Below the pieces are notes generated by a model that made no database searches, was not told the origin of the DNA, and saw nothing but the letters and a program-made list of their open reading frames with translations. Below, one piece after another: positions 1 to 55,104 of a stretch of 55,104 nt of DNA. Location of the stretch: contig JANXYH010000063.1 of NCBI GenBank assembly GCA_025350145.1, forward strand, positions 1 through 55,104, given 5' to 3'. The stretch's first letter is position 1, and every line of letters begins with the position of its first letter. The position numbers and the translations under genes are program-made. This DNA comes from Burkholderiales bacterium. GTDB lineage: Bacteria; Pseudomonadota; Gammaproteobacteria; Burkholderiales; Burkholderiaceae_C.

Positions 1-619
1 CCTTGATGTTGAACTTCTCGACCGCGACCGGCGCGATGCCCTTGGACTTCAGCGCCTTCTCCAGGTCTTCACGACCGAGCTGACCGTAGTTGGTGGAGTC
101 GGCCAGGATCGCGACCTTCTTGAAGCCGCGGCGGGTGATCGCCTCTTCGACCACCATCGGCGCCTGGATGCTGTCGTGTGCGGAGTTGCGGAAGACGTAG
201 TTCTCGGGCTGGTCGTCGAACTGGTGGGTTATCAGCGAGCCGGTGGCGACGTTGTTCATCACCGGGATCTTGGCTTCTTGATAGAAGCGCTGCGAGGCCA
301 GGGCCACGCCGGTGTTGATGAAACCGACCGTGGCGGCGACCTTCTCCTTGTTGATCATCTCCTGGGCGATCTGCACGCCGCGCTCGTTCTTGGCCTCGTC
401 GTCTCGCTCGATCAGTTGCAACTGCCGGCCCAGCACGCCGCCGGCCTTGTTGATCTCGTCGGCGGCCAGACGCACGCCATCGCGCATGCTCACGCCCATC
501 GACGACGAGCCGCCGGTGAACGGACCGGACACGCCGATCTTGATCGGGTCGGCGGCCAGGGCAAAGCTCATCGTGGCGGCCAGCGCCACCGCGGTCAAGG
601 TCTTGAGCAAAAAGGGCAT
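1..619 (-). CDS. Branched-chain amino acid-type ABC transporter substrate-binding protein (partial)
   Basis: N-terminal 206 residues of a periplasmic type I binding protein (Liv/Leu-Ile-Val family); the C-terminus lies beyond base 1. The start ATG is at 617-619, preceded on the minus strand by TTTGGAGAACCGC, a good ribosome site. Residues 1-22 form a signal peptide ending in ALA, followed by ADPIKIGVSGPF, the typical first strand of the family, and later GVRLAADEINKAGGVLGRQ and AILADSTNYGQLG, the usual ligand-domain landmarks. It would deliver a small carboxylate or amino acid to inner-membrane permeases that are not adjacent here. The ligand cannot be told from sequence. Family call is secure. 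Confidence 0.9.
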   Translation of the reverse strand, partial: MPFLLKTLTAVALAATMSFALAADPIKIGVSGPFTGGSSSMGVSMRDGVRLAADEINKAGGVLGRQLQLIERDDEAKNERGVQIAQEMINKEKVAATVGFINTGVALASQRFYQEAKIPVMNNVATGSLITHQFDDQPENYVFRNSAHDSIQAPMVVEEAITRRGFKKVAILADSTNYGQLGREDLEKALKSKGIAPVAVEKFNIK

Positions 620-644
620 GCGGTTCTCCAAATGGCTGAGGATT

Positions 645-659
645 GGCGCGGTACGCGCC
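645..659. promoter_or_regulatory. Perfect inverted repeat upstream of the first receptor gene
   Basis: GGCGCGGTACGCGCC is a perfect palindromic stretch (6-bp arms around GTA/TAC) lying 26 bases upstream of the receptor start at 619 and downstream of the TonB receptor stop at 746. It could be an operator for the receptor gene or part of a terminator of the receptor upstream; no T-tract follows, so an operator is slightly preferred. This is inference from position and symmetry only. Confidence 0.25.
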
Positions 660-745
660 GGCAAAACAACTAGGGAGTATTCCGCAGATTTCGACGCGAC
701 CTCCCCGTACAACTACTTAGCCGCCGGTCTGGGGAAAACGCGCGG

Positions 746-3109
<2,364 letters not shown>

Positions 3110-3201
3110 TGTTCAGACTCCGGGCTCAAAGGCCGACAGGGTAGCCCTCTGCGGTCGGCTGGCAAGCGCTGCCGTGGCGGCGCGACAACGGCACCGCGCC
3201 G

Positions 3202-3987
3202 TCAGCGTTGCTGGCCGACCTCGAAGCGCCGCTCGAGTGCGGCTGAGAACCGGGTCAGCAGCGCCGTCAGCAGCAGGTAGATCAACGCAGTGGTGATGAG
3301 CGTTGGCGTCGGCTTGAAGGTCGCGGCCTGGATGCGGCTGCCGACGTTGGTCAACTCGACCACGCCGACGGTGTAGGCCAGCGACGAGTCTTTCAGCAGC
3401 GCCACCATGTTGTTGACCAGCGGCGGCAGCGCCACCCGGATCGCCTGCGGAAAGCTCACCAGCCTGAAGGTATGCCAGCGGCTCAGGCCCAGCGCCTTGG
3501 CGGCTTCGATCTGGCCGCGCGGCACCGCCTGCAGGCCGGCGCGGATGGCCTCGGCGTTGTAGGCGCCGACGTTGAGGGCCAGCGCGGCGCAGGCGGCGCT
3601 GAAATCGTCGAGCTTCAGCCAGGGCAGCAAGTCGGGCAGCGCAAAGTAGACGAACAGCACCTGCACCAGCAGCGGCGTGCCGCGGATCAGGCCGACATAG
3701 CCGCCGGCCAGCCAGCGCAGCGGCGCGACCGCCGACAGCTTGCCCAACGCCGCCAGCACCCCCAGCAGCACGCCACTGCTGCCGGCGATCAGGGTCAGCG
3801 CCATCGTCAGCCGCGCGCCCTCGGCAAAGTAGACCGCGTTGCTGCCGATCGGCTCGGGCGCCCAGGCCAGCGGCACGGCCAGCAGCCACAGCGTCAGCAC
3901 CAGCCCCAGGCTGGCCAGCAGCATGCTGGCGGTGCTGCGCTGGGCGCTGCCCCAATGCGGCGGAAAGAGTGCTGGCAGGGATGGCAA
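3202..3987 (-). CDS. Polar amino acid ABC transporter permease (HisM/GlnP family)
   Basis: 261 residues, inner-membrane permease with an N-terminal hydrophobic helix (about 22-43) and the binding-protein-dependent transport domain. RGTPLLVQVLFVYFALP is the family hallmark after the third helix, and the cytoplasmic coupling loop EAAKALGLSRWHTFRLVSFPQAIRVALPP is the EAA motif that contacts the ATPase. It sits 19 bases downstream of its receptor gene (4007-4783), so the two form an operon. Only one permease is present, which implies a homodimer. No ATP-binding gene adjoins it: the next gene is a TonB receptor. Substrate is probably a polar or basic amino acid, by family. Confidence 0.93.
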   Translation of the reverse strand: MPSLPALFPPHWGSAQRSTASMLLASLGLVLTLWLLAVPLAWAPEPIGSNAVYFAEGARLTMALTLIAGSSGVLLGVLAALGKLSAVAPLRWLAGGYVGLIRGTPLLVQVLFVYFALPDLLPWLKLDDFSAACAALALNVGAYNAEAIRAGLQAVPRGQIEAAKALGLSRWHTFRLVSFPQAIRVALPPLVNNMVALLKDSSLAYTVGVVELTNVGSRIQAATFKPTPTLITTALIYLLLTALLTRFSAALERRFEVGQQR

Positions 3988-4006
3988 ATTCAGTCCCCGC
4001 GCCGGC

Positions 4007-4783
4007 TCACTTGCAGCGGATGTCTTCCTTGAACCATTTGCCCGACAGCGCGGCGTAGCCGCCGTCGGCCATCAGCTTGGCCATCGCCTGGTTGACAGCC
4101 TTGGCCAGGCCGGCATTGCCCTTGGCCACCGCCGGGGCGATGCGCTCGACGAACAGGAACTCGCCGATCTGCAGGCCGGACTTGGGCTCGGCCAGCAGCG
4201 CCGCCTTGGCCAAAAACTTGTCGGTCACCCAGGCATCGACACGGCCCGATTGCAGCGCCGCGCGGGCGTTGTTGTCGGCCGGAAAGTTCTTCACGTCCTT
4301 GACCCCTGCGAGCTTCTTGACGTTGTCCAGGTAGGTGGTTCCGGTCTGCACCGCCACCACCTTGCCGGCCAGGTCGGTGGCAGTCTTGGCGCCGCCGGAC
4401 TTGGCCACGATCACCCCGCCCGAGCAGTAGTGCGGGTCGGCGAAGGTCACCGCCTTGGCGCGTTCGTCGGTGATGCCATGCGAGGCGATCACCATGTCCC
4501 AGCGGTCGGCCTGCAGGCCGGTCAGCAGGGCGTCGAAGCCTATCGTCTTCCACTCGACCTTCATGCCCATGCGCTGGCCCAGCGCCTCGGCCAGTTCAAC
4601 CTCGAAGCCGGTCAGGGTCTTGCCCTGGAAGAAGTTGAACGGCGCGAACTGCCCCTCGGTGGCGACGATCAGCGTGCCGGACTTCTGGATCGCCTCGATC
4701 GGCCGGGCCTGGACAGTGCCGATCAGGCCGAGCCAGAGCGCGGCCAGCGCAACAGCAAACCTGGGCAAGCGGTGCAGTGACAT
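4007..4783 (-). CDS. Polar amino acid ABC transporter periplasmic binding protein (SBP family 3)
   Basis: 258 residues with a signal peptide (about 1-26, cleavage after VQA) and a complete family-3 solute-binding fold: [16 protein letters not shown] near the mature N-terminus, [15 protein letters not shown], the hinge region [19 protein letters not shown], and QTGTTY, which normally contacts the ligand alpha-carboxylate. It ends in WFKEDIRCK, a common terminus. It is first in a two-gene operon with the permease at 3202-3987. The specific ligand (Glu/Gln, His/Arg, opine-like) cannot be assigned from sequence. Confidence 0.92.
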
Positions 4784-4837
4784 GACAGGCCTTGTGGGAA
4801 GTGGCGCGATTCTAGAAGTCCGACCCTGGCCACAGGA

Positions 4838-5740
4838 TCAACCGCGCGGGTGGTGCTTGGCGTGGACCTGGCGCAGCCGCTCGCGCGCCACATGGGTGTA
4901 GATCGTGGTCGTGGCGATGTCGGCATGGCCTAGCAGCAGTTGCACCGCGCGCAGGTCAGCGCCATGGTTGAGCAAATGGGTGGCAAAGGCGTGGCGCAAG
5001 GTGTGCGGCGACAGCGGCGCGGTGATGCCGGCGCTGGCGGCGTGGCGCTTGACCAGGGTCCAGAACATCTGCCGGGTCATCGCCCCGCCGCGGGCGGTGA
5101 CGAACAGCGCGTCGCTTTGCTGGCCGGCCAGGATCGCCCCGCGCGCCTCGGCCAGGTAGCGCTGCAGCCAATGCCCGGCCTCGGCCCCGAAAGGCACCAA
5201 CCGCTCCTTGCTGCCCTTGCCGAGCACGCGCACAAGGTTCTCTTTGAGGCTGACGCGGAGGCTGGCGACGGCCACCAGTTCGCTCACGCGCAGGCCGCTG
5301 CCGTACATCAGCTCGAGCATCGCCCGGTCGCGCAGGCCCAGCGCGCTGGCGCAGTCGGGCGCCGCCAGCAGGGCATCGATCTGGCCCTCGCTCAGGCTGC
5401 TGGGGATGCGCTGCTGCGGCTTGGCGCTGGCCAGACGCAGGGTCGGGTCGGCGACGATCTGGCCGCCGCGCAGCGCCCAGCCGAAGTAGCGTTTGAACAC
5501 CGTCAGCCGGCGGTTGGCGCTGCTGGTCTGGCCGCCGGCATGGCGCCTGGCGATGTAGTGCAGCAGGTCGGGCTCGCTGCTGGCGTCGAGCGCCTTGCCC
5601 GACTCCGCGCCCAGCCAGTCGGCATACAGACGCAGGTCGCGGCGGTAGGCCTCCAGCGTCAGCCGGGCCAGGCCATCTTCGAGCCAGAGCGTGTCGATGA
5701 AGCGGTCAATCGCTTCCTGGCTGGCCTGTTGCGGCGTCAT
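4838..5740 (-). CDS. xerD: Tyrosine site-specific recombinase, XerD-like
   Basis: 300 residues, the standard XerC/XerD length. An N-terminal SAM-like core-binding domain (about 10-95) is followed by the catalytic domain with the full set of residues: Arg151 (SGLRVSEL), Lys175 (GKGSKER), His246 and Arg249 (HTLRHAF), His272 (LLGHAD) and nucleophile Tyr281 (TTIYTHV). XerD with XerC resolves chromosome dimers at dif near FtsK. The first helix region and IPSSLSEGQ favour XerD over XerC. It is not next to integrase-like cargo, att repeats or a plasmid origin, so a housekeeping role is likely rather than mobile-element integration. It is separated by 20 bases from the downstream Bug receptor. Confidence 0.9.
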   Translation of the reverse strand: MTPQQASQEAIDRFIDTLWLEDGLARLTLEAYRRDLRLYADWLGAESGKALDASSEPDLLHYIARRHAGGQTSSANRRLTVFKRYFGWALRGGQIVADPTLRLASAKPQQRIPSSLSEGQIDALLAAPDCASALGLRDRAMLELMYGSGLRVSELVAVASLRVSLKENLVRVLGKGSKERLVPFGAEAGHWLQRYLAEARGAILAGQQSDALFVTARGGAMTRQMFWTLVKRHAASAGITAPLSPHTLRHAFATHLLNHGADLRAVQLLLGHADIATTTIYTHVARERLRQVHAKHHPRG

Positions 5741-5760
5741 GGCGAGCGCCTGCCGCCGCC

Positions 5761-6726
5761 CTACTCCAGCGTCAGCTTCTGCAGCGCCACGACCTTCTTG
5801 TAGACCTCGAACTCGGCCTTGATCTGCTCTGCAAACTCGGCCGGGGTGTTGGCCACGATCAGCGAGCCGGTGTCCTCGATGCGCTTTCGGACTTCGGGCA
5901 GGTCCAGCGTCTTCTTCACCGCCGCGTTGACCTTGTCGACCACCTCTTTGGGCAGCCCCTTGGGGCCGTAGATGCCGTAATAGGCCATCCGGTTGACCGG
6001 CTCCAGGCCCACTTCCTTGAAGGTCGGCACGTTCGGCAATTGCGCCAGGCGCTGCGGCGCCGCCACCACGATGGGAATCAGCCGGCCATCTTTGATGAAG
6101 GGCAGCGCCGAGGGCATGTTGTCAAAAATGATGGGCACCTGGCCGGCGACGGTGGCGATCAGCGCCGGGCCGGCGCCGCTGTAGGGAATGTGGGTGATGA
6201 AGGTGCCGGACAGGTTCTTGAAAAGCTCGGTCTGCAAATGGCCGATGCCGCCGGTGCCAGAGGACGAGTAGTCGTACTTGCCGGGGTGCTTTTTCAGCTC
6301 GGCGATAAAGCCCTTGTAGTCACGCGCCGGAAAGGACGGGTGCACCGCGATCACGTTGGGCGTGGCCGCGACGTTGATGATGGGGCTGAAGTCGGTCAGC
6401 GGGTTGTAGGCGATGCGCGGATTGATCGCCGGATTGGCAGCGGTGGTCGACACCGTGGCCATGCCCAGGACGTAGCCGTCGGGGTTGGCCCTGGCGATCT
6501 CGGTCGCCCCAACCGAGCCGCCGCCGCCGGCCTTGTTCTCGACGATCAGGGTCTGGCCCAGCGCCTGGCCGATGCGGTCGGCCACGGTGCGGGCGACGAT
6601 GTCGGTGGTGCCGCCGGGGGCGAAGGGCACAACCAGGCGCACAGGCCGGTTCGGATAGCCCTGCGCGCCGGCCCAGAGTGGCACGGCGCAGAGCAGGGGC
6701 AGCAAAAAAGATTTAGACAAGTGCAT
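5761..6726 (-). CDS. Bug-family (TctC-like) periplasmic receptor, orphan
   Basis: 321 residues starting at the ATG at 6724-6726. The reading frame stays open further upstream, but that extension overlaps the next gene and has no receptor features. Signal peptide 1-23 (ends WAGAQG), then [29 protein letters not shown], the Bug signature with the beta-alpha carboxylate-binding loop, and [19 protein letters not shown]. These receptors bind small carboxylates for tripartite tricarboxylate transporters. No TctA or TctB gene is nearby, which is typical of the greatly expanded orphan Bug receptors of Burkholderiales. Ligand unknown. Confidence 0.93.
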
Positions 6727-6794
6727 TGGGGTCGACCGGGGTTGATTGGCGGTGGGCAGGCTGCGGCGATTGTGCCCAGTGCGGGCCTGAGGCT

Positions 6795-7454
6795 TCAGCC
6801 GCCCAGCAGGCTGGCACGCAGGCGCTCGTCGGCGACATGGTCGCCGACAAAGACCTTCAGCAGGCCGGCATAGAAGTCGTCGCCGCTGATGGGTGCGCCG
6901 CTGGGCTTGCCGTTGAACGAGACCACCATGCCGACCCCGGGCACCTGGTCCATCAGCACTTCGTCGCCCTTGGCCAGGGTGCCGAAGGACTGCAGGATGG
7001 CGACGAACTTCTGCCCGCGGTCGTACAAACCCTTTTGCTCCTCCGGCCCGAAATTGCGCTCCACGCCAAGGTAGAAGGCCTTGACGAACTCCTGCGACGC
7101 GACCTCCATCAGCATGTGGATGCGCAGCCGCTTGGCGCCGGTCTGGGACATCACCGCCTCGGCCGTCTTGGCCGCTTGGCGCAGGTACAGGCCGGCGGCA
7201 TAGGCCTTGAAGATCAACACCGCCCGGGCGCCGGCACCGTTGAGCACCAGCGGCTGGCCGCCGAGTTGCAGCGTGCGCTCGAAGTTGACTCCGCTGATCG
7301 CCACCGGCGGCTCGCCAGCGGCCCAGACCCAGCCTGGCAACAGCGGCGCGAGCAGCGGGGCGCCAAGCGCCAGGCGCAACAGGCTGCGGCGGCTGGGGGG
7401 GCTGGGGTGGCGGACGGTTGCCAGGGTCGGGCAGTGGGCGTGGGGCAAGGACAT
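6795..7454 (-). CDS. Chalcone isomerase-like exported protein
   Basis: 219 residues. The N-terminus has [21 protein letters not shown], an arginine-pair leader that resembles a Tat signal though the consensus is imperfect, followed by the chalcone-isomerase-like domain: [33 protein letters not shown], and [12 protein letters not shown]. Bacterial members with this short domain are periplasmic and lack the plant enzyme's catalytic set; their role is unknown. The gene stands between an orphan Bug receptor and a Liv operon, with no clear partner. Start chosen at the first ATG; the internal start nearer the arginine pair cannot be excluded. Confidence 0.82.
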
Positions 7455-7487
7455 GGTGTGCAGAAGTGGGATGAATGACAGGCCAAC

Positions 7488-7663
7488 TCAACGCGGCCGG
7501 CTGCGCTCGGGCTGACTGTAGCGCCGCTGCCGCACCACCGCGGCGGTCAGGTCCGCCACCTGCCGGTCGGACAAGGCAGGGCGCAAGGCCGGCAGGTGGC
7601 TCTGCCCAGGGTAGGCGGGATCGGCTATGCCCTTCAGAATGGTGTGGACCAGGCCAGAACGCG
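7488..7663 (-). pseudogene. Remnant of a c-type cytochrome C-terminus
   Basis: Directly behind the stop of the livF-like gene (7667), one minus-strand frame encodes [32 protein letters not shown] and then [19 protein letters not shown] before a TGA at 7488-7490. The order hGI...PG..hMPA....LsD.QvA.L..YvR matches the distal-heme-ligand region and last helix of class I cytochromes c. The expected heme ligand Met of the MPA motif is Leu here, and there is no CXXCH or start codon upstream because that sequence belongs to livF. I read it as a decayed 3' fragment; a chance resemblance remains possible. Confidence 0.45.
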
Positions 7664-7666
7664 CGC

Positions 7667-8404
7667 TCAGAGCCCGAGAAACGCCTGCCGCACCGCGCCA
7701 TTGGCGGCCAACTCGGCCATGGTCGCCTGGTAGCGGATCTGACCTTTTTCCAGCACATAGGCGCGGTCCGAGACAAGTTCGGCAAAGTGCATGTTCTGCT
7801 CCGACAGCAAGATCGCCACGCCCTGGCGCTTGAGCGCCAGGATCATCTGCACCATCTGCTCGACGACCAGGGGCGCGACCCCCTCGCTGGGCTCGTCCAG
7901 CAGCACCAGCAGCGGGTTGCCCATCAGCGTGCGGGCGACGCTGAGCATCTGCTGCTCGCCGCCGCTCATGCGCGCACCCAGGCGCTGCGGCATCTGGCCG
8001 AGTTGAGGGAACAGCGCAAACAGGCTGGGCACGCTCCAGCCGGGCGCGGCCGAGCCGTCGGGCCAGTGCCGGGGCGGCTGCTGGCCGACCTGCAGGTTCT
8101 GCAGCACCGTCAGGTCGGTGAAGATGCGCCGCTCCTCGGGCACATAGCCCAGGCCCAGGGCGGCGATGGCGTGGCTGGGCAGCCGGGCGATGTCGTGGCC
8201 GATGAAATCGACGCTGCCGCTGCGCCTGGCCAGCATCCCCATCAGCGCCTTCAGCAGGGTCGATTTGCCGGCGCCATTGCGGCCCATCAGCGCCACGACC
8301 TCGCCGCGGGCCAGGTGCAGGTCGACATCGAAAATGATCTGCGCAGCGCCGTACCAGGCACACAGCGATCTGGCCCGCAGCAGCGGCGCGGCGGCGGCGC
8401 TCAT
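7667..8404 (-). CDS. livF: Liv-type ABC transporter ATP-binding protein (LivF)
   Basis: 245 residues. Start ATG at 8402-8404 overlaps the stop of the upstream livG by four bases (ATGA), so translation is coupled. Walker [11 protein letters not shown]-loop region [12 protein letters not shown], signature MSGGEQQML, Walker [12 protein letters not shown], and switch His region [11 protein letters not shown] (Gln-Asn in place of the usual H-loop His, as in many LivF proteins). It powers uptake with LivG and the fused LivHM at 9159-11069 and the receptor at 11091-12305. Last gene of the five-function operon; the cytochrome remnant follows directly. Confidence 0.94.
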
Positions 8405-9162
8405 GGCGCGGCGCCGAAGGTCCGACCGCTGCCAAAGTACACCGCCTGCACCTGCGGATCCTTGCGGACCTCGGCCGGGCTGCCCTGGGCGATCAGGCAC
8501 CCACGGGCGAGCACGATCAAGCGGTCGGCGTGGGCGAAGACCACGTCCATGCTGTGCTCGGTGAACAGCACGGCCAGGCCGCGCTCGACCACCAGGCGCT
8601 TGGTCAGCGCCATCAGCGCCAGGCGCTCGGCCGGGGCCATGCCGGCGGTGGGCTCGTCCATCAGCAGCAGGCTGGGCTGGCCGGCCAGGGCGATCGCCAG
8701 CTCGACCCGCTTGACATCGCCATAGGCCAGCGCGCTGCACGGCCGCTCTGCCTGGGCCTGCATGCCGACCTGGGCGAGCAGCGCCAGGGCATCGTCGCGG
8801 CGGTGCTGGCCGGCGCGGCGCCAGCCGGCGAACAGCCGCCCGTCGGCCGCGATCAGCGCCATCTGCACGTTCTCCAGCACGGTCAACGAGGCGAAGGTCT
8901 CGGCGATCTGGAAGGTGCGGCCGACGCCGCGCCGGCAGACCTGGCGCGGCGTCAGCCCGACCAGGCTGCGGCCGGCCAGCGTGACCGTTCCGCAGTCGGG
9001 CCTGAGCTGGCCGTTGAGCAGGTTGAAGGTGGTCGACTTGCCGGCGCCGTTCGGCCCGATCATGGCCAGCAGTTCGCCCGCCGCCAGCTCAAAGCCGACA
9101 CCATCGACCGCCAGGTTGCCGCCAAAGCGCTTGCTCAGGTTCTGCACCTTGAGCAGGCTCAT
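8401..9162 (-). CDS. livG: Liv-type ABC transporter ATP-binding protein (LivG)
   Basis: 253 residues. Walker A GPNGAGKSTTFNLL, Q-loop GVGRTFQIAETF, signature LAYGDVKRVELA (a variant signature seen in LivG-type ATPases), Walker B LLLMDEPTAG and H-loop FTEHSMDVVF. The start ATG at 9160-9162 overlaps the stop of the fused permease at 9159 (ATGA), and its own stop overlaps the livF start, so three reading frames are coupled in series. It forms the ATPase heterodimer with LivF. The reading frame is open far upstream into the permease gene, but the ABC domain begins only at this start. Confidence 0.94.
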   Translation of the reverse strand: MSLLKVQNLSKRFGGNLAVDGVGFELAAGELLAMIGPNGAGKSTTFNLLNGQLRPDCGTVTLAGRSLVGLTPRQVCRRGVGRTFQIAETFASLTVLENVQMALIAADGRLFAGWRRAGQHRRDDALALLAQVGMQAQAERPCSALAYGDVKRVELAIALAGQPSLLLMDEPTAGMAPAERLALMALTKRLVVERGLAVLFTEHSMDVVFAHADRLIVLARGCLIAQGSPAEVRKDPQVQAVYFGSGRTFGAAP

Positions 9163-11069
9163 CGCCCGGCCCGCCCCAGCCAACGCCCGAACAGCGGCCC
9201 GAAAAATCCGGCGATGCCCTGCGGAAACGCCAGCACCAGCAGCAGCACGACCGCGCCCAGCAGCGCCCGCCAGTAGTCGGTGCTGCGGGCGACGCTGTCC
9301 TGCAGCCAGGTGAAGCTGACCGCGCCGACCAGCGGCCCGGCCAGGGTCTGGACGCCGCCCAGCAACACCATCACCAGGGCGTCGACCGACTTGCCCACGG
9401 CCAGGCTGTCGGGCGAGATGCTGCCCTTGCTGAAGGCGTAGAGCGCACCCGCCAGCCCGGCAAACAGCGCCGCGACGACGAAGGCCAGCCACTGGATCGC
9501 CGCCACCGGAATGCCGATCGCCTCGGCGCGCAGCGGCGAATCGCGGCTGGCGCGCATCGCCAGGCCGAACGGCGAGAACAGCAATCGGCGCAGCAGCAGC
9601 AGCCCGGCCAGCACCAGCACCAGCGTCAGGCCGAAGTAGGCGCGCTTGTCGGCCAGCCAGGGCGAGGGCCAGACGCCGGTCAGGCCGTTGCTGCCGCCGG
9701 TGAAATCGTCCCACTGGAACGTGATCGACCAGACGATCTGGGCAAAGGCCAGGGTCAGCATCGCCAGGTACACGCCCGACAGGCGGACGCAGAACCAGCC
9801 GAACAGCGTCGCCCCGGCGGCCGCGGCCAGCGGCGCCAGCAGCAGGGCCAGCGGCATCGGCAGGCCGGCCTGGCGCACCAGCAGGGCAGCGGCATAGGCG
9901 CCCAGGCCGAAGTAAGCGGCGTGGCCGAAGGAGTGCAGACCCGCCGGCCCCATGATGAAGTGCAGGCTGGCGGCAAACAGCGCGGCGGTGAGAAGGTCGA
10001 TGGCCAGCACCAGACCGTAGCTCTGGGCCGAAACCAGCCACGGCCAGGCCGCCAGCGCCAGCCCCAGCAGCCCGGCCAGCAGCAGCACGCTGCGGCTGGC
10101 GCCACGCAGCGGCGGCTCGACTGCGGCGCTGTGGCGCGCCGCCGGCTGCGGTCGGCCCATCAGCCCCCAGGGCCGCCACACCAGCACGGCGGCCATGACC
10201 AGAAATTCGGCCACCAGGGTGAGCTTGGAGAAGTTGAAGCTCAGGCCACCGAACAGGTCGGTGTGCAGCGTGCCCAGGCCGACGCACATCGCCTTGATCT
10301 CGGCGATCAGCAGCGCCGCGACATAGGCCCCCGGGATCGAGCCCATGCCGCCGACCACGACCACCACGAAGGCGTCGCCGATGGTCAACAGATCCAGGTT
10401 CAGCGAGGCCGGCTCGCGCGGCAACTGCAGTGCCCCGCCCAGCCCGGCCAGCATCGCCCCCAGGGCAAACACCGCCGTGAACAAGCGGGCCTGGTCAACC
10501 CCCAGCGCCGCGACCATCTCGCGATCCTGCGTCGCCGCGCGCACCAGCGTGCCCCAGCGGCTGCGGGTCAGCAGCAGGTGGAGCAGCAGCAGCAGCAGCG
10601 GGCCGACCACAATCAGGCCGAGGTCGTATTGCGGAAAACGCCGGCCGAGGATCTCGACCGAGCCGGCCAGGCCGGGCGCACGCGGGCCGAGCAGGTCCTC
10701 GGGCCCCCACAGCCAGAGCGCTGCGTCCTTGATGAGCAGCACCAGCGCGAAGGTGGCCAGCAGTTGCAGCAGCTCCGGGGCGCGGTAGATGCGGCGCAGC
10801 ACCAACAGCTCGACGGCCGCGCCGAGCAGGCCAACCGCCAGCGCCGCCACGCCCAGGGCCGGCCAGAAACCGAGCCCGGCGCCCCAGTGCTCGACCAGCG
10901 CATAGGCCAGGTAGATGCCCAGCATGTAGAACGAGCCATGGGCGAAATTGACGATCCGGGTGACGCCGAAGATCAGCGACAGCCCGGCCGCGACCAGGAA
11001 CAAGGACGAGGCGCCGGCCAGGCCGTTGAGCAACTGCAGGGCGAATGCCGAAGGCTCCATTCGCGGCAA
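9159..11069 (-). CDS. livHM: Fused LivH-LivM ABC transporter permease
   Basis: 636 residues that join two permeases usually made separately. Residues about 1-300 are LivH-like: SLIFGVTRIVNFAHGSFYMLG near the start and GGMGSIPGAYVAALLIAEIK late. After a short polar linker (about 303-322, GRPQPAARHSAAVEPPLRG), the LivM-like half begins, with LHFIMGPAGLHSFGHAAYFGLGAYAA and VLLGGVQTLAGPLVGA. About sixteen membrane helices are expected in total. A single chain would supply both halves of the translocation pore to LivG/LivF. MPRMEPS leaves two possible start codons (11069 or 11060). No stop or frameshift lies in the linker, so this is a true fusion rather than a sequencing join. Confidence 0.92.
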   Translation of the reverse strand: MPRMEPSAFALQLLNGLAGASSLFLVAAGLSLIFGVTRIVNFAHGSFYMLGIYLAYALVEHWGAGLGFWPALGVAALAVGLLGAAVELLVLRRIYRAPELLQLLATFALVLLIKDAALWLWGPEDLLGPRAPGLAGSVEILGRRFPQYDLGLIVVGPLLLLLLHLLLTRSRWGTLVRAATQDREMVAALGVDQARLFTAVFALGAMLAGLGGALQLPREPASLNLDLLTIGDAFVVVVVGGMGSIPGAYVAALLIAEIKAMCVGLGTLHTDLFGGLSFNFSKLTLVAEFLVMAAVLVWRPWGLMGRPQPAARHSAAVEPPLRGASRSVLLLAGLLGLALAAWPWLVSAQSYGLVLAIDLLTAALFAASLHFIMGPAGLHSFGHAAYFGLGAYAAALLVRQAGLPMPLALLLAPLAAAAGATLFGWFCVRLSGVYLAMLTLAFAQIVWSITFQWDDFTGGSNGLTGVWPSPWLADKRAYFGLTLVLVLAGLLLLRRLLFSPFGLAMRASRDSPLRAEAIGIPVAAIQWLAFVVAALFAGLAGALYAFSKGSISPDSLAVGKSVDALVMVLLGGVQTLAGPLVGAVSFTWLQDSVARSTDYWRALLGAVVLLLVLAFPQGIAGFFGPLFGRWLGRAGR

Positions 11070-11090
11070 ACCCTTGGCCCGACGCCCGGA

Positions 11091-12305
11091 TCAGTCGGCC
11101 GGCCGCAGCTTTTTGACCTCGGCGTCGCTGGGCTGGTAGCGGGCGCCGTCGAAGTACACGTAGTCGACCATCGTGCCGCGGCCCTTGTCGTTCTTGGTCT
11201 TGCCGACGTAGGCGCCCATCGTCGACTGGTTGTCCTGGGCACGGAAGACGGTCTTGCCCAGCGGCGACATCAATTCCAGCCCCTTGAACGCGGCCACCAC
11301 TTTTTCGGTCTCGGTCGATTTGGCTTTGGCGATGCCGGCGGCCAGCGCCTTGACCGTGGTGTAGCCGACCACCGAGCCCAGCCGCGGGTAGTCGTTGTAC
11401 CTGTGGTGGTAGGCCAGGAAAAAAGCCTTGTGCTCGGGCGTCTGGATGCCGTACCAGGGGTAGCCGGTGACGATCCAGCCGTCGGGGGTTTCGTCCTTGA
11501 GCGGGTCCAGGTACTCGGGCTCGCCGGTCAGCAGGCTGACCACGGCGCGGCCCTGGAACAGCCCGCGGGTATTGCCCTCGCGGACGAACTTGGTCAGGTC
11601 GGCGCCGAACAGCACGTTGAAGACCGCGTCGGGCCGGGCGTCGGCCAGCGCCTGGACGACGCTGCCGGCGTCGAGCTTGCCCAGCGGCGGTGCCTGCTCG
11701 GCGACGAACTCGACATCGGGCTGCGCCGCCTTGAGCAGGCTCTTGAAGGTCGCCACCGCCGACTGACCGTACTCGTAGTTGGGATAGACGATGGCCCAGC
11801 GCTTCTTCTTCAGCTTGGCGGCCTCGGGCACCAGCATCGCGGCCTGCATGTAGGTCGAGGGGCGCAGCCGGTAGGTGTACCGGTTGCCGTTGCCCCAGAC
11901 GATCTTGTCGGTCAGCGGCTCGCTGGCCAGGTAGAAAAACTTCCTCTGCTTGGCAAAGTCGGCCAGCGCCAGGCCGATGTTGGACAAAAAGCCGCCGGCC
12001 AGCACGTCGACGTTTTCGCGCGAGATCAATTCCTCGGCAGCCCGGACCGCATCGCCCGGGCTGCCGTTGTCGTCGCGGGTGATGAGCTGGATCTTCTTGC
12101 CATTGACTCCGCCAGCGGCGTTGATCTCGTCGACCGCCAGTTCCATGCCCTTTTTGTAGGGTTCGAGGAAGGCCGGTTGAACCTTGTAGCTGTTGATCTC
12201 GCCGATCTTGATCACGGCCTGGGCCTGGGCGCCCCAGGTGGACAGGCCGAGCACCGCCACGACGGTCAGTTCAAGCGCGATGGCAAGGGTGGTTCTGCGT
12301 GGCAT
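11091..12305 (-). CDS. Liv-type ABC transporter substrate-binding protein
   Basis: 404 residues; start ATG at 12303-12305, signal peptide to about residue 29 (ends AQAQA), then VIKIGEINSYKVQPAFLEPYKKGMELAVDEINAAGGVNGKKI. Family landmarks include AAEELISRENVDVLAGGFLSN and WAIVYPNYEYGQSAVATFKS. Its stop lies 21 bases before the fused permease start, so it heads the operon 12305-7667. The motif pattern is that of receptors for hydrophobic amino acids, amides or aromatic acids; which one is undetermined. The upstream 530 bases to the divergent fpr gene carry the promoter and a repeat element. Confidence 0.93.
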   Translation of the reverse strand: MPRRTTLAIALELTVVAVLGLSTWGAQAQAVIKIGEINSYKVQPAFLEPYKKGMELAVDEINAAGGVNGKKIQLITRDDNGSPGDAVRAAEELISRENVDVLAGGFLSNIGLALADFAKQRKFFYLASEPLTDKIVWGNGNRYTYRLRPSTYMQAAMLVPEAAKLKKKRWAIVYPNYEYGQSAVATFKSLLKAAQPDVEFVAEQAPPLGKLDAGSVVQALADARPDAVFNVLFGADLTKFVREGNTRGLFQGRAVVSLLTGEPEYLDPLKDETPDGWIVTGYPWYGIQTPEHKAFFLAYHHRYNDYPRLGSVVGYTTVKALAAGIAKAKSTETEKVVAAFKGLELMSPLGKTVFRAQDNQSTMGAYVGKTKNDKGRGTMVDYVYFDGARYQPSDAEVKKLRPAD

Positions 12306-12835
12306 GGCGGGCTCGCTAAGGGGCTGTGAGAGGTTGGTTGGGGCGGGCGCCGAGGACCAGCCTGGCCGGACCGGGCGGGGGTCGACGCGCTGAGGCCTGC
12401 GATTGCAACATATGGGCGCGGGCTGCGGCGCCAAGTCCTGGCCGATGCCCCGCCAACGGCCCTGGCCTGGCGGCGCCGCTGCCACCGCCGGTGGGTCGCA
12501 GCGGAACTGGGCGGCACAGGCGTCTGCAGGCGGCTCGGACTGGCCGAGGTTCTCAAGGAAACGAAGGGCCGCTCCCGAGTTTCCTTGACCCCCCCTCGGG
12601 GGGCCTGACGCGAAGCGGCAGGTCTGGGGGCCCTCACAAGGAAACGAAGGGCCGCTCCCGAGTTTCCTTGACCCCCCCTCGGGGGGCCTGACGCGAAGCG
12701 GCAGGTCTGGGGGCGCCCACTACGCGGCAAAATCCGGCCCGCAACGGGGCCGGGGCCGACGCTGCAGGCGTGGTCAGGCCATGCCAAGCCCTGGTTCCCA
12801 ATCCCGGCCCTGCCAACCCACCCCAGACGCCCCCT
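12306..12835. other. 530-bp divergent intergenic region
   Basis: Lies between the divergent receptor gene (minus, start 12305) and fpr (plus, start 12836) and must hold both promoters. Bases 12554-12714 are a tandem repeat described separately. I see no convincing sigma-70 hexamers in the remainder and no credible gene: the frames that stay open here translate the repeat into low-complexity, Arg/Pro/Gly-rich text. Confidence 0.6.
12554..12714. repeat. Two tandem copies of a 78-bp hairpin element, 83-bp period
   Basis: Copy 1 is 12554-12631 and copy 2 is 12637-12714; they are identical over 78 bases and separated by five bases. Each copy contains the inverted repeat CAAGGAAAC...GTTTCCTTG (arms 9 bp, 16-base loop) and a second palindrome CCCCCCTCGGGGGG, then CGAAGCGGCAGGTCTGGGGG. 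Similar C-run/G-run palindromes followed by GCGAAGCGGC are familiar as dispersed REP-like elements in Burkholderiales genomes. Position between divergent promoters suggests transcript ends or a bidirectional structural element. A RAYT transposase is not present in the window. Confidence 0.85.
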
Positions 12836-13609
12836 ATGAGTGCCTTTTACGAAGAACGCGTGCTGTCCGTACACCACTGGACCGACCGCCAGTTCTCCTT
12901 CACCACCACCCGCGATCCGGCGCTGCGCTTCCTCAACGGGCATTTCACGATGATCGGCCTGCGCGTCAATGGCAAGCCGCTTTTGCGCGCCTACTCGGTC
13001 GTCAGCCCGAACCATGACGAGCACCTGGAGTTCCTCAGCATCAAGGTCAGCGACGGCCCCTTGACCAGCCGGCTGCAGCACATCCAGGTCGGCGACAGCG
13101 TGATCGTCGGCAAGAAGCCCACCGGCACCCTGGTGATCGATTACCTGCTGCCGGCCAAGCGGCTGTGGCTGATCTCCAGCGGCACCGGGCTGGCACCGTT
13201 CATGAGCATCGTTCGCGACCCGGCCACCTACGAGCGCTTCGAGCAGGTGGTGCTGGTGCACGGCGTGCGCGAGGTCGCCGAACTGGCCTACCACGACTAC
13301 CTGCAGAACACCTTGCCCGCGCACGAGTACCTGGGCGAGATGGTCAGCCGGCAACTGCTGTACTACCCCACCGTCACGCGCGAGCCGTTCAAGTACCAGG
13401 GCCGCATCACCGCCTTGATGGCGAGTGGAAAGATCTATGCCGACCTCGGCCTGCCGGCGATGAACGTGGCCGACGACCGGGTGATGATCTGCGGCAGCCC
13501 AGGCCTGCTGAAGGACCTGAAATCGATGCTCGAAGGCCTGGGCTTCAAGGAAGGCTCGACCACCACGCCGGGCGACTTCGTGGTCGAGCGCGCCTTCGTC
13601 GAGCAGTAG
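12836..13609 (+). CDS. fpr: Ferredoxin--NADP+ reductase
   Basis: 257 residues, the bacterial short FPR class. FAD domain about 1-100 with RAYS at 51-54 and a downstream GPLTSRLQ loop that binds the flavin pyrophosphate; NADP domain from about 110 with ISSGTGLAPFMSI and VMICGSPGLLKDLK. The protein ends in VVERAFVEQ, the usual C-terminus of this group. It passes electrons between NADPH and ferredoxin or flavodoxin in the cytoplasm. An ATG 22 codons upstream is in frame, but the homologous region starts at MSAFYEERV, so 12836 is preferred. It is a single-gene unit convergent with the bufferin operon. Confidence 0.95.
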   Translation: MSAFYEERVLSVHHWTDRQFSFTTTRDPALRFLNGHFTMIGLRVNGKPLLRAYSVVSPNHDEHLEFLSIKVSDGPLTSRLQHIQVGDSVIVGKKPTGTLVIDYLLPAKRLWLISSGTGLAPFMSIVRDPATYERFEQVVLVHGVREVAELAYHDYLQNTLPAHEYLGEMVSRQLLYYPTVTREPFKYQGRITALMASGKIYADLGLPAMNVADDRVMICGSPGLLKDLKSMLEGLGFKEGSTTTPGDFVVERAFVEQ

Positions 13610-13766
13610 CCCCGATGGCGCCGACCGCCGGTCGATAGCGATTTCGCGGAACGGGCTGCGGCCGGGATGGGCCTGCTCGGCGAGTTCGGCCTGGGCATGG
13701 TCATGGTCATGGTCGACAGCCTGGTACGCTGTGGTCGGCGCACTACAGTTCGGTCGCCAGCAACAG

Positions 13767-14414
13767 TCAGCAACCAACGCCACCCAGCGCAAACCGGGGC
13801 CCGCCCGGCGCCGGCAATGGGCTCTGGCCAGCGCCGGGTTCGGCGCCCACCCACAGCCAGCGCACCGGGTGCGGCAGATCGTCGCCGGACTGCCGCAGCA
13901 GCGCCAGCGGCAGGGTCAGCGCCTGGGCGTCGGCGATGTCGGCCAGCACCAGGGTGGCGCGGCGCGGCACGAAACCGCGCTGCCACTGGCGGCGCCCCGG
14001 CGGCGAGGTCGAGGCCCAGCCGGCGTCCCAGGGATCGCTGTCCTGGCGTTGGCGCCACCAGCAGGCGTCGTTGAGCTTGACCTGCGCCCGCCAGGCCAGG
14101 CGCGCCAAGGTGCCGGCCATGGCGTGCAAGCGCAGGCTGCCGTCGATCTCGCAGGCCAGGTGGTTGGCGAAGGCGATCGCCGGCTCGGGCTGCGCCGCCA
14201 CCAGCCGCGCCACCAAGAATCGCGACCGCACCTGCGGTCGCTCGCCCGGCGATGGCGCGCCGCCCGGCCCGGCACCGCCCTGGCACCAGGCCAGCAGCGC
14301 CTGCTGAACAGCGGCATCGTCACCGCCCGGCGCAGCCTGGCCCAGGCGCGGCGCGCCCAGCAGCACCCGGTCGTAGCGCGCGCGCAGGCCGCGCAGGTAG
14401 CGCTCGAGGTTCAT
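13767..14414 (-). CDS. Uncharacterised fourth gene of the bufferin-type operon
   Basis: 215 residues; I do not recognise the family. The start ATG at 14412-14414 overlaps the bufC stop (14411) by four bases, so it is translationally coupled, and codon use has the strong G/C third-position bias of its neighbours, which argues for a real gene. There is no signal peptide. Residues about 65-175 look folded (RFLVARLVAAQPEPAIAF, ANHLACEIDGSLRLHAM, ATLVLADIADAQALTLP) with two conserved-looking cysteines (in WCQGG and LACEID) and a WW pair (ACWWRQRQ); the tail is Gly/Pro-rich. A role in maturation, regulation or export of the copper-binding peptide is only inferred from context. Confidence 0.7.
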   Translation of the reverse strand: MNLERYLRGLRARYDRVLLGAPRLGQAAPGGDDAAVQQALLAWCQGGAGPGGAPSPGERPQVRSRFLVARLVAAQPEPAIAFANHLACEIDGSLRLHAMAGTLARLAWRAQVKLNDACWWRQRQDSDPWDAGWASTSPPGRRQWQRGFVPRRATLVLADIADAQALTLPLALLRQSGDDLPHPVRWLWVGAEPGAGQSPLPAPGGPRFALGGVGC

Positions 14415-15259
14415 GCGACTGGCCCGTCCATGGCCACGACCGCAGCGATCCAGCCCTGGCGCAGGGCGCTGATCAACCAGGCTTCGAAGTCAAAGGCGTT
14501 GCCGGCGCGGTCCAGCGCCCCGGCCAGCGCGGCGCCGACGATCAGGGCGTCAGTGAAATCCGCCGCAGCCTCGTCCAGCGCCTGCACCTGGGGCCGCCAG
14601 CCACTGCGCCAGACCAGGGCGGTCTCGGCCTGTTGCCTGGCCAAGGCCTGACGCGCAACGGCCATCAACGCAGCCCGGTCGGTGGTCGATGCGCAATGGT
14701 CAGGCAGCGGGTGGGCCAGCCAGATGCTGACCAGCGGCCAGGCCGAGCGCAGCAGGCCCAGACCGGGGCAAAACCGCAGCCGCAAGCCGGCTGGATCGGC
14801 CTCGGCCAGCAGCGCCAGGCCGGCAACCTCGGTCGGCGGGTCGGCAGCGCCGGCGCAACGGTGGACGGCCCAATCCAGCCGCGCCACATCGGCCAGGTAA
14901 GGCAGGTCGGCCAGTTGCGCGTCTGCGCCCAGGGCCGATGCGAAATCCGCGCCGAACTGGGCCAGATCGCCGCAACTGGGCGGGTGGCTTTGCCAATGGC
15001 CAGCCGCCACAGCGTTGAAGGTCTCGTCGCCGAGCAAGGCGGCGACGGTCGGAAACGCCACCGCCAGCGCCCGCGCCGCCGTCGCCCGGGCGTTGCCGCG
15101 GTAGGCGCGCAGGCCGCGCGCCTGGCGCTCGGGCGTGTCGGCCAGCCAGGCCGACAGCGGCGGCTCGGGCGGCACGTCGGGCGCCACCTGCCACAGCGAT
15201 TGCAGCAGGCGTTGCTGGCGCTGCAGTTCCAGGCTGGCGGGGGTGGCCGACGCGGTCAT
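14411..15259 (-). CDS. bufC: DUF2063 (BufC-like) partner of the MNIO enzyme
   Basis: 282 residues from the ATG at 15257-15259, which overlaps the bufB stop by four bases (ATGA). The N-terminal 120 residues carry the DUF2063 pattern: [62 protein letters not shown] and [15 protein letters not shown]. Proteins of this family bind the precursor leader and work with DUF692 enzymes in ribosomal peptide modification (established for bufferins and related MNIO systems). The C-terminal half is less conserved and ends in a hydrophobic stretch. It is the third gene of the operon. Confidence 0.88.
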
Positions 15260-16143
15260 GTGGTCCGTCCGGCGTCGGCTTCGGCCATCGCTTGCGCCGC
15301 CAGCGCCGCCTCGTCGAGCAGCACGGCCAGCGCCGGCAGGTCGCTGTCCCATTCGATCAGGGTCGGCCGCGGACCCAGCCTGGCGATGGTCTGGCGATAA
15401 GCCTGCCAGACCGGCGCGTGGACCCGGCTGCCATGGTCATCGATGACGATGTCGCCCAGATCGGCATAGCCCGCCAGGTGGATCTCGCCGACGCTGTGCG
15501 GGTCGATCGCGGCGACAAAGTCGGCCACGGCGGCCAGCGGCGGCTGGCCCGCGTTCAGCGCGTTGACCACCAGGTTGTTGACGTCGAGCAGCAGACCGCA
15601 GCCGCTGCGCCGGGTCAGGGCGTTGAAAAATTCCGCCTCGGCCATGCTGTCGTCGGCCCAGCGCAGGTAGGCCGACAGGTTTTCGACCAGGATGGTCCGG
15701 CCCAGGCGCTCCTGCACCCGCTCCACGTTGGCGCACAGGATCGCCAGCGCGGCGGGCGTGAAGGCCAGCGGCAGCAGGTCGTTGGCATGGCTGACAGCGC
15801 CGCCCGGCGACAGCGCAGCGCGGGCGAAGCAGGCGTGGTCGCTGACCCGCAGCGGCTCGATCTGCCTCACCAAGGCGGCCAGGCGGTCGAGGTGCCAGTC
15901 GTCGACCCCGGCGGCCGAGCCCAGACCCAGGCCGACCCCGTGCAGGCTGACCGGGTAGCGCTCGCGGCCCTGCCGCAGCACCGCCAGCGCGGCACCGCCG
16001 GGGGCGTAAAAATTCTCGCTGTGGACCTCGATGAAGCCCAGCGCCGGGGCCTGCTCCAGCAGCGCGGCGTAGTGCGCCGCGCGCCAGCCGATGCCTACCT
16101 CTGCCAACGGCACCAGAGGCGCCAGTGGCACCATGCTGGACAA
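15256..16143 (-). CDS. bufB: Multinuclear non-heme iron oxidative enzyme, MNIO (DUF692, BufB-like)
   Basis: 295 residues, usual length for DUF692. The TIM-barrel metal-ligand motifs are present in order: [10 protein letters not shown] (His41, Glu43, Asn44), [57 protein letters not shown] and [13 protein letters not shown] enzymes use several iron ions to oxidise peptide cysteines; in bufferins they form thiooxazole-type rings that bind copper. The gene lies 10 bases after the DUF2282 precursor and overlaps bufC. No residue expected at the metal site is visibly missing, so an active enzyme is likely. MSSM offers two start codons. Confidence 0.94.
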
Positions 16144-16153
16144 GGGGCGAGGC

Positions 16154-16438
16154 TTACTTCTTGTCCGCCGTGGCCACCTTGGCTTCGGCCTCGGACAGAC
16201 CCTTCATGCCCTTGCAACTGCCCTTGGCCACGTACTTCCAGTCGTTGACCGACATGCCGTCCTTGGACTGGCCGGCGCAGGTGTGGGTGCCCGAGATGTT
16301 GCCGCAGTCGTTCTGGCCGGCCTTGGCAACGCCGTAGCACTTCTCCTTGCCCTTTTCCTGCGCGCCGGCCTGGCCGGCCAGGCCCAGCCCCAGAGCGGTG
16401 GCGAGTGCGGAAGTGACGATCAGGCGGTGGTTCATCAT
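16154..16438 (-). CDS. bufA: Bufferin-type precursor peptide (DUF2282, four cysteines)
   Basis: 94 residues. Start at the first of two adjacent ATG codons (16436-16438), with GGAG eight bases upstream. Residues 1-26 are a Sec signal (ends AGQAGA). The mature part starts [19 protein letters not shown], has [12 protein letters not shown] and ends the core with VAKGSC: cysteines 34, 45, 54 and 75, the four-Cys pattern of DUF2282. Such precursors are modified by the adjacent MNIO/DUF2063 pair and exported to the periplasm, where they chelate copper. The Lys/Ala-rich tail after residue 80 is unmodified by inference. First gene of the operon 16438-13767. Confidence 0.92.
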
Positions 16439-16536
16439 GCTGCGTTCTCCAAAATGCTTGACTGGGGCCTGCCGCCGACTTGGCGTGACTCGGTGGTGCG
16501 CTGATTCGGTCATGCAGCCACGCGGCAGAGACGTGA

Positions 16537-16563
16537 GTCTACGCAGCGAATCGGTTCCTTACA
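16537..16563 (-). promoter_or_regulatory. Possible ECF-sigma-type promoter of the bufferin operon
   Basis: On the minus strand TGTAAGG (complement of 16557-16563) is followed after about 15 bases by GTAGAC (complement of 16537-16542), about 100 bases upstream of bufA. TGTAA-like -35 and CGTA/GTC-like -10 elements with 15-17 base spacing are a common ECF form, and bufferin operons are known to be ECF-controlled in some bacteria. The match is weak and no ECF sigma gene is in the window. Confidence 0.22.
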
Positions 16564-16685
16564 CCGGCCTGGGCCCTGGAAGACCTGGGCCACAGCAGCC
16601 GGCGCGCCGCTTCCGTCACTGAGGCGCTGGCGGTTGGCCTGCCAGGTCTCGGGCCAAGCCGCCGGCAGCCTGGCCTGATCCGGCT

Positions 16686-17285
16686 TCAAAGACCTTTTGC
16701 GAACAGCGCCGCCTCGGCGTCCCGGCGCCGCGCCAGGCCGCGCAATTCGACCCCGCCGGCCGTGCGCGGTTTGCGGATGAACTCGTTGGCCTCGGGCCAG
16801 TGGCCCTGGTTGATGGCGGCGCGCAGGCGCGAGTGCTGGAAGGCGCCAACGCCGCAGTTCCAGGACCAGGAGACGACGGCGGCCAGGCAGGCGGGGCGCT
16901 GGGCCAGGATTGGGGCGAGTTTGAGGATCTTCAGCGCGTAGGCGTCCAGTCCGACGCGCAATTCGGCCTTGCACTGGTCGACGGTCTGGGCCGGGCTGTC
17001 GCTGGCGATGCCGTAGGTGCGGCCATAGCCGCGGGTCCAGACATTGGGCTTGGCGTAGCGGTCCAAGTAGGGGCGGATCAGGCCGTCATGGCCGCGCTCG
17101 GCACAGCCCTCGAACAGCGCGACGATGGCCACGGCGAGGTCGCGCCAGTCGGCTGAGCCGGCTGCCGCCGCCGCTGTCGCCGCAGTCACCGCTTGGCCGG
17201 GCACGGCTGGCGCCAGCGGCAGGCCGGCTTCGCTGGCGATGCCGGCGGCAAAGCTGCGCGCGGCCGATGACGCATCCGTGGCCAT
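16686..17285 (-). CDS. Phage-type lysozyme (GH24-like endolysin)
   Basis: 199 residues. The first 45 residues are Ala-rich and not a clear signal peptide. The catalytic region carries VALFEGCAERGHDGLIRPYLD followed by VWTRGYGRTYG, the Glu ... Asp ... G-x-G-x-T arrangement of T4-like lysozymes, then CLAAVVSWSWNCGVGAFQHSRL and GGVELRGLARRRDAEAALF, matching the conserved N-G and GL..RR.aE..L elements of the GH24 C-terminal lobe. It cleaves peptidoglycan once a holin opens the membrane. It follows the holin gene by two bases. No other phage genes are near, so this is a leftover or domesticated lysis module. Confidence 0.85.
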   Translation of the reverse strand: MATDASSAARSFAAGIASEAGLPLAPAVPGQAVTAATAAAAAGSADWRDLAVAIVALFEGCAERGHDGLIRPYLDRYAKPNVWTRGYGRTYGIASDSPAQTVDQCKAELRVGLDAYALKILKLAPILAQRPACLAAVVSWSWNCGVGAFQHSRLRAAINQGHWPEANEFIRKPRTAGGVELRGLARRRDAEAALFAKGL

Positions 17286-17287
17286 GG

Positions 17288-17767
17288 CTATTTGCCGGCC
17301 TTGCGCAGGCTGCGGTCGGCGAACCAGAACGAGATGATCGAGCCGAGCATCGCGCCGTCGAACTCGGTGTAGGCGTTGCGCACCGCCTCGACCAGGGGCG
17401 CGCCGCTCTTGATCGACAGGTACAAGGTGGCGATCTTGGCGGCGGTGTAGATGAACATCAGCCAGTAAGAGACCATCGGCCTCACCGAGGCCGACAGGCT
17501 GGCGACCCAGCCGCCGGCAGCCGCAGCCTCGCTGGCCTGTGCCTTGATCGCGGTGGCCAGCAGATCGAGTTCGCCGGCATCGCGCTGGGCGCTGATGTCC
17601 ATTTGCCGCAGATCCTTCTCGGCCGCAAAGCGCTGGCTCTGCAGGGCGACCTGCTTGTCGAACATCACCGCCTCGTGCTCGCGCTCGTTTTGCTTGTCGC
17701 GGGTCTCCATCCAGTGCTGGGTCAGGCGAGAGACGCCGCCGAAGACGATGCCTAGCAGTTCAAACAT
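17288..17767 (-). CDS. Holin, 3-transmembrane family
   Basis: 159 residues. A short hydrophobic start (MFELLGIVFGGVSRL) is followed by a charged, helical middle (about 18-80, rich in Gln/Glu/Lys and probably coiled) and two membrane segments: about 96-118 (RPMVSYWLMFIYTAAKIATLYL) and about 138-150 (GAMLGSIISFWFADRS). The terminal ISFWFADRSLRK is characteristic of Holin_3TM proteins of tailed phages. The start has a good ribosome site (GGAGAAACACC ATG). With the endolysin it makes a complete minimal lysis cassette; spanin genes are not visible. Confidence 0.85.
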   Translation of the reverse strand: MFELLGIVFGGVSRLTQHWMETRDKQNEREHEAVMFDKQVALQSQRFAAEKDLRQMDISAQRDAGELDLLATAIKAQASEAAAAGGWVASLSASVRPMVSYWLMFIYTAAKIATLYLSIKSGAPLVEAVRNAYTEFDGAMLGSIISFWFADRSLRKAGK

Positions 17768-17890
17768 GGTGTTTCTCCTGTGCTGTTCTGAATTTCTGCG
17801 GCGCTGCCGCGAAGGCCTGAACCATCGCAGTTCAGGGCCAGCGCCGTCAATCCCTATCAGTACGCAGACGCGACGCGCGGGCTGGCACCT

Positions 17891-18808
17891 TCAAGCGCTC
17901 GCTGAGCGCAAGGCCGCACGCAGTTCGGCGCCGACCTCGGGCCGGTCCTTGAACGGGTCGCTGGGGTTGCGCAATTGCACGATGTCTTCCATGCGCTGCT
18001 GCACCGTGCCCAGCGAGCGCGGGTGGCTGAAGACATAGAAGCGGTTGGCGGCGACCGCGTCCATGACCATCTGCGCCACCGCTGCGGCGCTGACCTTGCC
18101 GCTGGTGACGGCCTTCTGGCTCATCGCCCGGGCGATCAACTGACTGGGGGTGGGCCGGGCGTGGTGATCGCTCAGCTCGCCCGGGCGGTTGCGGTGGGAG
18201 AGGTGGATCGCGGTGGGTACGAAGAATGGGCACAGCACATGGGCATGGACCTGGTCAGTGACCAGTGCCAGGTCCTGGTACAGGGTCTCGCTGATCGTCA
18301 CCACCGCATGCTTGCTGGCGTTGTACAGGCCCATGTTGGGGAGCGAGAGCATGCCCGCCATCGAGGCGGTGTTGACGATGTGGCCCTGGTAGCCCGGGTC
18401 GGCCTGGGCGGCGGCCAGCATCATCGGCGTGAAGGCGCGCAGGCCATTGACCACACCCCAGACATTGACGCCCAGCACCCATTGCCAGTCCTTGACGCTG
18501 GCCTCCCAGACCAGACCGCCGGTGCCACCGACCCCGGCGTTGTTGAAGACCAGGTGCGGTGCGCCGAAGCGGGCCTGGGTGGCCGCGGCCAGGGCATCGA
18601 CCTCGGCCGGGTTGGACACGTCAAGCCGGTAGGGCAGGACCTGGGCGCCCAGGCCGGCCACCTCGGCCGAGGACAGCTCTAGCGCATCGGCCTGGACATC
18701 GGCCATGACGATGTGCATGCCCAACCGGGCGGCGATGCGCGAGGTCTCCAGGCCGAAGCCCGAGGCGGCGCCGGTGATGACGGCGGTCTTGCCTTTGAAG
18801 TCGTTCAT
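17891..18808 (-). CDS. Short-chain dehydrogenase/reductase (SDR)
   Basis: 305 residues from the ATG at 18806-18808. Classical SDR motifs: TGAASGFGLE for the cofactor, D at the end of strand 2 (MADVQ) which favours NAD, NNAGVGGTGG, and the catalytic Ser...Tyr-x-x-x-Lys (NTASMAG and LYNASK). The tail beyond residue 250 (RFYVFSHPRSLGTVQQRMEDIVQLRNPSDPF) is typical of a subfamily often found with CoA-dependent catabolism. It is the last gene of the long operon and probably oxidises or reduces a hydroxylated intermediate. The substrate is unknown. Confidence 0.92.
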   Translation of the reverse strand: MNDFKGKTAVITGAASGFGLETSRIAARLGMHIVMADVQADALELSSAEVAGLGAQVLPYRLDVSNPAEVDALAAATQARFGAPHLVFNNAGVGGTGGLVWEASVKDWQWVLGVNVWGVVNGLRAFTPMMLAAAQADPGYQGHIVNTASMAGMLSLPNMGLYNASKHAVVTISETLYQDLALVTDQVHAHVLCPFFVPTAIHLSHRNRPGELSDHHARPTPSQLIARAMSQKAVTSGKVSAAAVAQMVMDAVAANRFYVFSHPRSLGTVQQRMEDIVQLRNPSDPFKDRPEVGAELRAALRSASA

Positions 18809-18876
18809 GGGGCGGGATCCTTTTGCGTCGCTGCGCGGGGGTGGGGTGGGTGGGCTTGGCTGGCCTGGGGCTGGGC

Positions 18877-19329
18877 TCAGGGCGCGTGCCACATCTGCAG
18901 GTGCGGGATGTCGTCCTCGATGTAGGGCTGGCCCACGGCGGTGTAGCCCAGGCGGCTGTAGAACCGCGCCAAACGGGCCTGGGCGCTGATGCGGTTGCCC
19001 TGGCCGGGCCACACCCTCTGACTGCGCTGCAGGCCCAGCGACACCAGTTGGTCGGCCAGGCCGCTGCCTCGCAGGGCCTTGTCCAGCACCACCCGGCCGA
19101 TCGAGGGCTCGGCGTACTTCACCCCCGGATCGACCAGCCGCAGGTAGGCGCGCAACTCGCCGGTCGGGTCGCGCCCCAGCAGATGGTCGCAGACGCGGTC
19201 GACGCCGTCGGGATCGAGAAAAGCGCCCTGCTCCAGGATGAAGACCTTGGCCCGCAGCGCCAGCATGTCGTAGACGCCATCGGCGCCCAATTCGGCAAAG
19301 CGCTGCCAGGACCAGTGCAGCGAGGTCAC
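18877..19329 (-). CDS. GNAT-family N-acetyltransferase (ElaA-like)
   Basis: 150 residues beginning at a GTG (19327-19329) that overlaps the stop of the upstream reductase (GTGA). WQRFAELGADGVYDMLALRAKVFILEQG and the acetyl-CoA loop segment IGRVVLDKALRGSGLADQLVSLGL identify the ElaA type. It would transfer an acetyl group from acetyl-CoA to an amine; no substrate is known for this branch. The frame is open upstream into the reductase gene, but homology starts at VTSLHWSW. A 68-base gap rich in GGGTGGG separates it from the SDR. Confidence 0.88.
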   Translation of the reverse strand: MTSLHWSWQRFAELGADGVYDMLALRAKVFILEQGAFLDPDGVDRVCDHLLGRDPTGELRAYLRLVDPGVKYAEPSIGRVVLDKALRGSGLADQLVSLGLQRSQRVWPGQGNRISAQARLARFYSRLGYTAVGQPYIEDDIPHLQMWHAP

Positions 19330-20345
19330 AACAGTTGCACGAGCTGCTTGCCGAAGTTGCGGCCCTTGAGCAGGCCGAGGAAGGCCTCGGGCGCGTTCTC
19401 CAGGCCCTGGGCCACGGTCTCGCGGTACTTGAGCTTGCCGCTGGCCACGCCACCACCCAGTTCGGCCAGCGCCTCGGGCCAGCAGTCCATGTGCTCGCTG
19501 ACGATGAAGCCTTCGAACTTCATGCGGTTGACCAGGATGAGCTGTGGCGCGGCCATCGGGATGGGCTGGCCGTTGTAGCCGCTGATCATGCCGCACATGG
19601 CGACCCGGCTGAAGGCGTTGGCGCGCAGCATCACCGCGTCCAGACAGACCCCGCCGACGTTCTCGAACAGGCCGTCCACGCCCGCCGGGCAGGCGTCCTT
19701 GAGCGCTGCCGACAGCGCGCCCAGGCTGGCCTGGGCCTTGTAGTCGATGCAGGCGTCGAAGCCCAGTTCGTCGACCACATAGGCGCATTTGTCGGCGCCA
19801 CCGGCGATGCCCACGGCGCGGGCGCCACGGGCCTTGGCCAACTGGCCTACGGCGCTGCCGACGGCGCCGCTGGCGGCCGACACCACCACCGTCTCGCCGG
19901 CCTTGGGCGCGATCAGCTTCACCAGCCCGTACCAGGCGGTGACGCCGGGCATGCCGACCGCGCCGAGGTAGGCCGAGAGCGGGATGTGGCGGGTATCGAC
20001 CTTGCGCAGCATCCCGGCCAGGCCGGCGTCGACCCGTGCGTACTCCTGCCAGCCGCCCATGCCGACCACCTTGTCGCCGACGGCAAAGGCCGGGCTGCGC
20101 GTGGCGACGACCTCGCCGACCGTGCCGCCGCCCATGACCGTGTCCAGCGCCTGCGGCACGGCGTAGCTCTTGCCGTCGTTCATCCGCCCACGCATGTACG
20201 GATCCAGGCTCAAGAAATGGTTGCGCACCAGCACCTGGCCGTCGCCAATCTCGGGCAGGGGCGTCTCGACCAGACGGAAGTTGGCATGGCCGGGCTCGCC
20301 CGTGGGTCGGCTGGCGAGTTGGATCTGGCGGTTCATTTGGGGCAT
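19326..20345 (-). CDS. NADP-dependent medium-chain reductase (CurA/leukotriene B4 dehydrogenase-like)
   Basis: 339 residues. RNHFLSLDPYMRGRM near residue 45, GEVVATRSPAFAVGDKVVG, and the cofactor site VSAASGAVGSAVGQLAKARG identify the zinc-free MDR family that reduces enones with NADPH. It ends in FGKQLVQLL. Start taken at 20345; a second ATG four codons in (20336) is equally possible. Two bases separate it from the thioesterase upstream and its stop overlaps the acetyltransferase start, so all three are co-translated. A role in reducing an unsaturated intermediate of the operon's pathway is inferred. Confidence 0.93.
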   Translation of the reverse strand: MPQMNRQIQLASRPTGEPGHANFRLVETPLPEIGDGQVLVRNHFLSLDPYMRGRMNDGKSYAVPQALDTVMGGGTVGEVVATRSPAFAVGDKVVGMGGWQEYARVDAGLAGMLRKVDTRHIPLSAYLGAVGMPGVTAWYGLVKLIAPKAGETVVVSAASGAVGSAVGQLAKARGARAVGIAGGADKCAYVVDELGFDACIDYKAQASLGALSAALKDACPAGVDGLFENVGGVCLDAVMLRANAFSRVAMCGMISGYNGQPIPMAAPQLILVNRMKFEGFIVSEHMDCWPEALAELGGGVASGKLKYRETVAQGLENAPEAFLGLLKGRNFGKQLVQLL

Positions 20346-20347
20346 GG

Positions 20348-20809
20348 TCAATCCGATCTGGGCAGTGGGGTGGATGGAGCGGGAAGGGGATGGGAATGGG
20401 GATGGGCCGGGCGCATCAGTTTGAAGGTGCCGCTGGCGCGGGCACAGAGCTGGCCGCGGGCGTTGTGCAGTTCGGCCTCGCAAAACGCCAGGCTGGCGGT
20501 GTGGTGGAGCAATCGGCCGCTGGCCCGCAGCGAGCCCTCGGCGGCGCGCAAAAAACTGGTCTTCATCTCGATCGTGATAGCCCCCGGCGCAGCGCTGCCG
20601 CTGCGCGCGGCGGTGGCCATGGCCACGTCCAGCAGCGTCATCAACACGCCGCCGTGGGCGACCGAGCGGCTGTTGCAGTGCGCCGCCTGGACATCCATCC
20701 GCCACTCGCACAGGCCATCGGCGTTGGCGTGCAGCACCAGCCCCAGGTGCTCGGCGAACGGCATACGAGCGGGCAAAGGCAGCGGCCCAGGTTTGGACGG
20801 GGTATTCAT
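20348..20809 (-). CDS. PaaI-type hotdog acyl-CoA thioesterase
   Basis: 153 residues. The hotdog helix motif VAHGGVLMTLLDVAMATAA with the catalytic-type acidic Asp61 is intact, followed by ITIEMKTSFLRAAEG, the usual central strands. The last 20 residues (HPHSHPLPAPSTPLPRSD) are a His/Pro-rich tail encoded by a GGGATGGG-like purine run and are not part of the fold. It would hydrolyse acyl- or aryl-CoA esters to free CoA when the pathway stalls. The start overlaps the stop of the small membrane gene by four bases. Confidence 0.9.
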   Translation of the reverse strand: MNTPSKPGPLPLPARMPFAEHLGLVLHANADGLCEWRMDVQAAHCNSRSVAHGGVLMTLLDVAMATAARSGSAAPGAITIEMKTSFLRAAEGSLRASGRLLHHTASLAFCEAELHNARGQLCARASGTFKLMRPAHPHSHPLPAPSTPLPRSD

Positions 20810-21024
20810 CGGCTATTCGTAGGCTTGTCGTCGCCAGGCGCGGCGACCATGAAGCTGCGCCAGACGATCAGCCCCACCCCGGCCACGATGCCGAGCAGGC
20901 CGGCCAGGATCAGGATCAGGCCCAGGGCCGGGTCAGCGTCGTGGGTGAACAAGCCCAGCACCAGGGTCAGGCCGCCGCTGTAGAGCAGGATCCAGGCCCA
21001 GGCTTCGACGGCGGTGGGGTTCAC
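20806..21024 (-). CDS. Small inner-membrane protein of the beta-oxidation operon
   Basis: 72 residues from a GTG at 21022-21024. Two hydrophobic helices (about 9-27, WAWILLYSGGLTLVLGLF, and 34-56, ALGLILILAGLLGIVAGVGLIVW) with a short acidic loop (THDAD) and a basic-acidic tail. I do not recognise the family. Its stop overlaps the thioesterase start, which supports translation. The longer open frame upstream runs through the dehalogenase-like gene and is not plausible. Confidence 0.65.
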   Translation of the reverse strand: MNPTAVEAWAWILLYSGGLTLVLGLFTHDADPALGLILILAGLLGIVAGVGLIVWRSFMVAAPGDDKPTNSR

Positions 21025-21059
21025 TCGGGCTGGCGCCAGGCGGTCGGGCGGAGCTGGCG

Positions 21060-21962
21060 TCAACCCGCGTGCAGGCCGAAATGGGCCAGCGCGGCGTGGG
21101 CAATCGGCGCGCCCCACTCCTGAACGAAATGCCCACCCTCGGCCACCGCCATGGGCTCTGGGCAGCCGCGAATCTGGGCGCGCAACTCGGCCATCGGGCC
21201 CGGGCCCAGCACCGGGTCCTGCATGCCAACGGCCATGAAGCTGTCGCCCGACCATGGCCCTTGCCAGAAGCTGGCAGCCGCCCGGCTGGTGGCTGCGCCC
21301 GGCGCGTCGCTGCCGTCCGGCACCATCGGCGCGAAGGCGCGCAGCGCGGCCTTGAAGCTGGCGTCGGGGAACGGCGCGTCATAGGCGGCGACTTCGGCCG
21401 CAGACATGTCCGGCTTGCCACGGCGCAGCAGTTTGCCCACCGCCAGGTCGGGCTGGCTGGCACAGTAGGCGCGCCACTGGATGAAGCCGGGGCTGACCGC
21501 GCCGGTGGCCAGCAGGGTGTTCATCACCAGCAGGCGGGTGTAGCGCTGCGGCGCGGCCGGCGGCAGGGTCAGGCCGAGGATGCCGCCCCAGTCCTGGCAG
21601 ACCAGCATGACATTGCGCAGGTCCAGCGCCTCGACCAGATTGAGCAGGCTCTGGCGGTGCCGCTCGAAGCTGTGCCAGGCCTCGTCTGCCGGTTTGTCGG
21701 AGCGGCCGAAGCCGAACAAGTCGGGCGCCACCACCCGCAGGCCGGCGGCGGCGAACACCGGGATCATGTGGCGGTAGATGAAGCTCCAGCTCGGGTTGCC
21801 GTGCAGGCACAGCGCGGTGACCTCGCCGTCGCGTGCGCCGGTGTCGGTGTAGGCCATGCGCAGGCCGTCGCCCAGCGGCTCCAGGTACTGCGGCGGATAG
21901 GGCCAGTCGGGCAGGCCGACGAAGCGCTCGTCGGGCGTGCGCAGCGTGCTCAGCGCGCTCAC
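21060..21962 (-). CDS. Haloalkane dehalogenase-like alpha/beta hydrolase
   Basis: 300 residues from a GTG (21960-21962) that overlaps the thiolase stop. The HLD-I pattern is complete: [11 protein letters not shown] (54-64, oxyanion hole Asn56), [13 protein letters not shown], nucleophile Asp124 with halide-contact Trp125 in VCQDWGG, a cap-domain GFIQWR Trp at 163, acid in MQDPVLG, and base His in GGHFVQEWG. Spacing matches DhlA-type enzymes, in which Asp124, Trp125 and a cap Trp bind the halogen. Cleavage of a carbon-halogen bond is therefore possible; esters or epoxides are alternatives. Its place inside a beta-oxidation operon suggests the substrate is an acyl compound. Confidence 0.88.
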
Positions 21963-23134
21963 AGCACCTCGAACACGCCGGCCGCGCCCATGCCGCCGCC
22001 TACGCACATGGTGACGCAGACGCGCTTGGCGCCACGCCGCCGACCTTCAATCAGGGCATGGCCGGTCAAACGCTGGCCGCTGACGCCGTAGGGGTGGCCG
22101 ACGGCGATTGCCCCGCCGTTGACATTGAGCCTGTCCATCGGGATGCCGAGCCGGTCAGCGCAGTACAGCACCTGCACCGCAAAGGCCTCGTTGAGCTCCC
22201 AGAGGTCGATGTCGGCCACGCTCAGGCCGAGCCGCGCCAGCAGCTTGGGCACGGCGAAGACCGGGCCTATGCCCATCTCGTCGGGCTCGCAGCCGGCCAC
22301 CGCAAAGCCGAGGAAGCGGCCCAGCGGCTTCAAGCCCTTTTGCTGGGCGTAGGTGTCGCTGACGACGACGCAGGCGCCGGCACCGTCGCTGTACTGGCTG
22401 GCGTTGCCGGCGGTGACCACGCCGCCGGGCACGGCCGAGCGTATGCCCTTGATGCTGTCGTACGTGGTGCCTTCGCGCAGGCCCTCGTCGGCCGAGACGG
22501 TGAGCTCCTTGCTGCGCAGGCCCAGCACCGCGTCGGCCACCCCGGCGGTGACGGTGATGGCGGCGATCTCGTCGGCAAACTTGCCGGCGGCCTGGGCGGC
22601 GCAGGCGCGCTGCTGGCTCTGGGCGCCGAACTGGTCCATGCGCTCCCTGGCCACGCCGTAGCGCTTGGCCACGTTCTCGGCGGTCTGCAGCATGTTCCAG
22701 TAGATCTCGGGTTTGCTCTGTTGCAGTGCCGGATCGACCAGCATGTGGGTATTGACCTCGTTCTGCACGCAGGAAATGCTCTCGACCCCGCCAGCGACGA
22801 AGATGTCGCCTTCGCCGGCAATGATCCGCTGCGAGGCCATCGCGATGGTCTGCAGGCCGCTGGAGCAGAAGCGGTTGATGGTGACGCCGCTGACCGTGAC
22901 CGGCAGCCCGGCGCGCAGCGCCGCCTGGCGGGCGATGTTCATGCCGGTCGCGCCCTCGGGGTTGGCGCAGCCCATCAGCACGTCGTCGACCGCACCCGGG
23001 TCGATGCCGGCGCGGGCCACCGCATGCCCGATCGCATGGCCGGCCAGGGTTGCGCCATGGGTCATGTTGAACGCGCCCTTCCAGCTCTTGGCCAAAGGGG
23101 TGCGGGCGGTGGACACGATGACGGCTTGGGTCAT
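21959..23134 (-). CDS. Acetyl-CoA C-acyltransferase (thiolase)
   Basis: 391 residues, standard length. Acyl-accepting Cys90 lies in [10 protein letters not shown]; the second half has [27 protein letters not shown] (His) and the second catalytic Cys in [14 protein letters not shown]. It splits 3-ketoacyl-CoA with CoA to acetyl-CoA and a shortened acyl-CoA. VNTHM and the FadA-like loop suggest a degradative rather than a biosynthetic thiolase. It is co-transcribed with the bifunctional hydratase/dehydrogenase at 24682-26775, the enzyme that makes its substrate; the M20 peptidase lies between them. Confidence 0.95.
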
Positions 23135-23194
23135 GGGAGCTCCAGGGGATGAATGGGGAGGTTGCGAAGGTGTTGGCTGGCAGGGCTGCGAAGC

Positions 23195-24667
23195 TCAAGG
23201 GCCGGCGCAAAGCTGCACCAGCCGATGGTAAAAGCGAATCAGGTCGACCAGGTTGGCGCTGGACATGCGTTCGTTGCTGCCATGAAAGCGCGACAGGTCT
23301 TCGGCCCTGGCCTTGACCGGCGAGAAGCGGAACACCTGGTCGGCCACCGGCTCGAAGTGGCGGGCGTCGGTCGCGCCCAGCATCAGGCCCGGGGCGACGA
23401 TGGTGTCGGGGAACAGCTCACGCACGCTGCGGTTGATCGCCGTGTAGCCGGCCGAGCCGGTGGAGGCGACCCGCGACGGCTCTGACTCGCCGCCCATCAC
23501 GCGCAGCCCAATCCGGTCGTCGGCGATGGCCCGCTGGACATGGGCCTTGACGCCGGCCACGCTGTCACCCGGCAAGAGGCGAAAGTTGACGACGGCCTGC
23601 GCCACGCCCGGCAAGACGTTATCCTTGACACCGGCGTTGACCTGGGTCAGCGCGGTGGTGGTGCGCAGCATCGCGTTGGTGGCCGGCGCGGCCGCGAGCT
23701 GGCCCTGCAGGAGGCTGCCGAACAGCCAGCGGTTGCTCAGGGCCAACTTGGCCATGCCGCCCATTTCCGGGCCGACGGTGTCGAACATTTCAGCCGCGAC
23801 GCCGGTTATGGCCGCCGGCATGGGCGCTGCGTCCAGCCGGGACAGCGCCAGGCTGAGCTGGCCAATCGCCGACTGCCCGGCCGCAGGCGGCATCGACGAA
23901 TGCCCGGGCGGCGCCTTGGCCGAAAGCTCGATCGAGGCATAACCCTTCTCGGCCACGCCGACCAGGGCCGCCGCAGGCTTGAGGCCCGGCATGATGCCCA
24001 GAGTGATCAGCAGGCCTTCGTCGATCACGAAGTCGAGCTTGATGCCCTGCTCGGCGAAGCGCTCGGCAATCCGCTTGGCGCCGCGCTGACCGCCGACCTC
24101 TTCGTCGGCGCCCGAGATCAGGTAGACGGTGCGGCGCGGTTGGAAGCCGGAGCCCACCAGCGCCTCGATGGCCTCGAACTGGGCGATCAGGTTGGACTTG
24201 TCGTCCCAGGCGCCGCGGCCCCAGACAAAGCCGTCCTTGATCGCGCCGCTGAAGGGCTCGGCCTGCCAGTCGGCCTCGGTCCCGGGGGCAATCGGCACCA
24301 CGTCCTGGTGCGCCATCAGGGCGATGGGCTTGAGGCTGGGGTCGCTGCCGACCCAGGTGTAGAGCAGGCTCAAGTCCCCCACCTGTTCGCGCTTGAGCGC
24401 CGCATGCAGCTTGGGGTAGCGCGCCTGCAGGTGGGCGTGGAGCAAGGCGAATTGGTCGGCGTTCAGCGCCGGGTCGGTGGCGCTGGAGATGGTGCGGGCG
24501 CGGATCGCAACCGCCAGCGACTCGGCTGCGGCCTGCTCGTCGACCGGCAATGCGGCGATTGGCGCCACCTGCAACTGCCGTGACTTGACCCGCAGGCTGT
24601 TGACCAGGGCCACCAGCACGACCAGCGCCAGCAGCGCCAGCAAACCCCAGCCTATCCGTTTGAGCAT
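23195..24667 (-). CDS. M20-family metallopeptidase/carboxypeptidase with N-terminal membrane anchor
   Basis: 490 residues from the ATG at 24665-24667. Residues about 4-23 (RIGWGLLALLALVVLVALVN) are a membrane anchor or uncleaved signal, so the enzyme faces the periplasm. Dinuclear zinc ligands: His in IALMAHQDVVPI, Asp in GRGAWDDKSN, Glu-Glu in SGADEEVGGQ, and late His in GATDARHFEPV. The dimerisation lid begins at GVAEKGYASIELSAKAPPGHSS. M20 enzymes hydrolyse N-acyl amino acids or dipeptides; release of an acyl group for the surrounding pathway is a reasonable but untested idea. It follows the hydratase gene by 14 bases. Confidence 0.9.
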   Translation of the reverse strand: MLKRIGWGLLALLALVVLVALVNSLRVKSRQLQVAPIAALPVDEQAAAESLAVAIRARTISSATDPALNADQFALLHAHLQARYPKLHAALKREQVGDLSLLYTWVGSDPSLKPIALMAHQDVVPIAPGTEADWQAEPFSGAIKDGFVWGRGAWDDKSNLIAQFEAIEALVGSGFQPRRTVYLISGADEEVGGQRGAKRIAERFAEQGIKLDFVIDEGLLITLGIMPGLKPAAALVGVAEKGYASIELSAKAPPGHSSMPPAAGQSAIGQLSLALSRLDAAPMPAAITGVAAEMFDTVGPEMGGMAKLALSNRWLFGSLLQGQLAAAPATNAMLRTTTALTQVNAGVKDNVLPGVAQAVVNFRLLPGDSVAGVKAHVQRAIADDRIGLRVMGGESEPSRVASTGSAGYTAINRSVRELFPDTIVAPGLMLGATDARHFEPVADQVFRFSPVKARAEDLSRFHGSNERMSSANLVDLIRFYHRLVQLCAGP

Positions 24668-24681
24668 CGCCACGCGACCCT

Positions 24682-26775
<2,094 letters not shown>

Positions 26776-26820
26776 AGCGAACTCCTCAGGTGCCTGGCTT
26801 CGCAGCCGGCGGGGCGAAAT

Positions 26821-26856
26821 TGGTGGGCGCGGTGGTGGGCGCGGTGGTGGGCGCGG
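26821..26856. repeat. Three perfect 12-bp tandem repeats
   Basis: TGGTGGGCGCGG occurs three times without mismatch between the start of the bifunctional hydratase (26775) and the stop of livF (26864). It lies within the operon's 88-base spacer. It is slippage-prone and could change the distance between the two genes; no known protein-binding motif is recognised. Confidence 0.85.
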
Positions 26857-26863
26857 TGGCGCG

Positions 26864-27559
26864 TCAAACCTCCAGCCACTCCTTGCGGATCGCGTCGTTG
26901 GCCTTCAGGTCGCCGGCGCTGCCCTCGAACACCATCCGCCCATGGCCCATCACGTACAGGCGCTTGGAGATGCGCAGCGCGATCGTCAGTTTTTGCTCGA
27001 CCAGCAGGATAGACACGCCGCGGGCGGCGATGCGCTCGAGCAGCCCCGCCACCAGCTCGACCATCTTCGGCGCCAGGCCCTCGGTCGGCTCGTCGATCAT
27101 CATCAGGTCGGGGTCGCCCATCAGGGTGCGGCAGACGGTGAGCATCTGCTGCTCGCCGCCCGACAGCACCCCGGCCGGGGTGTGCTCGCGCTCGCGCAGC
27201 CTGGGGAACAGGTCGAACATGTCCTGCATCTTCCAGCGGCCGCTGGGCTGGGTGCCCTTCATGCCGAGGATCAGGTTCTCGCGCACGCTGAGCTGGGGAA
27301 AGATGTCGCGGTTCTCGGGCACGTAGCCCAGGCCGGCGCGGGCCACCTGGTGCGGCTTCATGGCGATGGTCTGCCGGCCCTTGAAGCGGACCGAGCCAGT
27401 GCGCTCGACCTCGCCCATGATCGCCTTGATGGTGGTCGAGCGCCCTACCCCGTTGCGACCCAGCAGCGAGACGATCTCGCCCTCGGCCACATCGAAATCC
27501 ACGCCATGCAGGATGTGGCTCTTGCCATAGAAGGCATGCAGGTCGCGGACCTCAAGCAT
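26864..27559 (-). CDS. livF: Liv-type ATP-binding protein with variant Walker A (LivF-like)
   Basis: 231 residues from the ATG at 27557-27559, eight bases inside the end of livG. Signature [10 protein letters not shown], Walker B LMMIDEPTEGLAP and Q-loop GLGYVPENRDIFPQ are normal. The Walker A is GRNGVGRST: the invariant phosphate-binding Lys is Arg40. The rest of the ATP site is intact, so the partner LivG site may carry more of the hydrolysis. I recall that similar GVGRST loops occur in Burkholderiales LivF proteins, but this is from memory and was not checked. It serves the permeases at 28376-30600. Confidence 0.92.
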   Translation of the reverse strand: MLEVRDLHAFYGKSHILHGVDFDVAEGEIVSLLGRNGVGRSTTIKAIMGEVERTGSVRFKGRQTIAMKPHQVARAGLGYVPENRDIFPQLSVRENLILGMKGTQPSGRWKMQDMFDLFPRLREREHTPAGVLSGGEQQMLTVCRTLMGDPDLMMIDEPTEGLAPKMVELVAGLLERIAARGVSILLVEQKLTIALRISKRLYVMGHGRMVFEGSAGDLKANDAIRKEWLEV

Positions 27560-28379
27560 GGCCGGTTTCCGCTTCGGCCGAGGTGCCCAGATAGGCCTCC
27601 TGCACCGCCGGGTTGGCACGGATCCGCGCCGGCGAGTCGGTGGCGATCACCTGGCCATAGACCAGCACCGAGATGCGGTCGGCCAGGTCGAACACCACGC
27701 CCATGTCGTGCTCGACGATGACCAGGGTCTTGCCCTCGGTGACGCGGCGGATCAGGGCGACCGCATGCTCGGTCTCGGAGCGGCTCATGCCGGCGGTGGG
27801 CTCGTCGAGCATGATGACCTCGGCGCCGCCAGCGATGGTGATGCCGATCTCCAGCGCGCGCTGCTCGGCGTAGGACAGCACGCCGGCCGGGATATCGCGC
27901 CGGTCGCTGAGCTTGATTTGCTCAAGGATGCTGTCGGTGCGCTCGCTCGCGTCGCGCGATTTGGCGACCATCTGCCAGAAGCTGTAGCGCAGGCCCAGCG
28001 ACCAGAGCACACCGCAGCGGATGTTCTCGTAGACCGACAGCCGCGGGAAGATGTTCGTCACCTGAAAGCTGCGCGACAGGCCACGCCGGTTGATCTCGAA
28101 CGGGGTCGCGCCGGTGATGCTCTGGCCGTTCAGCAGGACCTGGCCTGAGCTGACCGGAAAGCGCCCGCTGACGAGGTGGAACAGGGTCGATTTGCCGGCG
28201 CCGTTGGGCCCGATCACGGCGTGGCGCTCACCCCGCCGCACCTCCAGGTTGACGCCGCGGATGATCGGCGTGACGCCGAAGCGCTTGTGCAGATCGATGA
28301 GCTGGAGTGCGCTGACCGGGGAACCTTCGCCCTTGAAGGGCTCCGGCATGAGCGCTTTGGAGCGGCCATGCGCGCTCAT
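27552..28379 (-). CDS. livG: Liv-type ABC transporter ATP-binding protein (LivG)
   Basis: 275 residues. Walker A GPNGAGKST with a normal Lys, Q-loop LSRSFQVTNIFPRL, signature LSYAEQRALEIG, Walker B VIMLDEPTAGMS, and H-loop VIVEHDMGVVFDLADR. The start overlaps the livM stop by four bases and the end overlaps livF by eight. A 24-residue N-terminal extension (MSAHGRSKALMPEPFKGEG) precedes the ABC core; the start could instead be the internal ATG in that segment. It pairs with the Arg-variant LivF. Confidence 0.94.
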   Translation of the reverse strand: MSAHGRSKALMPEPFKGEGSPVSALQLIDLHKRFGVTPIIRGVNLEVRRGERHAVIGPNGAGKSTLFHLVSGRFPVSSGQVLLNGQSITGATPFEINRRGLSRSFQVTNIFPRLSVYENIRCGVLWSLGLRYSFWQMVAKSRDASERTDSILEQIKLSDRRDIPAGVLSYAEQRALEIGITIAGGAEVIMLDEPTAGMSRSETEHAVALIRRVTEGKTLVIVEHDMGVVFDLADRISVLVYGQVIATDSPARIRANPAVQEAYLGTSAEAETGHA

Positions 28380-29641
28380 CGCGCCACCTGCCCGGCCAGG
28401 GACGCCAGGCGCGCCGCATGGAAGGCCTCGGCCACCCTGGGTGCCGCGCGCTTGAGCGCCCAGCCACCGAGCAGCAGCAACAGCAGCATCAGCAGCCAGG
28501 CCGGCAGCGATTTGGCGTCGTAGGCCAGCCCCATCAATTTCATCGCCGGCCCTTCAGCCGATTTGACCAACAGGTGGTGGCTGGTCTCGATCAACAGCAC
28601 CACGGCGGCAAACACCATCAGCACCGGCACCGCCACCAGACCATAGGCCGGCAGCACCCGGCGGATGAAGACATCTCGCGCACCCCGCTGCAGCAAGGGC
28701 TGGTGCATCAGCAGCAGCCCGCCCAGGCCCCAGGGCGCGTACATCACCACCAGCACGAACATCAGGCCGACGTAGAGCTGCCAGGCGCCGGTGTAGTCCG
28801 AGAGCGAAATCTGCAGCGCCGTCATCAGCACCGCACCGATGATCGGGCCGATGAAGAACGCCGCGCCGCCGATGTAGGCCATCAGCAGCACATAGCCCGA
28901 GGGCGCCGCCCCGACCACGCTGGCAGTGACGATCTCGTAGTGGATCGCCGCCAGGCCGCCAGCGATGCCGGCGAACATGCCCGAGGCGCAGAAGGCGATG
29001 AAGCGGACCATCTGGGTGCTGTAGCCGATGAATTCGGCGCGCTCCGGGTTGTCGCGCACCGCATTGCACATCCGCCCCAGCGGCGTGCGGGTGAAGGCGT
29101 ACATCGCCACCATACACAGCAGGCACCAGGCGGCGATCAGGTAGTAGACCTGGATCTGCGGGCCGAAGCTGATGCCGAACAGGCGCAGGGTGGCGGTGCG
29201 GCTGGTCGAGATCCCGCCCTCGCCGCCGAAGAAGCCCTTGAGGATCAGCGAGCAGGCGGCGACCAGTTCACCCAGGCCGAGCGAGATCATCGAAAACGCG
29301 GTGCCGGCACGCTTGGTCGAGACCCAGCCGAAGATGATCGCAAAGCTCAGGCCGGCCAGGCCGCCGACGATGGGCAGCAGAGGCAGGGGAACCGGCCACT
29401 TACCGGCGCCGATCACGTTGAGCGCGTGCGCCGTCATGAAGCCGCCCAGGCCGTAATACACCGCATGGCCGAACGACAGCATCCCGGTCTGGCCGAGCAG
29501 CATGTTGAACGACAGCGCAAAGATGATGGCAAAGCCCATCAGGCTCATCATCGTGATCGACGCGCCGCTGCTGAAGATCAATGGCAGGACCAGCATCAGT
29601 GCGGTGCCCGCCAGCCAGGGCCAAAGGTAGCGTGGCAGCAA
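28376..29641 (-). CDS. livM: Liv-type ABC transporter permease (LivM)
   Basis: 421 residues, longer than the usual 300-350 because of an extra C-terminal part (about 325-421) with two more hydrophobic segments (VLPAYGLVAVPVLMVFAAVVLLIE and SLPAWLLMLLLLLLGGWALKRA). The core has FNMLLGQTGMLSFGHAVYYGLGG and IGGAAFFIGPIIGAVLMTAL, standard for LivM. It follows livH by two bases. The extra tail is of unknown role. Confidence 0.93.
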   Translation of the reverse strand: MLPRYLWPWLAGTALMLVLPLIFSSGASITMMSLMGFAIIFALSFNMLLGQTGMLSFGHAVYYGLGGFMTAHALNVIGAGKWPVPLPLLPIVGGLAGLSFAIIFGWVSTKRAGTAFSMISLGLGELVAACSLILKGFFGGEGGISTSRTATLRLFGISFGPQIQVYYLIAAWCLLCMVAMYAFTRTPLGRMCNAVRDNPERAEFIGYSTQMVRFIAFCASGMFAGIAGGLAAIHYEIVTASVVGAAPSGYVLLMAYIGGAAFFIGPIIGAVLMTALQISLSDYTGAWQLYVGLMFVLVVMYAPWGLGGLLLMHQPLLQRGARDVFIRRVLPAYGLVAVPVLMVFAAVVLLIETSHHLLVKSAEGPAMKLMGLAYDAKSLPAWLLMLLLLLLGGWALKRAAPRVAEAFHAARLASLAGQVAR

Positions 29642-29643
29642 GC

Positions 29644-30600
29644 TCAGCTCTCCCGGTCGCCCATCAGGCCCTTGGGCCTGAAGATCAGCATCAACACCAG
29701 CAGCAGGTAGGGAATGATGGGCGCGACCTGGGCAATCGTCGCGGTCCAGAGGTCGCCGCCAATGGAGTCGCGGGTCAGGGTGATGCCGACATGGCCGAGC
29801 AGATCGGCCACCGACACATTCAAGGCCACCGCAAAGGTCTGGATCAGGCCGATCAGCAGCGAGGCGATGAAGGCGCCGGGCAGCGAACCCAGGCCACCCA
29901 CCACCACCACCACGAACAGGATAGGGCCGAGCAGCGCCGCCATCGCCGGCTGCGTCACCAGCGCCGGCCCGGCGATCACCCCCGCCAGCGCGGCCAGGCC
30001 GCAGCCGACGCCAAACACCATCATGAACACCAGCGGCACGTTGTGGCCCAGCGCTCCGACCATGTTCGGATGGGTCAGCGCGGCGCGGATGATCAGGCCG
30101 ACCCGGGTGCGGGTGAGCAGCAGCAACAGGGCGATGAACACCGCCACCGACATCCCCAGCATGAACATGCGGAACGCCGGGTAGGTGGTCGTGAACAGCG
30201 TGAAGGCCGAGAAGTTCAGCAACTGCGGCACCCGGTAGTCGACCGGGATCTTGCCCCAGACCATCTGCACCAGTTCCTCGATGATGAAGGCCAGGCCAAA
30301 GGTGAACAGCAACTCGGCGACATGGCCATGCTTGTGCACCATGCGCAGGCCGTAGCGCTCGACCAGCGCACCGACCATGCCCACCAGCAGCGGCGCCAGC
30401 ACCAGCCCCGGCCAGTAGCCCACCGCCAGGCTGATCTGATAGCCGAAATACGCCCCCAGCATGTAGAAGCTGGCATGGGCGAAGTTCAGCACCCCCATCA
30501 TGCTGAAGATCAGCGTCAGGCCGCTGGCCAGCAGGAACAGCAGCAGGCCGTAGAGCAGGCCGTTGAGCGTCGAGAAAGTGATCAGCTCAAGCATGGCCAT
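29644..30600 (-). CDS. livH: Liv-type ABC transporter permease (LivH)
   Basis: 318 residues, about eight membrane helices. LTLIFSMMGVLNFAHASFYMLGAYFG at about 27-52 and VVGGLGSLPGAFIASLLIGLIQTF at about 235-258 are the LivH landmarks. It forms the translocation path with LivM. The gene lies 52 bases downstream of the receptor gene and two bases upstream of livM. The substrate follows the receptor, whose ligand is not known. Confidence 0.94.
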   Translation of the reverse strand: MAMLELITFSTLNGLLYGLLLFLLASGLTLIFSMMGVLNFAHASFYMLGAYFGYQISLAVGYWPGLVLAPLLVGMVGALVERYGLRMVHKHGHVAELLFTFGLAFIIEELVQMVWGKIPVDYRVPQLLNFSAFTLFTTTYPAFRMFMLGMSVAVFIALLLLLTRTRVGLIIRAALTHPNMVGALGHNVPLVFMMVFGVGCGLAALAGVIAGPALVTQPAMAALLGPILFVVVVVGGLGSLPGAFIASLLIGLIQTFAVALNVSVADLLGHVGITLTRDSIGGDLWTATIAQVAPIIPYLLLVLMLIFRPKGLMGDRES

Positions 30601-30652
30601 TGACGCCCGGGTCGGAGGGCCGCCATTCGTGTCAAACCCAAACTCGGCTGAT

Positions 30653-31900
30653 TCAACTCGGCGCCGTCATCTTGCAGGTCGTCGGCGTGATCGTGTCCGG
30701 GCCCTTGACCACGCTGGTGGTCTTCCAGCCCCAGCCTGTGCCTTCCTCGTCGTACTTGGTGCCCGAGCCGAACGAGGAGATGTACATGTCCTGGAACAGC
30801 GAATGGTCGCTGGGCCGCATGAATACCTCGGCGCCGATCGCGTTCTTGAATTTCATGTCGGCCAGGGCCGCCGCAACCTTCTTGGGATCGGCCGCCTTGG
30901 CGATATTCAGGGCATTGGCGAACATGTCCATTTGGTTCTTCATCCGCAGATACCACCAGCCCTGGTGACCGTTCCCGCCGTATTTCTTCAAGAAGGCATC
31001 GGCAAATGCCTCCATCTCAGGCGCCGGGACGTTGGTGTGCCACTCGCTGATCTGGTAAACGCGGTGGTCCAGGCCGGTCTGCTTGATCGCCGTAGGCGCA
31101 CCCGCACCGCCGGCGTAATAGGTGTACCAGTTGACCGCCAGGCCGGCGTCGGCCGCCGCCTTGAGCAGCAGCGCGATGTCATTGCCCCAGTTGCCGGTGA
31201 TGACCGAGTCGGCGCCGGAGGCCTTGATCTTGGCGATGTAGGGCGCAAAGTCGGTGACCTTGAGCAATGGGTGCACTTCGTCGCCGACCACCTGAACGTC
31301 CGGCCGCTTGGCCTTGAGCATCTCGTTGGCGGCCTTGCGCACGGAATGGCCGAAGGAGTAATCCTGGCCGATGATGTAGACCTTTTTGATCGCCTTCTGG
31401 TCTTTCATGTAATTCGTCAGGGCGGCCATCTTGATGTCCGCATTGGCATCCCAGCGGAAATGCCAGTAACTGCACTTCTCGTTCGTCAGGGCTGGGTCGA
31501 CCGCCGCATAGTTGAAATACAGCACTTCCTTGCCGGGATTGCGCTCGTTGTTTTTGGCGATGAATTCAGAAATAGCGATTGCCGCACCTGAGCCGTTGCC
31601 CTGGGTGATGAAGCGCACGCCCGCGTCGATGGCCTTCTGGACCTGCACCAGGCTCTCCTGCGGGCTGCCCTTGTTGTCGTAGGCCACCGCCTCAAGCTTC
31701 TGCCCGCCTAGCACCCCGCCTTTGGCGTTGATGCCCTCGATCAGGAATTGCAGATGCTTCAGGCCATGTTCACCGACCGAGGCGCCGCCGCCGGACAGCG
31801 GGTCGACATAGGCGATCTTGACTTGGGCCTGGGCGCAAAAGGCGCACAGCAGGGCGGCTGCGGCGATGGCGCTGCGCTGGGCAAACGGGGCTGAAGACAT
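30653..31900 (-). CDS. Liv-type ABC transporter substrate-binding protein of the beta-oxidation operon
   Basis: 415 residues with signal peptide 1-25 (ends CAQAQ), then VKIAYVDPLSGGGASVGEHGLKHLQFLIEGINAKGGVLGG. KKVYIIGQDYSFGHSVRKAANEML marks the second domain. The pattern of WHFRWDANADIKMAALTNY and EVLYFNYAAVDPAL belongs to a Burkholderiales receptor group next to acyl-CoA enzymes, rather than to true leucine receptors. It is 118 bases from the acyl-CoA ligase stop and begins the transport part of the operon. The cargo is most likely a carboxylic acid that the ligase then activates (inference). Confidence 0.93.
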   Translation of the reverse strand: MSSAPFAQRSAIAAAALLCAFCAQAQVKIAYVDPLSGGGASVGEHGLKHLQFLIEGINAKGGVLGGQKLEAVAYDNKGSPQESLVQVQKAIDAGVRFITQGNGSGAAIAISEFIAKNNERNPGKEVLYFNYAAVDPALTNEKCSYWHFRWDANADIKMAALTNYMKDQKAIKKVYIIGQDYSFGHSVRKAANEMLKAKRPDVQVVGDEVHPLLKVTDFAPYIAKIKASGADSVITGNWGNDIALLLKAAADAGLAVNWYTYYAGGAGAPTAIKQTGLDHRVYQISEWHTNVPAPEMEAFADAFLKKYGGNGHQGWWYLRMKNQMDMFANALNIAKAADPKKVAAALADMKFKNAIGAEVFMRPSDHSLFQDMYISSFGSGTKYDEEGTGWGWKTTSVVKGPDTITPTTCKMTAPS

Positions 31901-31992
31901 GGCGAGATCCTGACGGTTTCAAGGTAGCTGATGGTCACCGCGCACCATACCCGAGCTTGGGCTGCCGGTGGTTCAGGGACTTCCCGACAGGC

Positions 31993-32010
31993 CGGTCGCG
32001 GCGGCGACCG
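31993..32010 (-). terminator. Hairpin between the acyl-CoA ligase and receptor genes
   Basis: CGGTCGC-CGCC-GCGACCG on the minus strand, a perfect 7-bp stem with a 4-base loop, begins nine bases after the ligase stop. No T-run follows, so full termination is unlikely; it could stabilise or partly end the transcript in the 118-base spacer. Confidence 0.3.
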
Positions 32011-32018
32011 TTGGGAGC

Positions 32019-33650
32019 TCAGCCCGCCGGCAATTGGTAGTCCTTGAACTGCTCGCGCAGCTTGATCTTCTGGATCTTGCCGGTGGCGCCGAGCGGAATG
32101 CTGTCGACGAACAGCACATCGTCGGGCACCTGCCATTTGGCGATCTTGCCGGCGTAGAAATCGAGGATGTCCTGGCGGCTGACCTCCTGGCCGGGCTTCT
32201 TTATCACCACCAGGATCGGCCGCTCGTCCCACTTCGGGTGCGGCACCGAGATGCAGGCGGCCATCGCCACGCCGGGGTGGGCCATGGCGATGTTCTCGAC
32301 ATCGATCGAACTGATCCACTCGCCTCCGGACTTGATTACGTCCTTGCTGCGGTCGGTGATCTGCAGGAAACCGTCGGTGTCAATCGTCGCCACGTCGCCG
32401 GTCGGGAACCAATGGCCAGGCAGCAGCGGGTCGCCGCCCTCGCCCTTGAAGTAGGACTGGATGATCCACGGCCCCTTGACCAGCAGGTCACCGGCGGATT
32501 GGCCGTCCCAGGGCAGGTCGCGGCCGTCGGGGTCGACGATGCGCAGCTCGACGCCGAACACCGCCCGGCCCTGCTTGACCAGCACCGCCATCTGCTGCTC
32601 GGCCGGCAAACGGGTCTGGTGCAGCTTGAGGTTGCAGACCGTGCCCAGCGGCGACATCTCGGTCATGCCCCAGGCGTGCAGCACGGTCACGCCGTAGGTG
32701 TCCTTGAAGCTGGCGATCATCGCCGGCGGACAGGCCGAGCCACCGATCACGGTCGATTTCAGGGTCGAGAACCGCAGCCCATGCTGGGCCATGTGGTTGA
32801 GCAGCCCGAGCCAGACCGTGGGCACGCCGGCGGCCATGGTCACGCCCTCGGACTCGATCAAGTCATGCACCGACTTGCCGTCCAGCGCGGCGCCGGGAAA
32901 GACCAGCTTGGCGCCGGTCATCGCCGCCGCATAGGGGATGCCCCAGGCGTTGACATGGAACATCGGCACCACCGGCAGGATCGATTCACGCGCCGACAGG
33001 CCCATCGCGTCGGGCATCGCCGCGCCGTAGGCATGCAGCACCGACGAGCGGTGGCTGTAGAGCGCACCCTTGGGGTTGCCGGTGGTGCCGCTGGTGTAGC
33101 AGAGCGCGGCGGCGCTGCGTTCGTCAAACTCGGGCCAGTCGTACTGGTCGGACTCGCCAGCGATCCAGGCCTCGTAGCTGCGCAGGCCGGCGATGCCACT
33201 GTCGGCGGGCAGCGCGTCGGCGTCGCACAGCGCGATCCAGTGCTTGACGGTCGTGCATTTGGACCAGATCGCCTTGACGATCGGCAAGAAGCTCAAGTCG
33301 AAGCACAGCACCTGGTCCTCGGCATGGTTGGCGATCCAGGCGACCTGCTCGGGCACCAGCCGCGGGTTGATGGTGTGCACCACCCGGCCGCTGCCGCTGA
33401 TGCCGTAGTACAGCTCGAAGTGGCGGTAGCCGTTCCAGGCCAGCGTGCCGACCCGATCACTGAAGGCCAGGCCGAGCCGGTCCAGCGCGCCGGCCACGCG
33501 CCGCGCCCGCACCGCCGCGTCGGCATAGGTGTAGCGGTGCAGATCGCCCTCGACCCGGCGCGAGACGATCTCGGCGCTGCGGTGGTGGCGCGCGGCGAAT
33601 TCGATCAGCGACGAGATCAGCAGCGGTTGGTCTTGCATCAGTCCGAGCAT
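32019..33650 (-). CDS. Medium/long-chain fatty acyl-CoA ligase
   Basis: 543 residues from the ATG at 33648-33650, with GGAGA five bases upstream. AMP-forming motifs: P-loop [19 protein letters not shown]5 [11 protein letters not shown]7 [12 protein letters not shown]8 [14 protein letters not shown], and catalytic Lys in [19 protein letters not shown] after the P-loop is typical of medium-chain (AlkK-like) ligases. It makes acyl-CoA from the acid taken up by the adjacent Liv system. It opens the 15-gene minus-strand run and is divergent from selO across 92 bases, where its promoter should lie. Confidence 0.95.
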
Positions 33651-33742
33651 CGGGGTCTCCAGGTCGCCAGGGCGGTATGGGCAGGTCGCGGGGCGGGCGC
33701 CAGCGGCTCTGCAGCCGGCGGCGGATGCGCGGCAGGCCGACA

Positions 33743-35250
<1,508 letters not shown>

Positions 35251-35254
<4 letters not shown>

Positions 35255-35703
35255 TCAACCCCTTCAAGCGCGCCACCGGCGCCGAGCCCCACGGCCACGA
35301 CGACGCCCGCTACCCGGTGCGCAAGACTGAAGCGCAGTGGCGCGAGCAGCTCGACCCGGGCCAGTTCAAGGTCGCCCGCCAGGCCGCCACCGAGCGGCCC
35401 TTCACCGGCAAGTTCTGGGACCATTGGGCAGACGGCGTCTACCGCTGCGTCGGCTGCGCGACCGAGCTGTTCCGCAGCAACACCAAGTTCGACGCCGGCT
35501 GCGGCTGGCCGAGCTATTACGAGGAGATCGCCCCCGGGCGGGTCGAGCGCATCACCGACGCCAGCCTGGGCATGCTGCGGGTGGAGGTGCGCTGCGCCGC
35601 CTGCGGCACCCACCTTGGCCATGTCTTCGACGACGGCCCGCTGCCCAGCGGCGAGCGCTACTGCATCAACTCGGCGGCGATCGACTTCGCGGCCGCGAGC
35701 TGA
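35251..35703 (+). CDS. msrB: Peptide-methionine (R)-S-oxide reductase MsrB
   Basis: 150 residues. Structural zinc cysteines Cys66/Cys69 (RCVGC) and Cys115/Cys118 (RCAAC), catalytic Cys138 in ERYCINS, and CGWPSYYE and [12 protein letters not shown] complete the SelR domain. The first 20 residues are an extension ([20 protein letters not shown]). It reduces R-methionine sulfoxide in proteins, using thioredoxin. The start ATG overlaps the selO stop, so SelO and MsrB are coupled, which suits a joint redox role. Confidence 0.95.
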
Positions 35704-35767
35704 GGCCAGCGCCGCCCACGCAGCAGGGGCAGGCGCGGCAAGTTGGCCCGTCTACACTCCGGCCCGC

Positions 35768-36418
35768 ATGAAAATCCTTCTCGACTTTTTGCCGATCCTG
35801 CTGTTCTTCGCCACCTTCAAGTACGCCGAAGGCAACAAGGATTGGGCAGCGGCCTTCGCCACCGAGCACCTCGGTTTCATCGTCTCCGGCGGCAAGGTCG
35901 GGCTAGAAGAAGCGCCGGTGCTGCTGGCCACCGTGGTGGTGGTGCTGGCCACCCTGGCCCAGGTCACCTGGCTCAAGGCGCGCGGCCGCAAGGTCGACCT
36001 GATGCTCTGGATCAGCCTGGGCTTGGTGGTGGTGCTGGGCGGCCTGACGGTCTGGTTCCACAGCGACACCTTCATTAAATGGAAACCCAGCGTGCTGTAT
36101 TGGGCAATGGGCGCGGCGTTCTGGATCACCCCGGTATTCTTCAATCGCGATCTGCTGCGCACCCTGATGGGCGAACAACTCAAACTGCCCGATCCGGTCT
36201 GGCGCCGCCTGAATATGGCCTGGATGGGATTCTTCGCCGGCATGGGCGTGCTCAACCTCTGGGTCGCCTACAACTTCAGCACCGCCACCTGGGTCAATTT
36301 TAAGTTGTTTGGCGGGCTCGGCCTGATGGTGGTCTTCACCTTGGCGCAAGGCATCTACCTCAGCCGGCATTTGCCGAATGATTCCGCCGAAACGCCGCCC
36401 AAGACCGGCGCGAATTGA
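35768..36418 (+). CDS. yciB: Inner-membrane septation protein YciB
   Basis: 216 residues, a five- or six-helix membrane protein that begins MKILLDFLPILLFFATFKYAEG and contains WKPSVLYWAMGAAFW, LNMAWMGFFAGMGVLNLWVAYN and FKLFGGLGLMVVFTLAQGIYL, all family features. It links to cell-envelope synthesis and divisome proteins. It is 64 bases after msrB and six bases before the bolA-like gene. The C-terminal tail PNDSAETPPKTGAN is polar. Assigned by family only. Confidence 0.94.
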   Translation: MKILLDFLPILLFFATFKYAEGNKDWAAAFATEHLGFIVSGGKVGLEEAPVLLATVVVVLATLAQVTWLKARGRKVDLMLWISLGLVVVLGGLTVWFHSDTFIKWKPSVLYWAMGAAFWITPVFFNRDLLRTLMGEQLKLPDPVWRRLNMAWMGFFAGMGVLNLWVAYNFSTATWVNFKLFGGLGLMVVFTLAQGIYLSRHLPNDSAETPPKTGAN

Positions 36419-36424
36419 TTGCGG

Positions 36425-36694
36425 ATGGCCATGGACAGCGTCACCGCCGAATTGATTGAAACCACTTTGCGCGCCGCCCTGGGCGAGATCGCGGCGCTCG
36501 AGGTGGTGAATGAAAGCCATTTGCATGTCGGCCATGCCGGTGCGGCCCAAGGCTCGCATTGGCGGGTGCGGATTGCCTGCCGCCAAATGACTGGCCTGAG
36601 CCTGCTGGCCAAACACCGCTTGGTGTATGACGCACTGCACCTGGTCATTCCCCAAGGGATTCACGCCCTGGCCATCGAGGCGCGCGGCCTGTAG
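36425..36694 (+). CDS. bolA: BolA-family protein
   Basis: 89 residues; the ATG at 36425 is preferred, and 36431 is possible. ALEVVNESHLHVGHAGAAQGSHWRV contains the BolA His and the LxVxDeS-type segment, followed by LLAKHRLVYDALHLVIPQGIHALAI, the class-II KH-like helix and strand. Such proteins bind monothiol glutaredoxin and [2Fe-2S] clusters. It is placed between yciB and the parvulin gene, as in many Burkholderiales. Confidence 0.92.
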   Translation: MAMDSVTAELIETTLRAALGEIAALEVVNESHLHVGHAGAAQGSHWRVRIACRQMTGLSLLAKHRLVYDALHLVIPQGIHALAIEARGL

Positions 36695-36758
36695 CACCGG
36701 CACCGGTCCAGTCGCCGACCGCCGCCATTCACTTTCCATTTTCCAACCCATCATTCCC

Positions 36759-37568
36759 ATGACCCGACCTACCTTTGCTCTGCGTGCCAGCGTTCTGGCC
36801 GTCGCCGTTCTGCTGCCGCTGGCGGCCGCGGCGCAAAACATCGCCATCGTCAACGGCAAGGCCGTGCCCAAGGCCAGGCTGGAATTGCTGCTGGAGCAGG
36901 CCAAACGCTCAGGCCAGCAAATCACCCCAGAAATCGAAGGCCAAGCCCGGGAGCAGGTGGTGCTGCGCGAGATATTCGGCCAAGAGGCCGAAAAGCGCAG
37001 CGTCGCGACGCTGCCTGAATTCAAGGCGCAAATGGAGTTGGCGCGCCAGAGCATCCTGATCCGCGAGCTGTTCCAAGATTACACGCGCAAAAACCCGGCG
37101 ACCGACGCCGAGGCCAAGGCCGAGTATGACAAGGTCAAGACCCAGCAAGCCGCTGGTACCGAGTACCGCGCCCGCCATATCCTGGTCGAAAGCGAAGACG
37201 AGGCCAAGGCGCTGATCGCGCAGATCAAGGGCGGCGCCAAGTTCGAGGACCTGGCCAAGGCCAAATCCAAGGATCCGGGTTCCGGCGAAAATGGTGGCGA
37301 CCTGGATTTCGCCAAACCCGAAAACTATGTCCCAGAATTCAGCAAAGCAATGACCGCGCTGAAAAAGGGCGAAATGACCGAGACCGCCGTCAAGAGCCAG
37401 TTCGGCTGGCACATCATTCGCCTGGACGATGTCCGCGAGGCGAAATTCCCGGAGTTTGACGGGGTCAAAGAGCAACTCAAGCAGCAGGTCGGCCAAGCCA
37501 AACTACAAAAATTCCAGGAAAGCCTGCGTAAGGCAGCCAAGACGGATTACAAGTTCGGCGGGCTGTGA
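36759..37568 (+). CDS. Periplasmic parvulin-type peptidyl-prolyl isomerase
   Basis: 269 residues, signal peptide 1-25 (ends LAAAAQ), a SurA-like N-terminal helical part to about 125, then the parvulin domain: YRARHILVESEDEAKALIAQIKGGAKFEDLA, SKDPGSGENGGDLDF and FGWHIIRLDDVRE. It folds outer-membrane or secreted proteins by cis-trans isomerisation at proline. It is a stand-alone, single-domain member rather than SurA. The stop TGA is inside the first copy of the 32-bp tandem repeat. Confidence 0.95.
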   Translation: MTRPTFALRASVLAVAVLLPLAAAAQNIAIVNGKAVPKARLELLLEQAKRSGQQITPEIEGQAREQVVLREIFGQEAEKRSVATLPEFKAQMELARQSILIRELFQDYTRKNPATDAEAKAEYDKVKTQQAAGTEYRARHILVESEDEAKALIAQIKGGAKFEDLAKAKSKDPGSGENGGDLDFAKPENYVPEFSKAMTALKKGEMTETAVKSQFGWHIIRLDDVREAKFPEFDGVKEQLKQQVGQAKLQKFQESLRKAAKTDYKFGGL

Positions 37569-37658
37569 GCCTGCGGGTGGCCGCGCTCAGCGGCCAGTGA
37601 GCCCGCGGGTGGCCGCGCTCAGCGGCCAGTGAGCCCGCGGGTGGCCGCGCTCAGCGGC
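37566..37658. repeat. 32-bp tandem repeat, nearly three copies, at two convergent gene ends
   Basis: Copies start at 37566, 37598 and 37630: TGAGCCTGCGGGTGGCC... then two copies with one change (T to C). Copies 1 and 2 carry GGCCGC-GCTCA-GCGGCC, a 6-bp hairpin; copy 3 loses the right arm (GCGGCT). The first copy contains the ppiC-type stop, and the third contains the stop of the convergent ABC gene (37651). It probably serves as, or has replaced, a bidirectional terminator. Confidence 0.88.
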
Positions 37659-38337
37659 TGACCAGGCGCCCGGCCTCGATCACCAACTGGCGCTCGCAGC
37701 GCGCCGCGATCGCGCTGTCGTGGGTGACCATCACCAGGGTCGTGCCGCGCTCGCGGTTCATCTCGAACATCAGTGCCATCACCTGCGCCCCGGTGGCGTG
37801 GTCCAGGCTGCCAGTGGGCTCGTCGGCCAGCAACACGGCGGGCTCGACCACGAAGGCCCGCGCCAGCGCCACGCGCTGCTGCTCACCGCCCGAGAGCGTG
37901 CGCGGGTAGTGGCGCAGGCGCTGCGCCAGGCCGACCCGGCTGAGCATCTCGCTGGCCTTGGCGCGGGCATCGCGGCGGCCCAGCAGCTCCAGCGGCAGCA
38001 TCACGTTTTCCAGTGCCGAGAGGTGCGCCAAAAGCTGGAAGCTCTGGAAGACGAAGCCGAGCAGGCGGGCGCGCAGTGCCGCCCGGGGGTCCTCGCCGAG
38101 GGCAAAAATGTCGTGGCCGGCCAGGCGCACGGTGCCGGCATTGGGCCTGTCCAGGCCGGCGATGATCGCCAGCAGGGTGCTCTTGCCCGAGCCCGAGGCG
38201 CCGACGATGGCCGTGGACTGCCGCGCCGGCAGGCTGAAGTCGATGTCGTGGAGAATCGTCAGCGTGCCGGTGGAATCGGTCACCGACCGGGTGACATGGT
38301 CGACCACGATGATGGGCTCTGGCGGGGAATCGGGCAT
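37651..38337 (-). CDS. ybbA: LolD/YbbA-like ABC ATP-binding protein (orphan)
   Basis: 228 residues. Walker A GASGSGKSTLLAIIAGLD, Q-loop FVFQSFQLL, signature LSGGEQQRVALARAF, Walker B LLADEPTGSLD and H-loop VMVTHDSAIA, all intact. The family acts with MacB/LolCE-type permeases in lipoprotein or toxin extrusion, not in uptake. In E. coli ybbA adjoins a permease gene and is divergent from tesA; here the divergent tesA is present, but the next gene downstream is a convergent parvulin, and no permease is in the window. The start codon shares bases with that of tesA. Confidence 0.92.
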   Translation of the reverse strand: MPDSPPEPIIVVDHVTRSVTDSTGTLTILHDIDFSLPARQSTAIVGASGSGKSTLLAIIAGLDRPNAGTVRLAGHDIFALGEDPRAALRARLLGFVFQSFQLLAHLSALENVMLPLELLGRRDARAKASEMLSRVGLAQRLRHYPRTLSGGEQQRVALARAFVVEPAVLLADEPTGSLDHATGAQVMALMFEMNRERGTTLVMVTHDSAIAARCERQLVIEAGRLVSR

Positions 38338-39001
38338 GGCTGCGGGGCTGTCGCGACGGACTTGGGCGGTTTCAGGGCTGGCGCACTGTAGCGCCCTGGT
38401 CCTGTCGTCTGCCCTGCCATCTGCGCTGGCGGCAGCGCCAGCCAGCCCGCTGCTGGTGGTCCTGGGCGACAGCCTGTCGGCCGAGTACGGCCTGGAGCGC
38501 GGCAGCGGCTGGGTGGCCTTGCTGGAGCGCAGGCTGGCCCAGGACAAGATCGCCGCCCGCGTGGTCAACGCCAGCATCAGCGGCGACACCACCTCGGGTG
38601 GCCGCTCGCGTCTGCCCGAGTTGCTCAAGGCCCAGCGGCCTACGCATCTGCTGATCGAGTTGGGCGGCAACGACGCCCTGCGCGGCCTGCCGCTGGCCGC
38701 GACCCGCGACAACCTGCTGGCCATGACCCGTGCCGCCAAGGCCGCAGGCGCCAAGGTGATGTTGATCGGCATGCAGGTGCCGCCCAACTTCGGCGCCAGG
38801 TTCGGCGCCGACTTTGCCGCCGTGTTTGCCGATGTCGCCAAGGCCGAGGGCACGGCCCTGGTGCCGTTCCTGCTGGCCGGTGTCGCCGACCGGCCAGACG
38901 CCGACAGCTTGTTTCAGCCGGACCGCATCCACCCCAAGGCCCAAGCCCACCCGACCATGCTGGCCAATGTCTGGCCGGTGCTGCGGCCCTGGTTGAGGTA
39001 A
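38336..39001 (+). CDS. tesA: Arylesterase/lysophospholipase, SGNH family (TesA)
   Basis: 221 residues with a signal peptide (about 1-33, ends ALAAA). Catalytic Ser46 in LGDSLSAEYG (block I), Gly in SISGDTTSGG (block II), IELGGNDALRG (block III) and Asp/His in PDRIHPKAQAH (block V). It hydrolyses acyl-CoA, esters or lysophospholipids in the periplasm. The start ATG (38336-38338) overlaps the divergent ATPase ATG by two bases; a later non-ATG start would remove the signal peptide, so this start is favoured. It ends three bases before the convergent def stop. Confidence 0.94.
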   Translation: MAAGLSRRTWAVSGLAHCSALVLSSALPSALAAAPASPLLVVLGDSLSAEYGLERGSGWVALLERRLAQDKIAARVVNASISGDTTSGGRSRLPELLKAQRPTHLLIELGGNDALRGLPLAATRDNLLAMTRAAKAAGAKVMLIGMQVPPNFGARFGADFAAVFADVAKAEGTALVPFLLAGVADRPDADSLFQPDRIHPKAQAHPTMLANVWPVLRPWLR

Positions 39002-39004
39002 GGC

Positions 39005-44444
<5,440 letters not shown>

Positions 44445-44448
<4 letters not shown>

Positions 44449-45167
44449 CCTGGTCCATCCTGGCGCGCGACGCCGACGGCAGCCTCGGCATCGCCATCGC
44501 CAGCAAGTTCTTTGCCGTCGGCGCACTGTGTATCCACAGCCGACGCGGTGTCGGTGTGCTCGCCACCCAGGCGCTGATGAACCCCTTGTACGGCGCCGCC
44601 GGGCTGGACCTGCTGGCCCAGGGACTGGCGGCCGAGACGGTGCTGGCGCGGCTGACCGCGGGCGATGCCGGCCGGCCGGTGCGCCAGGTCCACGCCCTGC
44701 CGGCCAACGGGCCAGGCGCGGCCCACACCGGCGAGGCCTGCGTGGACTGGTGCGGCCACAGCCTGGAGCCCGACTTCAGCGTCGCCGGCAACATGCTGGC
44801 CGGGCCGCAGGTGCTGGCCGCCACCGCCCGGGCCTTTCGCGACAGCCAGGGCCAGCCCTTGGCCGAGCGGCTGATGGCGGCGATGGCCGCAGGCGAGGCC
44901 GCCGGCGGCGACAAGCGCGGCAGGCAGTCGGTGGCGCTGCGCATCCACGGCGACGAGGATTACCCGCAGCTCGACCTGCGGGTCGACGACCATGCCGAGC
45001 CCATGGCCGAGTTGCGCCGCCTCTACGCCGTCAGCCTGGAGCGCTTCCAGCCTTTTGCCGCCTGCCTGGCCGGGCGGCATGATCCGGTCGGCCTGACCGA
45101 CCGTGCCGCAATCGAGGCCAGGATCGGACAATTCCAAGCCGCTCGGGGCATCACGCCCCGGCCATGA
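44445..45167 (+). CDS. DUF1028 protein, probable Ntn-type hydrolase fold
   Basis: 240 residues from the ATG overlapping the peptidase stop. MTWSILARDADGSLGIAIASKFFAVGALC and GVGVLATQALMNPLYGAAGLDLL are the conserved N-terminal half of the family. Loss of Met1 would leave Thr2, which suits the N-terminal nucleophile fold to which I believe the family is assigned; activity has not been shown to my knowledge. DUF1028 genes often stand near peptide transporters, gamma-glutamyltransferase and RidA, and do here. The residual C-terminal part (about 205-240) is a linker-like helix. Confidence 0.88.
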
Positions 45168-45193
45168 CACCCGCCCGCCGGAGATAACCACCC

Positions 45194-46699
45194 ATGCACC
45201 CCTTTCGTCGCCTGATGCTGATCCTGAGCGCATTGCCGCTGCTGGTGTCGGCCCAGACCCTGCGCGTCGGCCTGGCCGAAGACCCCGATGTGCTCGACCC
45301 GACCCTGGCCCGCAGCTTTGTCGGCCGGGTGGTGTTCGCGGCCCTGTGCGACAAGCTGTTCGACATCGACGAGAAGCTGGCGATCCAGCCGCAGTTGGCC
45401 AGCGCCTACACCTGGTCGGCCGACAGCAAATCGCTGACCTTGAAGCTGCGCCCGGGCGTGAGCTTCCATGACGGTGAGAAGTTCGACGCCGCAGCGCTGA
45501 AGTTCAACATCGAGCGCCACAAGACCATGGCGGGCAGCAACCGCCGCGGCGAACTGGCGCCTGTGACCAGTGTCGATGTGCTGGATCCACTGACCGCCAG
45601 GCTCAACCTCAGCGCGCCTTTCTCGCCCCTGCTGGCGCAACTCGCCGACCGGGCGGGGATGATGGTCAGCCCCAAGGCGGCGCAGGCCGCGGGCGACAAA
45701 TTTGGCCTGGCGCCGGTCTGCTCCGGGCCGTTCAAGTTCGTCGAACGGGTCGCCCAAGACCGGATCGTGCTGGAGCGCTTTGCTGGCTACTGGAACGCCT
45801 CGGCGATCCACTTCGACAAGCTGATCTACACCGCGATCCCCGATGCGACCGTGCGCCTGGCCAACCTGAAGTCTGGCCAGCTCGATTTTGCCGAGCGCCT
45901 GGCCAGCAGCGACATGGAAAAGCTGCAAGCCGACAAGCGGCTCAAGACCTCGCGCATCACCGAGATCGGCTACCAGGGCATCACCATCAACGTCGGCAAG
46001 AGCGAACGCGCCAAGCAAAACCCGCTCGGCCGCGACGCCCGGGTGCGCGAGGCCTTCGAGCTGTCGCTGGACCGCCAGGGGCTGGCCCAGGTGGTGATGG
46101 ACAACGAGGCCCAGATCGGCAACCAGTGGGTCGCGCCGAGCAACACCTGGTATGCGAAGAACATGCCCCTGCCCAAGCGCGACGTCGCCAAGGCCCGCGC
46201 CCTGCTCAAACAGGCCGGGGTCAGCAACCCCAGCTTCACCCTGCTCGCGCCGACCAGCTCGGACGCGCAGCGCCTGGCCCTGGTGGTGCAGGCGATGGCG
46301 CGCGACGCCGGCTTCGACGTCAAGATCCAGGCGGCCGAATTCGCGACCTCGCTGAACATGGCCGACCGCGGCGACTTCGACGCCTACCTCCTGGCCTGGA
46401 GCGGACGCGCCGATCCCGACGGCAACCTCTACAGCTTCCATGGCTGCAAGCAGCCGCTGAACTACGCCGGCTACTGCGACCCCCAGACCGACAGCCTGCT
46501 GGACCAGTCGCGCAGCCTGCGTGATCCGGCCGAGCGCAAGAAGGTGTTCGAGCAGATCGCCGCGCGGGTGATCACGGAGCGGCCAGTGATCTACCTCTAC
46601 CACCGCAACTGGCTGTGGGGCTACAGCGCCAAGCTGGGCGGCGTGCGCAACCTGCCCGACGGCCTGCTGCGGGTCAGCGGCTTGACGCTGGCGCCCTGA
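45194..46699 (+). CDS. Peptide/nickel-type ABC transporter substrate-binding protein (SBP family 5)
   Basis: 501 residues with a signal peptide about 1-19 (LLVSAQ), then TLRVGLAEDPDVLDPTLARSFVGRVVFAALCDKLFDID, the DppA/OppA-type start. SLTLKLRPGVSFHDGEKFDAAALKFNIERHK is the family-5 signature. It binds di- or oligopeptides or related cargo in the periplasm. It is 26 bases after the DUF1028 gene and six bases before the first permease. The final WLWGYSAKLGGVRNLPDGLLRV is typical. Confidence 0.94.
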   Translation: MHPFRRLMLILSALPLLVSAQTLRVGLAEDPDVLDPTLARSFVGRVVFAALCDKLFDIDEKLAIQPQLASAYTWSADSKSLTLKLRPGVSFHDGEKFDAAALKFNIERHKTMAGSNRRGELAPVTSVDVLDPLTARLNLSAPFSPLLAQLADRAGMMVSPKAAQAAGDKFGLAPVCSGPFKFVERVAQDRIVLERFAGYWNASAIHFDKLIYTAIPDATVRLANLKSGQLDFAERLASSDMEKLQADKRLKTSRITEIGYQGITINVGKSERAKQNPLGRDARVREAFELSLDRQGLAQVVMDNEAQIGNQWVAPSNTWYAKNMPLPKRDVAKARALLKQAGVSNPSFTLLAPTSSDAQRLALVVQAMARDAGFDVKIQAAEFATSLNMADRGDFDAYLLAWSGRADPDGNLYSFHGCKQPLNYAGYCDPQTDSLLDQSRSLRDPAERKKVFEQIAARVITERPVIYLYHRNWLWGYSAKLGGVRNLPDGLLRVSGLTLAP

Positions 46700-46705
46700 G
46701 CATCC

Positions 46706-47644
46706 GTGGCCTACCTCGTCAGGCGATTGCTTAGCCTGCTGCCGACGCTGCTGGCGGTGTCGGTGCTGGTGTTCGGCCTGCAGGCGCTCCTGCCCGGCGA
46801 CCCGGCCAAGGTCCTGGCCGGCGAAGAACAGGACCCGGCCGTGATCGCCTACCTGCATGTCAAGCTGCACCTGGACGAGCCGCTGCCGCTGCGTTATGCC
46901 TACTGGATAGGCGGCGCCTTGCGTGGCGATCTGGGCGAATCGGTGCGCAGCCAGCAGCCGGTGCTGACCCTGATCGCCCAGAAGCTGCCGGTGACGGCCG
47001 AACTGGCGGCGCTGGCCTTTGCCATTGCGCTGGCCATAGGCGTGCCGGCGGGGGTGATCTCGGCGGTCGGACAGGGCACGGCCTGGGATTGGGGCGCCAA
47101 TCTGATCGCCCTGTGGGGCCTGTCGACGCCCAACTTCTGGCTCGGCATCCTGATGATCTTGCTGTTCTCGGTGCAACTCGGCTGGCTGCCGGCCTCGGGC
47201 TATGTCAGCCCCTTTGAGGACCTGGGCGCCAACCTGCGCAGCATGGTCATGCCGGCCTTCGTGCTGGGCAACGCGATCGCCGCCGTGCTGATGCGCCACA
47301 CCCGCAGCGCGATGCTGGCGGTGCTGTCCAGCGACTATGTGCGCACCGCCCGGGCCAAGGGCCTGTCCGAGTGGTCGGTGGTGCTCAGGCACGCCCTGCG
47401 CAACGCCTTGACGCCGATCATCACCCTGGGCGCGCTGGAGCTGGGCACGCTGCTCTCGGGTGCGGTGCTGACCGAGCAGGTCTTCACCATTCCCGGTTTC
47501 GGCAAGCTGGTGGTCGACGCGGTCTTCAACCGTGACTACGCGGTCGTCCAGGGGGTCGTGCTGGTCACCGCCAGCGCCTACATGCTGCTCAACCTGCTTG
47601 CCGACATGGCCTACGTGCTGGTCAACCCGAAGTTGAGGCGATGA
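46706..47644 (+). CDS. Dipeptide-type ABC transporter permease (DppB-like)
   Basis: 312 residues from a GTG at 46706-46708, translated MAYLVRRLLSLLPTLLAVSVLVF. Six helices, with the coupling motif DYVRTARAKGLSEWSVVLRHALRNALTPIITLG and PGFGKLVVDAVFNRDY before the last helix. Residues 40-60 (EEQDPAVIAYLHVKLHLDEPLPLRYAYWI) are the periplasmic TAATE-like loop of the family. It forms the pore with the next permease. Its stop overlaps that gene (ATGA). Confidence 0.95.
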   Translation: MAYLVRRLLSLLPTLLAVSVLVFGLQALLPGDPAKVLAGEEQDPAVIAYLHVKLHLDEPLPLRYAYWIGGALRGDLGESVRSQQPVLTLIAQKLPVTAELAALAFAIALAIGVPAGVISAVGQGTAWDWGANLIALWGLSTPNFWLGILMILLFSVQLGWLPASGYVSPFEDLGANLRSMVMPAFVLGNAIAAVLMRHTRSAMLAVLSSDYVRTARAKGLSEWSVVLRHALRNALTPIITLGALELGTLLSGAVLTEQVFTIPGFGKLVVDAVFNRDYAVVQGVVLVTASAYMLLNLLADMAYVLVNPKLRR

Positions 47645-48498
47645 ACCGGCCAGTCGATGGCCCCGGCCCGTGGCGCAGCGCCTGGCGCCGCCTGCGGCGT
47701 CGGCCCAGCGCCCTGCTGGGCTTGGGCGTGGTCGCCCTGTTCGTGGCGATGGCGCTGCTGGCACCCTGGCTGGTGGCGCAGGACCCGATTGCGGCCAGTT
47801 GGTCGGCGATCCGCAAACCGCCCAGCGCAGCGCACTGGCTGGGCACCGACGAGATCGGCCGCGATGTCCTCGCCCGGGTCGTCTGGGGCAGCCGCGCCTC
47901 GCTGCTGGCCGGGGTGGTGGCGGTGTCGATCTCGCTCGGCATCGGCGTGCCGCTGGGCGTGCTGGCGGGGCTGGCGGGGGGCTGGGTGGATGGGCTGGTG
48001 TCGCGCGTCACCGACGCCTTCCTGGCCTGCCCGTTCCTGATCCTGGCCATCGCCCTGGCCGCGTTCCTGGGGCCCAGCCTGAGCAACGCCATGCTTGCGA
48101 TTGGCGTTTCCGCCGCGCCCATCTTCGTGCGCCTGGCGCGGGCGCAGGTGCTGCAAGTCAGGGTCGAGGACTACATCGAGGCCGCCCGAGCGCTGGGCAA
48201 TCCGCCGCTGCGCATCGCCATTCGCCATGTCCTGCCCAACATCACCGCGCCGCTGCTGGTGCAGGCGACGCTGGCAATCGCCTCGGCGGTGATCGCCGAG
48301 GCCAGCCTGTCCTTCCTCGGCCTGGGCCAGCAGCCGCCGGCGCCGAGTTGGGGCAGCATGCTCAACAGCGCCAAGAACTATGTCGACAATGCGCCCTGGA
48401 TGGCGATTTGGCCCGGCGCGGCGATCTTCGCGCTGGTGCTGTCCTTCAACCTGCTGGGCGATGGGCTGCGCGATGCGCTTGACCCGCGCCAGCGCTGA
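47641..48498 (+). CDS. Dipeptide-type ABC transporter permease (DppC-like)
   Basis: 285 residues. An N-terminal cytoplasmic stretch (1-25) and helix (about 26-46) lead to HWLGTDEIGRDVLARVVWGSRASLLAG, the OppC/DppC signature, and DYIEAARALGNPPLRIAIRHVLPNITAPLLV, the coupling motif. It completes the pore with the DppB-like partner. Neither DppD nor DppF type ATPase genes follow: gamma-glutamyltransferase is 12 bases downstream. The ATPases must come from another locus. Confidence 0.95.
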   Translation: MNRPVDGPGPWRSAWRRLRRRPSALLGLGVVALFVAMALLAPWLVAQDPIAASWSAIRKPPSAAHWLGTDEIGRDVLARVVWGSRASLLAGVVAVSISLGIGVPLGVLAGLAGGWVDGLVSRVTDAFLACPFLILAIALAAFLGPSLSNAMLAIGVSAAPIFVRLARAQVLQVRVEDYIEAARALGNPPLRIAIRHVLPNITAPLLVQATLAIASAVIAEASLSFLGLGQQPPAPSWGSMLNSAKNYVDNAPWMAIWPGAAIFALVLSFNLLGDGLRDALDPRQR

Positions 48499-48510
48499 CA
48501 CTGCTGCACC

Positions 48511-50139
<1,629 letters not shown>

Positions 50140-50152
50140 CAGGGAGCAGGCC

Positions 50153-50578
50153 ATGCCCGAGTCCATCGATGTCGGTCTGCCGGCGCTCAAGCAACCGTTC
50201 TCCTGGCTGGTCCGGGCCAACGGCCTGCTGTTCACCACCCATGGCCCGGTGCGGCCCGACGGCAGCATCGACACCGGCCCAATCGAGCGGCAGACCCGGT
50301 TGACGCTGGCGAACCTGCAGCGCGCGGTCGAGGCGGCCGGCTGCACCCTGGCCGATGTGGCGCAGGTGCTGGTCTACATGACCGACGTGGCCGACTCGCC
50401 AGCAATCGACGCGGTCTACCGCGAGTTTTTCAAGCCGCCCTACCCCAACCGCAGCAGTTGCGGCGTGGCCCTGGTCGTGCCGGGGATGAAGATCGAGATC
50501 GTGGCCTACGTGGCGGTGCCGCTCGGACGGGCCGCCGGCGCGGTCGAATCAGGCATTCCTGGGCGATGGCAGGCGTGA
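50153..50578 (+). CDS. ridA: RidA (YjgF/YER057c/UK114)-family imine deaminase
   Basis: 141 residues, start at 50153 after GGGAGCAGGCC. LTLANLQRAVEAAGCTLADVAQVLVYMTDV and YREFFKPPYPNRSSCGVALVVPGMKIEIVAYVAVP contain the family core; the substrate Arg is expected in PNRSS and is present. RidA hydrolyses reactive enamines/imines made by PLP enzymes or oxidation of amino acids. The last 12 residues are extra. It closes the operon, convergent with the lipoprotein gene at 50668. Confidence 0.9.
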   Translation: MPESIDVGLPALKQPFSWLVRANGLLFTTHGPVRPDGSIDTGPIERQTRLTLANLQRAVEAAGCTLADVAQVLVYMTDVADSPAIDAVYREFFKPPYPNRSSCGVALVVPGMKIEIVAYVAVPLGRAAGAVESGIPGRWQA

Positions 50579-50667
50579 ATGAAGCTGCTGTGCCGGTATC
50601 GCCACCCGCCATGGGTTGGTCTCGCGGGCCCATGAACTCAGCCTCGCGGGCCGGATGAACCCCAGCC

Positions 50668-52032
50668 TCAGTCCGTGATCGCCTGGTAGACCAGTTGCCG
50701 CAGCAGGTTGCGGTGATAGTTCCGCATCGCGCCCGGTGACTGCATCATCATCACGCCCACGATCTGCTCCTTGGGGTCGACCCAGAACGCAGTGCCGGCG
50801 TAGCCACTCCAGTTGTAGTCGCCTGCGCTGCCGGGCGTTGCGGCCAGCCCGTCGGCCGGACGCACGGCCAGCCCGAGGCCGAAGGTGTAGTACGACGGAT
50901 ACAGCACGTTGCCGCCAGGGCTTTGGGCGATCGGGATGCGCGGCCCCAGGTGGTCAGACGTCATCCAGCGCACGGTGTTGCGCGACAGGATGCGCTGGCC
51001 CTCCAGAGTGCCGCCGTTGAGCATCATCTGGGCAAACCGCAGGTAGTCGGGCGCGCTGGATACGGCGCCTGCACCGCCCGAGTCGTTGCCCGGCGGCCTG
51101 GTGACGTCGATCAGCTTGAACCGGTTGCCGGTTGCCGGGTCCTTGTCGAACGAGGCGGCAAGCCGGTGTACCTTGGCCTCGGGCACATGGAACGCGGTGT
51201 CTTTCATGCCCAGGGGCTTGAAGATGCGCTCGGCCATGAAGTCGCCCAGCCGCTGCCCCGAGGCGGCCTCGATCACGCGGCCGAGCAGATCGGTCGACAG
51301 GCTGTACTCCCATGCCGTGCCGGGCTGGCGCAGCAGCGGCACCGCAGCCAGCCGGCTGACCTGTTCGGCCGGGCTCATGTCACGGGCGTCGAAGTCAAGG
51401 TCGCCGGGCTTGTACAGCCCGGCCTGGGCCAGCGCTTCCTTGAACGCGGCGTTGTTGCTGATTTCCCCATAACCCAGCCCCGACGTGTGCCGCAGCAAAT
51501 CCTGCACGGTCAGCGGCCGTGCCGGCTCGGTGCCTGTGGCGGTGTAGACCTTCAGGTCCTTGAACGCTGGCAGGTGCTTGGCAACCGGGTCGGACAGCTG
51601 CAGCCGACCTTCCTCGACCAGGATCATCGCCGCCACCGACGCCATCGGCTTGGTCATCGAGTAGATGCGGAAGATCGAGTCCATCTCCATCGCATCTGAC
51701 CCGGCCGGGTCGCGTACACCAAAGGCCCGGGCATAGACCAGCTTGCCCTTGCGCGCCACCATCACCGTGACGCCGGGCAATGCCTTGTCGGCAATCTCCT
51801 TGTTGAAAGCACCAGTCAACAACTCCAGTCGCTGGCCCGACATGCCGGTGTCTGCGGCGCTGGCGACCGGAGCAGCGGTTGACGTGACGGACAGCACCGG
51901 GCCGCCTCCCGACGGTGGCGAATGGGCGCAGGACGCCAAGGCCAAAGCGAGGGCCAACGTCAGCAGGCCTGGGTGGCCGACACGGCGCGCCGAACGGTTC
52001 AGCCGGCTGATTTCACTTTGTGCAAATGCCAC
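50668..52032 (-). CDS. Beta-lactamase-fold serine hydrolase, lipoprotein
   Basis: 454 residues from a GTG at 52030-52032, chosen because GGAGGT stands directly upstream with five bases of spacing. The lipobox LASC (Cys35) after a hydrophobic stretch predicts lipid anchoring. Catalytic Ser125 and Lys128 lie in YSMTKPMAS; Tyr in WEYSLSTD takes the YxN/YxS position, and GGAGAVSSAPDYLRFAQMML is typical of the class C/EstB group. It may be an esterase, D-peptidase or beta-lactamase; the class C KTG motif is replaced by the loop near SGYAGTAFWVDP, so esterase is favoured. The neighbouring hicAB is not functionally linked. Confidence 0.88.
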   Translation of the reverse strand: MAFAQSEISRLNRSARRVGHPGLLTLALALALASCAHSPPSGGGPVLSVTSTAAPVASAADTGMSGQRLELLTGAFNKEIADKALPGVTVMVARKGKLVYARAFGVRDPAGSDAMEMDSIFRIYSMTKPMASVAAMILVEEGRLQLSDPVAKHLPAFKDLKVYTATGTEPARPLTVQDLLRHTSGLGYGEISNNAAFKEALAQAGLYKPGDLDFDARDMSPAEQVSRLAAVPLLRQPGTAWEYSLSTDLLGRVIEAASGQRLGDFMAERIFKPLGMKDTAFHVPEAKVHRLAASFDKDPATGNRFKLIDVTRPPGNDSGGAGAVSSAPDYLRFAQMMLNGGTLEGQRILSRNTVRWMTSDHLGPRIPIAQSPGGNVLYPSYYTFGLGLAVRPADGLAATPGSAGDYNWSGYAGTAFWVDPKEQIVGVMMMQSPGAMRNYHRNLLRQLVYQAITD

Positions 52033-52066
52033 GATGACCTCCGATTGTTGAGCCCCATGCGGCATG

Positions 52067-52426
52067 CTACACGCGACCTTCTTTGCGGCCAAGACCTTGG
52101 GCGATGAAGGTAAGTACCAATGTATTGAGGGAAACGCCTTCGGTCTTTGCTCGAGTCGTCAGTTGGGCATGAATAGTCTTGGGAACACGGGCTACGAACT
52201 TTCCCGATGCAACGCCGCCGCTGTTAGGAGCGGGCACAGGAAGGGCCTTGGCTTTCAGGGCAGCGATCGTCGCCATGAGTGCGTCTTGTCCGTTCTTCAG
52301 CGCTTCGTCGACGGTCTCACCGTCAGAGATGCAGTCTGAGAAGTCTGGGTAGGAAATGAGAAATCCACCTCCCTCGTCCGAGGTCAGGGGACGGATCTCG
52401 AAGGGGTAGTCACGTGGCTTGCTCAT
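52067..52426 (-). CDS. hicB: HicB-family antitoxin
   Basis: 119 residues. The N-terminal HicB fold FEIRPLTSDEGGGFLISYPDFSDCISDGETVDEALKNGQDA (about 9-49) is followed by a ribbon-helix-helix DNA-binding part (about 74-115, GKFVARVPKTIHAQLTTRAKTEGVSLNTLV). It masks the toxin and represses its own promoter. It follows the toxin gene by three bases. Base composition is visibly more AT-rich than in the neighbours, which suggests recent acquisition. Confidence 0.92.
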   Translation of the reverse strand: MSKPRDYPFEIRPLTSDEGGGFLISYPDFSDCISDGETVDEALKNGQDALMATIAALKAKALPVPAPNSGGVASGKFVARVPKTIHAQLTTRAKTEGVSLNTLVLTFIAQGLGRKEGRV

Positions 52427-52429
52427 AAG

Positions 52430-52612
52430 TCATGCTCCGTCGACGAGTTCGAGGAACTTCTTGACGTAGATCGGCTTGATCGGACGGTGGGCAGGAACGG
52501 GGAGCGTCTTGCCGTCGGTTCGCACGAATACACAGTGGCTGCTGCCATCGTGTCGCCAGTCGATCCCCCGCTGCCGTGCTACGGTTTGAAGTTGTGCGAT
52601 CTGCCAGTCCAA
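52430..52612 (-). CDS. hicA: HicA-family mRNA interferase toxin
   Basis: 60 residues if started at the TTG at 52610-52612. The domain reads RGIDWRHDGSSHCVFVRTDGKTLPVPAHRPIKPIYVKKFLELVDGA, a double-stranded-RNA-binding-like fold with catalytic His in GSSHCVF. HicA cleaves translated mRNA unless bound by HicB. An earlier TTG (52663) would give 77 residues but lies directly beside a good -10 hexamer, so translation from there is unlikely. The start remains the least certain point; the gene itself is clear from its pair. Confidence 0.8.
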   Translation of the reverse strand: MDWQIAQLQTVARQRGIDWRHDGSSHCVFVRTDGKTLPVPAHRPIKPIYVKKFLELVDGA

Positions 52613-52651
52613 GGGTTGCGACGCATGGCAACCAGAAGCTTGGTGGCAGTG

Positions 52652-52692
52652 TTGATCGATCAAATGGTACTGCGGGCAACATCAAAGCACAA
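52652..52692 (-). promoter_or_regulatory. hicAB promoter with 12-bp palindromic operator
   Basis: Minus strand: -35 TTGTGC (complement of 52687-52692), 17-base spacer, -10 TACCAT (complement of 52664-52669). The perfect palindrome TTGATCGATCAA (52652-52663) abuts the -10 and would cover the transcription start. The arrangement fits repression by the HicB ribbon-helix-helix domain, which binds short palindromes at its own promoter. Confidence 0.6.
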
Positions 52693-52851
52693 GCGCGACG
52701 CGGTAGCGATCAATGCGGCCGGCGCCGCGCAAGTGTGCGCAACGGAGGTCATTGAGGCAATCTTCTTCACTGCAGGATAAGGATCGAACCGGCCTGCGTG
52801 CATAGGGCGAAGGCCCAAGTGCGCAGCCCGGGCCAACCTGGGGTCGGCCGG

Positions 52852-53439
52852 TCAAGGCTTCAATTGCAGCGCCGCCCTGGCGTCCAGCGCCGCCTGGCGG
52901 ACGTGGCAGCCCGGGATGTGGTCGTTGACCAGGCCCATCGCTTGCATGAAGGCGTAGACCGTGGTCGGGCCGACGAAACGCCAGCCGCGCCGCTTCAGAT
53001 CCCTGGACATCGCCGTCGACTCCGCCGAGCTTGACCGGCCGGTCGGCCCGGCGCTGGCCTGAGCCGGCTCGAAGCGCCAGACGTAGGCTGCCAACGAGCC
53101 CTCGCTGGCACGCAGCGCCAGCACCTGGCGGGCGTTGTGGATGGTCGACTCGATCTTGCTGCGGTGGCGCACGATGCCAGCGTCGGCCAGCAGCCGCTGG
53201 ACATCGCTGGCGTCGAATCGGGCCACGCTTTCGGCCTCGAAGTTGGCAAAGGCGCGGCGAAAGTTCTCGCGCTTGTTGAGGATCGTCAGCCAGCTCAGGC
53301 CCGCCTGAAATCCCTCCAGGCAGAGCTTCTCAAACAGCCGCCTGTCGTCGCTGACCGGGAATCCCCATTCGCTGTCGTGGTAGTGCTGGTACAGGCTGCT
53401 GGACAGGCACCAAGGGCAACGGATCGGTGGATTGGACAC
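52852..53439 (-). CDS. tag: DNA-3-methyladenine glycosylase I
   Basis: 195 residues. RCPWCLSSSLYQHYHDSEWGFPVSDDRRLFEKLCLEGFQAGLSWLTILNKRENFRRAF is the near-complete TagI N-terminal half, with zinc Cys and the recognition Glu in EGFQAGLSW; GPTTVYAFMQAMGLVNDHIPGC follows near the end. It removes 3-methyladenine from DNA. A 20-residue insert (about 131-146, GPTGRSSSAESTAMS) lies before the last helices. It stands alone between hicA and a receptor. Confidence 0.95.
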   Translation of the reverse strand: MSNPPIRCPWCLSSSLYQHYHDSEWGFPVSDDRRLFEKLCLEGFQAGLSWLTILNKRENFRRAFANFEAESVARFDASDVQRLLADAGIVRHRSKIESTIHNARQVLALRASEGSLAAYVWRFEPAQASAGPTGRSSSAESTAMSRDLKRRGWRFVGPTTVYAFMQAMGLVNDHIPGCHVRQAALDARAALQLKP

Positions 53440-53482
53440 GCGGGGTCTCCCAGGTTGGCAAAAAACAGGCGAAAAACAGGCG

Positions 53483-53508
53483 AAAAAAAGGGCGCCCTCG
53501 GGCGCCCT
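53483..53508 (-). terminator. Rho-independent terminator of the downstream-most Liv-type receptor
   Basis: On the minus strand GGGCGCCCGAGGGCGCCC forms a strong 7-8 bp GC stem with a short loop and is followed by seven T residues (complement of A at 53483-53489). It begins about 36 bases after the receptor stop at 53544, so the receptor gene is a complete transcription unit and separate from tag. Confidence 0.9.
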
Positions 53509-53543
53509 GGCTCGGCCGGACAGCGCCGGCGGGTCTGCCAGAC

Positions 53544-54674
53544 TCAGTTCAGCGCAACCTTCTTGCCGCCGACGTAGTTGTACAGCGTCATCGCCGGGTT
53601 CTTCAGCTCACCATCGGCCTCGAAGCCGATCTTGGTGGTCACGCCCTGGTAGTTGGACTCGAACAGCTTGGCGGCGTAGACCTTGGGATCGGCCGAGCCG
53701 GCGCGCTGCATCGCGTCAACCAGCACATGCACCGCATCGTAGGTGTAGGGCGAATAGACCTGGAACTGCTTCGGGTACTTGGCCTCGTAGCGGGCGCGCC
53801 AGGCGGTGCCGCCGGGCATCTTTTCGAGCGAAGCGCCGCCTTCGGCGCAGGTCACGCCACCCAGGGTCTTGGCGCCGCCCGACAACTCGATCAGCTTCTC
53901 GGTGCAGATGCCATCGCCGCCGAAGAACTTGACGCTGCCCATGCCAAGCTGCTCCATCTGGCGCAGCATCGGACCGGCCTGCGGGTCCATGCCGCCGTAG
54001 AACACGCCGTCAGGGTTCTTCGACTTGATCGCGGTCAGGATGGCCATGAAATCGGTGGCCTTGTCGTTGGTGAACTGCTCGTCGACGATGGTGATGCCGT
54101 TGGCCATCGCGGTCTTCTTGAACACCTCGGCCACACCCTGGCCATAGGCGCTGCGGTCATCGATCACGGCGACGCGCTTCAGACCCAGGTTCTTGGCGGC
54201 GTGCAAAGCCAGTCCAGCGCCCAGGGCGTTGTCGTTGGCGAGCATGCGGAAGGTGGTCTTGTAGCCCTGCTGGGTCAGCTTGGGGTTGGTCGCCGACGGG
54301 GTGATGTGGGGAATGCCGCACTGGTTGTAGACCGTAGAGGCGGGGATGGTGGTGCCCGAGTTCAGGTGCCCGACCACGCCATTGACCTTGGCGTCGCAGA
54401 GCTTCTGCGCGGCGGCCGGGCCTTGCTTGGGATCGGCCCCGTCGTCTTCGGCGGCCAACTCCAGCTTGACCTTGCGGCCGCCGATCATCACGCCCTTGGC
54501 GTTGAGGTCGTCGATGGCCATGCGGGCGCCGTTTTCATTGTCCTTGCCATAGTGCGCCTGGGCACCCGACAGGGGCCCGACGTGGCCAATCTTGACCACC
54601 ATGTCCTGGGCCAGGGCGGCTCCTGCGAGCAGGGTCAGGGTGGCACCGACAACGGCTGTGAACTTGAATTGCAT
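53544..54674 (-). CDS. livK: Branched-chain amino acid ABC transporter substrate-binding protein (LivK/LivJ-like)
   Basis: 376 residues, signal peptide 1-22 (ends AALAQ), then DMVVKIGHVGPLSGAQAHYGKDNENGARMAIDDLNAKG. SGTTIPASTVYNQCGIPHITPSATNP and VAVIDDRSAYGQGVAEVFKK match the E. coli LivK/LivJ pattern, including the Ser/Thr pair and Asp/Tyr that bind the amino-acid backbone. It is monocistronic, with GGAG eight bases before the start and a terminator behind. No permease or ATPase adjoins it; the two complete Liv operons in the window may share it. Confidence 0.94.
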   Translation of the reverse strand: MQFKFTAVVGATLTLLAGAALAQDMVVKIGHVGPLSGAQAHYGKDNENGARMAIDDLNAKGVMIGGRKVKLELAAEDDGADPKQGPAAAQKLCDAKVNGVVGHLNSGTTIPASTVYNQCGIPHITPSATNPKLTQQGYKTTFRMLANDNALGAGLALHAAKNLGLKRVAVIDDRSAYGQGVAEVFKKTAMANGITIVDEQFTNDKATDFMAILTAIKSKNPDGVFYGGMDPQAGPMLRQMEQLGMGSVKFFGGDGICTEKLIELSGGAKTLGGVTCAEGGASLEKMPGGTAWRARYEAKYPKQFQVYSPYTYDAVHVLVDAMQRAGSADPKVYAAKLFESNYQGVTTKIGFEADGELKNPAMTLYNYVGGKKVALN

Positions 54675-54817
54675 GTGAAGACTCCGGGGAATGGAAGAAG
54701 GGTAAGCAGACGGTTGGACGCCTTCGGGGGCGAATTCTCAACGGCCGAAACAATACCTCATATGCCGCTGGCGCCGGGGGCGCCGACCTAGGGGCGAACC
54801 CGTGGTGTTGCGTCGCT

Positions 54818-55104
54818 TCAGCGCAACGCCGGGCGGGTCGGCGTGATGCCGGCGGCCAGGTACTGGCGCCAGCGCCGACGGCCGTCCTCGACCGCGTCGG
54901 GCAGGGCCCCGACCAATTCGACCACGCGGGCGAATTCGGCAAACGCTGGGACCAAGTCAGGGCCGAGGTTGACGAGCACATCGCGGCTCGGCGCCTGCCC
55001 GGCAAGCTCGGCCAGCCAGATCGGCGTTCGGCGCTGCGCCGCCGCGATCGGCTCGTCGCGGCGCAAGCGCAGGTGCGGCACGAAGTCGTCGGGGTCGAAG
55101 GTCC
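54818..55104 (-). CDS. C-terminal fragment of an unrecognised protein (cut by the window edge)
   Basis: At least 94 residues of a minus-strand frame that continues past base 55104, ending at TGA 54818-54820. The text TFDPDDFVPHLRLRRDEP, AELAGQAPSRDVLVNLGPDLVPAFAEFARVVELVGALPDAVEDGRRRW and QYLAAGITPTRPALR looks helical and cytoplasmic. I do not recognise the family from the C-terminus alone. It is on the same strand as the receptor at 53544 and lies 143 bases upstream of it, so it probably belongs to a separate unit. Confidence 0.55.
   Translation of the reverse strand, partial: TFDPDDFVPHLRLRRDEPIAAAQRRTPIWLAELAGQAPSRDVLVNLGPDLVPAFAEFARVVELVGALPDAVEDGRRRWRQYLAAGITPTRPALR

Follow-up and report, generated by a model that had tools for sequence, protein, structure and literature searches.

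Bufferin-1 (Buf1) clusters are the closest described systems to the locus presented here. According to the sections of PMC12452194 that deal with Buf1, the modification is located on the central cysteines of the precursor, a disulphide links the outer cysteines, and DoxX belongs to the core of these clusters without being obligatory. Characterised pairs of an MNIO enzyme and a DUF2063 protein make 5-thiooxazoles; for the example described in PMC12668002, the mass changes by -4 Da.

In the 55,104-nt stretch of DNA analysed here (the window; contig JANXYH010000063.1 of a Burkholderiales bacterium), genes A, B, C and D follow one another in this order on the minus strand. All four are real genes and lie at about the coordinates of the original prediction, which was made from the sequence alone (Table 1). 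A to C constitute a standard bufferin-1 operon of a known kind, and the noteworthy part of the locus is the fourth gene, D, rather than the precursor. The window's genome contains one match to MNIO and one to DUF2282. Just upstream of the operon, a phage-type lysozyme gene and a gene for a PHROG 6637 protein, whose family has no assigned function and which is holin-like by eye, look like an orphan lysis-type pair.

Table 1. Position and assignment of the features at the bufferin locus of the window.
Feature	Coordinates	Strand	Basis
Gene D, 215-aa protein of an unnamed family, in place of DoxX	13767..14414	-	without family match
Gene C, DUF2063 partner protein (PME type 1)	14411..15259	-	PF09836, 61.1 bits
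Gene B, bufferin-type MNIO (DUF692) enzyme	15256..16143	-	PF05114, NF050167, alignment to 3BWW
Gene A, DUF2282 bufferin-1 precursor, 94 aa	16154..16438	-	PF10048, E 1.1e-21
Putative ECF-type element upstream of gene A	16541..16563	-	
TGTAAGGA box, ECF -35-like, 125 nt upstream of gene A	16556..16563	-	sequence pattern
Phage-type lysozyme gene	16686..17285	-	PF00959; PHROG endolysin
Gene for PHROG 6637 protein	17288..17767	-	PHROG 6637

The family assignments of the first three genes were confirmed. Gene A scored 76.9 bits against the DUF2282 profile PF10048, for which the cut-off is 22.4, and carries the predicted cysteines at positions 34, 45, 54 and 75, numbered from the MMNHRL start at 16438. 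By eye, its translation appears to begin with a Sec-type signal peptide comprising an n-region, a hydrophobic stretch and an AGA-QE site. The DUF692 and DUF2063 profiles match genes B and C at the predicted intervals, the former (PF05114) with 306.4 bits. The best NCBIfam match of gene B is the bufferin maturase MNIO_BufB (NF050167), which at 309.5 bits is just below the cut-off of 310. The motifs HG, SDH, VEN, DVNN, H-AG, D-HG and E are present and sit in stretches that align with the solved MNIO 3BWW. Presumably, they form the metal site that holds the iron ligands. The picture of a four-gene bufferin operon joined throughout by ATGA overlaps, however, is correct only in part. A, B and C fit the expected families, whereas D does not match any family. 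Overlaps of this type connect B with C and C with D, but B starts either 10 nt (TTG at 16143) or 17 nt (ATG at 16136) past the stop of A.

The precursor had been regarded as unusual on account of its tail and its NDWKYV spacer. For comparison with relatives, precursors were captured by a regular expression from 50 overlapping loci (L019-L048 and L065-L084), resulting in 29 distinct sequences; at three loci (L023, L042 and L044) the expression yielded no precursor. The cysteine spacing of gene A, 10-8-20, is the same in 17 of the 29, the others having 10-7-20 (11/29) or 10-6-20 (1/29). Spacers of the form xxWKYV (DEWKYV, NEWKYV or NDWKYV) recur in precursors of the same genus, and a tail like that of gene A was found there in L070 and in L065, where it reads GLTEAEAKAAAKK. 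Since both recur in same-genus precursors, tail and spacer are features of a subfamily. The idea of a variant precursor is rejected, because spacing, spacer motif and tail all recur in relatives; as judged from its sequence, gene A encodes an ordinary one. The operon itself is present according to the family matches. Even so, a variant bufferin with modifications altered in number or place, produced by a four-gene kit, is hardly to be expected from such an ordinary precursor, and none of the other genomes examined has D close to bufferin genes.

By analogy with characterised homologues, the MNIO enzyme and its DUF2063 partner would oxidise the two central cysteines of the precursor to thiooxazoles, while the first and the last cysteine would form a disulphide. 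The modified product would then pass through Sec to the periplasm and bind excess copper there.

The TGTAAGGA box upstream of gene A is unlikely to have arisen by chance, as the gapped pattern was seen in 2 of 100 shuffles. TGTAAG is present in 14 of 20 relatives' loci, and in 12 of these 14 it is followed by a -10-like CGWC after 14-15 nt. In the window, CGTA follows the box at 12 nt and CGTC at 22 nt (manual count), both off the spacing of the relatives. A genome-wide search with the promoter pattern gave no matches. An ECF sigma gene precedes gene A in 6 of the 20 relatives' bufferin loci; the orthologue in the window's genome (78% identity) is located on another contig (C194).

Operons of this kind usually include DoxX, and the original prediction did not mention that the window's operon has none. 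Of 54 other DUF2282 places, 20 relatives' bufferin loci were read with wider flanks. DoxX comes after gene C in 15 of them and was not detected after C by tblastn in the remaining five. Hence, an operon is not exceptional just for having lost DoxX. In one same-genus locus (L070) the junction between C and DoxX is itself an ATGA overlap. No match to DoxX was found anywhere in the window's genome, which is 98.04% complete. From the usual gene order, the junction in L070 and the missing DoxX we infer that D occupies the former place of DoxX. Gene D has no Pfam match to DoxX. Its ATGA overlap with C makes it probable that D is expressed together with the bufferin genes.

One might suppose that D takes over the function of DoxX or helps the MNIO enzyme, as a pseudo-ATPase that serves as scaffold or chaperone and either keeps hold of the precursor or hands it to Sec. 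Its position and coupling are those of DoxX in L070, and DoxX was not found in the whole genome. D has also remained intact, even though no close orthologues were found for the genes that usually adjoin it. On the other hand, D by eye has no long hydrophobic stretch, unlike the membrane protein DoxX. Its occurrence in other genomes, described below, also speaks against such a replacement, which we consider unlikely.

Gene D is an intact open reading frame, and at all 20 positions that are invariant among 11 homologues it carries the same residue. No family match was obtained in Pfam, NCBIfam or PHROGs, no match was found in plasmids, and gene D alone as query found no relative in a first scan of genome contigs. 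On the evidence of sequence similarity, its protein family extends to relatives belonging to the same taxonomic family and order. With the window's own genome counted, 17 of 60 relatives have a match; at family level the figure is 24 of 299 genomes, and within the genus it is 14 of 21. Three weak matches (L018 of G028, L107 and L108) did not pass a scan with the family profile, and the one in G028 is doubtful.

In the 60-relative and 299-genome sets, bufferin genes A-C were found near a D match only in the window's own genome; the flanks covered about 1.5 kb in the 299-genome set and more around the matches in the 16 other genomes of the 60-relative set, where several contigs are short. None of these 16 genomes, one of them with a doubtful match, has A, B or C in the fetched DNA. 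D is no known bufferin gene, and the assignment of the fourth gene to the bufferin kit is not supported: it has no family match, and in the other genomes examined its homologues are located elsewhere, often behind a CoA-transferase III gene. This gene is directly upstream of D in 7 of the 16 genomes (once as a fragment at a contig end), an FMN-oxidoreductase is the only one of the two neighbours in 2, and neither is present in 7. In L050, L052, L053, L057 and L063, for which the ORF coordinates were read, the RTGA start of D overlaps the stop of the CoA-transferase. The best CoA-transferase match in the window's genome has 40% identity, compared with 87-92% for the same query in five genus mates. 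For the FMN enzyme the best match has 34% and a shorter one 42%, compared with 71-84% in six genus mates. Consequently, the window's genome appears to be without close orthologues of the usual neighbours of D. The D homologues of L050, L051, L053, L057 and L063 are 44-53% identical to the first row of the alignment (L052), whereas the adjoining CoA-transferases are 87-92% identical. Hence, D seems to be a rapidly evolving gene next to a slowly evolving one.

Within the genus, the presence of D does not follow that of bufferins. Both D and DUF2282 were found in 11 of the 21 genomes, D only in 3, DUF2282 only in 7 and neither in none (Fisher p 0.52, several of the genomes being incomplete). The genomes with D but no DUF2282 or with DUF2282 but no D speak against a functional substitute of DoxX, as does the finding that the two are linked in no other genome examined.

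The fold of D was addressed by prediction. Neither the single sequence, with no matches up to E 10, nor the family profile, with just two matches at chance level, led to a solved structure. An AlphaFold2 model based on an alignment of ten sequences (pLDDT 82.9, pTM 0.83) has a strand-turn-helix at residues 66-90, where a P-loop would sit. Foldseek returned 603 matches up to E 10 but none up to E 0.001, the best having an E of 2.3e-3; among the best 50 of the 603 the TM score is at most 0.45, and these 50 are AAA+-type ATPases by title (ORC, NSF, TRIP13, RFC and others). The Walker A motif GxxxxGK[ST] is absent from D. Among 33 distinct rows of the family only the distant relatives L105 and L109 have it, with clear versions (GVNGIGKSS and GTNGVGKSS) in the matching place, and both also carry a Walker-B-like LLVLDEP. 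Taken together, the model, the weak Foldseek matches and the Walker A motifs of L105 and L109 suggest that D has a P-loop-like fold without the ATP-binding motif. For this reading, similarity in sequence to L105 and L109 carries more weight than the fold match, which is weak. Both relatives are large frames with N-terminal hydrophobic stretches and look like ATP-binding relatives of D; for the protein of L105, no Pfam profile scored above its cut-off. A DUF2063-like second partner was also considered for D and rejected, since no family match was obtained and the listed Foldseek matches are AAA+ ATPases.

In summary, we read the locus as an ordinary bufferin operon that has undergone a rearrangement, so that D stands where DoxX was and is a lodger in the operon; we assign this reading a probability of roughly 0.7. 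D would have brought its own RTGA start and have been joined by the rearrangement to the ATGA stop of C, which was formerly the start of DoxX. It would be a small protein of P-loop-like fold whose Walker A has been lost and which in genus mates often overlaps the preceding gene by RTGA. Most likely, it keeps a job of its own that is separate from bufferin. A co-expressed lodger is favoured because D and DUF2282 are not associated in the genus and because the linkage is seen in one genome only. Against it stands that D is intact while its former neighbours were not found; D could have gained a role in the operon. A more specific variant, in which a pseudo-ATPase has taken the place of DoxX and part of its role as a soluble helper of modification, Sec hold-back or copper handling, appears decidedly improbable to us.

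As D lies beside bufferin genes in one genome only and this assembly is fragmented (211 contigs), the junction between C and D might also be an assembly chimera of two loci from the same genome or community. The join, however, falls exactly at the ATGA overlap with both genes intact, and GC3 is high on either side (0.82 and 0.90). We consider a chimera very improbable.

With this locus the bufferin-1 operons gain a further member, and the view that its precursor is unusual is corrected. In addition, an accessory gene, DoxX, appears to have been exchanged here at a stop/start overlap of 4 nt, in a single genome, and the analysis documents a family of putative P-loop-like proteins that mostly have no Walker A motif. 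If D has a role in the operon, this genome would offer a natural DoxX-less system in which the function of DoxX in bufferin operons could be tested. A pseudo-ATPase in the role of DoxX, if true, would constitute a new accessory type for MNIO clusters.

The Buf1 (DUF2282) clusters, as far as they are set out in the pertinent sections of PMC12452194, agree with the window in the order of precursor, MNIO and DUF2063 genes, in the four cysteines and in a signal peptide, which here is a putative one read by eye. The window differs from them by the missing DoxX, the unrelated fourth gene and the lack of an adjacent sigma gene. Five bufferin loci of the same genus (L065, L068, L069, L070 and L071, from G003, G012, G004, G015 and G018, respectively) share 68-71% identity with the window in A, 62-73% in B and 39-53% in C over the matched parts. 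In these five, C is followed by DoxX and A is preceded by an ECF sigma gene, whereas the window has neither. The FMN oxidoreductase/CoA-transferase III/D loci of the genus (L050, L051, L052, L057 and L063), with no bufferin genes in the fetched DNA, provide the counterpart: here the CoA-transferase and the FMN enzyme lie by a D homologue with an RTGA start.
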